Shown here: positions 1 to 64,000 of the stretch, piece after piece
Numbering within the stretch: the stretch's first letter is position 1
Layout: the number at the start of each line of letters is the position of its first letter
Assembly (NCBI RefSeq): GCF_036632915.2
Contig: NZ_CP155552.1
Coordinates: 1,550,001-1,614,000, forward strand
Direction of reading: 5' to 3'
Length of the DNA: 64,000 bases
Source: Faecalibacterium taiwanense
GTDB taxonomy: Bacteria > Bacillota > Clostridia > Oscillospirales > Ruminococcaceae
Translations under genes and position numbers: made by a program
The notes under the pieces: model-generated
What the model was told of the DNA's origin: nothing
The model's input: only the letters and a program-made list of their open reading frames with translations
Databases searched by the model: none

Positions 1-1
1 C

Positions 2-3000
2 GGCTGGACGAAGATCGGCTACACCGAGCAGTCGGTGGACAAACGCCTGAAACAGCAGACCCACACCGCCGATGTGCTGTTCCACGAGGAGTGGCGGGGC
101 AATGCCGTCTACGATGACGGCAGCGGTGAGGTGTTCACCGACCACGATTTCCACGCCTACCTCCGCAAGCTGAACGTGGAGAACGACCGCAAAAATGAGT
201 GGTTCCATCTGGATGGGGAGCAGTCCCGGCGCTATTTTCAGGATTTCCGCATGAACCGGGGCAGGGTAAAGCTGGATGCCGCCATCCCCTACACTCTGCG
301 GAAGGAGCAGGCAGAGGCCGTGGCGCAGACCAAAGCCTATTACCAGAGCCACCCCGGCGGGGAATACCTCTGGAACGCCAAGCCCCGCTTTGGCAAGACC
401 CTCTCCGTCTACGACTTCTGCAAGCAGGTGGATGCACAGACGGTACTCATCGTCACCAACCGCCCCGCCATTGCCAATAGCTGGTACAGCGACTATGTGC
501 GCTTTCTGGGCAGGGAGTCCGGCTATCTCTTCGTCAGCCATGTGGATGCCCTTGCCGGGCAGCCCCATGTGCTGGACGAGCAGGGCTATCTGGATGCCGC
601 CGCGCAGGGCGAGGAACTGTATAAGCGCATTGAGTTCGTCAGCCTGCAGGATATGAAAGGCTCGAAATATTTCGGCGGCGAGTACGACAAGCTGCGCCAC
701 CTGACCGAGCTGAACTGGGATGTGCTGGTCATCGACGAAGCCCACGAGGGCGTGGATACCTACAAGACCGACCTTGCCTTTGACCGCATCCACCGCCGCT
801 TCACGCTGCACCTGTCCGGCACGCCCTTCAAGGCGCTGGCGAACGATAAGTTTGCCGGGGATGCCATCTTCAACTGGACCTACGCCGACGAGCAGGCCGT
901 CAAGCGGAACTGGCAGGGTGAACCGGGGCAGCAGAACCCCTATGCAAACCTCCCCATGCTCAACCTCTACACCTACCAGATGTCCGAGATCATCCGGGAC
1001 GAGATCCGGCAGGGTGTAGAGATCGACGGCGAAACGCAGGAATTTGCCTTTGACCTGAACGAGTTCTTTAAGGTAAAGCCCAGCGGCAGCTTTGAGCACG
1101 AAGCCGAGGTGGACCGCTTTCTGGATGCCATGACCACCCAGAACAAATTTCCGTTTTCCACCCCGGAACTGCGTGCCGAGCTGAAACACACCTTCTGGCT
1201 GCTGAACCGGGTGGACAGCGCCAGAGCGCTGGCAAAAAAGCTGCAGGCGCACCCGGTATTCCGGGACTATGAGGTGATCCTTGCCGCCGGTGACGGCAAG
1301 CTGGACGACACGGACGAGAACCAGAAGAGCTTTGACCGGGTAAAAGCCGCCATCGCCCACCACGAAAAGACCATCACCCTGTCGGTGGGGCAGCTCACCA
1401 CCGGCGTGACCATCCCGGAATGGTCGGCGGTGCTGATGCTCTCCAACCTGAAAAGCCCGGCGCTGTATATGCAAGCGGCGTTCCGTGCCCAGAACCCCTG
1501 CCTTTTCCATGAAAACGGCACCTTCCGCCGCAAAGAGAACGCCTATGTGTTCGATTTTGACCCCGCCCGCACCCTGCTGATCTACGAGCGGTTCGCCAAC
1601 GACCTTTCACAGGACACCGCCAGCGGCAAGGGCGACACCGAGGAGCGCAAGGCGCACATCCAGAATCTGCTCAACTTCTTCCCGGTCATTGGTGAGGACG
1701 AGGAAGGGGAGATGATCCCGCTGGATGCAGAAAAAGTCCTCAGCATCCCCCGCAAGATCAAGTCCAAGGAAGTGGTGCGGATGGGCTTCCAGAGCAATTT
1801 CCTGTTCCAGAACATTTCCAACGTGTTCAGTGCCCCGCAGGAGGTGCTGGACATTCTGCAAAACTTCCAGCCCATCAGCGAAGCGAAAGCAAAGCCCATC
1901 CAGATCACCCCGGAGACCGGCGCAGACCTTTCCCTGAACGACAAGGGCGAGGTGGATTTGGACGAGGGCTACGTCATCGGCAAGGCGGCGGATGTGTTCG
2001 GGGCAAAAATTTACGAGAGCACCCCGGCGCTGGACACCGCCCTGCAAGACCTGACAGATGCTCCGGCTCCTGCCAAAGAAGAGCATCTGGAACCCCTGAA
2101 AAAGAGCATCACCAAGGAGATCATCACCCCCATGGTGGAGCAGGCAAAGCAAGAGTATGGCCGCGACCTGAAGCTGTCCGACCAGAAGCGGTTTGAGAGC
2201 ACCGCCAAAGCCAAAATGGACGTGGCGGTGAACAAGGTGGTGGACAACTACCGCATCGACCAGAGCCAGTTGGAGACCCAGCGCACCCAGCAGCTGCAAA
2301 GCTGCACCACCGCCCAGCAGCGCCAGCAGGTGAACCGGGAGTTTGACGCAAAGCAGCAGCAGAGCACCGCCGCCCTGATGGAGACCTTGCAATCCACCAT
2401 CCAGCAGGCAGCGCAGGAGATGCAGCAGACCATCGTGCGCACTGTGGAGACCAACCAGAAGGAGCAGGAGAAAAAGGGCTACGAGGACACCGTCCGTGAC
2501 CATCTCCGGGGCTTCTCCCGCACCATCCCGTCCTTCCTCATGGCGTATGGCGACGAGACCGTGACACTGGCAAACTTTGATCAGATCATCCCGGACAAGG
2601 TCTTTCAGGAGGTCACCAGCATCACGCTGGAGCAGTTCCGCTTTTTGCGGGACGGCGGACCGTACATCAACCAGACTACCGGACAGGAGGAGCACTTTGC
2701 AGGCCACCTGTTCGACCCGGTGGTGTTTGACGATTCGGTGAAGGAGTTTTTGAACCTGAAGGTCAAGCTGGCGGATTACTTTGACGAGAGCCGCACCGAG
2801 GATATCTTCGATTACATCCCGCCCCAGAAAACCAACCAGATCTTCACCCCAAAGTGGGTGGTGAAAAAGATGGTGGACTTGCTGGAGCAGGAAAACCCCG
2901 GCTGCTTCGATGACCCCGGCAAGACCTTCCTGGACCCCTACATGAAGTCCGGCCTGTACATTACGGAAATCGTCAAGCGGCTCTACCGCAGCGAGAAGAT

Positions 3001-3226
3001 GCGGCAAATCTTCCCGGACGATAACGCCCGGCTGGAACATATCTTTGCCAAGCAGGTCTATGGGCTTGCCCCGACAGAGATCATCTACCGCATTGCCATC
3101 AGCTATATTCTGGGCTTTGCAAAGGATCACGGCATCACTGCCCACCATATCCGTCAGGCGGATACGCTGGAATTTGCCAAGGCGGGCACCATGGAAAGGG
3201 AACTGGATAAGATCTTCAGAGATTGA
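2..3226 (+). CDS. GIY-YIG nuclease / SF2 helicase / methylase-like protein, 5' partial
   Basis: The frame is open to the left edge. Its first residues (GWTKIGYTEQSVDKRLKQ) resemble the start of a GIY-YIG/T5orf172-type nuclease domain. Counting from the GTG at 35, SF2 helicase motifs follow: KPRFGKT (about 116-122), IDEAHEG (about 235), LSGTPFK (about 260) and a motif VI-like AAFRAQNP. Residues about 745-815 are Gln-rich and probably coiled coil. The C-terminus has QIFTPKWVV and FLDPYMKSGLYITEI, similar to the start of an N6-adenine methylase domain, but motif I is degenerate and I see no NPPY/DPPY. Restriction-like or anti-phage defence is inferred from this architecture. Next to a mobile element and followed by a terminator. 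The true start lies outside the window. Confidence 0.75.
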   Translation, partial: GWTKIGYTEQSVDKRLKQQTHTADVLFHEEWRGNAVYDDGSGEVFTDHDFHAYLRKLNVENDRKNEWFHLDGEQSRRYFQDFRMNRGRVKLDAAIPYTLRKEQAEAVAQTKAYYQSHPGGEYLWNAKPRFGKTLSVYDFCKQVDAQTVLIVTNRPAIANSWYSDYVRFLGRESGYLFVSHVDALAGQPHVLDEQGYLDAAAQGEELYKRIEFVSLQDMKGSKYFGGEYDKLRHLTELNWDVLVIDEAHEGVDTYKTDLAFDRIHRRFTLHLSGTPFKALANDKFAGDAIFNWTYADEQAVKRNWQGEPGQQNPYANLPMLNLYTYQMSEIIRDEIRQGVEIDGETQEFAFDLNEFFKVKPSGSFEHEAEVDRFLDAMTTQNKFPFSTPELRAELKHTFWLLNRVDSARALAKKLQAHPVFRDYEVILAAGDGKLDDTDENQKSFDRVKAAIAHHEKTITLSVGQLTTGVTIPEWSAVLMLSNLKSPALYMQAAFRAQNPCLFHENGTFRRKENAYVFDFDPARTLLIYERFANDLSQDTASGKGDTEERKAHIQNLLNFFPVIGEDEEGEMIPLDAEKVLSIPRKIKSKEVVRMGFQSNFLFQNISNVFSAPQEVLDILQNFQPISEAKAKPIQITPETGADLSLNDKGEVDLDEGYVIGKAADVFGAKIYESTPALDTALQDLTDAPAPAKEEHLEPLKKSITKEIITPMVEQAKQEYGRDLKLSDQKRFESTAKAKMDVAVNKVVDNYRIDQSQLETQRTQQLQSCTTAQQRQQVNREFDAKQQQSTAALMETLQSTIQQAAQEMQQTIVRTVETNQKEQEKKGYEDTVRDHLRGFSRTIPSFLMAYGDETVTLANFDQIIPDKVFQEVTSITLEQFRFLRDGGPYINQTTGQEEHFAGHLFDPVVFDDSVKEFLNLKVKLADYFDESRTEDIFDYIPPQKTNQIFTPKWVVKKMVDLLEQENPGCFDDPGKTFLDPYMKSGLYITEIVKRLYRSEKMRQIFPDDNARLEHIFAKQVYGLAPTEIIYRIAISYILGFAKDHGITAHHIRQADTLEFAKAGTMERELDKIFRD

Positions 3227-3252
3227 AAAACAGAATACAGCATAAAACCAAG

Positions 3253-3289
3253 GGCGGCTGTCTGCATGTGTGCAGATGGCCGCCTTTTT
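3253..3289 (+). terminator. Rho-independent terminator after helicase gene
   Basis: GGCGGC and GCCGCC arms enclose an inner TCTGCA/TGCAGA helix, followed by five T. It lies 26 bases after the helicase stop codon. Confidence 0.8.
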
Positions 3290-3431
3290 GTGCTATGCCT
3301 GTTACAAAAATGAAAGCTGTTGGATACATCATATCGAACAGGACGAGCGGTCTCATTCTCTCTCTTTTACCAAAGTTTCCCTTGTGTTTTCTTGCAAGCT
3401 GACAAAAGTGGCGTGTTTTCAAAACTTTTTG

Positions 3432-3460
3432 TTGACACAACTCGATTTTTGTGGTAATCT
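3432..3460 (+). promoter_or_regulatory. Strong sigma-70-type promoter at left end of mobile element
   Basis: TTGACA (3432-3437) and TAATCT (3455-3460) are separated by exactly 17 bases. No coding gene follows for about 750 bases, so the transcript would begin with a structured leader and run into the palindrome array. Confidence 0.6.
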
Positions 3461-3757
3461 ATCCCAACAATTTAATATAACATATTTACTTAGAGTTTCA
3501 GCTCGGCTCCCGAAGGAGCCGGAGCAAGTTTTTAACTTTCTATCGCTACATAACGAACCCGAACCAAGGCCATCCCGGAAGGGATGGTCAGATTCAGGTT
3601 GTTGTGTGGCGATTTTTTATTGCCAAATCCAGCACCGCACCTTGAAAACCGCATGACCGTCTGCATGGGATACCCGGCGATGACCCCGCAAGGGAGAGCC
3701 GGAAAACGCCGCCGGAAGGGGGCAGGAAAGCCATGCAGGGAGAACGGCACACCCAAT
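3461..3757 (+). other. Non-coding leader with two short hairpins
   Basis: No convincing gene is visible. Two compact hairpins with GAA-type loops are present: GGCTCC-CGAA-GGAGCC within 3501-3525 and CCATCCC-GGAA-GGGATGG at 3570-3587. A T-rich stretch after the second (about 3609-3618) has no clear stem directly before it. The segment may be the 5' part of a transcript from the promoter at 3432. Confidence 0.4.
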
Positions 3758-4183
3758 ATCAACTGGTCAAAATGGCCAGTTGATGTGGTGAATGACACAA
3801 AGCGTCATTCACCAGAAAAACTTTCTGCGTTACGGCTGACCCCATGTGGACATTTTGACCACATGGGTGAATTGCCGCAGCTTGAATCAATGTAGACAAT
3901 TTGTCCACATTGACTCCGTTCGTGTTACGTTTGACCTCGACTTGACATTTTGTCAAGCCACGGTGAAAAGTGGTGGGTTACGAAAACCGTAACTCACCAC
4001 TTGGAAGTGGTAAATGGACAAAATGTCCACTTACCACCCAGCCATAACGCACAGATTTTGGTTGGTGGTCATTTTGACCATCAACCAAACAATTGCAACA
4101 CTTTATTGTACAAAAGTGGCTGTTACCATTTTGATAACAGCCACGCTTCCGTAACACTTTTGGCAAATAATGCTTTTCATTAT
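3758..4183. repeat. Palindrome array, left block (about 10 units)
   Basis: Imperfect palindromes lie at 3758-3784, 3787-3813, 3841-3867, 3887-3913, 3941-3957, 3968-4002, 4007-4037, 4057-4089, 4116-4144 and 4167-4183. Arm sequences differ between units, but each left arm is complementary to its own right arm. Most units have a central heptamer, CAAAATG or its complement CATTTTG, often flanked by one mismatched pair. Spacers repeatedly carry GTTACG or its complement CGTAAC. No gene is seen here. Function is unknown; a DNA-structure or protein-binding role in the mobile element is inferred. Confidence 0.85.
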
Positions 4184-4219
4184 CCACCACACACCCGTAA
4201 CAGCCAAAGGAGGATGCCT

Positions 4220-4555
4220 ATGACAACAGAACAATGGGAACGCGAAAATCAGGACACCCTGATGGAATATTTCATTGATGGCGCCCCCAGTGTGCGCAGA
4301 ATCCAATGTGAATACTGCCGCAAGGCTATCTACACCCAGACCCGAAACCGCAAATATTGCAGCTTTCAGACCTGCGGTCACAAGATGTTGAATCTGCGGA
4401 AAAGCCTTAAAAAGCGTGCCGAACGTGGAACGTATACCTGCGCTTGCTGCGGGGAGCAGTTCTTACCGATCCGGGCAGATGCCAGATATTGCAGCAATGC
4501 CTGCCGGCAGAAAGGCTACCGCCAGCGCAAAGCGAATGCTGCTTCTATCCGGTAA
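4220..4555 (+). CDS. Small two-zinc-finger protein of mobile element
   Basis: A 111-residue protein with two Cys clusters: CEYCRK with KYCSFQTCGHK (about residues 31-55), and CACCGEQF with RYCSNACRQKGYRQRK (about 74-105). Each looks like a CxxC...CxxxC zinc ribbon, and the basic YRQRK tail suits nucleic-acid binding. The start is set by AAAGGAGG eight bases upstream of the ATG; the open frame continues upstream through palindromes without a ribosome site. The gene lies inside the palindrome array, and its stop codon is within the palindrome at 4552-4590. It may bind the array, which is inference. I do not recognise a named family. Confidence 0.7.
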   Translation: MTTEQWERENQDTLMEYFIDGAPSVRRIQCEYCRKAIYTQTRNRKYCSFQTCGHKMLNLRKSLKKRAERGTYTCACCGEQFLPIRADARYCSNACRQKGYRQRKANAASIR

Positions 4556-4883
4556 AGTGGTGCTTCCCATTTTGGAAAGTACCACTTTACCGTAACGACT
4601 AATCGCTCGCTCCCAAATCCCCACAGTGGGAATTTGGGCGATTATCTGAAATCAAGTTCCGCTTTCCGTAACTTGATTTTAGCCGTAACGAAGCCACCGG
4701 AGTTATCATTTTGAGAACTTCGGTTTTATCTGTAACACGTCACCCCCACTCCGTAAAAATCAGGTGATCAAAATGAGCACTTGATTCTACCTGTAACGCC
4801 TCAAGGTCGTTGAAAATCAGGTTGCCAAGATGACAACCTGATTCTGACCGTAACAGAATCAGTGGGTCAAAATGGCCCACTGA
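4552..4883. repeat. Palindrome array, right block (about 7 units)
   Basis: Units lie at 4552-4590, 4601-4642, 4649-4679, 4696-4724, 4758-4786, 4815-4843 and 4859-4883. Three of them are exactly 29 bp. They follow the same design as the left block: unique complementary arms and, in most, a CATTTTG/CAAAATG centre (CAAGATG at 4815-4843). CCGTAAC or CTGTAAC lies between most units. The first unit overlaps the stop codon of the zinc-ribbon gene. Confidence 0.85.
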
Positions 4884-5046
4884 AAAAGCCGGACGAGCTG
4901 TTTTTCTGGACAGCTTGCCCGGAGCAAGAGTGCAGAGGTGCGGGTCGCCAGTGGCGACCTCAAAAGGCCGCAGGCATTTTGAAGCACCGACCGAGCCGAC
5001 AGGCGAGACCGCAGCCCTTTGAAGGGAGTCAAGGGGGAACGCCTTG

Positions 5047-5083
5047 CCCAGTGATATGATGCTGTGCGTCATATCCTACTGGG
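5047..5083 (+). other. Candidate origin of transfer (oriT)
   Basis: CCCAGT-GATATGA (5047-5059) and TCATATC-CT-ACTGGG (5069-5083) form a 13-bp inverted repeat with a 9-base loop and a 2-base bulge. It sits about 90 bases upstream of the relaxase. A large inverted repeat just ahead of the relaxase gene is the usual arrangement for mobilizable elements; the nick site cannot be read. I see nothing else definite in 4884-5170. Confidence 0.45.
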
Positions 5084-5170
5084 TATTATCTGGCGCAAAA
5101 CGGCGGCAGATCCAGCAGCTCCGCTGCTGCGTTCTCCCACGCCAAGAAGTCGAAACGGAGGGATGTCTAT

Positions 5171-6399
5171 CTGAAATTAACACGACACAACGGACGAGCT
5201 GGGACCCATGGCACCTATAACCCCAAACACAATGACCGGAGTTTCAACCTTGCCAACAGCGAGCACATCGACCCGGAACGAGCCAAGGGCAACATCTACT
5301 GGGACTGCTTCCACGGTTTCCGTTCGGCTCTCGATCCGCAAGACCCGGATGATCTGGCTGCGACCTTCTCGGAGGTAGAGCAGCAATTCTACGAGAACCG
5401 CTATTCCAACTTTGTGGAAAGCCAGAACGAGCGCAACGCCAAGATCCGGCACACAGAGCGCAACCGCTCCATTCCCGACCTACTGTCCAGCCGCAAGACC
5501 TGCCCGGAGGAGACCATCTACCAACTTGGAACGCTGGATGAACACGCTTCGGCAGAGGACTTGCTGAGCGTCGTCACAGAGTTCATCGAGGAGTTCAAGG
5601 CCAAGTATGGCGACCACGTTCATGTGCTGGACTGGGCACTGCATCTGGACGAAAGCACACCCCACATCCATGAGCGTCATGTGTTCGACTGCGAGAACAA
5701 GTACGGCGAGGTGGCACCCCAGCAGGAAAAGGCGTTGGAAGCGTTGGGCTTCGAGCTGCCCGACCCGGCCAAACCCTCAGCCGCCGCAACAACCGCAAGA
5801 TCACCTTTGATGCAGCCTGCCGGAAGATGCTGTTTGAGATCGCCAAGCGGCATGGTCTGGAATTGGAGGAAGATGCGGAGTACGGCAACCGCAAATATCT
5901 GGAAAAGCAGGATTTCATTCTTGCCAAGCAGAAGGAGCAGCTTGCCGCCCAGCAGAGCAAGCTGGACGAACTGACCCTCAAGGTCAACGACATGGAAACG
6001 CTGATCGATGAAGTTTCGGCAGCGGCCTACGACAAGGCGGTGGAGGTCGTGACGGACATGGTACGCACCGAGACCCGCAAGGAAGATATGCGGATGATCG
6101 AGGACACGAGGAAGTGGGTGCTGTCCCCGGAACGCAAGGCTCCGCAGGCCACGAGAGAGTACGCCGCCCATCGGTTGGATACCGTGTTGGACAAGTTCCT
6201 CAAGACCATGCAGACCACCGCCGCCCGTTTGCAGAACAAGCTGCTGAAGCCGGAAGTCCGGCAGAAGTGCAAGGAGCAGGTCAAGGAGAAAGCACGGGAT
6301 TCCGTTCTGCAACTGCTGAACCGCTTGCAGGCAGAACAGGCGCAGCGGAATCCATCTGCACCGCCTACCGCCGAAAAATCAGAAAATCGTTTTCAATAA
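5171..6399 (+). pseudogene. Pre/Mob-type relaxase, frameshifted
   Basis: Nicks oriT and leads the strand in mobilization. The N-terminus (KLTRHNGRAGTHGTYN) and the metal-binding HLDESTPHIHERHVF motif are typical of plasmid-recombination/Mob relaxases; the C-terminal half is coiled coil. Near 5777 one base is missing (CCCTCAGCC where the protein needs a tyrosine codon), so the rest continues in the next frame from about 5827 to 6399. Joined length is about 409 aa. A good ribosome site (GGAGGGA, 5157-5163) is followed by CTG at 5171, exactly where ATG would be expected; the next in-frame conventional start, GTG 5414, would lose the N-terminus. Either CTG is used or the start is lost. Confidence 0.75.
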
Positions 6400-6418
6400 T
6401 AGTACGAGGTGATGTTTA

Positions 6419-7767
6419 TTGAGCAAGGAAGTCAACGAAGAACGTACTCCCAGAACCGTTGCGGACGTAAAAGAAATGCTGACCAAGCACTCCAACGGCG
6501 AGATCCAGCGAACGATTCAAAATTGCATCACGATTTTGCAGAACGACCATGTGCTGGCCGATGCCATCCGGCTGAACCTGTTGAGTGAGCGCATCGACAT
6601 CGTAAAGCCTGTGGGCTGGCCCCGCTCCGGCAAGACGCTGAACGACACCGACATGAAGTATATCCTGCGGAGGATGGAGAAATACGGCATTTCCAGCGAA
6701 AAGAAAATCGAATCTGCCATCCGCATTGTTGCCAATGAGAACCGCTATCATCCCATCCGGGATTACCTGAACGGCCTGCAATGGGACGGCACGGAACGGA
6801 TAGCCCACGTCCTGCACCATTTTCTCGGTGCTGCGGAGGACGAGTACACTTGCGAAGCTATGAAAATTTTCCTGCTGGGAGCCATCAAGCGCGTGTTCCA
6901 GCCGGGATGCAAATTTGAAACCATGCTCTGTCTGGTGGGCGGGCAAGGTGCGGGGAAGTCCAGCTTTTTCCGACTGCTGGCGGTCAAGGACGAATGGTTC
7001 TCGGACGACCTGCGGCGGTTGGACGATGACAACGTATATCGCAAGCTGCAGGGGCACTGGATCATTGAAATGTCGGAGATGATCGCCACCGCCAATGCCA
7101 AGAGCATCGAGGAGATCAAGAGTTTTCTCAGTAAACAGAAGGAGACCTATAAAGTCCCCTACGAAACACATCCTGCCGACCGTCTGCGCCAGTGCGTCTT
7201 TGCTGGCACGACCAATCGGCAGGATTTTTGCCCCGTGACCGCACGGGTAATCGCCGCTTCATCCCCGTTCCGGTGGATGCGGAACTGGCTGAGATCCACA
7301 TTTTGGACAACGAGGAGGAATCCCGTGCCTATATCGACCAGCTTTGGGCAGAAGCCATGACCATCTACAACAGCGGCAACTACAAGCTGGCGTTCAGCCC
7401 CGCCATGCAGGAAACTCTGCTAGCCCATCAGCAGGACTTCATGCAGGAGGATGCGCAAGCTGGCATGATTTACGCCTTTCTGGAGGACTACACGGGTGAC
7501 CGGGTGTGTTCCAAGCAGCTCTATGCGGAGGCGCTGGGCAACACCAACATCCCGGCAGAGTGGGAGACCCGCACTATCTGCGAGATCATGAACACGGGAA
7601 TTTCGCGCGGCGATATCCAAGGCTGGCAGGCGCACAAGACCGCCAAGCGTTACCCGAAGTACGGTGTTCAGAAAGGCTGGGAGCGCGTAACCAGCCCCGA
7701 AACCGGGGCTGAAAATTTCTTCGAAATAACGGATGCGGAAGCCAAGCAGCTGGGCTTTCCCTTCTGA
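6419..7767 (+). pseudogene. VapE-like (virulence-associated E) P-loop protein, frameshifted
   Basis: Resembles the VirE/VapE family found on phages, plasmids and integrative elements, often taken to help element replication. A Walker A motif GGQGAGKSS lies near residue 175, a Walker B-like IIEMSEM near 215, and a TTNRQDF...RTGNRRFIPV segment typical of the family follows. The frame breaks in a T run at about 7225-7229 (five T where six restore the frame). Joined length is about 449 aa. It starts at TTG 6419 behind AGGTGA, 19 bases after the relaxase. Confidence 0.75.
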
Positions 7768-7979
7768 CGGACACCGGTTACACGTCTGGTTACAGATTCG
7801 GTTACGTTCCAGTTACAGCGCAAAAGCCGCATGGCTGCTGCATTTTCCTCTTTCTGTAACCATGTAACCTTAAAAAGATAAGAAAAAGTATAAAACCTAC
7901 CGGATGCCCTGTGTGCAGAAAAAGAGAATTTTCCTGCCCGGTTACAGGCGTTCGGTTACAAAGAATTGGAGGTCTGCCT
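7768..7979. repeat. GTTAC iteron cluster between vapE-like gene and xis
   Basis: GTTAC occurs at 7777, 7789, 7801 and 7812, spaced 12, 12 and 11 bases apart, then inverted (GTAAC) at 7856 and 7864, and again direct at 7941 and 7955. Near helical-turn spacing suggests binding sites for an element-encoded protein. The same core appears in the spacers of the palindrome array. No gene is seen. Confidence 0.55.
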
Positions 7980-8267
7980 ATGAAGGAAGTTCGCGTTTGC
8001 GAAGCAATGAAGTCCCCGGTGGGGACTTCAAGCGACGGAACGGTCTTGCATCAGCAAGATGGAGGGACCAAGTCCCGACAAGTTCCCATTTGGGAAAAGA
8101 GCAATCTGACGCTGGAAGAAGCTGCGGCTTACTCTGGCATTGGCATCAACAAACTGCGTGAAATTACGAATGAAGATAAATGCAAATTCGTCCTTTGGGT
8201 GGGAAACAAGCGTCTGATCAAACGTCGCCTGTTCGATTGCTTTGTCGAGCAAGCATATTCTATTTGA
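7980..8267 (+). CDS. xis: Excisionase-family DNA-binding protein
   Basis: A 95-residue protein whose C-terminal two thirds (VPIWEKSNLTLEEAAAYSG, KLREIT, then WVGNKRLIKRRLFDCF) matches the winged-helix fold of Tn916-type excisionases. These direct the partner integrase towards excision. The ATG at 7980 follows TTGGAGG; the first 30 or so residues look unstructured. It lies 127 bases upstream of the integrase, the usual order in Tn916-like modules. Confidence 0.8.
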   Translation: MKEVRVCEAMKSPVGTSSDGTVLHQQDGGTKSRQVPIWEKSNLTLEEAAAYSGIGINKLREITNEDKCKFVLWVGNKRLIKRRLFDCFVEQAYSI

Positions 8268-8394
8268 GAGGCTGCCAAAGGCTGCAAATGTGAAACCGTC
8301 CTTTTCTCATTCGCTGCGGGTGGAAATCGCATGGTTGATGTGTTATACTGACACTGACCTTATAGATGCGCTTTTCACAGAAAGGAGTTTCTAA

Positions 8395-9549
8395 ATGTCT
8401 GAAAAGCGCAAAGATAGCAAGGGTCGTGTTTTGAAGGATGGCGAAAGCCAAAGAGCAAACGGCACCTACGACTATCGTTATACCGATATCCACAAGAAAC
8501 GGCGTTGTATTTACGCTAAATCCCTGACAGAGCTGCGGAAAAAAGAGGAAGAACTGTGGCGCGATCTGGCAGACGGCATCGACTACGCCGCCGGAGAGAT
8601 GACGGTGGCTGATCTGGTTGACCGCTATATGAACCTGAAACGTGGGTTGAAACCCAATTCACTTCGGTCGTACAACACAGCGGTCAAGCGGATTCATGCT
8701 GACCCTTTCGGGCAAAAAGCCATCAAAACGGTAAAATTGTCCGATGCGAAAGGCTGGTTCGTGTTTCTGCATGACAGCGGTTTCAAGCAAAACACCATAG
8801 GAATCCTGCAAAGCGTTGTCAGACCGGCATTCGAGATGGCGGTGGAGGATGACATCGTCCGCAAGAATCCATTTAAGTTCAAGCTGTCGGATGTTGTGCC
8901 GAAGGACGCTTATGTGCGCAATGCCCTGACCAGAGAACAGCAGGAGAAATATCTGCAATTCGTTCAAGACTATGGAGGCAACTATTATGATGATATCGTC
9001 ATTCTTATGGGAACCGGCTTGCGTGTGAGTGAGTTGTATGGCCTGACACGAGCAGATATCGACTTTGAACGGCACTGTATCAATGTCCGGCGGCAGCTTT
9101 GCCGGACGGCTGAAAAGCCCTACTTTGTCACACCGCCGAAAACAAAAAGCGGTATCCGCAATGTTCCCATGACAGATACCGTTTGTGCAGCGTTGCGGCG
9201 TGTAGTAAAAGCCAGAGCGTCCACGAAAGTGGAAGCGCTGGTGGATGGTTGCAGCGGATTTCTCTTTCTGGACAAGTCCGGAATGCCGAAGGTGGCAATG
9301 CACTTGGAAAACTATATGCGCGGCGTGCAGGGAAAGTTTGAGAAGGCGTACAGCAAACCTGTTCCGCGCATTACACCTCATGTGCTGCGACACACCTTCT
9401 GCACCAATGTTCAGCAGGCCGGGCTGGATGTAAAAAGCCTGCAATACCTGATGGGCCACTCCAATGCCAGTGTGACGTTGGATGTCTACACGCACAGCAG
9501 CTTTGAATCGGTTGAAAGAGCCTTTGAACAGATCGCCGGCAACCTGTGA
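8395..9549 (+). CDS. int: Tyrosine recombinase integrase
   Basis: A 384-residue site-specific recombinase of the Tn916 type: N-terminal arm-binding region with a core-binding helical domain from about 65-150, and a catalytic domain with TGLRVSELYG (Arg, about 209), HVLRHTF (His-x-x-Arg, about 328), GHSN (about 355) and LDVYTH (nucleophile Tyr, about 365). All catalytic residues are present. Start ATG 8395 follows AAAGGAG. Arm-type repeats and the 165-bp end sequence lie directly downstream, as expected for an integrase next to its attachment site. This is the only clearly intact mobility enzyme of the element. Confidence 0.93.
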   Translation: MSEKRKDSKGRVLKDGESQRANGTYDYRYTDIHKKRRCIYAKSLTELRKKEEELWRDLADGIDYAAGEMTVADLVDRYMNLKRGLKPNSLRSYNTAVKRIHADPFGQKAIKTVKLSDAKGWFVFLHDSGFKQNTIGILQSVVRPAFEMAVEDDIVRKNPFKFKLSDVVPKDAYVRNALTREQQEKYLQFVQDYGGNYYDDIVILMGTGLRVSELYGLTRADIDFERHCINVRRQLCRTAEKPYFVTPPKTKSGIRNVPMTDTVCAALRRVVKARASTKVEALVDGCSGFLFLDKSGMPKVAMHLENYMRGVQGKFEKAYSKPVPRITPHVLRHTFCTNVQQAGLDVKSLQYLMGHSNASVTLDVYTHSSFESVERAFEQIAGNL

Positions 9550-9573
9550 TTTTCGACGCATGAAGCGGAATTG

Positions 9574-9617
9574 CTTACGCCGAAACTTACGCCAAAACTT
9601 ACGCCAAAACTTACGCC
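9574..9617 (+). repeat. Four tandem 12-bp repeats next to integrase
   Basis: CTTACGCC starts at 9574, 9586, 9598 and 9610, an exact 12-bp period (unit about AAACTTACGCCA). Inverted-sense GGCGTAG/GCGTAGA copies follow at 9633-9660. Placed just after int, they are likely integrase or excisionase arm sites. This is inference from position and phasing. Confidence 0.6.
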
Positions 9618-9621
9618 AATC

Positions 9622-9786
9622 ACCCGGTAAGTGGCGTAGATTTGCGTAGAAAAGCGTGGATCGTGCAAAAACGGAGAATCTGGAAAAATCGGCTTGTGGC
9701 CTTGATAATTCTACAAAAGTCTACGTTTCCCGATATTCGTGATTCGGCTCCAAAAGTGTGGTTTGGAAGGGCGGCATGTACTAAGC
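9622..9786 (+). repeat. 165-bp element-end direct repeat, copy A
   Basis: Runs from ACCCGGTAAG to CTAAGC and recurs at 14975-15140 with one substitution and one extra A. It directly follows the integrase and arm repeats, so it is probably the integrase-proximal end of the element with its attachment core. The exact crossover site and the left end of the element could not be found. Confidence 0.75.
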
Positions 9787-9827
9787 CAAAACCGCCGCTC
9801 CCAAGAATCCCAATTTATAAAAAGAAC

Positions 9828-9872
9828 GCAGGCAGAACTTTTCGCAAAGGCGAAGGCTCTGCCTGCTTTTTT
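9828..9872 (+). terminator. Rho-independent terminator beyond element end
   Basis: GCAGGCAGA pairs with TCTGCCTGC around an inner TTCGC/GCGAA helix, followed by six T. I see no gene in 9787-9946. A possible -10 (TACAAT, about 9911) precedes the regulator. Confidence 0.75.
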
Positions 9873-9946
9873 GCACCCCTGCCGCACTTTTCTCTTCGCC
9901 GCAAATGTGCTACAATAGCCTTAGCATAAGGAAAAGGGGAACGCGC

Positions 9947-12444
9947 ATGGCCAGAAACAGGCAGAACCTGAACATCATCTACATCTCGGACCGAATGCGG
10001 GAGACGCTGCGGCCCATAGCGTCCTGTGCGCTCACGGCGGTGGTGGCCCCCATGGGCTACGGTAAAACGACGGCGGTGCGCTGGTTCTTGGCAGAGCAGG
10101 CCAAGGCGGGGGCCGTGGTGCTGCAAGCCAGCATCTACTCAGATAACCGCTCCATCTTCTGGAAAAGCGTGCAGAAGGCCTTTGCCGCCGCCGGGCTGAC
10201 GGTGCTGGAGGGCTACGACTGCCCCGCTGACGCCAGCGGCGCGGCTTTGCTGCTGGAGGACCTGTGTGCCGCGCTGGGCGGCAAAACGCCCTACTATCTT
10301 TTTCTGGACGATTTCCACCTGCTGGGGGACGAGCGGGTGGCGCAGTTTTTGTGTCGGCTGGCCTACCGCCTGCCCGAGAACGTCCACCTTATCGTGGCCA
10401 GCCGCAACCGCTTTCTGCCCGGGGAGCAGGTGGTGCGGCTGGGGCGGCGGCTCCACCACATCGAGGCCGACGGCCTCCGCCTGAACCGGGAGGAGCTGCT
10501 GGCCTACACCCACCGCTGCGGCGTGGAGATCACCGCCGCCCAGGCCGAGAGCCTGCTGCGCTCCTGCGAGGGGTGGTTCTCCGCCGTCTACCTGAACCTC
10601 CATGCCCTGGCCGAGCGGGGGAGCCTGCTGCAGCCGGGGTCGGACATCTACGCCATGTTCACCGCCGCCATGCTGGAGTCCCTGCCCGAGAAGACCCGGG
10701 GCTTCCTCGCTGTGATGGGGCTGGCCGATGAGTTCACGGTGGAGATGGCCCGGGCTGTTACCGCCCTGCCCGACGCGGAGGAGGTGCTGCGGGCCCTCAC
10801 CCAGCAAAACGCCTTTGTCACCCGCCTGCCGGACGGGGTGAGCTTCCGCTTCCACCACATGATGAAAGAGTGCGCCGAGCGGCTCTTTGCCCAGCTGCCC
10901 GCCGCCCGGCAAACGGATGTCTGGCAGCGGTATGGCCGCTGGTATGCCCAAAAAGCCCAGTACCTCCACGCTTTGCAGGCCTTTGAGCACTGCGGCGACC
11001 GCGACGCAGCCCTTGCCGTCATCGAGGCGGACGCGGGGGATCTGCTTGCCTCCCTCAGCCCCGCCGAGCTGCTGCAGCGGCTGGACCGCTGCCCGGTGGA
11101 AGCGCTGCAGCGCCACCCGCTGGCCATTCTGGTGCTGATGCGCCGGATGTTCACCTGGCAGCAGATCCCCAAAATGATGGAGCTGAAAGCCCTGCTGGAA
11201 GCCGCCGTGGCCCAACACCCCGAGTGGCCCGCCGCCGAGCGGGGCAACCTGCTGGGGGAGTGCGACCTCATCCAGAGCTTCTTGTTCTACAACGACATCA
11301 CCCAGATGAGCCGCCTCCACCGCAGCGCCAGCCGCCAGATGAGCCGCCCCGCCGTCACCCTGCGCAACAGCGGCAGCTGGACCTTCGGCTCCCCCTCGGT
11401 GCTGATGATGTACTACCGCGCCCCCGGGGAGTTGGGCAAAGAACTGGCCGAAATGTACGAGTGTATGCCCCATTACTATAAAATCACCAACGGCCACGGC
11501 CGGGGGGCCGAGCTTTTGATGGACGCGGAGGCCGCCTACCTGCAGGGGGCGTGGGAGAAAGCCGCCGTGCTGCTGGAGCGGGCCCGGGCCGACGCCGCCG
11601 GGCAGGAAAACATGACCCTCTGCTGCGACTTTTGGCCCTGCGGCTGGCCCTGTGCGGCAAGGGGAAAGAGGGGTACGATTTTGCCGCCAAGCGCGCCGCC
11701 CTGCTGCAAAAGCACGATGGGGTGCAGGTGCATCTGCTGGAAAGCATCGCCGCCTATTTCTATGCCCTGCAGGGCAGGCCGGAGCAGGCCCCGGAGCTGT
11801 TCCGGGAGCACAAGCTGGCCGAGGTGAGCTTCTTTGGGCCCTGCCGCCCCATGATGTCCCTCATCGAGCAGCAGGTCTGGCTGGCGCAGGGGGAGTACGT
11901 GAAGGTGATCGCCCACAGCGAGGGCCTGCTGCGCCGGTGCGAGGCCATGCACTACGGTCTGGTGGGCCTGCAGGCCCGCATTCAGCTGGCGGCGGCGCAG
12001 CTGCGCTTTGGCCAGCGGGCCGAGGCCCGGGCTGCGCTGGCAGCGGCTTTGCTGGACGCTGTGCAGGACGATTTCTGGGTGCTCTTTGTGGAGCAGTATC
12101 CCGCTCTGGCCCCCCTGCTGGAAGGGGAGGACTGGGCTGCCAGCGAGCCGCGTCTGGGGCCCTTCGTGGCCCGCATCCTGCCCGCAGGCCGGGCCTTTGC
12201 CGCCCGGCTGGGCCTGCCCGCCCCCGCGCCGGAGCTGCCCCTGACCGACCGCGACCGGGAGCTGGCCCGTCTGGTGGCCGGGCGGTGCACCAACAAGGAA
12301 ATCGCCGCCGCCCTCTACCTCTCCGAGGGAACGGTGAAGCAGTACATCAACCAGCTGTACGCAAAGCTGGATATGGGCGGCGACCCCCGCACCCGCCGCG
12401 CCCGGCTGGCGGAGTGGTATCAGAAAAACGCCCCCCGGAATTAA
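9947..12444 (+). pseudogene. MalT/LuxR-type ATP-binding transcriptional regulator, frameshifted
   Basis: A STAND-class activator: P-loop APMGYGKTT (about residue 35), Walker B YLFLDDFHLL (about 117), TPR-like helical repeats, and a C-terminal LuxR helix-turn-helix (LTDRDRELARLVAG, then EIAAALYLSEGTVKQYIN). The frame breaks near 11622, where loss of one base moves the remaining 270 codons to the next frame; joined length is about 832 aa. Start is ATG 9947 behind AAGGGGA. It precedes the surface-protein gene and may control it. The gene is very GC-rich. Confidence 0.8.
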
Positions 12445-12477
12445 CCAAAAACTAACCCCGGGTTAATAGCAAAAACC

Positions 12478-12519
12478 AAAGCTCCACGGTATCCTAAAAG
12501 TGAACCGTGGAGCTTTTTT
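12478..12519 (+). terminator. Rho-independent terminator after LuxR-type gene
   Basis: AAAGCTCCACGGT pairs with ACCGTGGAGCTTT, loop about 13 bases, followed by T residues. It separates the regulator from the surface-protein gene. Confidence 0.85.
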
Positions 12520-12557
12520 CCTGCAACAAAATTGGTAGAAAAAGGGAGGCTTTTGCA

Positions 12558-14701
12558 ATGAAACGAAGATGGAAGAAATTCCTCGCCGGGGTGCTTTCCG
12601 CAGCCCTCGCGCTGAACCTCGCGGCCCCGCTGGCACTGGCGGGCAGCTCGACGATGGGAGCAGCTTGCGGGGTGACAAATGTACTTCTGTATCCGGAGTA
12701 TGTCGGACGGGTCGATGATAATGAGAGGGTGCCGTACATTCAGGGTGAGGTATCCTATGACCATGGCCTTTTGACCTTTGACGGAGATGTGACGCTGGAT
12801 ACAACTTCGGACCCGTATAATTCTTCGCTGGTCGAAGCCCTCAGTGAAAAAAATCTGAGGCTGGTGGCAAATGGCAAAGTGACGGGCAGAACGAAAAGCA
12901 ACGGCTTTGATGGAGCAAAGGAAATAGTAAGGGGAGAATACGATCTCTCCAATACCGATGCGGGAAACCAGTCGAAAGGAATTTTAGGCGCTACAAACGA
13001 TAAAACGACGATTGCTTCCGATACTAGAATCACGCTGAAGGGTTTCCAGACGGGCATCGGCTGGGGAAGCGTTCAGATCGATGGCAAGGTGAAGATCACA
13101 AATGCAGAATGCGGCATCGCCAATTTCACTACCATGAACCCGGGCAGCGAGCTGGAGATCCATGCGGATCGGTACATCGGGAAGGATTGTCTTCTGACAT
13201 ACAACGGCGGCCATCTGCTTATGATTGTGGCGGAAAACGGCGACGGCAATAACATCGTCCAGGGGAGACTGAGCATCGGAAACGTAAGCAGGTTCTGGTA
13301 TCGCACCGACGAGAATGGAGCGTATACGGAAATCAACGTGAAGGAAAATTATGAGAACTTTACGGCTGCCATAGGACAGAACCAAGACTATCTGGAACTG
13401 ACGGATGTGGACCCGGACCAGCCGGAAAGTGAAACCTACGACCTCTGGGTAGCAGGCAAGCAGGTCACAAAGAGCAACCAAAGCGATGTGCTGGAGGATG
13501 GCGGGTCTGTGAAGTTTGACCCGACGACCAACACGCTGACCCTGAACGATGCCGATCTCACGCTGGATGGGGCCGCGGGCGGTTACTGCTGCATCGATTC
13601 CCAATTGGCGGAAGAGCTGACCATTACCGGCACAGCCACCCTTTCCAACGCCGATGGAATCCTTACGGAAGGCCCGCTGACGCTGGATAACGCAACCCTC
13701 ACACTTACGGGCAATATCGATGGCGACGTTGGTGATGACGCGATCCGGGCAGGCCGCTCTGACGAGGACATCACCATCCAAAACAGCACCGTGACCATTG
13801 CAGGCACGAACTCGGAAGGCAATTTCTTCCAGTTTGGCATTCGGTGCGGCAAGCTCACCGTGGCGAACAGCACGCTGGATGTGAAAGCCGGCGGCTCGGC
13901 CGTCGTGGCGCAAACGAGTTGGAGGCTTCCGGCGCAGGCACCGTCATCACGGCGGAAACGGATGCATCGGAGGAACAGGATTATTATGCCCTCGAACTGG
14001 GACGCCTGATCATGTCTCACGGCCTTGATCTGGTGGAAGGCAAAATGAACGAGAGTAAGAAGGCGAAGATCGCCCGGCCGGAGCAGGCCCCCACGGACTT
14101 TAAGGTCTACTGGGTCGTCCATCCGGGGGACGAACCGGTGAATGGAGGAATGCAGTTCCCCGGTGCGATCACCGGCAGCGAGGAGGAAGCCCGCCTCTTT
14201 GAGGGCTGGTTCCTCGAAGACGGCACCCGTTTGGAGGATAGCCCCTACTACATGGGCCCGGGCGCGAACCATGTGGGCAACCTCGACCGGGACGTGACCT
14301 TCTATGGCCATTGGCGCACCGCCGAGAGCGGCGAGGGCAGCCCAGACGGCGGAGACGGCTTCGGCACCCTTCTTGCGGGCGTCGCAGTCGTGGGCGCGGC
14401 GGGCGTCGTGGCCTATCAGGTGGGCACGGAGCTCATCCTTGACCAGCTCCTGCCTGCAGGGGTGGCCGTGCCCCATACCCGCGCCGAGCTGGCAATGCTC
14501 CTCTGGAACACCGCAGGCCGCCCGGCCCCGGCCACTCTGCCCGCCTTTGCGGACGTAGCCGACCCGGAGCTGGCCCAAGCCGCCCAGTGGGCCATCGAGC
14601 AGGGCTACCTGAAAGCCCGCGCCGACGGCAGCTTTAAGCCGGACAAGGGCGTCGCCAAGTGGCGCGTCATCCGCGGCTACCGGGCAGTGACCGAACCATG
14701 A
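12558..14701 (+). pseudogene. Secreted surface protein with beta-helix-like and SLH-like regions, frameshifted
   Basis: A Sec signal peptide (basic MKRRWKK, hydrophobic stretch, Ala-rich cleavage near residue 30) is followed by Asp/Asn/Thr-rich repeats such as TLDNATLTLTGN that suggest a parallel beta-helix. Then come a possible InlB-like B-repeat (YWVVHPGDEP ... FEGWFLEDGT), a hydrophobic GVAVVGAAGVVAYQVG segment, and a C-terminal S-layer-homology-like domain (ELAMLLWNTAGRP, AAQWAIEQGYLKA, FKPDKG). The frame breaks near 13909 (GTGGCGCAAAC, one G short); joined length is about 714 aa. Start ATG 12558 follows AAAGGGAGG. Probably cell-wall attached; ligand unknown. Confidence 0.72.
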
Positions 14702-14731
14702 CCGTGCAGGTAAAATAGCCCCACAGCACAA

Positions 14732-14764
14732 GGCCCCGCAGACCTTTTTCAAAGTCTGCGGGGC
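14732..14764 (+). terminator. Terminator-like hairpin without T tract
   Basis: GGCCCCGCAGAC pairs with GTCTGCGGGGCC, but the usual T run is missing; CGCTGCTTG and then relaxase-derived sequence follow. The T tract may have been removed at the junction with the element relic. Confidence 0.55.
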
Positions 14765-14770
14765 CGCTGC

Positions 14771-14974
14771 TTGTTTATCTATCAGCTTGGAACGCTGGAT
14801 GAACACGCTTCCGCAGAGGACTTGCTCAATCTCGTCACAGAGTTCATTGAGGAGTTCAAGGCTAAATTCGGCGAACACGTTCATGTGCTGGATAGGGCAC
14901 TGCATCTGGACGAAAGCACGCCCCACATCCATGAGTGCCATGTATTCGACTGCGAGAACAAGTATGGTGAGGTG
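14771..14974 (+). pseudogene. Relaxase fragment (relic of a second mobilizable element)
   Basis: About 68 codons match the relaxase gene at 5514-5716, beginning at YQLGTLDEHASAEDL and including LHLDESTPHIHECHVF. By eye the DNA is around 85-90% identical, so it comes from a related but different element. The fragment ends at GAGGTG and joins the 165-bp end repeat directly, as if an internal deletion fused relaxase and right end. It has no start or stop of its own. Confidence 0.85.
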
Positions 14975-15140
14975 ACCCGGTAAGTGGCGTAGATTTGCGT
15001 AGAAAAGCGTGGATCGTGCAAAAACGGAGAATCTGGAAAAAATCGGCTTGTGGCCTTGATAATTCTACAAAAGTCTACGTTTCCCGATATTCGTGATTCG
15101 GCTCCAAAAGTGTGGTTTGGAAGGGCGGCATGTCCTAAGC
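14975..15140 (+). repeat. 165-bp element-end direct repeat, copy B
   Basis: Near-identical to 9622-9786: one extra A in the GGAAAAAATC run and A to C shortly before CTAAGC. It marks the end of the relic element, and chromosomal-looking sequence follows. Far more similar between copies than the relaxase fragments are. Confidence 0.85.
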
Positions 15141-15172
15141 AGCAGATGTGCTTACTCAATAAGTACCTTATG

Positions 15173-15207
15173 GAGACGGGATCTCTTCGGAGACTCCGTC
15201 TCTTTTT
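15173..15207 (+). terminator. Rho-independent terminator upstream of PBP gene
   Basis: GAGACGG pairs with CCGTCTC around an inner TCTC-TTCG-GAGA helix, followed by five T. Confidence 0.75.
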
Positions 15208-15255
15208 GTATAGAAACCACAGATGCAGCCCACTCTATCAAAAAGGGGTGAGCAG

Positions 15256-16851
15256 ATGTCCGGCAAACGGGTATTGGCGTTGTATGCAGCTGTTCTGCTG
15301 GGGTTTGCGGTAGTTTTGTGCCGCCTGTATTTTCTGGCAGAGAACCATACCTATGCTGCCCGGGCCGAAGCACAGAGCACGGTCCGGCTCTCGCTGCCTG
15401 CCCGGCGGGGCAGCTTCTACGACCACAGCGGCCTGCTTCTCACCGGGCTGGAAACGCGGTATCTTGCCCTCTGCTTCCCGGGCGAAAACAACTACACACG
15501 CCTGTATGCATTTACGGACAGTGCCGGGCAGGCACTTTTGTACCGGAACCGCAACCGCTCCGCACCGTTTCTGCTGGAAGTGGACCGCGACCTTTCCGGG
15601 CGCGGCATACGCTGCTTTGCAACGGCACGGCGCTGCGCAGAAGTTCCGCTGTGCCAGCATCTGATCGGCTATCTGGATGCAGAAGGCCGCGGCATTGCCG
15701 GGCTGGAAAAGGCGCTGGACAGCCAGCTGGCCGGGACAAAGGAGCATGACACGCTGGTGTGCGCGGTCACAGCACAAGGACGGCTGCGGGCCGGGGAAAC
15801 ACCGCAGCTCACCCGGCAGGACAGCAGTGCGGTGGGCGTGCAGCTGACGATCTCCCGCCCGGTGCAGCGTGCCGCCGAAGCGGTGGCCGCAGACACCATG
15901 ACCAGCGGCTGCATTCTGGTTCTGGACACGGCCACTGCTGCGGTTCGCGCCAGCGTCAGCGTACCGGGCTATGACTCGGATGACCTTGCCGCAAGTCTGG
16001 ATGCACCGGACGGTCCGTTCCTGAACCGCGCACTGGAAAGCTATGCTGTGGGTTCAGTGTTCAAGCCGGTGCTGGCTGCGGCAGCGCTGGAGCAGGGCAT
16101 CCTGCCGGAGTGCGAATGCACCGGTGCTGTGGTGGTGGATGGACAGATCTTCCGCTGCGCAGGCGGTGTTCCGCACGGAACGGTGGACATGACTGCGGCT
16201 CTGGAAAAAAGCTGCAACGGCTATTTTATCCGGCTGGGGCAGCAGCTGGGGGCAGAGACGCTTTTGCAGATGTCCCGGCAGCTTGGCTTCGGGCAGGAGG
16301 TGCCGGTGGCAGGTGCGCTGTACGCCGATGCCGGAAAGCTGCCGTCTGCCGGGGAGCTTGCCCAGAGCGGCCAGCTGGCAAATTTCAGCTTTGGGCAGGG
16401 CGGTCTGCTGGCATCACCGGTACAGATCGCCGCCATGATGAACACCATTGCTTCCGGCGGGGTGTACCGCACGCCTTTCTTTGTGTGTGGCTCGGTGGAT
16501 GAAACTGACGGTACGCCGCTGGAAACGCTTGCACATCCGCAGTCAAGGCGGGTGATGAGCGCGGAAAATGCAGCGCTCCTGCGTAAAATGCTGCAGCAGG
16601 TGGTGGAAGAGGGCACCGCACAGGATGCTGCCTGGCTGGAAGAAGGGGCTGGCGGCAAGACCGGTACCGCGCAGACCGGGCAGTTCACACCGGATGGCAC
16701 GGAACGCAAAAACTTGTGGTTCACAGGGTTTTACCCGGCGCAGCAGCCGCGCTACACCATTGTGGTGCTGCAGGACGGGCAGGTGAGCACGGAACATTCC
16801 AGCGCCGCCATCTTTGCCCGGCTGTGCGCAATGCTGGACCTTCTGGCATAA
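15256..16851 (+). CDS. Class B penicillin-binding protein (transpeptidase)
   Basis: A 531-residue peptidoglycan transpeptidase. One N-terminal transmembrane helix (VLALYAAVLLGFAVVLC) anchors it. The penicillin-binding domain carries SVFK (SxxK, about 266), SCNG (SxN, about 318) and GKTGTAQTG (KTG, about 468). Start ATG 15256 follows AAAGGGG. It is compact for a class B PBP and could be an FtsI/SpoVD- or PBP2-type protein; no mre or fts neighbours help decide. Confidence 0.88.
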   Translation: MSGKRVLALYAAVLLGFAVVLCRLYFLAENHTYAARAEAQSTVRLSLPARRGSFYDHSGLLLTGLETRYLALCFPGENNYTRLYAFTDSAGQALLYRNRNRSAPFLLEVDRDLSGRGIRCFATARRCAEVPLCQHLIGYLDAEGRGIAGLEKALDSQLAGTKEHDTLVCAVTAQGRLRAGETPQLTRQDSSAVGVQLTISRPVQRAAEAVAADTMTSGCILVLDTATAAVRASVSVPGYDSDDLAASLDAPDGPFLNRALESYAVGSVFKPVLAAAALEQGILPECECTGAVVVDGQIFRCAGGVPHGTVDMTAALEKSCNGYFIRLGQQLGAETLLQMSRQLGFGQEVPVAGALYADAGKLPSAGELAQSGQLANFSFGQGGLLASPVQIAAMMNTIASGGVYRTPFFVCGSVDETDGTPLETLAHPQSRRVMSAENAALLRKMLQQVVEEGTAQDAAWLEEGAGGKTGTAQTGQFTPDGTERKNLWFTGFYPAQQPRYTIVVLQDGQVSTEHSSAAIFARLCAMLDLLA

Positions 16852-16868
16852 AAATGCACGGTTTCTGC

Positions 16869-16897
16869 TTGCTTTTTTGCGCTTGTTATGCTACTAT
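16869..16897 (+). promoter_or_regulatory. Promoter upstream of secG
   Basis: TTGCTT (16869-16874), 17-base spacer, TACTAT (16892-16897). It lies 57 bases upstream of the secG start. Confidence 0.5.
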
Positions 16898-16953
16898 ATA
16901 TTTGTATTTCTGCGTAGTTTTTGTTGAATTAAAATAAAGGAGCGTTTCAATCC

Positions 16954-17205
16954 ATGTCTGTTATCGAAATTGTTGGCGGTGTGATCCTGCTGATCGCTTC
17001 GCTCGTCATCGTTTTCCTCACTCTCATGCAGCACACCCACGGTCAGGGCCTTTCCGGTGCTATCAACGGCAGTATGGGCGGCGCAAACAATGCCCGTTTG
17101 ACCCCGGCTGATCAGATGCTGGCCAAGACCACCCGCATTGCAGGTATTGTTTTCTTTGTGGTTGCCATTCTGGCATGTCTGTTTGCAGGCCGTCTGGCAG
17201 GTTGA
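16954..17205 (+). CDS. secG: Preprotein translocase subunit SecG
   Basis: An 83-residue membrane protein with two hydrophobic helices (about 6-26 and 60-80) joined by a Gly/Asn-rich cytoplasmic loop containing GLSGAINGSMGG, the SecG pattern. It assists SecYE-mediated export. The order secG-rnr is common in Firmicutes. Start follows AAAGGAG. Confidence 0.9.
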   Translation: MSVIEIVGGVILLIASLVIVFLTLMQHTHGQGLSGAINGSMGGANNARLTPADQMLAKTTRIAGIVFFVVAILACLFAGRLAG

Positions 17206-17217
17206 CAAGGTTCGTGC

Positions 17218-17246
17218 AGCCCCGTGTAAAGGACGGGGCTGTTTTT
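17218..17246 (+). terminator. Rho-independent terminator after secG
   Basis: AGCCCCGT pairs with ACGGGGCT, followed by GTTTTT. Partial readthrough to rnr is possible. Confidence 0.85.
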
Positions 17247-17371
17247 CTGTGTTATGATAGGATGTCGGCGGCAGTCTGACCGCCGGGCAGGGTGGGGCAG
17301 CTGGCCCACGATTGGCAGCGCTGCGGCACGTTGGAGGCTGCGGCCATGGAAGAGCAAGGAGAAAAAATATT

Positions 17372-19492
17372 ATGGCAATGCGCGATAAAATTGAGCACGC
17401 GATCCAGAATCAGCCGTGCACCGTCAAAGACCTCAAATCCAAATTCGGCGGGGACCGCGGCTCGGACCGCAAGGTGATGGAGGCTGTGGATCAGCTGGTG
17501 CACGAGGCGGTCATCTGCCAGCGTCAGGGCGTGTTCTTTACGGTGCGCTCCGGCCGTGCAGACAAGGCTCTGCTGTGCAAGGTGGTAAAACTGGGCAAGA
17601 ATTTTGCCTTTGTCATGCTGGAGGACGGCACCAGCGATATCTTTATCCCGGGCCGTTTTACCCGCGGTGCCATGCCCGGCGACATGGTGCTTGTAGAAAA
17701 GTTTGAGCACCCCCGTGTGGAGGGCAGCGATGAAGGCGAGATCCTGGCCATTCTGGAAGAAAAGAACGATCTGGTGGGCACTGCCCGCCGCATTGATGGC
17801 CGCCTGAAGTTCGTGCCGGACGACTGCCCGGCCATCTCCATGCAGATGATGCGTGATTGCGAGGGCGGTGCAAAGGACGGCGACAAGGTGGCCGTGGAGA
17901 TCCTGCAGCGCGGCAATCGGCAGGAAGATCACCGCGTGGGCGTTGCCATGCGGTTTGGCAGCTCGGACGAAGCAAAGCGCTGCGCAAAGGCCCTGCTCTA
18001 TGCGCAGGATATCCACAGCCGCTTCCCGGATAAGGTTCGTGAGGAAGCCAAGAAGCTGGAGAACGCTGAGGTCTCTGAAAAGGACACCGAGGGCCGCATG
18101 GATCTGCGCGCCCTGCCCATCTTCACCATTGACAGTGCTGAGACCAAGGACATCGATGATGCCATCAGCCTGACCAAGACCCCGGAGGGCGGTTTTGAGC
18201 TGGGTGTCCACATTGCAGATGTTTCCAACTATGTCAAGCCCGGCAGCGAACTGGACAACGAAGCGTTTAACCGCGCAACCAGCGTCTACTATGCCGATCA
18301 GGTGGTGCCCATGCTGCCCAAGCAGCTTTCCAACGGCATCTGCAGCCTGAATGAGGGCGTGCTGCGTCTGGCCTTCTCCTGCCTGATGCATCTGGATAAG
18401 GATGGCAACCTGATCGATTACCGCTTTGTCAAGTCGGTCATCCGCAGCCGCGTCAAGGGTGTTTACTCCGAGATCAACGCCTTGCTGGCCGGCAGTGCTG
18501 ACGACGAGCTGAAGGGCAAGTACCATGAAGTGCTCAGCCAGCTGCCCGCCATGAAGGAGCTGTACGGCCACCGTGCCCGCCTGCGCAAGGAGCGCGGCTG
18601 CATGGATATCGAGAGCGGCGAGGTGAAGCTGATCCTCGACGAGGACGGCCACTGCATCGATGTGAAAAAGCGCACCTCCGGCGAGAGCGAAGCTATGATC
18701 GAAGAGTTCATGCTGCTGGCCAACCAGTGCGCTGCCCACTTTGCCCGCGTGAAGCAGATCCCCTTCGTGTACCGTGTGCACGAGGAACCCAATGCTGAAA
18801 AGCTGGAGCGTCTGCACACTCTGCTGCAGGCCTGCGGCATCAACGATCACTTTGCCAAGGATGTGCCCACCCCCAAGGAGCTGAGCGCAATTCTGGAAGG
18901 TGTGCGCGGCGGCCCGTATGAGCAGATCATCAATACCGGTATGCTGCGCTGCATGTCCAAGGCTGTGTATGAGGAAAAGCCCAAGGGCCACTACGGCCTG
19001 GTGCTGAAGGACTACGCTCACTTCACCAGCCCCATCCGCCGCTACCCGGATCTGGCCATCCATCGCATCATGACCGCCCAGCTCAAGGGCATGGATAAGG
19101 ATACCATGGTGCTGCGCTACAGCGACTTTGCCGAGAAGGCAAGCAAGCAGTCCAGTGAGCGCGAGATCATTGCAATGCAGATCGAGCGCAAGGCTGAGGA
19201 CTGCTACAAGGCCGAGTATGCCCGCCGCCATCTGGGCGAGTGCTACGAGGGCCGCATTTCCGGCGTGACCCAGCGCGGCCTGTTCATTGAGCTGGACAAC
19301 GGCGTGGAGGGCTTTGTGCCGGCTTCCAGCCTGACCCCCTCCGGTACCATGCTCACCGAGGGCATCCGCCTGTCCGACCCCGTCTCCGGCAAGAACTGGA
19401 GCCTGGGCGACACCATGATGATCACCATTGTGCGTGCGGATGTGAACCTGGGCAAGATCGACTTTGAGGTTGCTCCGGCAAGCACAAAGTAA
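17372..19492 (+). CDS. rnr: Ribonuclease R
   Basis: A 706-residue processive 3'-5' exoribonuclease. Domains in order: N-terminal helix-turn-helix (1-65), OB/cold-shock domains, RNB catalytic domain opening with ETKDIDDAISL (about 255-265, Asp cluster binding metal), and a C-terminal S1 domain (GECYEGRISG ... GVEGFVP, about 625-700). Start ATG 17372 follows AAGGAG. RNase R acts with SmpB and tmRNA in ribosome rescue; those genes are at 41.7-42.6 kb here. Confidence 0.93.
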   Translation: MAMRDKIEHAIQNQPCTVKDLKSKFGGDRGSDRKVMEAVDQLVHEAVICQRQGVFFTVRSGRADKALLCKVVKLGKNFAFVMLEDGTSDIFIPGRFTRGAMPGDMVLVEKFEHPRVEGSDEGEILAILEEKNDLVGTARRIDGRLKFVPDDCPAISMQMMRDCEGGAKDGDKVAVEILQRGNRQEDHRVGVAMRFGSSDEAKRCAKALLYAQDIHSRFPDKVREEAKKLENAEVSEKDTEGRMDLRALPIFTIDSAETKDIDDAISLTKTPEGGFELGVHIADVSNYVKPGSELDNEAFNRATSVYYADQVVPMLPKQLSNGICSLNEGVLRLAFSCLMHLDKDGNLIDYRFVKSVIRSRVKGVYSEINALLAGSADDELKGKYHEVLSQLPAMKELYGHRARLRKERGCMDIESGEVKLILDEDGHCIDVKKRTSGESEAMIEEFMLLANQCAAHFARVKQIPFVYRVHEEPNAEKLERLHTLLQACGINDHFAKDVPTPKELSAILEGVRGGPYEQIINTGMLRCMSKAVYEEKPKGHYGLVLKDYAHFTSPIRRYPDLAIHRIMTAQLKGMDKDTMVLRYSDFAEKASKQSSEREIIAMQIERKAEDCYKAEYARRHLGECYEGRISGVTQRGLFIELDNGVEGFVPASSLTPSGTMLTEGIRLSDPVSGKNWSLGDTMMITIVRADVNLGKIDFEVAPASTK

Positions 19493-19506
19493 GCAAAAAG
19501 ATCAGA

Positions 19507-19557
19507 ACACCTGTACGGCGTTTTCCTGCATAGGAAGAGACTGTACAGGTGTTTTTT
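19507..19557 (+). terminator. Rho-independent terminator after rnr
   Basis: ACACCTGTAC pairs with GTACAGGTGT, loop about 26 bases, then a T run. Confidence 0.8.
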
Positions 19558-19595
19558 GTCCGCGGACAAGAAGCGGTGGAAAAGGGGAGAACGAC

Positions 19596-20840
19596 ATGCT
19601 GAAAAACGAAACACTGCGCAGAGATGCAGATGCCATCATCCGTGCCAGCCTGAACGCTGTTCTGCCGGACGAAGCGGTGCGCCGCGCGCTGAAAAATTTC
19701 CGGCCGCAGGGCGGCAGGGTGCTGCTGGTGGCTGCCGGTAAGGCAGCATGGCAGATGGCCCATGCTGCAGTGAAATTTCTTGGCCGGGTGGATGGCGGTG
19801 TGGTCGTGACCAAATACGGCCACGTGAAGGGCACGATCCCCGGCGTGGACTGCTGCGAAGCCGGGCACCCCGTGCCGGATGAGAATGGCTTTGCCGCCAC
19901 CCGGAAAGCGCTGGAACTGGTGCAGGGCTTAACGGCAGAGGATACGGTGCTGTTTCTGCTGTCCGGCGGCGGCAGTGCACTGTTTGAAAAGCCGCTGATC
20001 CCCGGCGCAGAGCTGCAGCAGATCACGGGCCAGCTGCTTGCCAGCGGTGCCGATATCGTGGAGATGAACACCATTCGCAAGCGCCTGTCCGGGGTCAAGG
20101 GCGGGCGGTTTGCACAGAGCTGTGCGCCTGCGCAGGTGTTCAGCATCGTGCTCAGTGATATTCTGGGCGACCCGCTGGATATGATCGCCAGCGGTCCGGC
20201 GGTGCCGGATACCTCCACCTGTGCACAGGCCCTTGCCATTGCGGAAAAATATCACCTGCAGCTTTCGGCACAGGCCAAGGCTCTGCTGGCACAGGAGACT
20301 CCAAAGGTGCTGGACCATGTTGCCACGCAGATCACCGGCAGCGTGCGGGAGCTGTGCAGCGCAGCAGCCAACGCCTGCCGGGAGCTGGGCTATGAGCCGG
20401 TGATCTTGACCGACAGGCTCTGCTGTGAAGCGCGGGAGGCTGGCAGCTTCCTTGGTTCCATAGCCCGCACCCACGCGGGGCAGGGCAAAAAGCTGGCCTT
20501 TCTTGCAGGCGGTGAGACGGTCGTCCATCTGACCGGAACAGGTCTGGGCGGGCGCAATCAGGAGCTGGCCCTTGCTGCAGCACCAATGATCGCCGGGCTG
20601 GATGCAGCGGTCTTTTCGGTGGGCAGCGATGGCACCGACGGCCCAACCGATGCTGCGGGCGGCTATGTGGACGGCAGCACGGCCGCAGCACTGGCGCAGA
20701 ACCAGCTGAACGTGTACGATGTGCTGCAGAACAACGATGCCTACCATGCCCTCAAGGCGGTGGATGGGCTCATCATCACCGGCGCGACCGGCACGAATGT
20801 CAACGATGTGGCCGTGGTGCTGATCGGAAATCAAGGATAG
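19596..20840 (+). CDS. Glycerate 2-kinase (MOFRL/GckA family)
   Basis: A 414-residue protein of the type-2 glycerate kinase family, which phosphorylates D-glycerate to 2-phosphoglycerate with ATP. Family signatures visible are LLVAAGKAAWQMA near the N-terminus, FLLSGGGSALFEKP (about 120), NTIRKRLSGVKGGR (about 160) and the C-terminal MOFRL-type GGRNQELALA with DGTDGPTDAAGG. Start ATG 19596 follows AAAGGGGAG. It stands alone between terminators. Confidence 0.87.
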   Translation: MLKNETLRRDADAIIRASLNAVLPDEAVRRALKNFRPQGGRVLLVAAGKAAWQMAHAAVKFLGRVDGGVVVTKYGHVKGTIPGVDCCEAGHPVPDENGFAATRKALELVQGLTAEDTVLFLLSGGGSALFEKPLIPGAELQQITGQLLASGADIVEMNTIRKRLSGVKGGRFAQSCAPAQVFSIVLSDILGDPLDMIASGPAVPDTSTCAQALAIAEKYHLQLSAQAKALLAQETPKVLDHVATQITGSVRELCSAAANACRELGYEPVILTDRLCCEAREAGSFLGSIARTHAGQGKKLAFLAGGETVVHLTGTGLGGRNQELALAAAPMIAGLDAAVFSVGSDGTDGPTDAAGGYVDGSTAAALAQNQLNVYDVLQNNDAYHALKAVDGLIITGATGTNVNDVAVVLIGNQG

Positions 20841-20885
20841 AACAAAGCCACCGGGAGTTCTCTGCAAAAAGCGGAAGCGGAACGG

Positions 20886-21104
20886 ATGGAGCTGCAGCGC
20901 CGCAAGGTCGGGTTTATCTGTAAGACTGTTGCAGCACCCTATCATGTTGCAGGCAGTCTTCTGACGATCGGCACCAGCTGCGGCTTTGCCCTCTACCCGG
21001 AAGAAGGCACGGATACAGACAAGATCACCCGTCTGGCTGACCAGCGGATGTATAAGCACAAGCAAAAGAACCATGCCTTGCAGGATCATGGATTATATGG
21101 GTAA
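20886..21104 (+). pseudogene. GGDEF domain C-terminal remnant
   Basis: About 72 codons resembling the end of a diguanylate cyclase domain: GTSCGFALYPEEGTDTDK then RLADQRMYKHKQK (family pattern: SxGxAxYPxDG ... ADxAMYxxK). The GGDEF active-site half is absent and nothing recognisable precedes it, so it cannot make c-di-GMP. It is probably a decayed gene end, though translation of the short frame cannot be excluded. Confidence 0.65.
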
Positions 21105-21143
21105 AAAATAAGGTGCTGTCCGCACAGACAGCACCTTATTTTT
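21103..21143. terminator. Bidirectional terminator (GGDEF remnant / pyrG)
   Basis: AATAAGGTGCTGTC pairs with GACAGCACCTTATT, with A run before and T run after. It serves pyrG on the minus strand. Confidence 0.85.
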
Positions 21144-21148
21144 ATGGT

Positions 21149-22792
21149 TTACATGTGCAGCAGGCTGCGCTGCTCGCTGGCGCGGAACTTGAGTGCCGCA
21201 GCAATGAATGCCTTGAACAGCGGGTGAGCACGGTTCGGACGGCTCTTGAACTCCGGGTGGAACTGTGCGCCCAAATGAAAGTCACGGCCGGGCAGCTCTA
21301 CAGTCTCTACCAGACGACCGTCGGGGCTGGTGCCGGAAATAACAAGACCGGCGTCCTGCATCTCCTGACGGAATTCGTTGTTAAACTCGTAGCGGTGACG
21401 GTGGCGCTCCCAGATCTCGGCCTCGCCGTAGCACTCGGCCATCTTGGTGCCGGGCATCACCTTGCAGGGGTATTTACCCAGACGCATGGTGCCGCCCTTG
21501 GGAATGTTGCCCTGCTGGTCGGCCATCAGGGCGATCACATTATGCTTGCCATCCGGGGTGAATTCGCTGGAATTTGCATCCTTGTAGCCCAAAACTCCCC
21601 GGGCAAACTCCATTACCATGATCTGCATGCCAAGGCAGATGCCAAAGTAGGGAACATGGTTCTCGCGGGCATACTGTGCAGCCTGGATCATGCCCTCAAT
21701 GCCGCGGTCGCCAAAGCCGCCGGGTACGATGATGCCGTCCACATCTGCAAAGGCTTCCTTGCAGGCGGCCTGGTCGGTCAGGTCCTCGCTTTCCACCCAC
21801 TTGATCTCCACCTGGCTGTCATTCTCGAAGCCTGCGTGGTACAGGCTCTCCATCACAGAGAGATAGGCGTCGTGCAGCTTGACGTATTTGCCCACCAGTG
21901 CAATGCTGCAGGTCTTGCTGCGGGTAGCAATGCGGCTGACCACCTGCTTCCACTCGGTCAGGTCGGCAGCGGGCACATCCAGCTTGAGCTTCTGCACCAC
22001 TACCTCGTCCAGACCACCGGTGTGCAGCATCAGCGGGCACTGGTACAGGCTGGGCATGGTCAGGTTCTCGATCACACACTCCGGCTTCACATTGCAGAAG
22101 GTGCTGATCTTGCGGCGGATGTCGCCGCCCACACTGCCGTCTGCGCGCAGGATGATGATATCCGGGTTCACGCCCATGCCCTGCAGCTCTTTCACAGAGT
22201 GCTGTGCAGGCTTGGATTTGTACTCGTCCGAGCCGGAAATGTAAGGCACCAGCACCACATGGATGTAGCAGCAGTTGTCGCGGCCCTGCTCCAGACCCAC
22301 CTGACGGATGGCCTCGAGGAAGGGCTGGCTTTCAATATCACCGGTCGTGCCGCCGATCTCGGTAATGACCACGTCAGCCTCGGTGGAAGAGGCCAGATTG
22401 TAGATGTAGCTCTTGATCTCGTTGGTGATGTGGGGAATGATCTGCACGGTCTGGCCCAGATATGCACCCTGACGTTCCTTGTTCAGTACGTTCCAGTACA
22501 CCTTGCCGGTGGTCAGGTTGGAGTATTTGTTCAGATTCTCGTCGATAAAGCGCTCGTAGTGGCCCAGATCCAGATCGGTCTCAGTGCCATCGTCGGTCAC
22601 GAACACCTCACCGTGCTGCAGCGGGCTCATGGTGCCGGGATCCACATTCACATAGGGGTCCAGCTTCTGGCTGGCCACCTTCAGGCCGCGGCACTTGAGC
22701 AGACGGCCCAGCGATGCAGCTGTGATGCCCTTGCCAAGGCCGGAGACGACACCGCCGGTGACAAAGATGAATTTGGTTTGTTTCTCTGCCAT
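21149..22792 (-). CDS. pyrG: CTP synthase
   Basis: 547 residues, the usual length. The N-terminal synthetase domain has [17 protein letters not shown] (P-loop) and [14 protein letters not shown]; the C-terminal class I glutamine amidotransferase has PGGFGDRG and the nucleophile Cys in FGICLGMQ, with HPEFKSRP carrying His/Glu. Makes CTP from UTP, ATP and glutamine. The 140-base leader contains a possible hairpin (GCTTTCA/TGAGAGC), but no clear attenuator T tract. Confidence 0.95.
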
Positions 22793-22929
22793 AGAATTTC
22801 CTCCTCTATTTTTGCTTTTCTGAATTCTTTCCCTTATAAACCTTTGTGAATTCTTTCAGGTGAACGGTCTTGCTCTCAGCCTTTCCCAAAATGAGCCGGT
22901 GAAAGCAAGGATACTTTTCCCAATCCAAT

Positions 22930-22959
22930 ATTATACACCCATGTCCTCATAATTTTCAA
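22930..22959 (-). promoter_or_regulatory. Promoter of pyrG
   Basis: On the minus strand, TTGAAA (complement of 22954-22959) and TATAAT (complement of 22930-22935) are 18 bases apart. It overlaps the last codons of the ANTAR regulator gene. Confidence 0.55.
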
Positions 22960-23509
22960 GGACTTCCTGTGCAATTTCTGTGCGGTCACGACGGGTATCC
23001 ATGGCCTGTTTTTCTATGTAGCGGTGTGCCTCGGCTTCGGTCATGTGCTCGTGCTCCACAAGGCAGCATTTTGCCCGGCTGACCAGCCGCACCTGTGCGA
23101 TCTTTTCCTGTAAGCGGGCGTTCTCCTGCCGGGCACGCAGCAGGCGGTGGTTGCCCGCCGCCGCCATGTGCATGGCCTGCACAAAAAAGGCGGTGCTGAA
23201 GGGCTTTGACAGCAGCAATACCCCCTGTTCGCTCAAAGGTCCCAAAAGCTGCTCAGCCTGTGCGGCCTTGACCAGAAACACGACACCGGCATCTGTTTTT
23301 TCCACAGCATTGATGCACACCTCATGCCCGAATTCATCGGGCAGGGGAGAGTTGACCACGATCAGCTCAAAATCCGATTCCGTCATGCGCCGCCGGGCTT
23401 CGGCCCCGCTGGGAATGATCACCGGGCGGCTGTAGCCCATTTCGGTCAGCCGTGCAGCGATATACTCGTTGGAGCTTGCACCGGCACTTACGATCAGTGC
23501 ACGTCCCAT
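22931..23509 (-). CDS. ANTAR-domain response regulator (antiterminator)
   Basis: A 192-residue protein: a receiver-like domain (1-125; SDFELIVVNSPLPDEFG at the usual phosphorylation region, LLLSKPFS at the switch lysine), then a helix and a C-terminal ANTAR RNA-binding domain (AKCCLVEHEHMTEAEAHRYIEKQAMDTR is the hallmark stretch, read in two parts). ANTAR proteins bind paired RNA hairpins and prevent termination in nitrogen genes. It follows glnA by about 40 bases on the same strand; glnA and glnN both have terminators in their leaders, which makes them likely targets. Confidence 0.88.
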   Translation of the reverse strand: MGRALIVSAGASSNEYIAARLTEMGYSRPVIIPSGAEARRRMTESDFELIVVNSPLPDEFGHEVCINAVEKTDAGVVFLVKAAQAEQLLGPLSEQGVLLLSKPFSTAFFVQAMHMAAAGNHRLLRARQENARLQEKIAQVRLVSRAKCCLVEHEHMTEAEAHRYIEKQAMDTRRDRTEIAQEVLENYEDMGV

Positions 23510-23550
23510 TTCCTTCGCTCCTTTCTCCTACACACTCTCTTTTGCAGGGG

Positions 23551-24870
23551 TCAGATGGCGTTGAAGTAATGGGTACGCTCGTACTCAACAGGGTCGGACG
23601 CGTGTTTCAGTGCTTCGCAGCGCTTCAGTTCTTCCGTAAAGTAGCGGCTGGCAAGCTGCTCGGGCAGCACTCTGCGCAAAAATTCGCTCTCCTCCGCAGC
23701 CTGCACGGCCTCTTCCAGACTGGCGGGCAGAGTCTCAAGGCTGAGGCCCTCAGCCATAGAGGGGTCGAACAGATTCTTGTTCACGGGGGCAGAGAGCACC
23801 ATGCGGTTCTCGATGCCGTCCAATCCGGCAGCCAGAACCAGACCAATGGCCAGATAGGGGTTGCAGGCAGGGTCCGGGCTGCGCAGCTCCATGCGGCAGT
23901 TGTCGCCCTTTACCTGCGGGATGCGCACCAGCTGGCTGCGGTTCTGGCGGCTCCAGCTCACATAGCGGGGCGCTTCATCGCAGCCAAAGCGCTGATAGCT
24001 GTTGGGCAGAGGGTTGGTGAACACGGTCAGCTCCCGGCTGTGGGCCAGCACACCGGCCATAAAGCTGCCTGCAATGCTGTCCGGGGCAATGTCGCCCTCA
24101 AACAGGTTGCGGCCATCCATGTAAAGGGACAGGTTGATGTGCAGGCCGCTGCCTGCCTGATCCGGCAGGGGCTTGGGCAGGAAGCTTGCATGGATGCCGC
24201 TGCGGGTGGCAATGGCGCGCACGATCTGCTTGAACATCATCACGTTGTCGGCGGTCTTGAGGGGGCCTGCGTGGTGGCAGTCGATCTCGTTCTGGCCGTT
24301 GCCGCTTTCGTGATGGCTGTGCTGAGGGCTCATGCCCATCTGCTCCATGGTCAGGCAGATGTCCCGGCGGAGGTTCTCGCCTGCATCCAGCGGGGCCACG
24401 TCAAAGTAGCCGCCAAAGTCGATGGGGATACGGGTGGGGCGGCCCCGGTCATCATTCTCGAACAGGTAGAACTCACACTCTGCGCCCACATTGCAAGTGA
24501 TGCCCAGCTTTTTGAATTTGCGATTCACGCTGCGCAGAAAGCCGCGGCAGTTGCCGCCAAAGGGCTGGCCGTCCGGCTTTTCCACATCACAGAAAAACTG
24601 CATCACCCGGCCCTCGGTAGGCCGCCAGGGGAGAATGGTCACGGTGGAAAGATCCGGCCGCAGCACAAGATCGCTTTCCTCCACCTTCATAAAGCCGGCA
24701 ATGGAGCTGCCGTCGAAGCAGACACCGTCTTCCAGAGCTTTGGGCAGATCGTTTGCCAGCACGGCAATGTTCTTCTGAGTGCCAAAGATATCGCAGAAGG
24801 CAAAGCGCACAAATTTGACGTTGTTGTCCTCCACAAAATCAAGGATGTCCTGTTGGGTCGAATAGCTCAT
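23551..24870 (-). CDS. glnA: Glutamine synthetase, type I
   Basis: 439 residues. Visible motifs: DGSSIAGF (substrate loop), GAECEFYLF, the ATP-binding HHESGNGQNEID, and NRSQLVRIP. Condenses ammonia and glutamate using ATP. The length fits the GSI-alpha form of Firmicutes, without the adenylylation-type extension. It probably forms an operon with the downstream ANTAR gene. Confidence 0.94.
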   Translation of the reverse strand: MSYSTQQDILDFVEDNNVKFVRFAFCDIFGTQKNIAVLANDLPKALEDGVCFDGSSIAGFMKVEESDLVLRPDLSTVTILPWRPTEGRVMQFFCDVEKPDGQPFGGNCRGFLRSVNRKFKKLGITCNVGAECEFYLFENDDRGRPTRIPIDFGGYFDVAPLDAGENLRRDICLTMEQMGMSPQHSHHESGNGQNEIDCHHAGPLKTADNVMMFKQIVRAIATRSGIHASFLPKPLPDQAGSGLHINLSLYMDGRNLFEGDIAPDSIAGSFMAGVLAHSRELTVFTNPLPNSYQRFGCDEAPRYVSWSRQNRSQLVRIPQVKGDNCRMELRSPDPACNPYLAIGLVLAAGLDGIENRMVLSAPVNKNLFDPSMAEGLSLETLPASLEEAVQAAEESEFLRRVLPEQLASRYFTEELKRCEALKHASDPVEYERTHYFNAI

Positions 24871-24885
24871 AATGGTTTCCCTTTC

Positions 24886-24935
24886 AAATAAAACGCCTAA
24901 AGGCCTGCCCTCAGAATGGGAGCAGGTCTTTAGGC
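24886..24935 (-). terminator. Terminator/attenuator in glnA leader
   Basis: On the minus strand GCCTAAAGACCTGC and GCAGGCCTTTAGGC form a long stem, then TTTTATTT, ending 16 bases before the glnA start. It also lies 85 bases after the glnN stop, so it could end glnN transcripts and control entry into glnA. Confidence 0.7.
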
Positions 24936-25019
24936 TGGTGTAAGAAATAGGAAAAGGAGAATGGCAATTTTAAATTCCGCAGCCTACGGATGCTATTCTG
25001 CTGTTACGCTGATGAAAGA

Positions 25020-27107
<2,088 letters not shown>

Positions 27108-27202
27108 AAATCCTACTCCTTACTTGATCTTATTTTTCTTACCCTTTCGTCTGCATTCTGGTCTGCCGCAATGCCGCACCCAGAAGTACGAAAGCTTCTT
27201 AA

Positions 27203-27245
27203 CAAAAACGGCGCTGCGAGTCAGGAGGTGACCCACAGCGCCGTT
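27203..27245 (-). terminator. Terminator/attenuator in glnN leader
   Basis: On the minus strand AACGGCGCTG pairs with CAGCGCCGTT, with an inner GGTCA/TGACT helix, followed by TTTTTGTT. It lies about 95 bases before the glnN start and about 10 bases after the expected transcription start, so transcription must pass it to reach the gene. Confidence 0.7.
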
Positions 27246-27260
27246 GCTGTCTATGGTTTG

Positions 27261-27289
27261 ATTATAGCCCCGGCGGGCCAAAAAGGCAA
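27261..27289 (-). promoter_or_regulatory. Promoter of glnN
   Basis: On the minus strand TTGCCT (complement of 27284-27289) and TATAAT (complement of 27261-27266), spacing 17. The resulting leader would be about 147 bases. Confidence 0.6.
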
Positions 27290-27393
27290 TTGACAAATCT
27301 GACGATTCTGTACAAACAGCTTCCTGCATTTTTGGAGCATCCGCACTTGGTATGACTTTTTAAGAGAACGAACCCTCTCCGCCCGATGGGAAA

Positions 27394-27448
27394 AACCCTC
27401 TCAGTCATTGCTTGCGCAATGCCAGCTCTCCCGAAGGGCGAGCTTTTA
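27394..27448. repeat. Interspersed repeat, left copy
   Basis: Begins AACCCTCTCAGTCA and ends in a CTCTCCC-GAA-GGGCGAG hairpin plus CTTTTA. It matches, in inverted orientation, the sequence at 27510-27565. It looks like a REP/MITE-like intergenic element; no gene is present in 27290-27767. Confidence 0.65.
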
Positions 27449-27509
27449 TCCAGCTGCCGGGTAAGTTTATTCATCATCGGAAAAGATCGTTGTTTTCCGT
27501 CCCTGCTCA

Positions 27510-27565
27510 TAAAGCTCCCCCCTCGGGGGAGCTGGCAAAGCCGTCAGGCTTTGACTGAGAGGGTT
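27510..27565. repeat. Interspersed repeat, right copy (inverted)
   Basis: Begins with TAAAGCTCCCCCCTCGGGGG and ends TGACTGAGAGGGTT, the reverse complement of the terminal sequence of the left copy. The two copies face each other across about 60 bases. Confidence 0.65.
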
Positions 27566-27667
27566 CAGGCAGCGCAGCAAAAAGATGCATTTACCCGATG
27601 GGGTCCCTTCTGGTGAAAATGTGTTTTTAATATACGGTGCCATTGCCCGTTACGGCCCCGCTTTGTG

Positions 27668-27709
27668 AAAAAAGAGCTTCCGGAAAATCCGCAGATTTTC
27701 CGGAAGCTC
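27668..27709 (-). terminator. Rho-independent terminator of RlmI-like gene
   Basis: A perfect 16-bp stem (GAGCTTCCGGAAAATC, 27674-27689, with its complement 27694-27709) and a minus-strand T run. Confidence 0.9.
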
Positions 27710-27771
27710 AAATATTAAAAATAAAACTTCCGCTGAAGATACCCAGAGTGAAACGGAGGGTATTCAAATCG

Positions 27772-28998
27772 TTAAATCACCTGAAAGAGGAAGAACTTCA
27801 GATAATTCGTCTCCGGCACACCCCACAGGATCGGATGATCCGGTGCCTGCTGTTTCACCTCGATCTGCCGCAGCTGGCGGTGCGCATCCTTTGCAGCGGC
27901 GCGCAGCATCTTGATGAACAGCTCCTCGGTGGCAAAGTGGGAGCAGCTGGCAGTTGCCAGATAGCCGCCGCGGGGCAGCAGCTTCATGGCACGGTAGTTG
28001 ATCTCCTTGTAACCGCGCATGGCGTTCTCCACAGTGCGGCGCGCCTTGGTAAAGGCCGGCGGGTCCAGAATGATAAAATCGTAGGGGTGTCCTTCTCTTT
28101 CCAAGCGGGGCAGCAGCTCAAAGGTGTCCTCGCACAAAAAGTCCATATTGGCCAGACCGTTGCGCTGGGCATTGCGCTGCGCCATGGCAATGGCCTCGGC
28201 GCTGATGTCGGCGGCGGTCACACGGGCAGCGCCGCCCGCAGCGGCGTTCAGTGCAAAGCTGCCGGTGTGGGTAAAGCAGTCCAGCACGGTGTGGCCTGCA
28301 GCAAGGCGTGCCACCGCCCGACGGTTGTACTTCTGATCAAGGAAGAAGCCGGTCTTCTGGCCGTTCTCGAAATCCACATGATAGTAAACTCCGTTCTCGC
28401 AGATCTCGGTCTGGGTGCTTGCCGGGTGAGTCTCACCTGGCAGCTCAAACCAGCCTTTGTTCTGCTCAAGACCTTCCTTTGCGCGCAGAGCCTCATCGTT
28501 GCGCTCGTAGATGCCGTCGATGGTCTGGCCGTCGGCGCGCAGGACTTCTGCCAGAATGGGGAAGAGGATGGGCTTGAGCTTTTCCATGCCCACGCTCAGG
28601 GTCTGCGTGACGAGGATGTTGCTGAACCGGTCCACAGTCAGCCCGGGGAACTGGTCGGCTTCGCCAAAAATGACGCGGCAGGCGGAAAGGTCTGCAGGTT
28701 CCAGCACGGTCTTGCGGTAGTTCCATGCATATTCCACCCGGCGGCGCCAGAACGCAGCATCAAAGGTGTCGTTGGCATTGCGGGAGATCAGCCGCACGCG
28801 GATCTTGCTCTTGAGCGAAACGAAGCCGGTGCCAAGGTAGGAACCCTTGGTGCTGACCACATCGGCCAGCGTGCCGTTTTCCGGCTCATTTTCCGGGGAA
28901 TGGAGGATGTCGTTCTCATACACCCAGGGGTGCCCGCCCACCAGCAGGCCTTCGGCGTGTTTGTTGACGGTATACACAGGGTAAGCGCGTTCTTTCAT
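27772..28998 (-). CDS. Class I rRNA (cytosine-C5) methyltransferase, RlmI-like
   Basis: 408 residues. An N-terminal PUA-like domain (GGHPWVYENDI) is followed by a SAM-dependent methyltransferase with VLDCFTHTGSFAL (motif I), ILDPPAFTK (motif IV) and the Cys-containing LATASCSHF (motif VI). The pattern fits the RlmI/YwbD family, which methylates 23S rRNA in E. coli. Stands alone with its own terminator. Confidence 0.88.
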   Translation of the reverse strand: MKERAYPVYTVNKHAEGLLVGGHPWVYENDILHSPENEPENGTLADVVSTKGSYLGTGFVSLKSKIRVRLISRNANDTFDAAFWRRRVEYAWNYRKTVLEPADLSACRVIFGEADQFPGLTVDRFSNILVTQTLSVGMEKLKPILFPILAEVLRADGQTIDGIYERNDEALRAKEGLEQNKGWFELPGETHPASTQTEICENGVYYHVDFENGQKTGFFLDQKYNRRAVARLAAGHTVLDCFTHTGSFALNAAAGGAARVTAADISAEAIAMAQRNAQRNGLANMDFLCEDTFELLPRLEREGHPYDFIILDPPAFTKARRTVENAMRGYKEINYRAMKLLPRGGYLATASCSHFATEELFIKMLRAAAKDAHRQLRQIEVKQQAPDHPILWGVPETNYLKFFLFQVI

Positions 28999-29139
28999 AT
29001 GGTTCTCCTTATCATGGACGAACTCCCTTCGTCCCGCGTTCGCAGACAGAAGGAGTAAAAATCTACTCTTTATAATAGCACAAAATCATGTTATTATAAA
29101 TAAGAAATGCCAAAAAACCGCATGAAAGAGGGATGCATT

Positions 29140-29628
29140 ATGGAAATTGAACGCAAATGGATGGTGAAGGGCTGGCCGGAGGGGCTGCCCCTCAGGGAGG
29201 AATTTGCCATGCGGCAGGGCTATATCAGCGTGCGGCCCACTGTGCGCATCCGGGAAGAAGCCCTCACCGGCGGCAGAACGGACTACATCCTCTGCTTCAA
29301 ATCCGGGGGCGGCCTTGCCCGCGAGGAGATCGAGCGCAGCATCGACAAAGCGCTGTTTGAGGATTTGGAACACAAGATCATCGGCAAACCTCTCATCCCG
29401 AAGCTGCGCCGCAGCTACACCCTGCCGGACGGTTCTGTGCTGGAAGTGAACCATGTGGACGAAGGCCAGCCCACCGAGTTCTGGTATGCCGAGGTGGAGT
29501 ACCCCACGGTGGAAGCAGCCCTTGCATGGCAGCCGGAAAGCTGCGGCCTTGGCGATTACCTTAAGGATGAAGTGACGAACCAGCCCGGCCAGAGCATGGG
29601 CGAATACTGGGTGGAGACAAGAGGATGA
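29140..29628 (+). CDS. CYTH-domain (triphosphate tunnel) protein
   Basis: A 162-residue single CYTH domain. The signature EIERKW is at residues 2-7, followed by alternating charged strands (VRIREEALTG, YILCFKSGGG, EIERSI) that line the tunnel for Mg-triphosphate. Family members hydrolyse inorganic triphosphate or similar; the substrate here is unknown. Start ATG 29140 is placed by the motif. Its stop overlaps the rhomboid start (ATGA). Confidence 0.82.
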   Translation: MEIERKWMVKGWPEGLPLREEFAMRQGYISVRPTVRIREEALTGGRTDYILCFKSGGGLAREEIERSIDKALFEDLEHKIIGKPLIPKLRRSYTLPDGSVLEVNHVDEGQPTEFWYAEVEYPTVEAALAWQPESCGLGDYLKDEVTNQPGQSMGEYWVETRG

Positions 29629-30257
29629 AAAAAGTAAAACTCAAACTGGAACTGCAGTACAACTCCCCGGTGATCCTCACATTTTTCCTGCTGTCACTTC
29701 TGGTGCTGTTCCTCGACCAGTGGACGGATGGGTGGACGACGATGCATCTGTTCTGTGTCTACCGCTCCTCGCTGAAGGACCCGCTGTTCTACATCCGGCT
29801 GTTCGGCCATGTGCTGGGCCATGCCAGCTGGGACCACTTTCTGAACAACATGCTGCTGCTGCTCGTTGTTGGCCCGCCAATGGAAGAAAAGTACGGCAGC
29901 AAGCCGCTTTTGTGCGGCATGGTGTTCACCGCTCTGGTCACCGGCGTGCTGCAATGCGTGCTGTTCCCACGTTCAGGGCTGCTGGGCGCGTCCGGCATCG
30001 TGTTCATGCTTATCATGCTTTCGTCGCTGGCGGGCTTCTCCGGCGGCATCCCGGTCACCATGCTGCTGGTTGCAGCGCTGTACTTTGGTCAGCAGGTGTA
30101 CGATATCATTTTTGTGCACGACAATGTAGCAAACTTCATGCACATTGTGGGCGGCTTATGCGGCACTGCCTTTGGCTACTACAGTGCGTTGCACAGCCGC
30201 CGCAGGCCGGCAAAAGCGGTGAAGTTTTCCAGCACGAACAGCCGCCGGAAGCGCTGA
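29625..30257 (+). CDS. Rhomboid-family intramembrane serine protease
   Basis: 210 residues with about six hydrophobic segments. HASWDHFLNNM precedes the catalytic GASG (Ser, about 123), and the partner His lies in HIVGG (about 172); both dyad residues are present. The C-terminus is basic. Likely cleaves membrane proteins; substrate unknown. Cotranscribed with the CYTH gene by a 4-base overlap. Confidence 0.85.
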   Translation: MKKVKLKLELQYNSPVILTFFLLSLLVLFLDQWTDGWTTMHLFCVYRSSLKDPLFYIRLFGHVLGHASWDHFLNNMLLLLVVGPPMEEKYGSKPLLCGMVFTALVTGVLQCVLFPRSGLLGASGIVFMLIMLSSLAGFSGGIPVTMLLVAALYFGQQVYDIIFVHDNVANFMHIVGGLCGTAFGYYSALHSRRRPAKAVKFSSTNSRRKR

Positions 30258-30303
30258 ACCCACTGTGGACATAGGCTGATTTTGAAAAATTTGCAAACAG
30301 GTA

Positions 30304-30332
30304 TTGACAAACGAAAAATCCGTGGTTTAATA
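30304..30332 (+). promoter_or_regulatory. Promoter of orphan T-box RNA
   Basis: TTGACA (30304-30309) with a TTAATA/TAATAT -10 about 17-18 bases downstream. Confidence 0.55.
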
Positions 30333-30349
30333 TAGCCAAATTCAATACA

Positions 30350-30680
30350 CTAAACCGTTGAAGCGGAGATAACGGCGAACCATGCCTGTACAGAGAGCCT
30401 GCGCAGCTGAGAAGCAGACCGGAAACAGTTCGTCAAGGAAAGTGTGACTTTGCGTTATATTTTCCCGAAATGGACCGCTGAGGGTGCAGGGAACTGCGGA
30501 GAACTTTCGCCGCACAGTATTCTGCAACGTAGGGCATACGTCAGTTGCCGGGGATGTGTTGGCATCCCGCCAAGTGCATGGGGTCATGCCCATGAAGTCA
30601 GGGTGGCACCGCGGATAAAAGGCCATATTTTATTCGTCCTTGACAGAAGAGAGTTCTTCTGTTAGGGGCGTTTTTCTTTT
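30350..30680 (+). ncRNA. T-box leader with no downstream gene
   Basis: The T-box sequence AGGGTGGCACCGCGG is at 30600-30614, and the stem I consensus AGAGAGCC lies near 30395. The antiterminator can form as GTCAGGG with CCTTGAC and GGATAAAA with TTTTATTC. The competing terminator is a 16-bp hairpin, from CGTCCTTGAC (30635) to the GGGGCG before TTTTT at 30671. The switch thus looks complete. I could not assign the specifier codon safely. No plus-strand gene follows: two more terminators come next, then tenA on the opposite strand. Confidence 0.85.
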
Positions 30681-30683
30681 CCA

Positions 30684-30714
30684 CTCCCTCGGCAGAAGAG
30701 CCGGGGGAGTTTTT
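30684..30714 (+). terminator. Second terminator after T-box leader
   Basis: CTCCCTCGGC pairs with GCCGGGGGAG, followed by five T. Confidence 0.75.
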
Positions 30715-30786
30715 GTTTTAGGGCTCCCTTGTTTCCGGCACTAAGGCTCATGCCTGTGGTTGCGGCCACGAAAACCTGAACAAAAC

Positions 30787-30836
30787 AAATGCACCCGGTT
30801 GCTGCGGTTCTGCCCACAGGCCGGGTGCATTTTATA
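30787..30836. terminator. Terminator of tenA (bidirectional)
   Basis: AAATGCACCCGG pairs with CCGGGTGCATTT, 22-base loop. Upstream A residues make it usable for tenA on the minus strand. I see no gene in 30681-30848. Confidence 0.8.
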
Positions 30837-30848
30837 TTTTAGGAAAAA

Positions 30849-31535
30849 TTACAGGTCACTGCGCGGGGAAGCTGCCATGGCCCAGAAGTTCAGCTCGTGC
30901 TCCGAGCAGGCATGGAAGATCTCGCGGCAGCGGGCAAGGCGCTCGTCGCTCAGGCCTTCGCAGACTTTTTCTGCAAACGCGGCCCAGTCGCGGCAGGCCG
31001 CCTCATAGCCCTTGTCAGCATAGTCCACCACCAGTGCACCATAAAGGGTATCCTGCACGGAAGGCTTTTCTTCCAGCAGTTTCTGGAAGATCCAGCCATA
31101 GCTCAGCATACAGGGCAGGCAGGCCATCATGCACTCGGCTGCGCCCTCGCCGTTTTTGGCGGCTTCGATCATAGCGTCCACATAGGCACGGTTCTCCGGC
31201 CGCAGCGGCAGGCTCTGGATGCCTTCATCGGTCAGTCCAAAGTGCTTGAGATAGTGCAGGCGGGCTGCATCCTCGCTCTCATTCACGAAGGAAAGCAGGG
31301 AATAGTAGGTGCGGATGGTCTGCATATCCTTTGCCTTGGTCATGCCCCAGGCAAACACCTTGGCATATTCCCGCAGGTAAAGACTGTCCTCCACGATGTA
31401 GCCCTTGAAGCAGGCTTCATCCAGTGTGCCATCCGCAAGGGGTCTTTCCAGAAATTCTGAGTGCAGGCATTTCTCCCACACGGGCAGGCTTTCCTGCACC
31501 AGCTGCTGCACAAAGGTCTGCTCACTCACCCACAA
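30849..31535 (-). CDS. tenA: TenA-family thiaminase II
   Basis: 228 residues, helical TenA fold. The ACLPCMLSYGWI stretch contains the catalytic-type Cys, and the N-terminal half has YIVEDSLYLREYAK. Salvages the pyrimidine of damaged thiamin by releasing HMP, which ThiD phosphorylates. Overlaps the thiD stop by 14 bases, so the two are translated together under the TPP riboswitch. Confidence 0.9.
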   Translation of the reverse strand: MWVSEQTFVQQLVQESLPVWEKCLHSEFLERPLADGTLDEACFKGYIVEDSLYLREYAKVFAWGMTKAKDMQTIRTYYSLLSFVNESEDAARLHYLKHFGLTDEGIQSLPLRPENRAYVDAMIEAAKNGEGAAECMMACLPCMLSYGWIFQKLLEEKPSVQDTLYGALVVDYADKGYEAACRDWAAFAEKVCEGLSDERLARCREIFHACSEHELNFWAMAASPRSDL

Positions 31536-32322
31536 ACTCTCCCTTCAGTGCAAACATGTGGTTCATGGGGCCGGAGCCATGGCCCAGATCCAGCATGGCA
31601 GAAAGACAGCCGGAAATGTAGGCCTTTGCGCGCTCCACAGATGCATCCAGATCATAGCCCTTTGCCAGATTGGACGCAATGGCGCTGGATAGGGTGCAGC
31701 CGGTGCCGTGGGTATTGGGGTTTGCAATGCGCTTGCCGCGGAACCATTTGCCGCAGCCGTCCCGCCACAGAAGGTCGTCGGCATCGTTGATCTGGTGGCC
31801 GCCCTTGCACAGCACGGCACAGTGGTATTTCTCGCTGATCAGCTTTGCAGCGGCCTCCATTCCGGCCGCATCGGTGATCTTCATGCCGGAAAGGATCTCA
31901 GCCTCCGGAATGTTGGGGGTGACCACCTCTGCCATGGGCAGCAGCTTTTCGGTCAGTGCCTGCACGGCATCGTCCCGCAGCAGCTTGGAGCCGGAGGTGG
32001 CAACCATCACCGGGTCCACCACGATATGCTTTGCGCCGTAGGTGTGCAGCTTTTCGGCGATCACACCGATCAGCTCTGCCGAGGATACCATGCCGATCTT
32101 GACGGCATCCGGGTAGATGTCGGTAAAAATGGCATCGATCTCCTGTGCCAGAAATTCGGGCGTGGCTTCAAAAATGCCGGTCACACCTGTGGTGTTCTGG
32201 GCAGTCAGTGCGGTAATAGCGCTCATGGCGTACACGCCGTTTGCAGTCATGGTTTTGATATCGGCCTGAATGCCAGCACCGCCGCTGGAATCGCTGCCGG
32301 CAATCGTCAATGCAGTTTTCAT
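31522..32322 (-). CDS. thiD: Hydroxymethylpyrimidine (phosphate) kinase
   Basis: 266 residues of the ribokinase-like fold. TIAGSDSSGGAGIQAD opens the protein and NTHGTGCTLSSAIA provides the anion hole and catalytic Asp region. Phosphorylates HMP and HMP-P in thiamin synthesis. ATG 32322 is chosen because AAGGAAG precedes it and the family start is MKTALTIAG; the longer open frame would run into the riboswitch. Confidence 0.94.
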   Translation of the reverse strand: MKTALTIAGSDSSGGAGIQADIKTMTANGVYAMSAITALTAQNTTGVTGIFEATPEFLAQEIDAIFTDIYPDAVKIGMVSSAELIGVIAEKLHTYGAKHIVVDPVMVATSGSKLLRDDAVQALTEKLLPMAEVVTPNIPEAEILSGMKITDAAGMEAAAKLISEKYHCAVLCKGGHQINDADDLLWRDGCGKWFRGKRIANPNTHGTGCTLSSAIASNLAKGYDLDASVERAKAYISGCLSAMLDLGHGSGPMNHMFALKGEFVGE

Positions 32323-32340
32323 GGTTACAACTTCCTTTGC

Positions 32341-32480
32341 AAAAAATGCGGAAATGCCCGCAAGGAGGCACCTCCGCACTTTGAAGCAGCAGTATCTCCC
32401 TACGTTGGCATTGTCCAAATCAGGTCACAGGTCTGGGCAAACAGCCCACTCTCAGCCTGCTTTTGCAGGCTCCCTTTTTC
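32341..32480 (-). promoter_or_regulatory. TPP riboswitch with terminator
   Basis: On the minus strand the THI-box hallmarks GCTGAGAG, ACCTGAT and GGACAATGCCAACGTAGGGA appear in order. They are followed by a terminator stem TGCGGAGGTGCC with GGGCATTTCCGCA and a T run ending 19 bases before thiD. TPP binding would stop transcription of thiD-tenA. Confidence 0.95.
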
Positions 32481-32581
32481 TGCGTTCAAGAATACCACAG
32501 TGCCGCTGCATTTGCAAGGGGATGGCCCTTTTCAATCGGCCCGCTGCGTGGTAAAATGGAAAAAACAAAGGGGGAAATACC

Positions 32582-33118
32582 ATGAACATCACGGTCTATC
32601 TTGGAGCAAATGCGGGCAATGATCCTGCGCTGGCGGCAGCTGTCCGGGAACTGGGCAGCTGGATCGGTGCAAACGGGCACCGCCTTGTGTACGGCGGCTC
32701 CCGCAGCGGCCTGATGGGCCAGCTTGCCCAGAGCACACTGGACGCAGGCGGCACGGTGACCGGTGTGGAACCGCAGTTCTTTGTGCAGCAGGAGCTGCAG
32801 CACGATGGCCTGACCGAGCTGATCGTCACCAAGGACATGACCGAGCGCAAGACGAAGATGATCGAGCTGGGCGATGCCTTCATCGCATTCCCCGGCGGTA
32901 CCGGCACGCTGGAAGAGATCGCAGAGGTAATGTCCAAGGTCTCGCTGGGCCAGTTGGACGCGCCCTGCATTCTGTATGATCTGAACGGCTACTACGACAG
33001 CCTGAAAGCACTGCTTGCCAAAATGATCGAGAAAGGCCTTTCCACGCCGCAGCGCCAGCAGGGCATCCGATTTGCGGCGAATCTGGAAGAGATCACAACA
33101 ATTTTGAATAAAGCCTAA
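32582..33118 (+). CDS. LOG family protein (nucleoside-5'-monophosphate phosphoribohydrolase type)
   Basis: 178 residues. YGGSRSGLMG (about 39-48) and the catalytic-type PGGTGTLEEI (about 103-112) are the LOG signatures. Related enzymes release a base from nucleotide monophosphates; bacterial roles are mostly unassigned. Start follows GGGGG. Confidence 0.87.
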   Translation: MNITVYLGANAGNDPALAAAVRELGSWIGANGHRLVYGGSRSGLMGQLAQSTLDAGGTVTGVEPQFFVQQELQHDGLTELIVTKDMTERKTKMIELGDAFIAFPGGTGTLEEIAEVMSKVSLGQLDAPCILYDLNGYYDSLKALLAKMIEKGLSTPQRQQGIRFAANLEEITTILNKA

Positions 33119-33155
33119 AGGAAACGCTTCCCCGGCCGGGAAGCGTTTCCTTTTT
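33119..33155. terminator. Bidirectional terminator (LOG / dehydrogenase)
   Basis: GGAAACGCTTCCC pairs with GGGAAGCGTTTCC, loop CGGCC, with T run after and A residues before. Confidence 0.85.
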
Positions 33156-33158
33156 ATA

Positions 33159-34055
33159 TCATTCTCCCAGTGCAGTGCGGATATTTGCCAGCACCTTCTG
33201 GCTCAGCAGCACAAAAGCCTGCTTGGTGCGTCCGGCAGAAACATTCGCGCAATGCACATTCTCACGGGCAAAGAAGTCTTCACCCACCGGGCCGGCAGCG
33301 GCACGGGTGTCACAGAAGAAGTGGGTGCCCGGCAGAGCAAGCCACTGTTCCAGAGCAGCAGAGTCAAAGCCCGGGCCGATGGAGGTGTTGAACAGTACCT
33401 TGCCTGCGCCCAGCTGTGCAAATTCGTCCTTGCCCAGCAGCAGGACATTTTTGTTCAGGCAGGTGAACACCACCTCGCTCTCGGTCAGCAGCTGTGCCAG
33501 CGGCTTATAGGCCATGCCCACAGCTTCGGCATCCGGCTTGCGGGTGCGGCTGTAATAGGCAATGTCGGCACCCATGAACTGCAGCGCGTCGGCGATCATT
33601 TTGCCGGACACACCCAGCCCGATGATGCCTGCCTTCAGCCCGGTGATCTCCACCGGCTCGTCCCGCAGCATGGGCATCCCAAAACCGTGCAGGATGCCGG
33701 TGAGCTCATGCAGGACGTACTCCACAACGCCGCGGTCGCCGTAGTCCCGGATGCCCAGCACTTTGATGCCGCGGGTGCGGGCGTAGGCGATATCCACATT
33801 GGCGCTTTCCTCAGAATACAGGCTGCAGCACATGCCGATGTAACGGATATTCGGGCAGCGCTCGATCACATTTTTGCCCATGCGGGAGGTGTAGCTCAGA
33901 AGCACAGCATCGGCATCTCCGATGCGCTGCACGATCTGGTCATCGCTGGCCGGGATATCGCGGTACAGCACCACTTCTTTTGCGTACTGATGCAGCGCTT
34001 CCTCGGCGGAAGGAATCAGGCTTACCGGCTCAATGGCCACCAGTTTGTTGAACAT
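33159..34055 (-). CDS. D-isomer-specific 2-hydroxyacid dehydrogenase family protein
   Basis: 298 residues. A Rossmann NAD-binding segment GIIGLGVSGKM lies in the middle, flanked by family-like IRDYGDRGVVEYVLHEL and LFNTSIGPGFD. I could not place the usual Arg/Glu/His catalytic triad by eye, so the substrate and even activity are uncertain. ATG 34055 has GGAGGG eight bases upstream. Sixteen bases after the aspartate-dehydrogenase-like gene; probably one operon. Confidence 0.75.
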   Translation of the reverse strand: MFNKLVAIEPVSLIPSAEEALHQYAKEVVLYRDIPASDDQIVQRIGDADAVLLSYTSRMGKNVIERCPNIRYIGMCCSLYSEESANVDIAYARTRGIKVLGIRDYGDRGVVEYVLHELTGILHGFGMPMLRDEPVEITGLKAGIIGLGVSGKMIADALQFMGADIAYYSRTRKPDAEAVGMAYKPLAQLLTESEVVFTCLNKNVLLLGKDEFAQLGAGKVLFNTSIGPGFDSAALEQWLALPGTHFFCDTRAAAGPVGEDFFARENVHCANVSAGRTKQAFVLLSQKVLANIRTALGE

Positions 34056-34070
34056 CTGCAAAGCCCTCCT

Positions 34071-34871
34071 TTAATAGAAGCATACGGGGGAGGAGAGGTT
34101 GCGCAGCAGGGCAACTACGCTCCAACCGGCAATGGCGCTGGTGGAAGAGCAGATATCCACCACGGCCTTCACGCCCTCGATCTCGGCGGTGATGCAGTGG
34201 TCGTCGCCCACCCAGCCGGGTACCGAGTGCATGGTCACGCCGGTGATCTCCGGGCCGGTGGTGGCCAGCGAGGTGGCAACAGCCACATTCACGCGGCGGG
34301 GGAAGGTGGCAATGGCCTGCTTGGCATTGCCGGTGAACACGGTGGTCTTTTCGGTATCGGTCAGCAGGTGGTCGGCCCATACCGGCGTGTTGCGGAAGCC
34401 CTTGGCTCCGGTGTGGGTCTCAATGCCTGCCGTCTCGGCCAGCTTCTGCGCCTCGGCCATCAGGGTGACGGTCTGCAGCACATCAAAGCCGCCAATGGCA
34501 CCGCTTGCCAGATGCACCTTGGCACCGCCCTCCACGGCAGCGGCCTTGACCCGCTCGTAAAAATCAAGGTCCGCAAAGGCACCAATGGAAATAATGACCA
34601 GATTCACGCCTTTTTTCAGTACAGGCACAGCCATGGCGCGCACAGCCTCCACCGAAGCGGTCTCCACGATGTACTCCGGCTCCAGCGCCAGCAGAGCATC
34701 CACATCATCGCAGACGGGACAGCCTACCGTTTCGGCGGTCTTTTCCGCCGAAGCACGGGTGCGGCTGGTCACGCCCACCAGCTCATAGTCCGGCAGCAGA
34801 CCGTTCTTCCATGCATCGGCCACAATGTTGCCCAGAAATCCGCAGCCTACGATACCAAATTTTGTTTTCAT
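34071..34871 (-). CDS. L-aspartate dehydrogenase-like oxidoreductase
   Basis: 266 residues. GIVGCGFLGNIVADAW at the N-terminus is a dinucleotide-binding loop; HLASGAIGGFDVL and the C-terminal half resemble the NadX/aspartate dehydrogenase (DUF108) family. That reaction would give iminoaspartate or oxaloacetate; no nadA or nadC is nearby, so the role is inferred only from family resemblance. Confidence 0.72.
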   Translation of the reverse strand: MKTKFGIVGCGFLGNIVADAWKNGLLPDYELVGVTSRTRASAEKTAETVGCPVCDDVDALLALEPEYIVETASVEAVRAMAVPVLKKGVNLVIISIGAFADLDFYERVKAAAVEGGAKVHLASGAIGGFDVLQTVTLMAEAQKLAETAGIETHTGAKGFRNTPVWADHLLTDTEKTTVFTGNAKQAIATFPRRVNVAVATSLATTGPEITGVTMHSVPGWVGDDHCITAEIEGVKAVVDICSSTSAIAGWSVVALLRNLSSPVCFY

Positions 34872-34979
34872 ATCCTAAACTCCTTTTTCTGCTTTTTCCA
34901 AAGAAAGCAGCATATTCCATTAAAGTATATCATATCAAAACAAAAAATGATATAATAAGGTGCAAGAAAGGAGAAGGCT

Positions 34980-35552
34980 ATGTCGAAAACAAAGGAGCTT
35001 TTCTGGACGTTTTTCAAAATTGGAGCGTTCACGTTTGGCGGCGGCTACGCCATGGTAGCCCTGCTGCAAAATGAGTTTGTAGAAGAGAAAAAGTGGGTAA
35101 CAAAAGAAGAATTTCTGGACATGGTGGCAATTGCGGAGTCTACGCCCGGCCCGGTGGCGGTGAACAGTGCCACCTATATCGGCTACAAGATCGAGGGTAC
35201 GGCAGGTGCGGCAGCGTCCACGGTGGCGGTGTGTCTCCCGTCCTTCGCGGTCATTTATCTGATCTCGCTGTTCTTTGACCAGTTCCTCCGCCTGTCGGTG
35301 GTGGCAAGTGCGTTCCACGGCATTCAGGTGTGTGTGATCTATCTGATCCTCTCGGCGGGCCTGAAAATGCTGAAGCAGCTGGAACACAGCGTCTTCAATA
35401 TTGTCATCCTGACCACGGTTGCGGCAGCGATGGTGGGCTGTTCCATTGCAGCAGTGTCCTTCTCTTCCATTTTTTACATCCTGTTCAGCGGTGCGGCCGG
35501 GCTGCTGGTGTATGCAGTACAGCAGCTGCGGAAGGGGGAGAAGAAGCCGTGA
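34980..35552 (+). CDS. Chromate transporter family protein, first half
   Basis: 190 residues. FKIGAFTFGGGYAMV and IAESTPGPVAVN are the CHR domain signatures, with five or six membrane segments. Short CHR proteins are encoded as pairs that work together; the second half follows with overlapping stop and start. The true substrate in gut Firmicutes is unknown. Confidence 0.85.
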   Translation: MSKTKELFWTFFKIGAFTFGGGYAMVALLQNEFVEEKKWVTKEEFLDMVAIAESTPGPVAVNSATYIGYKIEGTAGAAASTVAVCLPSFAVIYLISLFFDQFLRLSVVASAFHGIQVCVIYLILSAGLKMLKQLEHSVFNIVILTTVAAAMVGCSIAAVSFSSIFYILFSGAAGLLVYAVQQLRKGEKKP

Positions 35553-36121
35553 TCTATGCAGAACTTTTCTGGAATTTCCTCATGATCGGTGCGTTGTCCT
35601 TCGGCGGCGGCTACGGGATGATCTCGCTGGTGCGGGAAACGGTCTTAGGACACGGCTGGCTGACGGAAGGCGAATTCCTCAGCTTTATTGCGGTGTCAGA
35701 GTCCACACCCGGCCCGCTGGCCATCAATATGGCCACCTTCATTGGTTCTTCACAGGGCGGCTTCTGGGGCGCGCTGTGCGCCACGCTGGGTGTGGTGCTG
35801 CCGTCTTTTGTCATTATCCTGCTCGTTGCATCGGTGCTGCAGAACCTGATGAAGTATGCGGGAGTCAACGCAGTTCTTGGCGGCGTTCGTCCCTGTGTGG
35901 TGGCGATGATCCTTGCAACGGCAATCAATATGGCACTTTCCACACTGCTGGGCTTTGCGGGCCGCAGCACCGACTTTGTACCGGATGCGCGCTCCATTGC
36001 AGTGTTTGTACTTTTGTGGGCGCTGCATCTGCTGTGCCGCAAAAGGAACGGCAAGGCACCATCCCCCATTCTCATGATCCTGATTTCCGCAGGGCTGGGC
36101 ATCCTGTTCTGGGGAGCATAA
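35549..36121 (+). CDS. Chromate transporter family protein, second half
   Basis: 190 residues, same architecture as its partner: MIGALSFGGGYGMI and VSESTPGPLAIN. Starts at GTG 35549, overlapping the stop of the first gene (GTGA), with GGGGGAG upstream. The pair is likely to form an antiparallel heterodimer. Confidence 0.85.
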   Translation: MIYAELFWNFLMIGALSFGGGYGMISLVRETVLGHGWLTEGEFLSFIAVSESTPGPLAINMATFIGSSQGGFWGALCATLGVVLPSFVIILLVASVLQNLMKYAGVNAVLGGVRPCVVAMILATAINMALSTLLGFAGRSTDFVPDARSIAVFVLLWALHLLCRKRNGKAPSPILMILISAGLGILFWGA

Positions 36122-36126
36122 AAAAT

Positions 36127-36170
36127 AACGCGCCGGGTGGTTCTCGTTGAACGATCCGGTGCGTTTTGTT
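36127..36170 (+). terminator. Terminator after chromate transporter pair
   Basis: AACGCGCCGGGT pairs with ATCCGGTGCGTT, followed by TTGTTG; the T tract is weak. Confidence 0.6.
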
Positions 36171-36171
36171 G

Positions 36172-36217
36172 TAAAAAGCCGGGCACAGGAAAACTCATGG
36201 CTCCCTGTGCCCGGCTT
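36172..36217 (-). terminator. Terminator of lipoprotein gene
   Basis: AAGCCGGGCACAGG pairs with CCTGTGCCCGGCTT; on the minus strand a T run follows. Confidence 0.8.
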
Positions 36218-36248
36218 CAGCTTTTATTGGAATTTAGGCGCTGTGCGA

Positions 36249-36524
36249 TCAAGCTGCAACAGAAGAAGCAGCTTCGCTGGAAGCAGCCTCAGAAGAAGTG
36301 GCCTCAGAAGAAGCGGCCTCGCTGGAAGCAGCCTCAGAAGAAGAACCGTTCTCCTCTGCAACAGCGGAAGAAGCGCTCTCCTCGGCCTCAGCAGCAACAG
36401 AAGTGCTGGTAGAAGCAGCCTCGGAAGAGGATGCAGCAGTGGAGGAAGCAGAACCGCCGCAAGCGGTCATGCCAACAGCCAGAGCCAGAGCAACAACAGC
36501 AACACAAACATTCTTGAGTTTCAT
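36249..36524 (-). CDS. Small Ser/Ala/Glu-rich lipoprotein
   Basis: 91 residues. A signal peptide ends in the lipobox GMTACGG (Cys 22), so the mature protein is a short lipid-anchored chain. It consists almost only of Ser, Ala, Glu and Thr, with tandem SEAAS units at the C-terminus and no fold. Function unknown; it could be a cell-surface spacer. The preceding region supplies AAGGAG. Confidence 0.75.
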   Translation of the reverse strand: MKLKNVCVAVVALALAVGMTACGGSASSTAASSSEAASTSTSVAAEAEESASSAVAEENGSSSEAASSEAASSEATSSEAASSEAASSVAA

Positions 36525-37081
36525 ATCTAAAATCTCCTTGCCATACGCAAATGTATTTTGCAGAAGGCCCTACAGGAAGTGCCTTTCTGCAAGTGGATAT
36601 TCTAGTCTTTTTTGCGAAAAAATCAAGAGCTTTTTGGCTAAGAAGTGAGATTTCAATGATAATCTACGATTTTGTTATAATTTATCGCTAAAAGTCAAAG
36701 AGTTTTTGTTAAACTGATCGAAGCGCAGAGAAACTCAGGAAAGAATTTTTTACCGCGTTGTAATCACTTTGTAATTTCTTTCATTGTTTGTTCCCTTGAA
36801 TTAAGACGGGAATGCATGTTCCCTAAAGAGAAATAAAGAAATGCAAAAGTGAGGATGATGCGGCTCCGGAAACGGAAAAGAACCATTTGTCACCTGACAG
36901 TTGACCTGCGGAGAAAGAAAAGATGGTAAACTTTGTGCAGCGAACCTGAACAAAAATATCAAAAAATGACAAGTGCTATTTGAAAGTGATTTTTATTGGA
37001 CATAAAAAGTGGATAATACAGACACAGCAGGGGATGAACGGGTTCCCTGAAAATAAAACATGTGTTTTGGAGGAAATAAAG
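36525..37081. other. Intergenic region without recognisable gene
   Basis: About 560 bases, AT-rich compared with the flanks. I see no RNA family, convincing reading frame or terminator in it. It must hold the divergent promoters of the lipoprotein and HIRAN genes. Confidence 0.5.
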
Positions 37082-37456
37082 ATGAAGTACTATGTTACAT
37101 TGACCGGACTCAACTACCGCTTCGGCACTCAGCCGTTTACAGTAGGCCAGAAGGTAAAGCTGGTCAAGGAGCCGGAGAATGACTTTGACCGCGAAGCCAT
37201 CCGCGCAGAACTGCCGGGTCTGGGCAAGGTGGGTTATGTGGCCAACAGCACTCACACCGTGCTGGGCGACTGTTACAGCGCAGGCCGCATTTATGATAAG
37301 ATCGGCGCTGCTGCCACCGCAAAGGTGAAGTATGTGCTTGCCAATGCGGTGGTATGCAGCGTAAAGGCGGCGGATATGAGGCAGGCTGGCCTGCCGCCGG
37401 TCGATCCGGCTACGGGTCTGCCCTTTGGCAACGAAGAAGATGCAATCGCATTCTGA
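37082..37456 (+). CDS. HIRAN-domain protein
   Basis: 124 residues. GQKVKLVKEPENDFDREAIR and GKVGYVANSTHTV match the HIRAN pattern, an OB-like DNA-binding module usually fused to SNF2 helicases. Here it stands alone. ATG 37082 follows TTGGAGG. Likely binds damaged or single-stranded DNA ends, by analogy only. Confidence 0.75.
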   Translation: MKYYVTLTGLNYRFGTQPFTVGQKVKLVKEPENDFDREAIRAELPGLGKVGYVANSTHTVLGDCYSAGRIYDKIGAAATAKVKYVLANAVVCSVKAADMRQAGLPPVDPATGLPFGNEEDAIAF

Positions 37457-37501
37457 CAGAAAAGCCCGTCACACTGTATTTTGTGTGACGGGCTTTTCTG
37501 C
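37457..37501. terminator. Terminator after HIRAN gene
   Basis: An 18-bp stem from CAGAAAAGCCCGTCACAC to GTGTGACGGGCTTTTCTG. Confidence 0.85.
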
Positions 37502-37548
37502 ACCTTTTTGCTTCGGCGCACATACACCGGGCAAAGGGGGAATGTATC

Positions 37549-38301
37549 GTGAACCAGATCGTTTTCACTGCGTGGGTACTGCTGTTCCCGGCGGCGTGCA
37601 CTACACTGGGGGCAGCAGGCGTGTTTTTGCTGCGGCGGCAGTCGCGGCCCTGCACGCAGCGCATCCTGTGCGGCATGGCAGCGGGCATCATGCTGGCGGC
37701 CAGTGTGTGGAGCCTGCTGCTGCCTGCTATCCAGCGCGGACAGACTTTGCCGCTTCCGGCATGGATCCCATCGGCAGTGGGGCTTGTGCTGGGCGCAGTG
37801 GGCCTTTTGCAGGTGGAACAGTTTGCCGGGCAACTGCTGGCAGGCGGGGCCGGGCACGGCGGACGTATGGTGCTGGCTGTAACATTGCACAACCTGCCCG
37901 AGGGTATGGTGGCGGGCCTTGCCGCTGCACTGGCATTGACCGGGGAGCCGGATGCCATCAGCGGTGCACTGGCGCTGAGCCTTGGCATCGGCCTGCAGAA
38001 TATCCCGGAAGGTGCAGCAGTCAGCCTGCCGCTGGCCCATAACGGCCGCACCCGCAGTCAGGCGTTTTTTGCGGGAGCGGCTTCCGGGCTGGTAGAGCCG
38101 TTGGGGGCATTGCTTGCCTTTGCTCTGGCCGAATGGGTCAGTACTGCGCTTCCGTGGCTGCTCAGCGCAGCGGCGGGCTGCATGGTGTGCGTGACCGCAC
38201 AGGAGATGATCCCGCAGGCCGTGGAGGGCGACGAGCCTGCCGGTGTTGTAAGCATCGTGCTGGGATTTGCGCTGATGATGGCGCTGGATGTGGCATTGTA
38301 A
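37549..38301 (+). CDS. ZIP family metal transporter
   Basis: 250 residues with about eight membrane segments. The metal-binding helices contain HNLPEGM and QNIPEGA, the ZIP signatures. Probably imports Zn or another divalent cation. Start ATG context is GTG 37549 behind AAAGGGGG. Confidence 0.88.
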   Translation: MNQIVFTAWVLLFPAACTTLGAAGVFLLRRQSRPCTQRILCGMAAGIMLAASVWSLLLPAIQRGQTLPLPAWIPSAVGLVLGAVGLLQVEQFAGQLLAGGAGHGGRMVLAVTLHNLPEGMVAGLAAALALTGEPDAISGALALSLGIGLQNIPEGAAVSLPLAHNGRTRSQAFFAGAASGLVEPLGALLAFALAEWVSTALPWLLSAAAGCMVCVTAQEMIPQAVEGDEPAGVVSIVLGFALMMALDVAL

Positions 38302-38352
38302 GAAAAAAGGGCTGCTGCAAAATCAATGCCGTTAAAATAACAGGATAAAAGC

Positions 38353-38400
38353 AAAGCGCAGTACAAAACGCGAAAGCGCAGAGAATGTACTGCGCTTTTT
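38353..38400 (+). terminator. Terminator after ZIP gene
   Basis: AAAGCGCAGTACA pairs with TGTACTGCGCTTT, then T residues. Confidence 0.8.
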
Positions 38401-38488
38401 GGATTTTAGAGACCATCACATTTTCTGACTTTGGGCTATCCTATTTGATCGTTTCATGCGTGGGCCGTGAAATGATACCTCCCACCCC

Positions 38489-38517
38489 TTGCAATCTGCC
38501 TGCGTTTATGGTACAAT
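38489..38517 (+). promoter_or_regulatory. Promoter of SRP RNA
   Basis: TTGCAA (38489-38494) and TACAAT (38512-38517), spacing 17. Confidence 0.65.
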
Positions 38518-38523
38518 ATTCTG

Positions 38524-38725
38524 GCATTCAGAAGGATGTGTCGGACAGCGCCTGCTGCGTGGTTCGGCATACGGATGCGGGTCCTGTACGATGGATTCGC
38601 TGTGAACCAGGTCAGGTGGGGAACCAAGCAGCCTTAAGCAGTGCGTTCGTGCGTTTCAGTAAGCCTGCATCCGTATGCCGAGTTACGCAAGGCGGGGACA
38701 AAACCCCGTCAGCGCTGTCCTTTTT
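38524..38725 (+). ncRNA. ffs: Signal recognition particle RNA
   Basis: The conserved domain IV is present: CCAGGTCAGG, GGGGAACC and AAGCAGCC (about 38608-38635). The long helix closes with CGGCATACGGATGC against GCATCCGTATGCCG, and GGACAGCGC (38543) pairs with GCGCTGTCC (38712-38720), followed by five T. It lies directly upstream of dnaX, as in Bacillus. Exact 5' end is approximate. Confidence 0.9.
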
Positions 38726-38750
38726 ATTTTGCAGGAAAGGGGAGAGAACC

Positions 38751-40616
38751 ATGTACCGTGCCTTGTACCGCAAATGGAGACCGCAGCGTTTTGAGGATGT
38801 GGTAGGCCAGCGGGCCATTGTTACTGCGCTGAAAAACCAGATCACGGCAAACCGTGTGGGCCATGCCTACCTGTTTACCGGTGTGCGCGGCACCGGCAAA
38901 ACCACCTGCGCCAAGATCTTTGCAAAGGCAGTCAACTGCCTGCATCCGGTCAATGGAGACCCCTGCGGCGAGTGTGAGATCTGCAAAGGCATCGATAACG
39001 GCAGCATTCTGGATGTGGTGGAGATGGATGCGGCTTCCAACAACGGTGTGGACGATATCCGCGACCTGCGCGACGAAACAGCTTACACTCCCAGCGCCTG
39101 TAAATATAAGGTATACATCATCGATGAGGTGCACATGCTGTCCACAGCGGCATTCAATGCGCTGCTCAAAACGCTGGAAGAACCGCCTGCCCACGTCATC
39201 TTTATTCTGGCAACCACTGAGATCCAGAAGGTGCCCGCCACCATTCTTTCCCGCTGCCAGCGGTACGATTTTACCCGCATCGGGCCGGAGGATATCGCCC
39301 GCCGGGTGGAATACATTGCAGGTGAGGAAAAACTGGAGCTTTCGCCGGACGGTGCGGAACTGATCGCCCGTCTGGCCGACGGTGCACTGCGCGATGCGTT
39401 GTCCATTCTGGATACCTGCGCAGGCGTTACGGCGAAAATCGATGCCGATGTGGTGCGCCGCATGGCAGGTGTGACCGACCGCAGTTATCTGTTCCGCATT
39501 TCGGACGCACTGGAAGCGCAGGACGGTGCCACAGCACTGGCCCAGCTGGCACAGCTTCGCCAGCAGTCTGTGGATGTCAAGCGTCTGACAGAGGAATTGA
39601 TCGCGCATTATCGTGCTTTGATGCTGGCAGCATTGCCGGGCGGGCAGAGCCTTCTGTCCGGCGTTTCGCCGGAGGAGGAGGCTTTGTATTTGGAAAAAGG
39701 CCCGCAGCTGGGCCAGCGGGAGGCCATTCGTGCCATCCGTGCGCTGGGCAGTGCGCTGGAACATATGACCCGCGGCAGCGACCAGCGGATCGAGCTGGAA
39801 CTTGCACTATTTGGCTTATCCGAACCGCCCCAGCAGCCGCAGGCAGTTCCTGTGCAGGCCGCGCCTGTCCGTGCTGCAGCTCAACCCGCAGCGCCGCAGC
39901 CGTTTGCCTCGGCAACTGCTGTGCAGCCCTTTGCAAGCGCTCCGACTCCCCAGCCGCCAATACCGTCCGTTCCTGTGGTGCAGCCTGCAGCGGAACCGAA
40001 ACCTGTAAAGGCAGAACCTTCCGTGCCGTCGGAAATATCTGTAGAGCAGACTTCACCCGTCCAGACCGAAGAGCTGCCGCCGCTGCCGGAGGAACCGCCC
40101 GTGCAGCAGGCTGGAATGCTGCCTTGGGACGAGCCTGCCGCGCAGGCCGCACAGCCAGCTACACCCGTGCCGGCAGAGTTGGAACCTGTTCCACAGCCAG
40201 AACCGCCCAAACCTGCACCCACGCCCGCTGCAAAGCCTGTGCCGGAAAAGCCACAGGATGCCGGGCAGGAAGGGACTGTGCTGTATCCGTACTGGCCGCA
40301 GGTGGTACAGCAGCTGCAGGAAAAAGATCCCATGCTCTACACCTATCTGCGCAAGTCCAAGGCTTACTTTGATGGCACCCGCGTGCTGATCGACGGCGGC
40401 AAGACCTTCCGCGATTTTATCCGCGCCAACAAGGACAGCCAGCGCCTGATCAAAAAGCTGATCAAGGATGTGTCCGGTACGGTGGTGCCCATTGGTCCCT
40501 ATGAACCAAAGAGCGCTGGCAAAACGGTCTCCAACGCAGAGCAGTCGCTTCGTGCACTGGAAAAGCTGGGGTTGGATGTGTCCATTGAGGATTCCGCAAG
40601 GAAAACGAGATCATAA
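38751..40616 (+). CDS. dnaX: DNA polymerase III subunit gamma/tau
   Basis: 621 residues. Walker A GVRGTGKTTCAK (about 43-54), zinc-binding Cys in CGECEIC, Walker B YIIDEVHML and sensor SRCQRYDF mark the AAA+ clamp-loader ATPase. A Pro/Ala/Gln-rich linker (about 350-500) precedes the tau-type C-terminal domain. Start ATG 38751 follows AAGGGGAG. I saw no clear slippery site for a gamma form. Forms the replication/repair string with ybaB and recR. Confidence 0.94.
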   Translation: MYRALYRKWRPQRFEDVVGQRAIVTALKNQITANRVGHAYLFTGVRGTGKTTCAKIFAKAVNCLHPVNGDPCGECEICKGIDNGSILDVVEMDAASNNGVDDIRDLRDETAYTPSACKYKVYIIDEVHMLSTAAFNALLKTLEEPPAHVIFILATTEIQKVPATILSRCQRYDFTRIGPEDIARRVEYIAGEEKLELSPDGAELIARLADGALRDALSILDTCAGVTAKIDADVVRRMAGVTDRSYLFRISDALEAQDGATALAQLAQLRQQSVDVKRLTEELIAHYRALMLAALPGGQSLLSGVSPEEEALYLEKGPQLGQREAIRAIRALGSALEHMTRGSDQRIELELALFGLSEPPQQPQAVPVQAAPVRAAAQPAAPQPFASATAVQPFASAPTPQPPIPSVPVVQPAAEPKPVKAEPSVPSEISVEQTSPVQTEELPPLPEEPPVQQAGMLPWDEPAAQAAQPATPVPAELEPVPQPEPPKPAPTPAAKPVPEKPQDAGQEGTVLYPYWPQVVQQLQEKDPMLYTYLRKSKAYFDGTRVLIDGGKTFRDFIRANKDSQRLIKKLIKDVSGTVVPIGPYEPKSAGKTVSNAEQSLRALEKLGLDVSIEDSARKTRS

Positions 40617-40647
40617 AAATACATTGCATCAATAAGGAGAAACGATT

Positions 40648-40986
40648 ATGAAAGCAAGAATGCCCGCAGGCTTTGGCCGCCCCGATATGAACGCCCTCAT
40701 GCGTCAGGCACAGAAGATGCAGGAAGATATGAAAGCCAAACAGGCCGAGCTGGAAGCTGCCGAGTACACCGGCAGCGCTGCCGGTGAGATGGTCACTGTT
40801 AAGATGAACGGCAAGCACGAAGTGCTGTCCATCACCATCAAGCCCGAGGCTGTGGACCCGGATGATGTTGAAATGCTGGAAGATATGGTGGCTGCTGCCA
40901 TCAACGCAACCGTCAAGCAGGTGGACGAAACTGCCGAAGCTGAAATGGGCAAGCTGACCGGCGGCATGAACATCCCCGGTCTCTGA
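40648..40986 (+). CDS. YbaB/EbfC nucleoid-associated protein
   Basis: 112 residues: an N-terminal helix (MRQAQKMQEDMKAKQAELE), the GMVTVKMNG-like central sheet and a C-terminal helix. Members form DNA-binding dimers and are nearly always between dnaX and recR, as here. Confidence 0.93.
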   Translation: MKARMPAGFGRPDMNALMRQAQKMQEDMKAKQAELEAAEYTGSAAGEMVTVKMNGKHEVLSITIKPEAVDPDDVEMLEDMVAAAINATVKQVDETAEAEMGKLTGGMNIPGL

Positions 40987-41005
40987 TCCGGCAGGAGGGA
41001 AGAAC

Positions 41006-41605
41006 ATGGGCTATACTGCTGCCCCGCTGGAAAAGCTGATCGAAGAATTCAGCAAGTTCCCGGGGATCGGGCGCAAGGGCGCTACCCGCATGGCGTATCA
41101 GGTGCTGAGCATGTCGGACGAAGATGCCGCCGCACTGGCGGGAGCCATTCAGGGTGCCCACACCAAGCTCCATCGCTGCCGTATCTGCCAGAATTATACA
41201 GAAGCGGATATCTGCCCCATCTGTGCCAGTGCAAAACGCGACCCTTCTGTGATCTGCGTGGTGGAAACGCCCCGCGATGTGCAGGCGTTTGAACGCACAA
41301 GGGAGTATCACGGCTTGTACCATGTGCTGCACGGTCTGCTCAGCCCGATGGACGGCATTACTGCCGAACAGCTGTGCGTCAAGGAACTTCTGGCCCGCTT
41401 GGGCGACGGCAAGGTGAAAGAGGTCATCATGGCCATGAACCCCACGGTGGAGGGTGAAGCCACCGCCATGTATCTGGCAAAGCTTATCAAGCCTCTGGGC
41501 ATCAAGACCACACGTCTGGCCTATGGCCTGCCGGTGGGCGCAAGCCTGGAATACACTGACGAGACCACTTTGTACCGTGCACTTTCTGGCCGCGGTGAGC
41601 TGTGA
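41006..41605 (+). CDS. recR: Recombination protein RecR
   Basis: 199 residues: helix-hairpin-helix FPGIGRKGATRMA, four-Cys zinc finger (CRIC ... CPIC), Toprim domain with CVVETPRDVQAFE. Loads RecA with RecF/RecO in gap repair. Follows ybaB by 19 bases. Confidence 0.95.
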   Translation: MGYTAAPLEKLIEEFSKFPGIGRKGATRMAYQVLSMSDEDAAALAGAIQGAHTKLHRCRICQNYTEADICPICASAKRDPSVICVVETPRDVQAFERTREYHGLYHVLHGLLSPMDGITAEQLCVKELLARLGDGKVKEVIMAMNPTVEGEATAMYLAKLIKPLGIKTTRLAYGLPVGASLEYTDETTLYRALSGRGEL

Positions 41606-41707
41606 ATTGGGAAAAATTTACAGTTTCTTCAAAAACAGCCCTTGCAAAACCATAAAAAAATGGTATACTGATACAACAAACCACAATGGAGAAAGGAGGC
41701 GCGCGGA

Positions 41708-42190
41708 ATGGCACCCACTAAGGAGCGTCCGGCAACAAAAACCATTGCCACAAACCGTGAAGCGCGCCATGAATACTTCGTTCTGGAAGCGCTGGAAACC
41801 GGCGTTGAACTGAAAGGTACGGAGGTCAAGAGCCTGCGTGCCGGAGGGGTCAACCTGAAAGACAGCTGGGTCGATATTGAGGATGGTGAACTGCTGGTAA
41901 AGGGAATGCATATCAGTCCCTACGACCACGGAAACATGTTCAATCAGGATCCGATGCGCGTCCGGCGCCTGCTGGCACACAAAAGTGAGATCCGGCGGCT
42001 GCATCAGCAGTGCAAGCTGCAGGGATATACCCTTGTGCCGCTTTCGCTCTATTTCAAACATGGCCGCGTGAAAATGGAAGTGGGCCTTTGCAAAGGCAAA
42101 AAGCTCTACGATAAGCGTGCCGATGCCGCCCAGCGCGATGCAAAGCGTTCCATTGACCGTGCCATGAAGTCCAACGGCAAATACTATTGA
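41708..42190 (+). CDS. smpB: SsrA-binding protein SmpB
   Basis: 160 residues. NREARHEYFVLE, GVELKGTEVKSLR and KMEVGLCKGKKLYDKR are family signatures. Brings tmRNA to stalled ribosomes. Its RNA partner is encoded 70 bases downstream. Start ATG 41708 follows AAAGGAGG. Confidence 0.95.
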   Translation: MAPTKERPATKTIATNREARHEYFVLEALETGVELKGTEVKSLRAGGVNLKDSWVDIEDGELLVKGMHISPYDHGNMFNQDPMRVRRLLAHKSEIRRLHQQCKLQGYTLVPLSLYFKHGRVKMEVGLCKGKKLYDKRADAAQRDAKRSIDRAMKSNGKYY

Positions 42191-42260
42191 TCTTTTCAGA
42201 CCGCTTCCTGAAGCGGAACTTTTTCAAAGCTTTCTGCACACCGCAAGGTGTGCTTTATAA

Positions 42261-42611
42261 GGGGGCGTAAAGGTTTCGACGGGGAGAGCGAGGTCTGGGC
42301 AGCGGGTAGCAGTGGGGGAACTGCTCTATAACTCCTCCAAAAAAATTAACTGACAATAACAATTCTCAGTTGCTCGCAGCCTGAGTGCTGCGCGTTCCGC
42401 CCACTCTTGTGTCGTGTGGGGTCGGGGCGTCCTTTAGACACAGCACCTGAACGGACTTAAGCTTTGCGGACCGGCAGGAACTCATGAAGCTACCAATGCG
42501 CTAGCCTGACGATCGGCGTGGCGCGGCGGGAATGTTGTAGATCGCCTGCACCCGGAGATACCTACACTGAACTCTTTTCGGACATGGGTTCGACTCCCAT
42601 CGCCTCCACCA
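42261..42611 (+). ncRNA. ssrA: Transfer-messenger RNA
   Basis: The 5' acceptor GGGGGCG followed by TAAAGGTTTCGAC pairs with the 3' end, where the T-arm GGGTTCGACTCCC, CGCCTCC and encoded ACCA are clear. The tag frame near 42340-42390 reads to DNNNSQLLAA and a TGA stop; the resume codon is not certain. Pseudoknot-forming segments fill the middle. Confidence 0.95.
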
Positions 42612-42613
42612 CA

Positions 42614-42656
42614 AAAAGCACCTAGAAACGTTTGTTTCTGGGTGCTTTTCTTTTTG
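42614..42656 (+). terminator. Terminator of tmRNA
   Basis: AAAAGCACCTAGAAAC pairs with GTTTCTGGGTGCTTTT, followed by CTTTTTG. Confidence 0.85.
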
Positions 42657-42789
42657 CTGAAACTGGTTTATAAAGCACTCTATATCACAGAACGATTCGC
42701 TATTAGGGCGGCTTTTGTCACAATTTGTACGTATTTCCAGCAAAACAGAATGATTGTATAAAATTTATACACCCGCTAAAGTTTGTTTG

Positions 42790-42818
42790 TTGTCTGCTGC
42801 GGCGGCGCGGGGTATACT
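42790..42818 (+). promoter_or_regulatory. Promoter of oleate hydratase gene
   Basis: TTGTCT (42790-42795), 17-base spacer, TATACT (42813-42818). Upstream, TGTATAAAATTTATACA is a palindrome at about 42756-42772 that could be an operator. Confidence 0.55.
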
Positions 42819-42879
42819 GTTGCCATAAGGACGGCGCAAGGATGCCGAAAAAAGCAATAAAAAGCAGGGAGGCTTTTCT

Positions 42880-44652
42880 ATGTACTATTCCAGTGGCAAC
42901 TATGAAGCATTTGCAACTCCTAAAAAGCCGGAGGGTGTCGATCATAAATCTGCATATATCATTGGTTCCGGTCTGGCCGCACTGACAGCTGCATGTTATC
43001 TGGTGCGTGACGGCCAGATGAAGGGCGAGCATGTGCATGTGTTTGAGAAAGACCCCATCCCCGGCGGTGCCTGCGACGGCTACAAATACGATATCGGTTA
43101 CGTGATGCGCGGTGGCCGCGAGATGGATAACCACTTCGAGGTCATGTGGGATCTGCTGCGCTCCATTCCGTCTCTGGAGACCGAGGGTGCCAGTGTGCTG
43201 GATGAGTACTACTGGCTGAACAAGGAAGACCCCAACTATTCACTGTGCCGTGCTACCGTCAACCGCGGCGAGGATGCCCACACCGATGGCAAGTTCGGCC
43301 TGTCTGATAAGGGTGCTATGGAGATCATGAAGCTCTTCTTCACCCCCAACGAGCAGCTGCAGGATAAGAAGATCACCGATTTCTTTGATGATGAAGTGCT
43401 GAACTCCAACTTCTGGCTGTACTGGCGCACCATGTTTGCCTTTGAAAACTGGCACAGTGCTCTGGAAATGAAGCTCTACCTCAAGCGTTATATCCACCAT
43501 ATCGGCGGTCTGCCGGATTTCACCGCCCTGCGCTTTACCCGCTACAACCAGTATGAATCTATCATCCTGCCCATGGTCACTTACCTGAAGGACCACGGCG
43601 TGCAGTTCCACTATGAGACCAAGGTCGTGGACGTGAAATTTGATATCAATGGCAAGCGCAAGCAGGCAAGCAGCGTGGTTGTGGAGCACGCAGGTGAGAT
43701 CAGCTCCATTGACCTGACCGAAAATGATCTGCTGTTCATCACCAACGGCGGCTGCGTGGAAAGCTGCACGATGGGCGCACAGGACAAGGCAGCAGGCTTT
43801 GATCCCACCATCAAGCCGGGCAACGGCTGGGATCTGTGGAAGAAGATCGCTGCACAGGACCCCGCATTCGGCAATCCTGAAAAGTTCTGCTCCGACCCCG
43901 AACATTCCAACTGGGAAAGCGCCACCATCACTACGCTGGACGACAAGATCCCGCAGTATATCCAGAAGATCTGCAAGCGTGACCCGTTCAGTGGCCACAC
44001 CGTCACAGGCGGCATCGTCACCGTTAAGGACTCCAACTGGCTGCTCAGCTGGACGCTGAACCGTCAGCAGCAGTTCCGAGACCAGCCCAAGAACCAGCTG
44101 TGCGTCTGGGTCTACGGCCTGTTCAGTGATAAGCCCGGCAACTACGTCAAAAAGGCCATGCGCGACTGCACCGGCAAGGAACTGTGCATGGAGTGGCTGT
44201 ACCATATCGGTGTGCCCGAGGATCAGATCGAAGAGCTGGCCGAGCACAGTGCCAACACCATCCCGGTCATGATGCCGTATATCGATGCATTCTTTATGCC
44301 GCGTGCGATGGGCGACCGTCCTGATATCGTGCCGGAGGGTGCTGTCAACTTTGCCTTCCTGGGTCAGTTCGCCGAGACCGGCCGTGACACCATCTTCACC
44401 ACCGAATACTCCATGCGCACCGGTATGGAAGCTGTGTACACCCTGCTGGACATCGACCGCGGTGTGCCCGAGGTCTGGGGCAGCACCTATGATGTACGTG
44501 CCCTGATCGATGCAACGGTCAAGCTGCGCGACGGCAAGAAGATCACCGACATGGATCTGCCGCTCATCCCGCGCCTTGCCATGAAGGAAGCTTTGAAAAA
44601 GATCGAGGGTACCGACCTTGAGAAATTCCTCAAGGAATACAATGCGATTTGA
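42880..44652 (+). CDS. ohyA: Oleate hydratase
   Basis: 590 residues, the normal length. The FAD-binding N-terminus has IIGSGLAALTAACYLVRDG, followed by KDPIPGGACDG and YVMRGGREMDNHFE, both strongly conserved in the family. Adds water to the cis-9 double bond of oleic acid to give 10-hydroxystearate, a detoxification step for unsaturated fatty acids. Single-gene unit with its own promoter and terminator. Confidence 0.94.
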   Translation: MYYSSGNYEAFATPKKPEGVDHKSAYIIGSGLAALTAACYLVRDGQMKGEHVHVFEKDPIPGGACDGYKYDIGYVMRGGREMDNHFEVMWDLLRSIPSLETEGASVLDEYYWLNKEDPNYSLCRATVNRGEDAHTDGKFGLSDKGAMEIMKLFFTPNEQLQDKKITDFFDDEVLNSNFWLYWRTMFAFENWHSALEMKLYLKRYIHHIGGLPDFTALRFTRYNQYESIILPMVTYLKDHGVQFHYETKVVDVKFDINGKRKQASSVVVEHAGEISSIDLTENDLLFITNGGCVESCTMGAQDKAAGFDPTIKPGNGWDLWKKIAAQDPAFGNPEKFCSDPEHSNWESATITTLDDKIPQYIQKICKRDPFSGHTVTGGIVTVKDSNWLLSWTLNRQQQFRDQPKNQLCVWVYGLFSDKPGNYVKKAMRDCTGKELCMEWLYHIGVPEDQIEELAEHSANTIPVMMPYIDAFFMPRAMGDRPDIVPEGAVNFAFLGQFAETGRDTIFTTEYSMRTGMEAVYTLLDIDRGVPEVWGSTYDVRALIDATVKLRDGKKITDMDLPLIPRLAMKEALKKIEGTDLEKFLKEYNAI

Positions 44653-44687
44653 GCTCGTTGCTCTGATCCATTTTTAAATCCCCTTTG

Positions 44688-44740
44688 AAAACAGCCCGCT
44701 TTTGCAGTCAACGACTGGCTGCAGATGCGGGCTGTTTTTT
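44688..44740 (+). terminator. Terminator after oleate hydratase
   Basis: AAACAGCCCGC pairs with GCGGGCTGTTT, with an inner TGCAGTC/GGCTGCA helix, then a T run. I see no gene between here and 44921. Confidence 0.8.
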
Positions 44741-44921
44741 GCCCCGAAAAGGAATAATGTTGCACAAAAAGTGTGACTTAGTACCGTGAATTATGAACAA
44801 ATTGTGCGATTCCGGGTTGTTCTTGGGTGTTTTGTGTGTTATGCTTAATATAACAAGCGTCGGGCTGGTTCTGTGCGCCCGATAAAAACAAAAGAGAGTT
44901 TTAAGAGGAGGTCGTTTTTCC

Positions 44922-46679
44922 ATGAAACAGCTTATCTCCCGCCGCAGCTTCCTGAAAGCCGCAGGTGTCACTACGGCCGTTGCTGCCGTGAGTCTGGGCG
45001 CACCCGCTGCGTCTGCATGTTACCCCGGCAGCTTTAAGGACATTACGATCCTGTACACCAACGATGTTCATACTTATATCGACAAAAAATCGCCGGAACT
45101 GACCTATGCTGCCATCGCAGCTTTGAAAAAGAGCTATCAGGATGCAGGCAAAAATGTCCTGCTGGTAGATGCGGGCGACCATATTCAGGGTACCGCATAT
45201 GGTTCCATGGACGAAGGTGCATCCATCATCCAGCTGATGAACGCCGCTGGCTACGATGTTGCTACGCCCGGCAACCATGAATTCGACTACGGCATGGCCC
45301 GTGCAAAAGAGGTAATGGCTGAGGCAGATTTCCCGTACCTCTCCAGCAACTGGGTCAATTTGCCGCTGGGCAACCGCGTTCTGCCGGATGTCAAATACTT
45401 CACCATCGGTGGCCGCGTGATCGCATTTGTGGGCATCACCACGCCCGAGACCTTCACCAAGTCTACTCCGGCTTACTTCATGGATAAGAGCCAGAGCCGC
45501 TATATCTATGATATTCTGGGCGGTGACGACGGCCAGAAGCTGTACAAGGCTGTGCAGAAGTCCATTGATAAGGCCAAGGTTCTGGCTGACTACGTGATCG
45601 GTCTGGGCCATCTGGGCGTTGATCCTTCCTCTTCGCCCTGGACCAGCAAGGAAGTCATCGAGCACACCTCCGGCTTCGATGCATTCATCGACGGCCATTC
45701 TCACACCAAGATGGAGTGTGAGTGGGTGAAGGATCTGTCCGGCAAGGCTGTCGCCCTTACCCAGACTGGCTCTTATTTTGCAAATGTTGGTGAAATGACC
45801 ATCAAGGCTGACGGCTCCATTGCCACCCGTCTGATCTCCTCTTACGAAGGTTCCGACAGTGCCGTTGCCGATATCCAGAACGCATGGGTCGCTTCTGTGG
45901 ACGACATGCTGGGTGAGAAGATCGCTGTTGCCGATACGAACTTCTACATCTCCGACCCCGAGACTGGCAAGCGCCGCATCCGCATGGCAGAGACGAATCT
46001 CGGCGACTTCGTGGCCGACGGCATTTACTCCTACTTCAATGAGGTGGAACAGCTGCATTGTGACATCGCTATCATGAACGGCGGCGGCATCCGCGCCGAT
46101 GAGAAAGCCGGCTACTGGACCTTCAAGACCTGCAAGCAGGTCAGCCCGTTTGGCAATGTGGCCTGTCTGATGTCTGTCACCGGCAAGCAGATCCAGGATG
46201 CACTGGAGTTTGCAGCCCGCTTTGCCGGAACGGAAAAGGAGAACGGCGGCTTCCTGCATGTGGCAGGCGCTTCCTACGAGATCCACGCCGATATCCCCAA
46301 CACCGTGCAGACCGACGAGAAGAATGTCTGGATTGGCAGTGCCACCGGCACTCCGCGCGTGCAGAACGTGAAGATTTACAACAAGGCTTCCGGTACTTAT
46401 GAACCGCTGGACGAGGGCAAGACCTACGCTTTGGCTGGCATGAACTACACTCTGCGCAATCTGGGCGATGGCTTTGCCATGTTTGATGGCGCAGAGCTGA
46501 TCAAGGACTATGTGTCTGAGGATTACCTTGTGATGTCTACCTATGCCATGACCTTTGGCGGTGTAGATGCAGAGGGTCTGCCGCATTTGACCACCGCAAA
46601 CAGCCCGCTGGCCGATTACCCGGGCTATCTGCTGGATTACGAGAATCCCTACGGCGCAGGCCGCATCAGCATTCTGTAA
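44922..46679 (+). CDS. Tat-exported 5'-nucleotidase/UshA-type metallophosphatase
   Basis: 585 residues. A twin-arginine signal (SRRSFLKAAG, then a hydrophobic AVAAVSLGAPAAS) directs export. The metallophosphoesterase domain has YTNDVHTYID, DAGDHIQGT, GNHEFDYG and GHSHT metal ligands, and the C-terminal nucleotidase domain has MNGGGIRAD and PFGN. Probably dephosphorylates nucleotides outside the cell. Confidence 0.9.
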   Translation: MKQLISRRSFLKAAGVTTAVAAVSLGAPAASACYPGSFKDITILYTNDVHTYIDKKSPELTYAAIAALKKSYQDAGKNVLLVDAGDHIQGTAYGSMDEGASIIQLMNAAGYDVATPGNHEFDYGMARAKEVMAEADFPYLSSNWVNLPLGNRVLPDVKYFTIGGRVIAFVGITTPETFTKSTPAYFMDKSQSRYIYDILGGDDGQKLYKAVQKSIDKAKVLADYVIGLGHLGVDPSSSPWTSKEVIEHTSGFDAFIDGHSHTKMECEWVKDLSGKAVALTQTGSYFANVGEMTIKADGSIATRLISSYEGSDSAVADIQNAWVASVDDMLGEKIAVADTNFYISDPETGKRRIRMAETNLGDFVADGIYSYFNEVEQLHCDIAIMNGGGIRADEKAGYWTFKTCKQVSPFGNVACLMSVTGKQIQDALEFAARFAGTEKENGGFLHVAGASYEIHADIPNTVQTDEKNVWIGSATGTPRVQNVKIYNKASGTYEPLDEGKTYALAGMNYTLRNLGDGFAMFDGAELIKDYVSEDYLVMSTYAMTFGGVDAEGLPHLTTANSPLADYPGYLLDYENPYGAGRISIL

Positions 46680-46696
46680 TAACTGCATAAAAATGG

Positions 46697-46728
46697 GCGT
46701 ACCGTCGCAAAGACGGTACGCTGTTTTT
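46697..46728 (+). terminator. Terminator after 5'-nucleotidase gene
   Basis: GCGTACCGTC pairs with GACGGTACGC, then TGTTTTTG. Confidence 0.85.
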
Positions 46729-46745
46729 GTATAACAATATAGAAC

Positions 46746-46774
46746 AAAAAAACCATCCGGCATAAACCGGATGG
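46746..46774 (-). terminator. Terminator of tRNA-Gln
   Basis: CCATCCGG pairs with CCGGATGG; on the minus strand a seven-T run follows. Confidence 0.8.
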
Positions 46775-46778
46775 CTTT

Positions 46779-46852
46779 TGGTTGGGGATGAGAGAATCGA
46801 ACTCCCACAAGTAGAGTCAGAGTCTACCGCACTACCACTATGCAAATCCCCA
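46779..46852 (-). tRNA. tRNA-Gln (anticodon CUG)
   Basis: 74 bases on the minus strand with encoded CCA. The acceptor TGGGGAT pairs with ATCCCCA; the anticodon stem GTAGA/TCTAC encloses CTCTGAC, giving CUG for CAG codons. The T-loop TTCGATT is standard. Confidence 0.93.
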
Positions 46853-47076
46853 ATATTCGATTGCGTTTCGCAGTATGAGCCGCTCAACGTGTGCTATTAT
46901 ACGCGGAAAAGTGATACTTGTCAAGCGTGATTTTGAAAAAATTGCAAACTTTTTTAAAATGCGCGCACCAGCGGAGAAGTTTCTGCTTTACCATAAACTG
47001 GCATATTCTGCACCGGTCTCTTCATATACTAAAATGTACAAACCTTCAAGATACACAAAGAAGAGGAGGACGGCCT

Positions 47077-47370
47077 ATGCTGGAACGAACCCATGCCCAG
47101 AACACCCAAACTTTGCTTTCGAGCCGCATCCCGCGGGATACCGAGCACGAACGTTATCACCCAGAACTGGAAGAAGAGCTGAAGGAATGTCTGTTCTGCC
47201 TGCGGCGCAATGAGATGATGTTTGATCTGGAGGTGGATACAGACCTGATCGAGCAGCGCATTTACGAGCGGCAGGCGCTTTTGTGCCGCTACCGGTACTT
47301 ACTGGCCAGGGCGCGGGAGCTGGGGCTGCACACCGTCCTGACGAAGTATCAGCCTGCTGGACAGGTTTGA
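47077..47370 (+). CDS. DUF2508-like small protein
   Basis: 97 residues, mostly helical. ELEEELKECLFCLRRN and DTDLIEQRIYERQALLCRYR resemble the YaaL/DUF2508 proteins of Firmicutes, whose function is unknown. ATG 47077 follows AGAGGAGG. Confidence 0.65.
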   Translation: MLERTHAQNTQTLLSSRIPRDTEHERYHPELEEELKECLFCLRRNEMMFDLEVDTDLIEQRIYERQALLCRYRYLLARARELGLHTVLTKYQPAGQV

Positions 47371-47392
47371 ACAGGTTGGCAGCATAAAAATC

Positions 47393-47421
47393 TTGACAGA
47401 AAGCCCCTTGCGTGTTATCAT
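47393..47421 (+). promoter_or_regulatory. Promoter of SCIFF operon
   Basis: TTGACA (47393-47398), 17-base spacer, TATCAT (47416-47421). Confidence 0.65.
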
Positions 47422-47492
47422 AAGCAAAGATAAATGCGTACTGGGCTTTGTCCGGCGCGATGAAATTTTGAGAGCTAGAGAGGTTTTCTATT

Positions 47493-47639
47493 ATGGAACG
47501 TATTAAGACCATTGCTACTCGTGACCTGACCAAGAGCGTTAAGACCGGCGGCTGCGGCGAGTGCCAGACTTCCTGCCAGTCCGCTTGCAAGACCTCCTGC
47601 GGCGTGGCTAACCAGCAGTGCGAGAACAGCAACAAGTAA
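47493..47639 (+). CDS. scfA: SCIFF ranthipeptide precursor
   Basis: A 48-residue peptide (six cysteines in forty-five) with Cys at 21, 24, 28, 32, 36 and 43. The leader MERIKTIATRDLTKSVKT is followed by the core starting GGCGECQTSCQSACKTSCG. The partner radical-SAM enzyme forms thioether bridges from Cys to acceptor residues. The family is nearly universal in Clostridia but its role is unknown. ATG 47493 follows GAGAGG. Confidence 0.95.
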   Translation: MERIKTIATRDLTKSVKTGGCGECQTSCQSACKTSCGVANQQCENSNK

Positions 47640-47654
47640 TTTTTGCAACCCCCT

Positions 47655-47681
47655 GCCGCCTTTGCCGGGCGGCATTTTTTT
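47655..47681 (+). terminator. Leaky terminator between scfA and scfB
   Basis: GCCGCC pairs with GGCGGC, followed by seven T. Placed between precursor and maturase, it would keep precursor message in excess. Confidence 0.75.
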
Positions 47682-47704
47682 GTATAATTGGAATGGAGAG
47701 TAAA

Positions 47705-49156
47705 ATGGTACACCAGTATCAATTGAACGGCTATAACATCGTGCTGGACACCTGCAGCGGCTCGGTGCATGTGGTGGACGATGTTGCATACGATATCATT
47801 GCCATGTACCCGGAGCATACTGCTGACGAGATCGTTTCGGCTATGATGGCAAAGTATGGAGACCGCGAGGATGTCACGGAGGAAGATCTGCGTCAGTGCA
47901 TCGATGATGTGACCAACCTGAAGGAAGCAGGCAAGCTGTGGACCCCGGATACCTATGAGAATATGGCTTTCGACTTTAAAAACCGCAACACCGTGGTCAA
48001 GGCCTTGTGCCTGCATGTTGCACACACCTGCAACCTGAACTGCTCCTACTGCTTTGCTTCGCAGGGCCGCTATCAGGGCGACCGTGCGCTGATGAGCTTT
48101 GAAGTGGGCAAGCGTGCCATGGACTTCCTGATCGAAAACTCCGGCACCCGCCGCAACCTTGAGGTGGACTTCTTTGGCGGCGAACCGCTGATGAACTTTG
48201 ATATGGTCAAAAAGCTGGTGGCCTACTGCCGTGAGCAGGAGAAGATCCACAACAAGAACTTCCGCTTTACCATGACCACCAACGGTATGCTGATCGATGA
48301 CGATGTGATCGATTTCTGCAACAAGGAGTGCCACAACGTCGTTCTGAGTCTGGATGGCCGCAAAGAGGTCAACGACCGCTTCCGCAAGGACTATGCAGGC
48401 CATGGCAGCTACGATACCATCGTGCCCAAGTTCCAGGAGTTCGTGAAGAAGCGCGGCGACAAGAACTACTACATGCGCGGCACCTACACCCACTACAACA
48501 CCGACTTCACCAACGATATCTTCCACATGGCCGACCTCGGCTTTACTGAGCTGAGCATGGAGCCTGTGGTGTCTAAGCCCGGCGATCCCAGTGCCCTGAC
48601 CGAGGAAGATCTGCCCATCCTGAAGGAACAGTACGAGATCCTTGCCAAGGAAATGATCAAGCGCAACCGCGAGGGCCGCGGCTTTACCTTCTACCACTAC
48701 ATGATTGACCTCACCGGCGGCCCCTGCATCTACAAGCGCATTTCCGGCTGTGGCTCCGGCACGGAGTACATGGCTGTTACTCCTTGGGGCGATCTGTACC
48801 CCTGCCACCAGTTTGTGGGCGACCCCAAGTACCTGATGGGCGATATCTGGAAGGGCGTTACGAACACTGCCGTGCGCGATGAGTTCAAGCACTGCAACGC
48901 CTATGCCCGCAAGGAGTGCCAGAACTGCTGGGCAAAGCTGTACTGCTCCGGCGGCTGTGCAGCAAACTCCTACCACGCTACCGGCAACATTACCGGTGTG
49001 TATGAGTACGGCTGCGAGCTGTTCAAAAAGCGAATGGAATGCGCTATCATGATCAAGGTCGCTGAGAATCAGGAACTTGCCGCCAAGGGCATCGAGGTGC
49101 CTATTGAGCTTGGTTCTACCTGTAACGCCTGTGCTGATGGCGAAGCCTGCGAATGA
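47705..49156 (+). CDS. scfB: SCIFF peptide radical-SAM maturase
   Basis: 483 residues. An N-terminal recognition domain (1-95) precedes the radical-SAM CNLNCSYC (Cx3CxxC) and the GGEPL motif. The C-terminal SPASM region has Cys-rich CHQF, CQNCWAKLYCSGGC and YGCELF for auxiliary iron-sulfur clusters. ATG 47705 follows GGAGAG; a second ATG at 47693 is less well placed. Confidence 0.95.
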   Translation: MVHQYQLNGYNIVLDTCSGSVHVVDDVAYDIIAMYPEHTADEIVSAMMAKYGDREDVTEEDLRQCIDDVTNLKEAGKLWTPDTYENMAFDFKNRNTVVKALCLHVAHTCNLNCSYCFASQGRYQGDRALMSFEVGKRAMDFLIENSGTRRNLEVDFFGGEPLMNFDMVKKLVAYCREQEKIHNKNFRFTMTTNGMLIDDDVIDFCNKECHNVVLSLDGRKEVNDRFRKDYAGHGSYDTIVPKFQEFVKKRGDKNYYMRGTYTHYNTDFTNDIFHMADLGFTELSMEPVVSKPGDPSALTEEDLPILKEQYEILAKEMIKRNREGRGFTFYHYMIDLTGGPCIYKRISGCGSGTEYMAVTPWGDLYPCHQFVGDPKYLMGDIWKGVTNTAVRDEFKHCNAYARKECQNCWAKLYCSGGCAANSYHATGNITGVYEYGCELFKKRMECAIMIKVAENQELAAKGIEVPIELGSTCNACADGEACE

Positions 49157-50574
49157 GCACGACCACGCCTATTGTGGATTTTGTGCGCCGTTACGCACAG
49201 TCCGGCACCTCGCGGCTGCATATGCCCGGCCACAAGGGCCAGAGCCTTTTGGGCTTTGAGCCGTGGGACATTACCGAAATAAAGGGTGCGGATGAACTGT
49301 ATGGGGCTGACGGCATCATTGCCCAGAGCGAAGCCAACGCTACCCGGCTGTTCGGCACGGTGCATACCTATTACAGCACAGAGGGCTCGTCCCAGTGCAT
49401 CCGTGCAATGCTGTGCCTTGCACTGCAGGCTGCGCCCGCAGCCGGACAGCGCCCGGTCCTGCTGGCAGCGCGCAACGCTCACAAAGCGCTGTTGTATGCG
49501 GCGGCGCTGCTGGATTTTGATATCCAGTGGCTCTGGCCTGCGCCGCAGGATGCCGGTGCACTTTGCAGCTGCCCGGTGTCAGCTGCAAAGCTGACAGGTG
49601 CTCTGCAGGGTTTGGCACAGCAGGGCAGGAAGCCCTTTGGCGTCTACATCACCAGTCCGGATTATCTGGGCGGTGTGCAGGATATTGCAGCGCTGGCCGA
49701 AGTGTGCAAGGATTTTGGCGTTCCGCTTCTGGTGGATAATGCCCACGGTGCTTACCTGCGTTTTCTGCCGCAGGGCGGTCAGCATCCTATTGCGCTGGGC
49801 GCGGCCATGTGCTGCGACTCCGGCCATAAAACGCTGCCCGTTGTCACTGGCGGCGCATACCTGCATCTGGGCAAAAATGCCCCCATTCAGGACGAAGCCG
49901 CTGTGCGCAATGCACTGGCATTGTTTGGTTCCACCAGTCCGTCTTACCTGATCTTGCAGTCGCTGGACAAATGCAATCAGGTTCTGTCGGAGGGTTATCC
50001 GCTGCGGCTTTTGCAGTGCTGCGGATATTTGACCCGCCTGCGCCGGGAGCTGAACGAAGCCGCTGCGGCAAAACACTGCCCGGAGCCGCTGGCACTGGAA
50101 AGCGAACCTCTCAAGGTCACGCTGGATGCTGCTACACTGGGCATGACCGGCACAGAGCTTGCAGAAGCGCTGCGCTGCGCAAAGGTCGAGTGCGAATATG
50201 CCGACCCGCGCTATGTTGTGCTGATGTTCACCCCGGCAAATCCGCCGCAGGACTTTGAACGGCTGACTTCTGCCGTTCTCCACATTGTGGAAAACCTTAC
50301 AGGACCGTTCCCGCTCTCGGAAAAAAACGATCGTGAGCTTTTGGAGCTGGAACACGAATTGCACACCTGCTGCAGCATCCGGCAGGCCGTGTTTGCCCCG
50401 CAGGAGCAGGTGCCCACAGAGCAGGCGGTGGGGCGTATCTGCGCTATGCCGACGGTTTCCTGCCCGCCTGCGATCCCCATTGTGGTCAGCGGCGAGAAGA
50501 TCACACCGGCTGCCGTCCGGCTGATGCAGAAATACCATGTAATGCAGGCGGCTGTCCTGCGCAAAACGATCTGA
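49153..50574 (+). CDS. Orn/Lys/Arg decarboxylase family PLP enzyme
   Basis: 473 residues. HMPGHKGQSL, STEGSSQC, VDNAHGAYL and the PLP lysine in DSGHKTLPV mark the family (compare YaaO/SpeA-like). Substrate could be arginine, lysine or ornithine. Overlaps the scfB stop by four bases (ATGA), so it is translationally coupled to the SCIFF maturase; in Clostridia no functional link is established. Confidence 0.9.
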   Translation: MSTTTPIVDFVRRYAQSGTSRLHMPGHKGQSLLGFEPWDITEIKGADELYGADGIIAQSEANATRLFGTVHTYYSTEGSSQCIRAMLCLALQAAPAAGQRPVLLAARNAHKALLYAAALLDFDIQWLWPAPQDAGALCSCPVSAAKLTGALQGLAQQGRKPFGVYITSPDYLGGVQDIAALAEVCKDFGVPLLVDNAHGAYLRFLPQGGQHPIALGAAMCCDSGHKTLPVVTGGAYLHLGKNAPIQDEAAVRNALALFGSTSPSYLILQSLDKCNQVLSEGYPLRLLQCCGYLTRLRRELNEAAAAKHCPEPLALESEPLKVTLDAATLGMTGTELAEALRCAKVECEYADPRYVVLMFTPANPPQDFERLTSAVLHIVENLTGPFPLSEKNDRELLELEHELHTCCSIRQAVFAPQEQVPTEQAVGRICAMPTVSCPPAIPIVVSGEKITPAAVRLMQKYHVMQAAVLRKTI

Positions 50575-50590
50575 TTGTTTCAAAAGGCCC

Positions 50591-50624
50591 AAAGGCATCG
50601 TGTGTTTTGCACGGTGCCTTTTTT
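50591..50624 (+). terminator. Terminator after decarboxylase gene
   Basis: AAAGGCATCGTG pairs with CACGGTGCCTTT, then T run. Confidence 0.85.
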
Positions 50625-50692
50625 GCGCGCATATCCTGCAAAGCATGTGCATACTTTTCCAGTAGAGACGGACAGGGAAAGGAGCACACTGC

Positions 50693-52213
50693 ATGGAACT
50701 GAAGATCTTTCGGGATACGCTGCCGCAGGCAGGCACGAGCTGCACCGTCAAGGCAGAACTTCCGCTGGAAACCGAGATCCTGATTTCAGATTATCTTCCG
50801 CCGGTGTTCAAGCTGGTCAAATGCTTTGCAAAACCGGTGGTGCTGCAAAAGCAGCTGCAGCCCGGGCGGCTTACATTGGAAGGCTATCTGCGCTGCACTG
50901 TGTTTTATCAGGGCGAGGACGGGGCCGGGCTTTGCCAGACCGAGCAGAAGCTGCCGTTTACAAAGCAGCTGGAGGTGCCGGAATTCTCCTTCACCAGCTG
51001 GATGGCCATGGTAGAAGGGCAGACCGAATACCTCAACTGCCGGGCAGTAAACCCGCACCGCATCGAGGTGCGCGGAGCCTATGGTCTTGTGGTTACTATC
51101 CATACACAGGATAAACAGGAACTAATCACAGCGCTGGCCGATGGCGGCATTGAACAGAAATTGCAGACGCTGAACGGCGTGCGCAGCACCGCGGTGCTGG
51201 AAAAGCTGGTCACTGTGGAAGGGGAGCTTGTGTTTGCAAAGCCGCCCGCAGCCATTCTGGATATTACCGGCAGCGCCGCCGTGCGGGAGGTAAAGCTGCT
51301 GGCGGGCAAGGCAGTGGTCAAGGGCGAGGTACGTGCCCAATGCGCCTGGCGCGCGGAAGGTGAAAGCAGCCTGCAAAGTCAGGCGGCATCCCTGCCGTTC
51401 AATCAGGTGGTGGATCTGGAAGGCGTAGCAGAGGACTGCAGATGCATGTGCGTGCTGGAGCCGGTGGGCTTTGCCCTTGCGGAGGGCGAACAGGAAGCCA
51501 GCGGCCAACTGACAGCCAGCGTGATGATGCATTTGCACGCATGGCGGCCCTGCCAGCTGCAATACGTAGCGGATGCCTTTTCTACGCAGTTTGAAACCGC
51601 CGTCACGCCGCAGGAATTGGCAGCAGAAGATCTTGCCTGTATGCTGAACGAGACAGCATCTTCCACGGCCTCCGGGCCGCTGCCAGATGCGGATGCTCAA
51701 CTGCGCGCCTGCTTTGTGTCTTATGGACCGGCGCAGGTAACACCTTACCGCGACGGCTGGGCCTTTACGGTGCGTGCCGTTGCTACCGCCTTTGCCGAGA
51801 ACAGTCTTGCTGAACTGGAAAGCTACGAAAAAACACTGGAGCTTGTCTTTCCGCTTGCAGTAGAAGCCCCGCCGGGTGCACAGTTCAGCCCGGAATGCTG
51901 GCTGAGCACCGAGAACATCCAGTGCAGCTGCACTGGCGGCACATTGGAAGTGACGGTCACCGCCCGTGCCGAAGGAGCCATCCTCTGCCGGAGCACACAT
52001 TCGGGCATCGGCAGCATTGAGCTGGGCGAACCGCTGACGACTCCGGACCCGGAGATCGCACTGCGCATCTACTATGCACAGGCAGGGGAGGAGTTGTTCG
52101 GCATTGCCAGACGGTTCCATGTGTCACCGGCACAGATCCTGACGGCAAATGGGCTGGAAGCCGGTACGCAGGTCCTGCCGCAGGCGATGCATTTTCTGGT
52201 GCCGGGCGCATAA
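50693..52213 (+). CDS. SPOCS (DUF3794) and LysM domain protein
   Basis: 506 residues. Repeated beta-rich units (starts MELKIFRDTLPQAGTSC; later KLVTVEGELVFAKPPA and PYRDGWAFTVRAVATA) resemble DUF3794/SPOCS, a spore-coat/cortex-associated domain. A LysM-type segment ends the protein (YYAQAGEELFGIARRFHVS, then PAQILTANGL). No signal peptide is seen. In sporeformers such proteins localise to the forespore surface; if the host does not sporulate the role is unclear. Confidence 0.82.
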   Translation: MELKIFRDTLPQAGTSCTVKAELPLETEILISDYLPPVFKLVKCFAKPVVLQKQLQPGRLTLEGYLRCTVFYQGEDGAGLCQTEQKLPFTKQLEVPEFSFTSWMAMVEGQTEYLNCRAVNPHRIEVRGAYGLVVTIHTQDKQELITALADGGIEQKLQTLNGVRSTAVLEKLVTVEGELVFAKPPAAILDITGSAAVREVKLLAGKAVVKGEVRAQCAWRAEGESSLQSQAASLPFNQVVDLEGVAEDCRCMCVLEPVGFALAEGEQEASGQLTASVMMHLHAWRPCQLQYVADAFSTQFETAVTPQELAAEDLACMLNETASSTASGPLPDADAQLRACFVSYGPAQVTPYRDGWAFTVRAVATAFAENSLAELESYEKTLELVFPLAVEAPPGAQFSPECWLSTENIQCSCTGGTLEVTVTARAEGAILCRSTHSGIGSIELGEPLTTPDPEIALRIYYAQAGEELFGIARRFHVSPAQILTANGLEAGTQVLPQAMHFLVPGA

Positions 52214-52223
52214 ATCGACGAAG

Positions 52224-52249
52224 AACGCTGCCTTTTCAGGCGGCGTTTT
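52224..52249 (+). terminator. Terminator after SPOCS/LysM gene
   Basis: AACGCTGCC pairs with GGCGGCGTT, four-T tail. Confidence 0.7.
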
Positions 52250-52351
52250 CCTTTTGTGCCGAAAAGAAAGTGAAAAAGCCCTTCCTTCTCTGTGTGCGGG
52301 AGAGTATAATAAAAAGCGGTGTTTGAAATAGGAAAGGAGTAAAAAACAAAG

Positions 52352-53137
52352 ATGAATTCCAAAAGTAAGCTCCTTGCCCCGGAGCTTGTCAATGCAGAAA
52401 GGCCGGTTTGGGCTTTCAGCAAAAAGATTTTCTGTGAGGGCATGCGGGATGGCGTTCCCATTGCGCTGGGCTATTTTGCTGTTTCCTTCTCGCTGGGCAT
52501 TGCGGCCCGCCGGGCAGGTTTTACCCCGTTTCAGGGCTTTCTGGTCAGCCTACTGAACAACGCTTCGGCAGGCGAGTACGCTGCATTTGCCATCATCATG
52601 GCCAATGCGACCTATCTGGAAGTGGCCATCATCACACTGATTGCCAATGCGCGCTATCTGCTCATGAGCTGCGCACTGGCCCAGCGCTTTGCGCCGGGCA
52701 CACCCTTCTGGCACAGGCTGCTCATCGGTTATGATGTGACAGACGAGCTTTTTGGCATCACCATTGCACGGCCCGGCAGCCTGAACCCATATTATACCTA
52801 CGGTGCCATTCTGCTGGCGGCACCGGCTTGGGCCATCGGTACGGCGTTGGGCATCATTGCGGGCAATCTGCTGCCGCTGCGGGCTGTCAGTGCGCTGAGC
52901 GTTGCCCTTTACGGCATGTTCCTTGCCATCATCATTCCTCCGGCGCGTAAGAGCAGGGTGGTAGCTGCACTTGTTGCCATCAGCTTTGCACTGAGCTTTG
53001 TGTGCAATTACCTGCCGGGTATCGCCGCTCTTTCGGAGGGCACGCGCACCATTTTGCTCACAGTGCTCATTTCCAGCGCTGCAGCAGTTCTTTTTCCGGT
53101 AAATCCAGAAGAGCAGGAGGAAGAGCATGACGCATAA
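52352..53137 (+). CDS. azlC: AzlC family branched-chain amino acid exporter subunit
   Basis: 261 residues with about seven membrane segments. EGMRDGVPIALGYFAVSFSLG at the start (only the first 20 residues match the family well) and NARYLLMSCALAQRF are family hallmarks. With AzlD it exports branched-chain amino acids in Bacillus. Overlaps azlD by 11 bases. Confidence 0.9.
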   Translation: MNSKSKLLAPELVNAERPVWAFSKKIFCEGMRDGVPIALGYFAVSFSLGIAARRAGFTPFQGFLVSLLNNASAGEYAAFAIIMANATYLEVAIITLIANARYLLMSCALAQRFAPGTPFWHRLLIGYDVTDELFGITIARPGSLNPYYTYGAILLAAPAWAIGTALGIIAGNLLPLRAVSALSVALYGMFLAIIIPPARKSRVVAALVAISFALSFVCNYLPGIAALSEGTRTILLTVLISSAAAVLFPVNPEEQEEEHDA

Positions 53138-53432
53138 TCATTACATTTACATTGCAGTGATGGCGCTGGTATCCTATGCCATCCGCATCCTTCCGCTCAC
53201 ACTGATCCGCAAGCCCATCAAAAATCGCTTCATTCAGTCGTTTCTGTATTATGTGCCCTATGTGACGCTGGCGGTCATGACCTTCCCGGCCATTGTCAAC
53301 GCGACCCAGAGCCCGGCTGCCGGTGCCATGGCGCTGGTGGTAGGCATTGCAGCTGCTTGGTTCGGCGCAAGCCTGTTTCAGGTATCTGTGGCCTGCTGTG
53401 CCGTCGTGTTCGTGCTGGAACTGTTCCTTTAA
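53127..53432 (+). CDS. azlD: AzlD family subunit
   Basis: 101 residues, four hydrophobic helices, with RILPLTLIRKPIKNRFI and SFLYYVPYVTLAVMTFP. Partner of the preceding AzlC; the start lies inside azlC. Confidence 0.9.
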   Translation: MTHNHYIYIAVMALVSYAIRILPLTLIRKPIKNRFIQSFLYYVPYVTLAVMTFPAIVNATQSPAAGAMALVVGIAAAWFGASLFQVSVACCAVVFVLELFL

Positions 53433-53439
53433 AATTTCT

Positions 53440-53475
53440 GTGCCCGGCAGGCTGTCATGCTGCTGGGCACTTTTT
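53440..53475 (+). terminator. Terminator after azlCD
   Basis: GTGCCCGGCAG pairs with CTGCTGGGCAC, then five T. Confidence 0.8.
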
Positions 53476-53500
53476 CATTGCCCTGCAGGAGGAAATTATC

Positions 53501-54343
53501 ATGAAAAAAATTCTTATCACCGGTGCAGGCGGCTTTGTCGGCTCCCGCATTTTGCAGCAATGGCAGGGAAAGTACGAGCTTTGCGCCCTTCCAAAAGGCT
53601 TTTTCTGTACAGCCGATGAAGCTCTCACCCGTGCGCAGGTGGAAGCTTTGCATCCGGATGTGATCCTGCACACCGCCGCTCTTTCCGATACCAGTTACTG
53701 TGCGCAGCATCCGGCAGAAGCTTACCGTGCCAATGTGGAGCTGCCAGTCTGGCTGGCACGGGCTGCGCAGCAGACGAAGGCAAAGCTGGTGGCATTCAGC
53801 TCGGATCAGGTCTATGCTGGTGTGCAGCAGCAGGGGCCGCTGCCGGAAACACTGGCCCTGCATCCCGCAAACATTTACGGCCAATACAAGCTGAAAGCAG
53901 AGCAGCGTGTGCTGGAGCTCTGCCCGGACTCGGTCCATCTGCGTGCCAGTTGGATGTATGACCTGCCCGGCTATGAGCTGCCCATCCGGGGCAATCTTCC
54001 GCTGAATCTTCTGCGTGCCGCGCTGAAGGGAGAGGCTCTGCGCTTCTCCCGGAACGACCACCGCGGCGTGACCTATGTGCGGCAGGTGATTGAAAATCTG
54101 GAGCCTGCCATGACGCTGCCCGGCGGCGTATACAATTTTGGCAGCGGCAATGCTGAAAACATGGTATGCACCGCCCGGCAGTTTGCCGAAACGCTGGGAA
54201 TCGCTGTGCAGATCGAGGAAGAAAGCTGGGGCCGGAACCTTGTGATGGACACCACAAAACTGGAACGCTTCGGCATCCGGTTCGACACCACTCAGCAGGG
54301 CATCCAGCGCTGTTTAAAAGATTACGGGCTGAGAACGCTGTAA
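53501..54343 (+). CDS. RmlD-like NAD(P)-dependent sugar nucleotide reductase
   Basis: 280 residues, extended SDR fold: GAGGFVGSR at the N-terminus, HTAALSDTSYCAQHP, FSSDQVYAG and the catalytic YGQYK. The pattern resembles dTDP-4-dehydrorhamnose reductase, but no other rhamnose genes are near, so the substrate is open. ATG 53501 follows AGGAGG. Confidence 0.82.
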   Translation: MKKILITGAGGFVGSRILQQWQGKYELCALPKGFFCTADEALTRAQVEALHPDVILHTAALSDTSYCAQHPAEAYRANVELPVWLARAAQQTKAKLVAFSSDQVYAGVQQQGPLPETLALHPANIYGQYKLKAEQRVLELCPDSVHLRASWMYDLPGYELPIRGNLPLNLLRAALKGEALRFSRNDHRGVTYVRQVIENLEPAMTLPGGVYNFGSGNAENMVCTARQFAETLGIAVQIEEESWGRNLVMDTTKLERFGIRFDTTQQGIQRCLKDYGLRTL

Positions 54344-54380
54344 AATTTCCATATCGCACAAAAATCAAATAAAACAAAAC

Positions 54381-54452
54381 AAAAAAGCAGGAGTTCTGCG
54401 CGAAATTCTTCCGACCAAAGCGGAAAAAACGCACAAAGCGCCCTGCTTTTTG
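54381..54452 (+). terminator. Structured element, probable terminator
   Basis: AAAAGCAGG pairs with CCTGCTTTT across about 50 bases that include an inner TTCCG/CGGAA hairpin and GCG/CGC helix. It ends in T residues. More elaborate than a simple terminator; could hold a small regulatory RNA. Confidence 0.5.
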
Positions 54453-54497
54453 TGTTTCTCAGCGGGAAACAGCCGTTCACGAAAAAGTCATACTTAA

Positions 54498-54526
54498 TTT
54501 ACAAGGATACGCAGTTTTGCTATAAT
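54498..54526 (+). promoter_or_regulatory. Promoter of purine permease gene
   Basis: TTTACA (54498-54503), 17-base spacer, TATAAT (54521-54526). Confidence 0.7.
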
Positions 54527-54594
54527 AAATCCGCTTTTTTGGTAAAGCAGTCGAAAAGAATGATTTTTGTCAAGATTTGAGGAGAGTGGAACAT

Positions 54595-55991
54595 TTGAAG
54601 GAAGTCAAGCTCGAAGAGTCGGCGTATCAGTTCGACGCAAAAATGTCCCTGAAACAGGCCATCCCGCTGGGTCTGCAGCATGTCTGCGCCATGTTTGTGG
54701 GCAACCTGACCCCGCTGCTGATCATCACCAGTGCCTGCGGCATTGCGGGTGGTGAGTTCGCAGATCTGCAGGTCACGCTGCTGCAGAGTGCCATGTTCGT
54801 GGCCGGTGTGGTCACACTGGTGCAGCTGTTCACCATCGGCCCCGTGGGCGGCAGTGTGCCCATCATCATGGGCACCAGTTCCGGTTTTATCGGCGTGTTC
54901 AACAGTGTTGTCGGCAGCATGGGCGGCGGTGTGCTGGCCTATGGTGCCATTATGGGTGCATCCATCATCGGCGGCATCTTTGAAAGCGTGCTGGGCTTCT
55001 TCCTCAAGCCTCTGCGCAAGTTTTCCCGCCGGTCGTCACCGGTACGGTTGTACTTTCCATCGGTCTTTCGCTGATCTCGGTGGGCATCAATTCCTTTGGC
55101 GGCGGCAACAGCGCAAAAGACTTTGGCTCCATGGAAAATCTTCTGCTTGCCCTGTTCGTATTGGTGGTCATTCTGATCTTCAAGCACTGGACCACGGGCT
55201 TCCTCAGCTCTTCCGCGATTCTGATCGGCATTCTGGCCGGTTACGTTGCGGCCTTTGTCATGGGTCTGGTGCTGCCCACCACCGGTGTCACTGCCGATGG
55301 TGTAGAGTTTACCAAGGCATGGGTGCTCAACTGGAATAAGGTGGCACAGGCCTCTTGGTTTGCCATTCCCAAGCTGATGCCGGTCAAGATCGTGTTTGAT
55401 ATGCGCGCTATTATGCCGGTGATGATCATGTTCGTTGTTACCGCTGTTGAGACCGTGGGTGATATCTCCGGTGTCATGGAGGGCGGCATGAATCGTGAGC
55501 CCACCGATAAAGAGCTGTCCGGCGGTGTGATCTGTGACGGTCTGGGCTCCTCCTTTGCGGCTCTGTTCGGTGTACTGCCCAACACTTCCTTCAGCCAGAA
55601 CGTGGGTCTGGTGGCCATGACCAAAGTGGTCAACCGCATGGCTCTGGCCTCCGGTGCCATCTTCCTGATCCTGTGCGGCCTGATTCCCAAGCTCGGCGCA
55701 CTGATCTCCATTATGCCGCAGGCCGTTCTGGGCGGTGCTGCCGTTATGATGTTCTCTTCCATCGTGGTCAGCGGCATCCAGCTCATCACCAAGGAAAAGA
55801 TGACCCCGCGTCAGCTTACCATCGTCTCGGTGGCTCTGGGTGTTGGCTACGGCATGGGTGCCAACAGCGGCATTCTGGCACAGGCTCCGCACGCTTTACA
55901 GCTGATCTGCGGCGAGTCCGGCATCGTTCCGGCTGCGTTCGTGGCGATCCTGCTGAATGTGCTGCTGCCGAAGGATGACAAGGCAGAATAA
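54595..55991 (+). pseudogene. NCS2 family purine (xanthine/uric acid) permease, frameshifted
   Basis: Signatures include PLGLQHVCAMFVGN, VPIIMGTSSGFIGV, ETVGDISGVMEGG and PNTSFSQNVGL, with 12-14 membrane segments. The start is TTG 54595, with GAGGAG nine bases upstream. At 55021-55024 a TTTT run needs a fifth T to keep the frame (then KFFPPVVTGT continues); joined length is about 465 aa. The adjoining molybdenum hydroxylase genes suggest uptake of xanthine, urate or another purine. Probably functional if the break is a sequence error. Confidence 0.85.
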
Positions 55992-55994
55992 AGC

Positions 55995-56654
55995 TCAAAG
56001 CTTTTGCCGGGCCAGCGCTTCCAATTGCGCAAGTGCTTCGGGCGTGTCGGCATCGGCCAATTCATTCCGATCCGCAATGTAAACGGTGTGAACATGCGCG
56101 GGATATTTCCGAAGCAGAACACTTCCGCCCATGCCCTGCGGCAAGGTGAGCAGTTCCTGAAAAAGTCCTTTTTCAAACAGAACGGGACTTCCAGTAAGGG
56201 GAGACGGGTCGTTACGGACCCGGAATCCCAGACGGAAGATCTCCCGTTCTGTTTCTTTTTGCCGTTCCAGCCGAGTTCTTTGATCCCATCCGGAGATGCC
56301 TGCCATGGCTTCCACTGTCTCGCGGCACAAAAGCGGCTGGTCTCCCGGCAGGAACATGCAGCCAAAAAGCTCCGGAACCTGTTCCAGCAGCGCAGAAAGA
56401 CCCAGCCGCACCGTATCGTTTCGACCAGGCAGATCGTGCAGCAGCACCGGAACGTTGCGGGAGCGGCAAAGCTGCGCAACTTCGTCCGAACGTGTCACCA
56501 CGATGCGGGCCGAAAGCTTTGGAGTATCGGTCGCTGCAAATGCGCGGCATAGCATCGGTTCCCCGCAGAACGGCGCAAGGAGTTTGTTGGAGCCGAAGCG
56601 CTGGCTCAGACCGGATGCCATGATGACACAGCCCACCGGAAGAAGTTCTTTCAT
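55995..56654 (-). CDS. mocA: MocA-like molybdenum cofactor cytidylyltransferase
   Basis: 219 residues, nucleotidyltransferase fold: MASGLSQRFGSNKLLAPF (GxSxRFGxNK) and LPGDQPLL. Attaches CMP to molybdopterin, the cofactor form used by xanthine dehydrogenase-type enzymes. ATG 56654 is chosen from MKELLPVG. Divergent from the hydroxylase operon with a shared 99-base promoter region, and only three bases from the permease stop on the other strand. Confidence 0.85.
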   Translation of the reverse strand: MKELLPVGCVIMASGLSQRFGSNKLLAPFCGEPMLCRAFAATDTPKLSARIVVTRSDEVAQLCRSRNVPVLLHDLPGRNDTVRLGLSALLEQVPELFGCMFLPGDQPLLCRETVEAMAGISGWDQRTRLERQKETEREIFRLGFRVRNDPSPLTGSPVLFEKGLFQELLTLPQGMGGSVLLRKYPAHVHTVYIADRNELADADTPEALAQLEALARQKL

Positions 56655-56753
56655 ATAGTACCACTCTTTCTGAAACGAATTCACAATAGTATTATATCGA
56701 AATCTGTGTTAAAATAAAAGAACAGAGAAAAAAAGAGAGAGGAACCTGCATCT

Positions 56754-57557
56754 ATGATGACGATCCGAGAATATAAGCAGGCCGAAAGTCTGGAAGAAGC
56801 GTGGCAGCTGAACCAGAAAAAGGCCAACCGTGTGCTGGGCGGCATGATCTGGCTCAAAATGGAGAACATCAATGTCGGTACAGCCATCGACCTGTCCGGT
56901 CTGGAACTGGACACCATAGAGGAGACCGAGGGCAGCTTTTCCATTGGTGCCATGGTTACACTGCGCCAGCTGGAAGAGCACGCCGGCCTTGCTGCGTATA
57001 CCCATGGCGCAGTAAAGGAAGCGCTGCGGCATATCGTGGGCGTGCAGCTGCGCAATCTGGCAACTGTGGGTGGCAGCATCTACAGCCGGTTCGGCTTTTC
57101 CGATGTGCTCACGCTGTTTATGGCCATGGACTGTTCGGTGGAGTTGTACAAGGGTGGGATCATATCCCTGCAGGAGTATGCTGAGCGCCCTTATGACCGG
57201 GACATCCTTGTGCGGCTGATTGTTAAAAAGGAAGAAGCAGAATTTTTCTATCAGTCCGTGCGCAACAGCCAGACTGATATCCCGGTGCTTACCTGCGCTG
57301 CCGCCCGTCTGGAAAACGGCAGCTATCGCATTGCGATCGGTGCGCGGCCGCTCAAGGCTGTGCTGTTTGAGCTGCCGGCAAAGGCGGGTGTTTCTGCGCA
57401 GGAACTGGCGCAGAACTTTGCCGATGAAGTAAAGCAAAAAATTGTCACTGGCTCCAATATGCGCGGCAATGCCGAGTACCGCCGCCATCTGGCAGGCGTT
57501 CTGACAAAGCGTGCTGTTCTGGAACTGGAAGCACGCACGGCACAGGAGGAAAATTAA
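56754..57557 (+). CDS. Molybdenum hydroxylase, FAD-binding subunit
   Basis: 267 residues. QLRNLATVGGSI is the FAD-binding signature of the xanthine dehydrogenase medium subunit; the C-terminal CO dehydrogenase-like domain follows. Passes electrons from the iron-sulfur subunit to FAD. ATG 56754 follows AGAGAGG. First gene of the selenium-linked operon. Confidence 0.88.
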   Translation: MMTIREYKQAESLEEAWQLNQKKANRVLGGMIWLKMENINVGTAIDLSGLELDTIEETEGSFSIGAMVTLRQLEEHAGLAAYTHGAVKEALRHIVGVQLRNLATVGGSIYSRFGFSDVLTLFMAMDCSVELYKGGIISLQEYAERPYDRDILVRLIVKKEEAEFFYQSVRNSQTDIPVLTCAAARLENGSYRIAIGARPLKAVLFELPAKAGVSAQELAQNFADEVKQKIVTGSNMRGNAEYRRHLAGVLTKRAVLELEARTAQEEN

Positions 57558-58028
57558 ATGCAGATCACTCTTACATTGAACGGCATCAAGGTCACAGAGG
57601 ATGTGGCTGCAGATATGCTGCTGATCGATTTTGTACGTGCCCACGGCTGCAAGAGCGTCAAGCGCGGCTGTGAGACCTCCAACTGCGGTCTGTGCACGGT
57701 GTTTCTGGACGAGAAACCGGTGCTGTCCTGTTCGGTACTGGCAGCGCGTGCCAGCGGCCACAGCATTACCACACTGGAAGGCCTGCAGGAAGAAGCCGCG
57801 GAGTTCGGCGGCTTTATCGCGGATCAGGGTGCAGAGCAGTGCGGCTTCTGCAACCCGGGCTTTATCATGAACGCGCTGGCCCTCTTCCGCGAGAATCCGT
57901 ACCCCAGTGAGGAAGAAGTGAAGGAATATCTCTCCGGCAACCTCTGCCGCTGCTCTGGCTATGAGGGCCAGCTGCGCGGCATCATGAACTTTCTGGCATG
58001 GAAAAAGCAGAAGGAGGCCGCAGAATGA
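57558..58028 (+). CDS. Molybdenum hydroxylase, 2Fe-2S subunit
   Basis: 156 residues. The N-terminal plant-type cluster GCETSNCGLCTVF and the C-terminal cluster QCGFCNPGF with NLCRCSGYE give the two 2Fe-2S centres. Starts immediately after the FAD-subunit stop. Confidence 0.93.
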   Translation: MQITLTLNGIKVTEDVAADMLLIDFVRAHGCKSVKRGCETSNCGLCTVFLDEKPVLSCSVLAARASGHSITTLEGLQEEAAEFGGFIADQGAEQCGFCNPGFIMNALALFRENPYPSEEEVKEYLSGNLCRCSGYEGQLRGIMNFLAWKKQKEAAE

Positions 58029-60316
58029 GTACCATCAACAAGCCTTTCCGTAAAAAGGATGCCATGCAGCTGGTCACCGGCCAGCCCGTCTATATGGACG
58101 ATGTGATCCCGCAGGACTGCCTGATCGTAAAGCTGCTGCGCTCTCCGCACGCAAATGCCATCGTCAAAACGATCAATACGGCTGTAGCAAAAAAGGTGCC
58201 CGGCATCGAGGCAATCTTTACATGGGAGGATGTGCCGCAGGATGCGCCGCGCTACACGCAGGCTGGCCAGACCTATCCGGAAGCCAGTCCGCGTGACCGC
58301 CTGCTCATTGACCGCCATGTGCGTTTTGTGGGCGATGTGGTGGCCATTGTGGCCGGTAAGGACGAAAAGTGCGTGGATAAGGCTCTCAAGCTCATCAAGG
58401 TGGAGTATGAGGTTTTGGAAGCAGTGCTGGACTATCACACTGCCAAGGACAACCCCATTCTGGTGCATCCGGAGGACAACTGGGCCAGTCTGTGCCCGGT
58501 GGGAGCCGACAACAAACGCAACCTCTGCGCCCACGATGAGAGTGGTTCCGGCGATATCGATGCTGTATTGGCGGCCAGCGATGTAGTCATTGACCATGTG
58601 TACCACACCAAGGCCTGCCAGCAGGCCATGATGGAGACCTTCCGCACCTACTGCTCCATTGATACCTATGGGCGGCTGAATGTGCTCAGCTCCACGCAGA
58701 TCGTGTTCCATGCACGGCGCAATATTGCGAACGCACTGCATATTCCCAAATCAATGGTGCGCGTGGCAAAGCCCCGCATCGGCGGCGGATTTGGTGCCAA
58801 GCAGACGGCGGTCAGTGAGGTATATCCGGCTTTTGTGACTTGGAAGACCAAAAAGCCCTCCAAGATCATTTTCAGTCGTGTGGAAAGCCAGATCGCATCC
58901 TCGCCGCGTCACGAAATGGAGATCCATGTGCGGCTGGGTGCCACGAAGGACGGCGTTGTGAAGGGCATTGATCTGTACACCCTTTCCAATACCGGTGCTT
59001 ATGGTGAGCATGGCCCTACGACCGTGGGCCTTTCCGGTCACAAGTCCATCCCGCTGTACGGCAAGGCAGAAGCCTTCCGCTTTATCAGTGATGTGGTGTA
59101 TACGAACCACATGTCTGCCGGTGCTTACCGCGGTTACGGCGCAACGCAGGGACTGTTTGCCGTAGAATCTGCTGTCAATGAACTGGCTCATAAGCTGAAT
59201 ATGGACCCCTTTGAGCTGCGGCTGAAAAACACCGTACAGGAGGGCGATGTGATGCCCGCCTACTATGGGGCTGTCAACACCAGCTGCGCGCTGGACCGCT
59301 GCCTTGTCAAGGTGCGGGATATGATCGACTGGGAGCACAAATACCCTGCCCGTGATATGGGCAACAGTAAGGTGCGCGCTGTCGGTATGGGCATGGCGAT
59401 GCAGGGCTCCGGCATTTCCGGCATGGATGTGGGCAGTGCCACCCTGAAACTGAATGACGACGGCTTCTACACCCTGATGATCGGTGCGGCCGACATGGGC
59501 ACCGGCTGTGACACTACACTGGCGCAGATCGCCGCCGAAGTGCTGGACTGCCCGCTGGACAATATCACGGTCTTCGGAGCTGATACGGATACCTCGCCCT
59601 ATGACTCCGGCTCCTATGCGTCCAGTACCACTTACGTTACCGGCAAGGCCACCGAAAAGTGTGCCATGAAGCTGCGCGGCCAGATCTGCAAGCTGGGCGC
59701 AGAGCTGCTGGAATGCACCGAGGACGAGGTGGAATTTGATGGAAAAGATGTTTTCAAGAGCAAAGATCCCACACAGAAAAAGTCTCTGAGCGAGATCGCG
59801 TATGCTTCTCAGTTCGGCCACATGGTTCCGCTGGAAGCCACCGAAACGCATACTTCGCCTTTGTCGCCGCCGCCGTTCATGGTTGGTGCTGCTGAGGTGG
59901 AAGTGGATACTGAGACCGGCGAGGTAAAGCTGCTGGAATTTGATGCCTGTGTGGACTGCGGCACGCCCATCAACCCGAACCTGACCCGTGTGCAGGCTGA
60001 GGGCGGTCTGCTGCAGGGCATCGGCATGACTCTGACCGAAAACATCACCTACGATAAAAATGGCTACCCGGAAGAGAACTCTTTGTTCCAGTACAAAATT
60101 CCGGCCCGCACCGATGTGGGCAAGATCAAGGTTGAATTCGAGAGCAGCTATGAACCCAACGGACCCTTTGGCGCAAAGTCCATCGGCGAGGTCGTCATCA
60201 ATACACCGCTGCCTGCCATTTCCGATGCCATCTATAACGCTATCGGCACCCGGTTCTATGAGCTGCCCATCACACCGGAAAAAATCGCCATGGCAGTTGC
60301 AGAAAAGCAGAAATGA
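58025..60316 (+). CDS. Molybdenum hydroxylase, molybdopterin-binding subunit (purine hydroxylase/xanthine dehydrogenase type)
   Basis: 763 residues. The Mo-pterin binding loops GGGFGAKQT and AGAYRGYGATQ, MGTGCDTTLAQ and the catalytic Glu in GAKSIGEVV are present. The neighbours yqeC, selD and yedF suggest that the Mo site carries a labile selenium ligand, as in purine hydroxylase and xanthine dehydrogenase of purine-fermenting Clostridia. ATG 58025 overlaps the previous stop (ATGA). Confidence 0.9.
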   Translation: MSTINKPFRKKDAMQLVTGQPVYMDDVIPQDCLIVKLLRSPHANAIVKTINTAVAKKVPGIEAIFTWEDVPQDAPRYTQAGQTYPEASPRDRLLIDRHVRFVGDVVAIVAGKDEKCVDKALKLIKVEYEVLEAVLDYHTAKDNPILVHPEDNWASLCPVGADNKRNLCAHDESGSGDIDAVLAASDVVIDHVYHTKACQQAMMETFRTYCSIDTYGRLNVLSSTQIVFHARRNIANALHIPKSMVRVAKPRIGGGFGAKQTAVSEVYPAFVTWKTKKPSKIIFSRVESQIASSPRHEMEIHVRLGATKDGVVKGIDLYTLSNTGAYGEHGPTTVGLSGHKSIPLYGKAEAFRFISDVVYTNHMSAGAYRGYGATQGLFAVESAVNELAHKLNMDPFELRLKNTVQEGDVMPAYYGAVNTSCALDRCLVKVRDMIDWEHKYPARDMGNSKVRAVGMGMAMQGSGISGMDVGSATLKLNDDGFYTLMIGAADMGTGCDTTLAQIAAEVLDCPLDNITVFGADTDTSPYDSGSYASSTTYVTGKATEKCAMKLRGQICKLGAELLECTEDEVEFDGKDVFKSKDPTQKKSLSEIAYASQFGHMVPLEATETHTSPLSPPPFMVGAAEVEVDTETGEVKLLEFDACVDCGTPINPNLTRVQAEGGLLQGIGMTLTENITYDKNGYPEENSLFQYKIPARTDVGKIKVEFESSYEPNGPFGAKSIGEVVINTPLPAISDAIYNAIGTRFYELPITPEKIAMAVAEKQK

Positions 60317-61020
60317 TCGACGAAAAAATTTTTCCGTTTCTTGCGGAGAAGGGACATGTTATTTCTCTGGTGGGCGGCGGCGGAAAGACCACACTGATGT
60401 ACAATCTGGCTGCGCACTGCGCCCGCAAGGGCTGGCGGGTATTGGCCGCTACCACCACCCATATTATGCAGCCGCCCGGCGGGGTCTGGGCACAGACGGA
60501 TGCAGAGCTTTTCCGTCTGTGGAAGTGCAGCAGTTATGCCGTGGCTGGAACCGCTGCACACGGCGGCAAATTGACGGCCCCGCCGCAGGCACAGCTGGAG
60601 CGCTGGATGACCCTTGCAGATATCGTGCTCATTGAAGCGGACGGCGCAAAACGGATGCCCTGCAAGGCACCCGCTGCGCACGAGCCGGTGCTTTTACCGC
60701 AGTGCGATACGGTTCTGGCCGTAGCAGGGCTTTCTGCGTTGAGGCATCCGCTCCGGGAGGTCTGTTTCCGGGCAGAGCTTGCCGCAGAGCTGCTTTGTGT
60801 TCCGCAGGATGCGCAGTTGACACCGGAACTTCTGGCAAATCTGCTTGCAAGTGAAGCCGGTGGAAGGAAGGCTGTAGGGGATCGCAGCTTTTATGTTGTA
60901 CTCAATCAGGTCGATACAAAAGAGCAGGCTGCCCTGGCCCGGCAGGTGGCTGATATTCTGAAAAAAATTTATCGGATTTCCTGCGCTATGTCTCATTTCG
61001 AGAAAGGAGAACGTGCATGA
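60313..61020 (+). CDS. yqeC: Selenium-dependent hydroxylase accessory protein YqeC
   Basis: 235 residues. P-loop [15 protein letters not shown] near residue 18 and TTTHIMQP follow the YqeC family. It is thought to help insert selenium into the molybdenum cofactor; mechanism unknown. ATGA overlaps on both sides. Confidence 0.88.
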
Positions 61021-62050
61021 GCAAAGAGGGCAAGATCGTGTTCTGCACCGGCGGCGGATGCACTGCAAAGCTGGGAGCGGGTGTGCTGAGCCGCATTCTG
61101 GAAAAGCTGCCGCGCGGTGCAAGAGACCCGAGCCTTCTGGTCGGGTACGACAGCCGGGATGATGCGGCTGTATACCGCATTACCGATGATGTGGCGCTGG
61201 TACAGACGGTGGACTTTTTCCGCCGATGGTGGACGACCCCTATACCTTCGGGCAGATCGCAGCGGCCAACGCCCTGAGTGATGTCTATGCCATGGGTGGC
61301 GAGGTTAAGACTGCACTGAACCTTGTCTGCTTCCCGGAGAGCATGGATCTGAACATTCTGGGCGAGATTCTGCGCGGCGGAGCCAAGAAGGTGGCCGAAG
61401 CGGGCGGAAGCCTTGCAGGCGGGCATTCCATTGCCGATACAGGTGTGAAATACGGACTTTCGGTGACTGGCCTTGTGGACCCGAAAAAAATGTATACGAA
61501 TGATTCCGGCAGGCCCGGCGACAAGCTGATTTTAACAAAAGCTCTGGGCGTGGGCCTGATCTGCACGGCAAACCGTGTGGGCGAAGCGGCACCGGAAGAT
61601 ATGGCCGGTGCCATTGCGTCCATGACAACGCTGAACAAAAACGCTGCCGAGATCAGCCGAAAGTATACGGTCCACGCGGCAACCGATGTGACCGGTTTCA
61701 GTTTTCTGGGCCATCTGCACGAGATGATGGGCGGAAAGCTTTCCTGTATCATTGATGCACGGATGGTGCCGGTTCTACCGGGAGCCGAAAAAGCGGCAGA
61801 TGATTTTTTGTATACCGCTGCCGGACAGCGCAACCGCAACCATACCGGCCCATATGTCACTTTTGAAAATGTGCCGTTTGCAATGGAAGAGGTGCTGTTT
61901 GACCCACAGACTTCCGGCGGACTATTGCTGGCCGTGTTGCCAGAAGAAGCAAATGCGCTGGAAGCAGAGCTGCAGGCCGCTGGCCTGCCCGCAAAGATCG
62001 TGGGTGAGATCATACCCAAAACCGAACAGGAAATCACTGTAAAATACTGA
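61017..62050 (+). pseudogene. selD: Selenide water dikinase SelD, frameshifted
   Basis: Makes selenophosphate from selenide and ATP. The N-terminal [12 protein letters not shown] contains ordinary Cys at the active site, so no selenocysteine codon is needed. [21 protein letters not shown] and DPQTSGGL are further signatures. The frame breaks near 61230 (TTTTTCCGCCGATGG, where one more C restores FFPPMVDD); joined length is about 344 aa. No selA, selB or tRNA-Sec is seen here, consistent with an orphan SelD serving hydroxylase maturation. Confidence 0.92.
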
Positions 62051-62065
62051 TGGAGACCTACAATT

Positions 62066-62674
62066 ATGATGCTGAAAGTTGATGCCCGTGGTGACGCATG
62101 CCCGCTGCCCGTTGTAAAAGCCAAAAAGGCGATCTCTGAACTGAAGGGTGCCGGTGAGGTGGAAGTGCTGGTGGATAATGAGATCGCCGTGCAGAACCTT
62201 ACCAAAATGGCCCAGCAGAAAGGTTATCAGTACAGCGCCGAAAAGCTGGCCGAGCGGGAATACCGCGTGCTGTTCACGGTCGGCGAAGCGTCCGAAACAC
62301 CCACTGAAGAAGCACCGGCCTGTGCACTGGACACCCGCACGGACACGGTGGTTGCCATCAGCTCTGATAAAATGGGCATTGGCGCAGATGACCTTGGCAA
62401 GTCCCTGCTCAAGGCCTTTGTGTTCGCACTTACCCAGCAGGATCAGCTGCCCAAAACAGTGCTGTTCTATAACGGCGGCGCGTCCCTGACCTGTGAGGGT
62501 TCGCCCATGCTGGATGACCTGAAGACACTGGAAGCACAGGGCGTGGAGATCATGACCTGCGGCACCTGCCTGAATTTCTATGGCCTGACCGAAAAGCTTG
62601 CTGTTGGCAGTGTGACCAACATGTACACCATCGTGGAAAAGCTGACGCAGGCAGGCAACGTGGTGAAACCGTGA
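62066..62674 (+). CDS. yedF: Sulfurtransferase-like selenium metabolism protein YedF
   Basis: 202 residues: an N-terminal TusA-like domain with DARGDACPLPVVKAK (Cys in CPxP) and a C-terminal DsrE-like domain (FYNGGASLTCEGS, MTCGTCLNFYG). Likely carries selenium or sulfur between the desulfurase and SelD. Two adjacent ATG codons (62066, 62069). Confidence 0.9.
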   Translation: MMLKVDARGDACPLPVVKAKKAISELKGAGEVEVLVDNEIAVQNLTKMAQQKGYQYSAEKLAEREYRVLFTVGEASETPTEEAPACALDTRTDTVVAISSDKMGIGADDLGKSLLKAFVFALTQQDQLPKTVLFYNGGASLTCEGSPMLDDLKTLEAQGVEIMTCGTCLNFYGLTEKLAVGSVTNMYTIVEKLTQAGNVVKP

Positions 62675-63810
62675 TCTATCTGGATAACGCTGCCACGACC
62701 CTGCGCAAGCCGCCGCAGGTAGAGCAGGCTGTGCTGGACGCAATGCGCACGGCAGGCAATCCGGGACGGGGTGCTCATGAGCCCACGCTGCACGCAAGCC
62801 GTCTTGTTTATGCTGCGCGGTGCGCAATGGCAAAGCTCCTCCACGCACCAGACCCGTCCTGTATTGCTTTTGCGGCAAATGCAACGGAGGCCTTGAACAT
62901 TGCATTGGGTGGTCTTTTTGCACCGGGTGATCATATCATCACAACGGTATGTGAGCATAACTCTGTTCTGCGGCCGCTCTACCGGCTGCGGGAACAGGGC
63001 TTGCAGTTCAGTTTTGCAGGCGTGGATGAGCGCGGACGGCTGCAATATGATGACTGGGATAAGCTGGTTCAGCCCAATACAAAAGCGCTGGTCGTAACAG
63101 GTGCTTCCAATGTGACCGGCAACGGAACGGATCTTGCAAAAGCAGCGGGTTTTGCGCACCGGCACGGCCTGCTGCTGATCGTGGATGCGGCCCAGACGGC
63201 GGGTTCACAGCCCATTGACGTACAGGCACTGGGCATTGATGTGCTATGCTTCACCGGGCATAAGGCGCTGCTTGGCCCGCAGGGAACAGGCGGCTTGTAT
63301 GTGCGCCCGGGGCTTTCCATCCAGCCATTGGTAGTGGGAGGCAGCGGCGTACACAGCTTTGATGAACAGCATCCCGCACAGATGCCCACCGCTCTGGAAG
63401 CCGGGACGCTCAATGTTCCGGGTCTGGCGGGCCTGTGTGCCGGTGTGGAATGGATTCTGGCTCAGGGCGTGGAAACGCTGTGTGCAAAAGAAACTGCACT
63501 GGCGGCGCTCTTTTATAAAAACATTCGAGATCTGCCGAACGTGAAGATCTACGGCGACCCGGAAATGGCGCTGCACGCTCCCATTATCTCGCTCAACATC
63601 GGAGACGAAGATTCAGCCCGCATTGCAGATATTCTGTGGGAGGACTACAGCATCTGTGTGCGTGCCGGTGCGCACTGTGCACCGCTGATGCATAAAGCGC
63701 TGGGCACGGTGGAACAGGGCGTGGTACGGTTCAGCTTTTCGCATTTCAATACGGAAGCCGAAGTGCTTCAGACAGCAGCCGCTGTTCAGGAGCTTGCACA
63801 GGAGACCTGA
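62671..63810 (+). CDS. Class V aminotransferase, cysteine desulfurase family
   Basis: 379 residues. YLDNAATT at the start, PLP lysine in CFTGHKALLG, and the catalytic Cys in RAGAHCAPL. Supplies sulfur or selenium from cysteine or selenocysteine. Starts at GTG 62671, overlapping the yedF stop. The position matches the desulfurase subfamily found in selenium-hydroxylase loci. Confidence 0.9.
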   Translation: MIYLDNAATTLRKPPQVEQAVLDAMRTAGNPGRGAHEPTLHASRLVYAARCAMAKLLHAPDPSCIAFAANATEALNIALGGLFAPGDHIITTVCEHNSVLRPLYRLREQGLQFSFAGVDERGRLQYDDWDKLVQPNTKALVVTGASNVTGNGTDLAKAAGFAHRHGLLLIVDAAQTAGSQPIDVQALGIDVLCFTGHKALLGPQGTGGLYVRPGLSIQPLVVGGSGVHSFDEQHPAQMPTALEAGTLNVPGLAGLCAGVEWILAQGVETLCAKETALAALFYKNIRDLPNVKIYGDPEMALHAPIISLNIGDEDSARIADILWEDYSICVRAGAHCAPLMHKALGTVEQGVVRFSFSHFNTEAEVLQTAAAVQELAQET

Positions 63811-63811
63811 T

Positions 63812-64000
63812 ATGCGCATCAAAAAAACTTATATTGTTCTTTCATTCCGCACAACGCTGGATGCCATGGAATGGGAAAAGCAGTGCCTTGCGGAGAAGGT
63901 TCCGGGCAGGCTCATCCCACTGCCGCGCGAGATCTCCGCAGGCTGCGGCCTTGCCTGGCGGATGCTGCCGGAAGAATTTGAGCAGTGGCAGAACCGGCTG
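63812..64000 (+). CDS. DUF3343 protein, 3' partial
   Basis: 63 codons are in the window (MRIKKTYIVLSFRTTLDAM, later CGLAWRMLPEEFEQW). DUF3343 proteins are small putative selenium or sulfur carriers that accompany YedF and the desulfurase. Starts one base after the desulfurase stop; its end is beyond the edge. Confidence 0.75.
   Translation, partial: MRIKKTYIVLSFRTTLDAMEWEKQCLAEKVPGRLIPLPREISAGCGLAWRMLPEEFEQWQNRL

Follow-up and report, generated by a model that had tools for sequence, protein, structure and literature searches.

What kind of site is a DNA palindrome whose arms differ from one copy to the next and still pair with each other, and what would read it? The question is raised by an array of such palindromes around a small zinc-ribbon gene within the window, the 64,000-nucleotide stretch analysed here, which is part of the single-contig genome G000 (G000:C1:1550001-1614000). 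An earlier note, made from the letters of the window, had described the palindromes as units of unrelated arms sharing one central heptamer, had taken them to be recognised as DNA with their secondary structure under selection, and knew of no described system with this design. In the open-access library searched we likewise found no paper that names the unit or describes such a system.

The array and the element that carries it

The first 9.6 kb of the window read, from their gene content, as an integrative mobilizable element with the following features:

35-3226: ResIII-domain gene
3639-3748: leader that precedes the array, conserved and probably structured, GACCGTCTGCATGG...GGGAGAACGGC
3758-4144: array A, upstream of the zinc-ribbon gene
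4220..4555, + strand: gene for the 111-aa zinc-ribbon protein, which has two Cys-rich modules and matches no Pfam or NCBIfam family above the curated cut-off
4550-4883: array B, between the zinc-ribbon gene and the relaxase gene
5053..5075, no strand assigned: imperfect palindrome GATATGATGCTGTGCGTCATATC, the probable oriT inverted repeat, immediately upstream of the relaxase
5169..6399, + strand: relaxase gene, interrupted in the window copy, with Mob_Pre similarity below the cut-off
6419..7767, + strand: VapE-like helicase gene, split into two ORFs in the window copy
7777..7959, no strand assigned: GTTAC-rich iteron-like stretch with an 11-12 bp period, after VapE
after the GTTAC-rich stretch: Tn916-type excisionase and integrase

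Both the relaxase and the VapE reading frames are broken in this copy (5169-7767), and a second relaxase fragment, with 88% identity to the relaxase query over 68 residues, lies about 9 kb downstream of the first at 14771-14983. The Rfam search of the leader gave nothing above cut-off; Campylobacter plasmids carry a short match to it, ahead of Cys_rich_VLP, RepA_N and MobV genes. The stretch after VapE combines four GTTAC repeats of this 11-12 bp period with two inverted copies, AT-rich DNA and two further copies. It resembles a satellite-type origin and is retained in locus L343.

With a mismatch-tolerant scorer, 16 palindromes of score 6 or more were counted between 3751 and 4890, against a mean of 1.09 and a maximum of 4 in 200 dinucleotide shuffles; at a score of 8 or more the count was 11 against 0.05 (maximum 1 in the 200 shuffles). 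The excess over chance stood up to the shuffled control that the earlier note had set, the number being 16 and not about 17. The two blocks flanking the zinc-ribbon gene, the two orientations of the core and the recurrence of GTTACG/CGTAAC were all seen again. The palindromes, none of them assigned to a strand, are:

3758..3784, centre 3771: unit 1, core CAAAATG
3786..3814, centre 3800: palindrome 2, variant core ACAAAGC
3841..3867, centre 3854: unit 3, core CATTTTG, GTTAC box at −21 (3829-3833)
3884..3916, centre 3900: unit 4, core CAATTTG
3941..3957, centre 3949: unit 5, core CATTTTG, GTTAC box at −21 (3924-3928)
3968..4002, centre 3985: palindrome 6, variant core, stem including GTTACG-AAAA-CCGTAAC
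4007..4037, centre 4022: unit 7, core CAAAATG
4057..4089, centre 4073: unit 8, core CATTTTG
4116..4144, centre 4130: unit 9, core CATTTTG, GTAAC box at +21
4550..4592, centre 4571: unit 10, core CATTTTG, GTAAC box at +21, overlapping the zinc-ribbon stop codon
4612..4638, centre 4625: palindrome 11, variant core CACAGTG
4649..4679, centre 4664: palindrome 12, variant core GCTTTCC, GTAAC box at +21
4696..4724, centre 4710: unit 13, core CATTTTG, GTAAC box at +22
4758..4786, centre 4772: unit 14, core CAAAATG, GTAAC box at +21
4815..4843, centre 4829: unit 15, core CAAGATG, GTAAC box at +21
4859..4883, centre 4871: unit 16, core CAAAATG

All ten CAAAATG or CATTTTG motifs of the array are palindrome centres with 8-10 of the 11 mirror pairs lying 4-14 bp from the centre, in agreement with the at least ten units so centred that had been reported, whereas for the 14 such motifs in the rest of the window the mean is 3.07 of 11 (maximum 8). 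A single core palindrome near position 2214, in the ResIII coding sequence, reaches 8 or more of 11 mirror pairs and is probably due to chance.

Centre, arms and covariation

The centre is better described as CA-WWW-TG, its A/T triplet being mostly free. A-rich and T-rich centres coexist in 9 of the 35 site clusters that hold more than one unit. The oriT-proximal site (unit 16) is represented by 14 units from different elements, with 10 distinct arm sequences and with CAAAATG, CAATTTG and CATTTTG all occurring as centres. Among array palindromes picked by symmetry, 76 of 112 carry one of five CA-NNN-TG cores, the 112 being what was left of 157 after 45 coding, oriT or other palindromes had been excluded by hand.

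The arms turned out not to be unrelated between units. Their inner parts share a consensus of about AAGTGGTCA-NNN-TGACCACTT. When 54 distinct units are oriented by their core the consensus is about AAGTGGTCAAAATGACCACTT, in which T occupies −7 and A occupies +7 in 47 units each; position −8 is G in 34 units and +8 is C in 39. Positions more than about 9 bp from the centre are the most variable, and there the outer arms differ but remain paired.

This pairing was found in regions chosen without regard to it. Of the 83 motifs in 13 homologous or related array regions, which were picked by core motif and nothing else, 80 show 6 or more of 11 mirror pairs; the other three show no such pair and all lie past the last unit of their own array. 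For the covariation analysis, 89 motif occurrences were reduced to 34 at an 85% identity cut and, after removal of two non-palindromic hits in the zinc-ribbon coding sequence, to 32 representative units. Pairing was present in 87.7% of the cells, compared with 61.2% after shuffling and 25-38% after sliding, and the covariation score of 0.650 (0.170 shuffled) was reached in none of 500 shuffles. Mirror mutual information is high out to about 13 bp from the centre, except at the nearly fixed position 7. Changes on both sides occurred in 12 of 14 pairs against 10.3 in shuffles, a value that 30 of the 500 shuffles reached. The arms are self-complementary despite their divergence, as had been claimed. 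Across 54 site clusters from 24 loci, in units admitted only with 7 or more of 11 mirror pairs, a choice that biases towards paired states, 35 positions had changed on both sides (27 of them from pair to pair) against 6.5 expected; these are the compensatory changes in homologous arrays for which the earlier note had proposed to look. The survey of 83 motifs, the count of ten out of ten in the window and the pairing of the two-box units described below are free of that preselection.

Probably DNA rather than RNA

Read on the strand towards the relaxase, the independent mismatch states of the same preselected units comprise 28 G-T, 31 A-C and 38 others (G-T versus A-C, p=0.79), and their cores are A-rich in 80 units and T-rich in 66. 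Two-box units of other loci gave 22 G-T versus 32 A-C mismatches. Since a G-T excess is expected if selection acts on RNA or on a single transferred strand, its lack favours sites that act as DNA rather than RNA. This comparison sustains the earlier proposal of DNA recognition, together with the two orientations of the loop, and does not favour the role on a single transferred strand that had been suggested beside it. When folded as DNA, 8 of the 16 window palindromes scored z −2.2 to −6.8 against shuffles; for seven of them none of 200 shuffles folded equally well, and the remaining one was matched by 7. Such predicted folding makes a hairpin role possible. The T-run of intrinsic terminators was found in just 28 of 153 units, as TTTT directly after the stem, and the seven Rfam matches within 3200-5300, the best at 26.8 bits, were all under their gathering cut-offs.

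The pairing of the outer arms goes beyond what a duplex-binding dimer alone explains, which weighs against the model preferred below. The earlier note's view that secondary structure is selected does not stand as it was put. The conserved inner arms leave sequence recognition possible, and part of the symmetry could come from template switching, which is considered below.

A box at a fixed distance from the centre

The GTTACG/CGTAAC motif of the spacers does recur, and its placement is not random. To the right of the centre it is GTAAC, at 19-22 bp, and to the left GTTAC, at 19-21 bp; none stands at 5-18 bp, and the mean distance is 20.58 ± 1.15 bp (65 instances, searched at 14-30 bp). Measured from the palindrome end the standard deviation rises from 1.15 to 4.69, so the spacing is fixed by the centre; in units whose palindrome ends before the box, palindrome length and box distance are almost uncorrelated (r −0.14). 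The distance may correspond to two helical turns of duplex or, alternatively, to a hairpin of fixed length.

Boxed units are frequent in elements with the zinc-ribbon gene (51 of 84) compared with elements that lack it (9 of 69). That GTTAC serves only as an iteron for the VapE initiator is doubtful, since boxes are also present in elements whose rep gene is P4-type and in which VapE gave no match. Downstream of VapE, GTTAC repeats occur in L343 as well as in the window; in the L284 stretch, which overlaps L343, no zinc-ribbon gene is seen. Kinship of the 7777-7959 repeats with the array boxes is unproven. The pattern GTTACN{8,30}CAAAATGN{8,30}GTAAC occurs in at least 120 stretches of viral contigs, with one match in each of the 80 listed, and these matches are regarded as mostly due to chance.

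The zinc-ribbon gene and the sites beside it

In PHROG the zinc-ribbon protein is weakly similar to HNH endonucleases (at best 5e-8, with the window protein) and to the NinG/Rap junction endonuclease (1e-3 to 8e-3), and no HUH or HNH motif was seen in it by eye. The search for a relative of solved structure was negative (best E 0.34). There are 170 relatives at E≤1e-10, and among the 120 listed a single one is named, as hypothetical. The predicted structure is poor (pLDDT 72.4, pTM 0.40) and contains a long C-terminal helix. Sampling the family, order and class gave full-length relatives in six families, including that of the window, with identities down to about 36%. Their neighbours include serine recombinase, NikA/MobC-like and ParB-like genes and, by eye, one ParM-like gene.

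These relatives are accompanied by a fuller form of the site, a two-box unit of 47-51 bp in which the palindrome is enclosed by GTTAC and GTAAC, approximately GTTACRGNTA ... AAGTGGTCA-NNN-TGACCACTT ... TANCYGTAAC. Two-box units or core palindromes lie within 1.5 kb of 22 of 23 zinc-ribbon genes, the one gene with no unit of either kind being the second member in L339; the 23 genes are partly related (L040 with L041; L317, L338 and L342), so that not all cases are independent. Two-box units as such lie within 1.5 kb of 17 of the 23 and are missing at that distance from six, the gene of the window included; in L340 a unit is present but outside the two-box search expression. At 16 of the 23 genes a two-box unit falls within the last 150 nt of the gene, and the first unit is often inside the 3′ end of the coding sequence or overlaps it. 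In other genera the units are mostly confined to the gene end or the sequence after it. None was found in 36 control relaxase loci (140,890 bp). In 18 distinct two-box units chosen by their boxes alone, from nine loci (eight of other genera and L040 of Faecalibacterium), inner pairing is 0.62 against 0.25 after shuffling, the highest of 500 shuffles being 0.33. On this distribution the two-box unit looks as if it travels with the zinc-ribbon gene. What is new here is the box fixed at about 20.6 bp from the centre and the two-box palindrome that most of the scanned zinc-ribbon genes, in several families of the class, have in their 3′ end; a gene with its own DNA sites points to an undescribed partnership.

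Distribution beside relaxase and rep genes

Searched with a covariance model of the unit, 21 of 31 Faecalibacterium genomes were positive; in the family sample 30 of 297 genomes were, of which 22 gave just one match. The related loci L001 and L033 have 17 array palindromes each; L344 and L345 were scanned for palindrome counts only. The proximity to a relaxase proposed from the window holds generally, 23 of the 24 array loci compared having at least a partial or distant relaxase match, with L037 (a fragment) and L039 (24% identity) as the weak cases and L038 as the locus without one. Upstream of MobV relaxases in L242-L246 there are arrays of 6-10 core palindromes, mostly free of boxes, and in L237-L241, L250 and L253 one to four core palindromes surround P4-type rep genes. 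Within box-poor arrays a second repeated dyad, GCTATGTACGTATGTAC...GTACGCACGTACATAGC, was observed (L242, 6365-6640 and 6900-6980; L244; L042).

In other genera the relatives of these relaxases come without arrays. By the same measure, L242-L245 have 10-14 palindromes upstream of the relaxase against 0-3 in 28 MobV loci of other genera; none of the 28 has an array (in 25 the upstream stretch was 1,500 nt long), and a single core palindrome occurs in seven. No array was seen either at seven relaxases of other genera related to that of the window, one of which has a single similar palindrome, or at the Faecalibacterium relaxase loci L279 and L284, and core units are absent from all nine of these loci. 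A lone unit-like palindrome with centre CAAACTG lies in L276, from another genus, at 1670-1702 (reverse complement), more than 2 kb from its relaxase. The isolated core palindromes of L254 and L255, also from other genera, were set aside as terminator-like because of their T-runs.

Six Faecalibacterium genomes (G001, G004, G007, G012, G016 and G017) have clusters of 3-10 core palindromes, and the zinc-ribbon search in them gave no match better than 1.8e-8 (47 residues). L346 (G029:C1:2645500-2652000) has four core palindromes in 6.5 kb, likewise in a genome without a good zinc-ribbon match. The core would thus need no zinc-ribbon protein in the same genome, and because of the six genomes we rejected that protein as the sole reader of the core. 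Pairs of units about 1.65 kb apart were also considered as insertion-sequence ends and rejected, since a rep gene lies between them in the five pairs inspected; that of L238 belongs to the P4 primase family.

Known systems and rival explanations

Integron attC sites have paired outer boxes with GTT and AAC (RYYYAAC on the 5′ side, GTTRRRY on the 3′ side) around a variable self-complementary interior, and they form arrays. The present units are like them in these three respects and unlike them in box polarity, which is reversed, GTTAC coming first and GTAAC last; the window integrase, moreover, scores 57.5 bits where the TIGR02249 cut-off is 265. Like iterons of plasmid or satellite origins, the GTTAC repeats that follow VapE recur every 11-12 bp next to AT-rich DNA, but this organisation is found in 7777-7959 only, and the array units are palindromes rather than direct repeats. 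CsrB-type RNA sponges, too, combine numerous variable-stem hairpins with a single loop motif, and the palindromes could be hairpins of a transcript, either a protein-binding sponge or an mRNA control element with a conserved loop, the more so as they stand in intergenic stretches that are probably transcribed. We consider this very improbable: G-T mismatches do not exceed A-C in either set, AAA and TTT loops swap at the same site so that the centre occurs in both orientations, and Rfam gave nothing above a gathering score. Spread by an enzyme, as miniature mobile palindromes of the REP/RAYT or IS200/IS605 kind, is most improbable of all. REP and BIME sequences are imperfect palindromes with a short flanking box, associated with a RAYT gene and clustered in alternating orientations (PMC2817692), and here too a gene adjoins its own boxed, imperfect and clustered palindromes, which are amplified in one genus. 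The gene, however, encodes a zinc ribbon and not a Y1 transposase (PF01797 has no match in G000, while 5 of 14 control genomes are positive), and inspection by eye revealed no HUH or HNH motif in its product; the arms are not copies of one sequence (34 of 89 occurrences are distinct at 85% identity) but vary and covary; and the arrays are found in mobile elements. A REP/RAYT gene is flanked by two inverted palindromes; 22 of 23 zinc-ribbon genes have units within 1.5 kb, but in most loci of other genera the two-box units stand only at the gene end or past it. Unlike IS200/IS605 ends, the five inspected intervals of about 1.6 kb enclose a rep gene and no transposase.

Closer to the genetic context is the possibility that the palindromes work as single-strand hairpins, that is, as primase, primosome or single-stranded DNA promoter sites for complementary-strand synthesis during transfer or rolling-circle replication, comparable to ssi or Frpo. 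In the leading region of the F plasmid, formation of the Frpo hairpin initiates primer RNA, as described in PMC10085688. The arrays resemble such sites in being hairpin-forming DNA close to a transfer region, directly upstream of a relaxase and beside P4-family primase-helicase genes, and in the eight palindromes whose folding as DNA beats shuffles. The transferred strand, however, is a single one and no strand preference appears in mismatches or core orientation; 16 copies are many for such sites, and the relaxase relatives of other genera are free of arrays. We therefore regard this explanation as quite unlikely. Unlikely too, if a little easier to conceive, is that the units are ordinary palindromic duplex sites or their remnants, whose symmetry and core flips are by-products of template switching and not selected. 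Template switching homogenizes the arms of inverted repeats and inverts their spacer (PMC8604942), so that covariation alone is no proof of selection for structure, and both signatures are present in the excess of paired changes and in the clusters with both orientations. It leaves unexplained why so many palindromes persist, why CA-NNN-TG cores are so common among them and why a unit is kept in the 3′ end of the gene across families.

A model for the zinc-ribbon sites

The reading that we tentatively prefer, as possible and still short of probable, is that the array consists of DNA-level palindromic sites of a zinc-ribbon-linked module, carried by integrative mobilizable elements, at a replication and mobilization region, where they would be bound by protein. 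In this model the ancestral form would have been one to three two-box palindromes, the first usually within or abutting the 3′ end of the zinc-ribbon gene. In Faecalibacterium the unit would have been multiplied to 16-17 copies in arrays flanking the gene, and mostly box-free units multiplied around the rep and relaxase genes of other elements. The zinc-ribbon protein would most plausibly read the box, GTTAC, which lies two helical turns away from the centre, and a second factor, perhaps of the host, would read the CA-WWW-TG centre and the inner arms, either as duplex or as an extruded cruciform. The nucleoprotein array so formed at the replication and mobilization region might tune expression or processing of the adjacent rep and mob genes. 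Binder, DNA form and effect are all inferred here, and the simplest reading would be a protein at the box, with another factor or the DNA structure itself acting at the centre.

An alternative, which we find rather doubtful, is that the zinc-ribbon protein recognises the whole two-box palindrome (GTTAC, two turns, centre) as a DNA structure. The founding site would lie in the 3′ end of its own gene, the sites would multiply beside rep and relaxase genes, and the arms would be kept complementary during drift by selection for a hairpin or cruciform.

Covariation is a classic sign of RNA structure, and here it is seen in DNA sites without strand bias. If structure is what is selected, the arrays would offer a natural test, tractable by sequence, of cruciform or hairpin DNA as a bacterial signal. 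In Faecalibacterium, for which PMC6295017 reports classical transposons to be lacking, integrative elements are abundant. A small gene and its site, present in several families and often near mobilization genes, may expose an unrecognised control layer of such elements.
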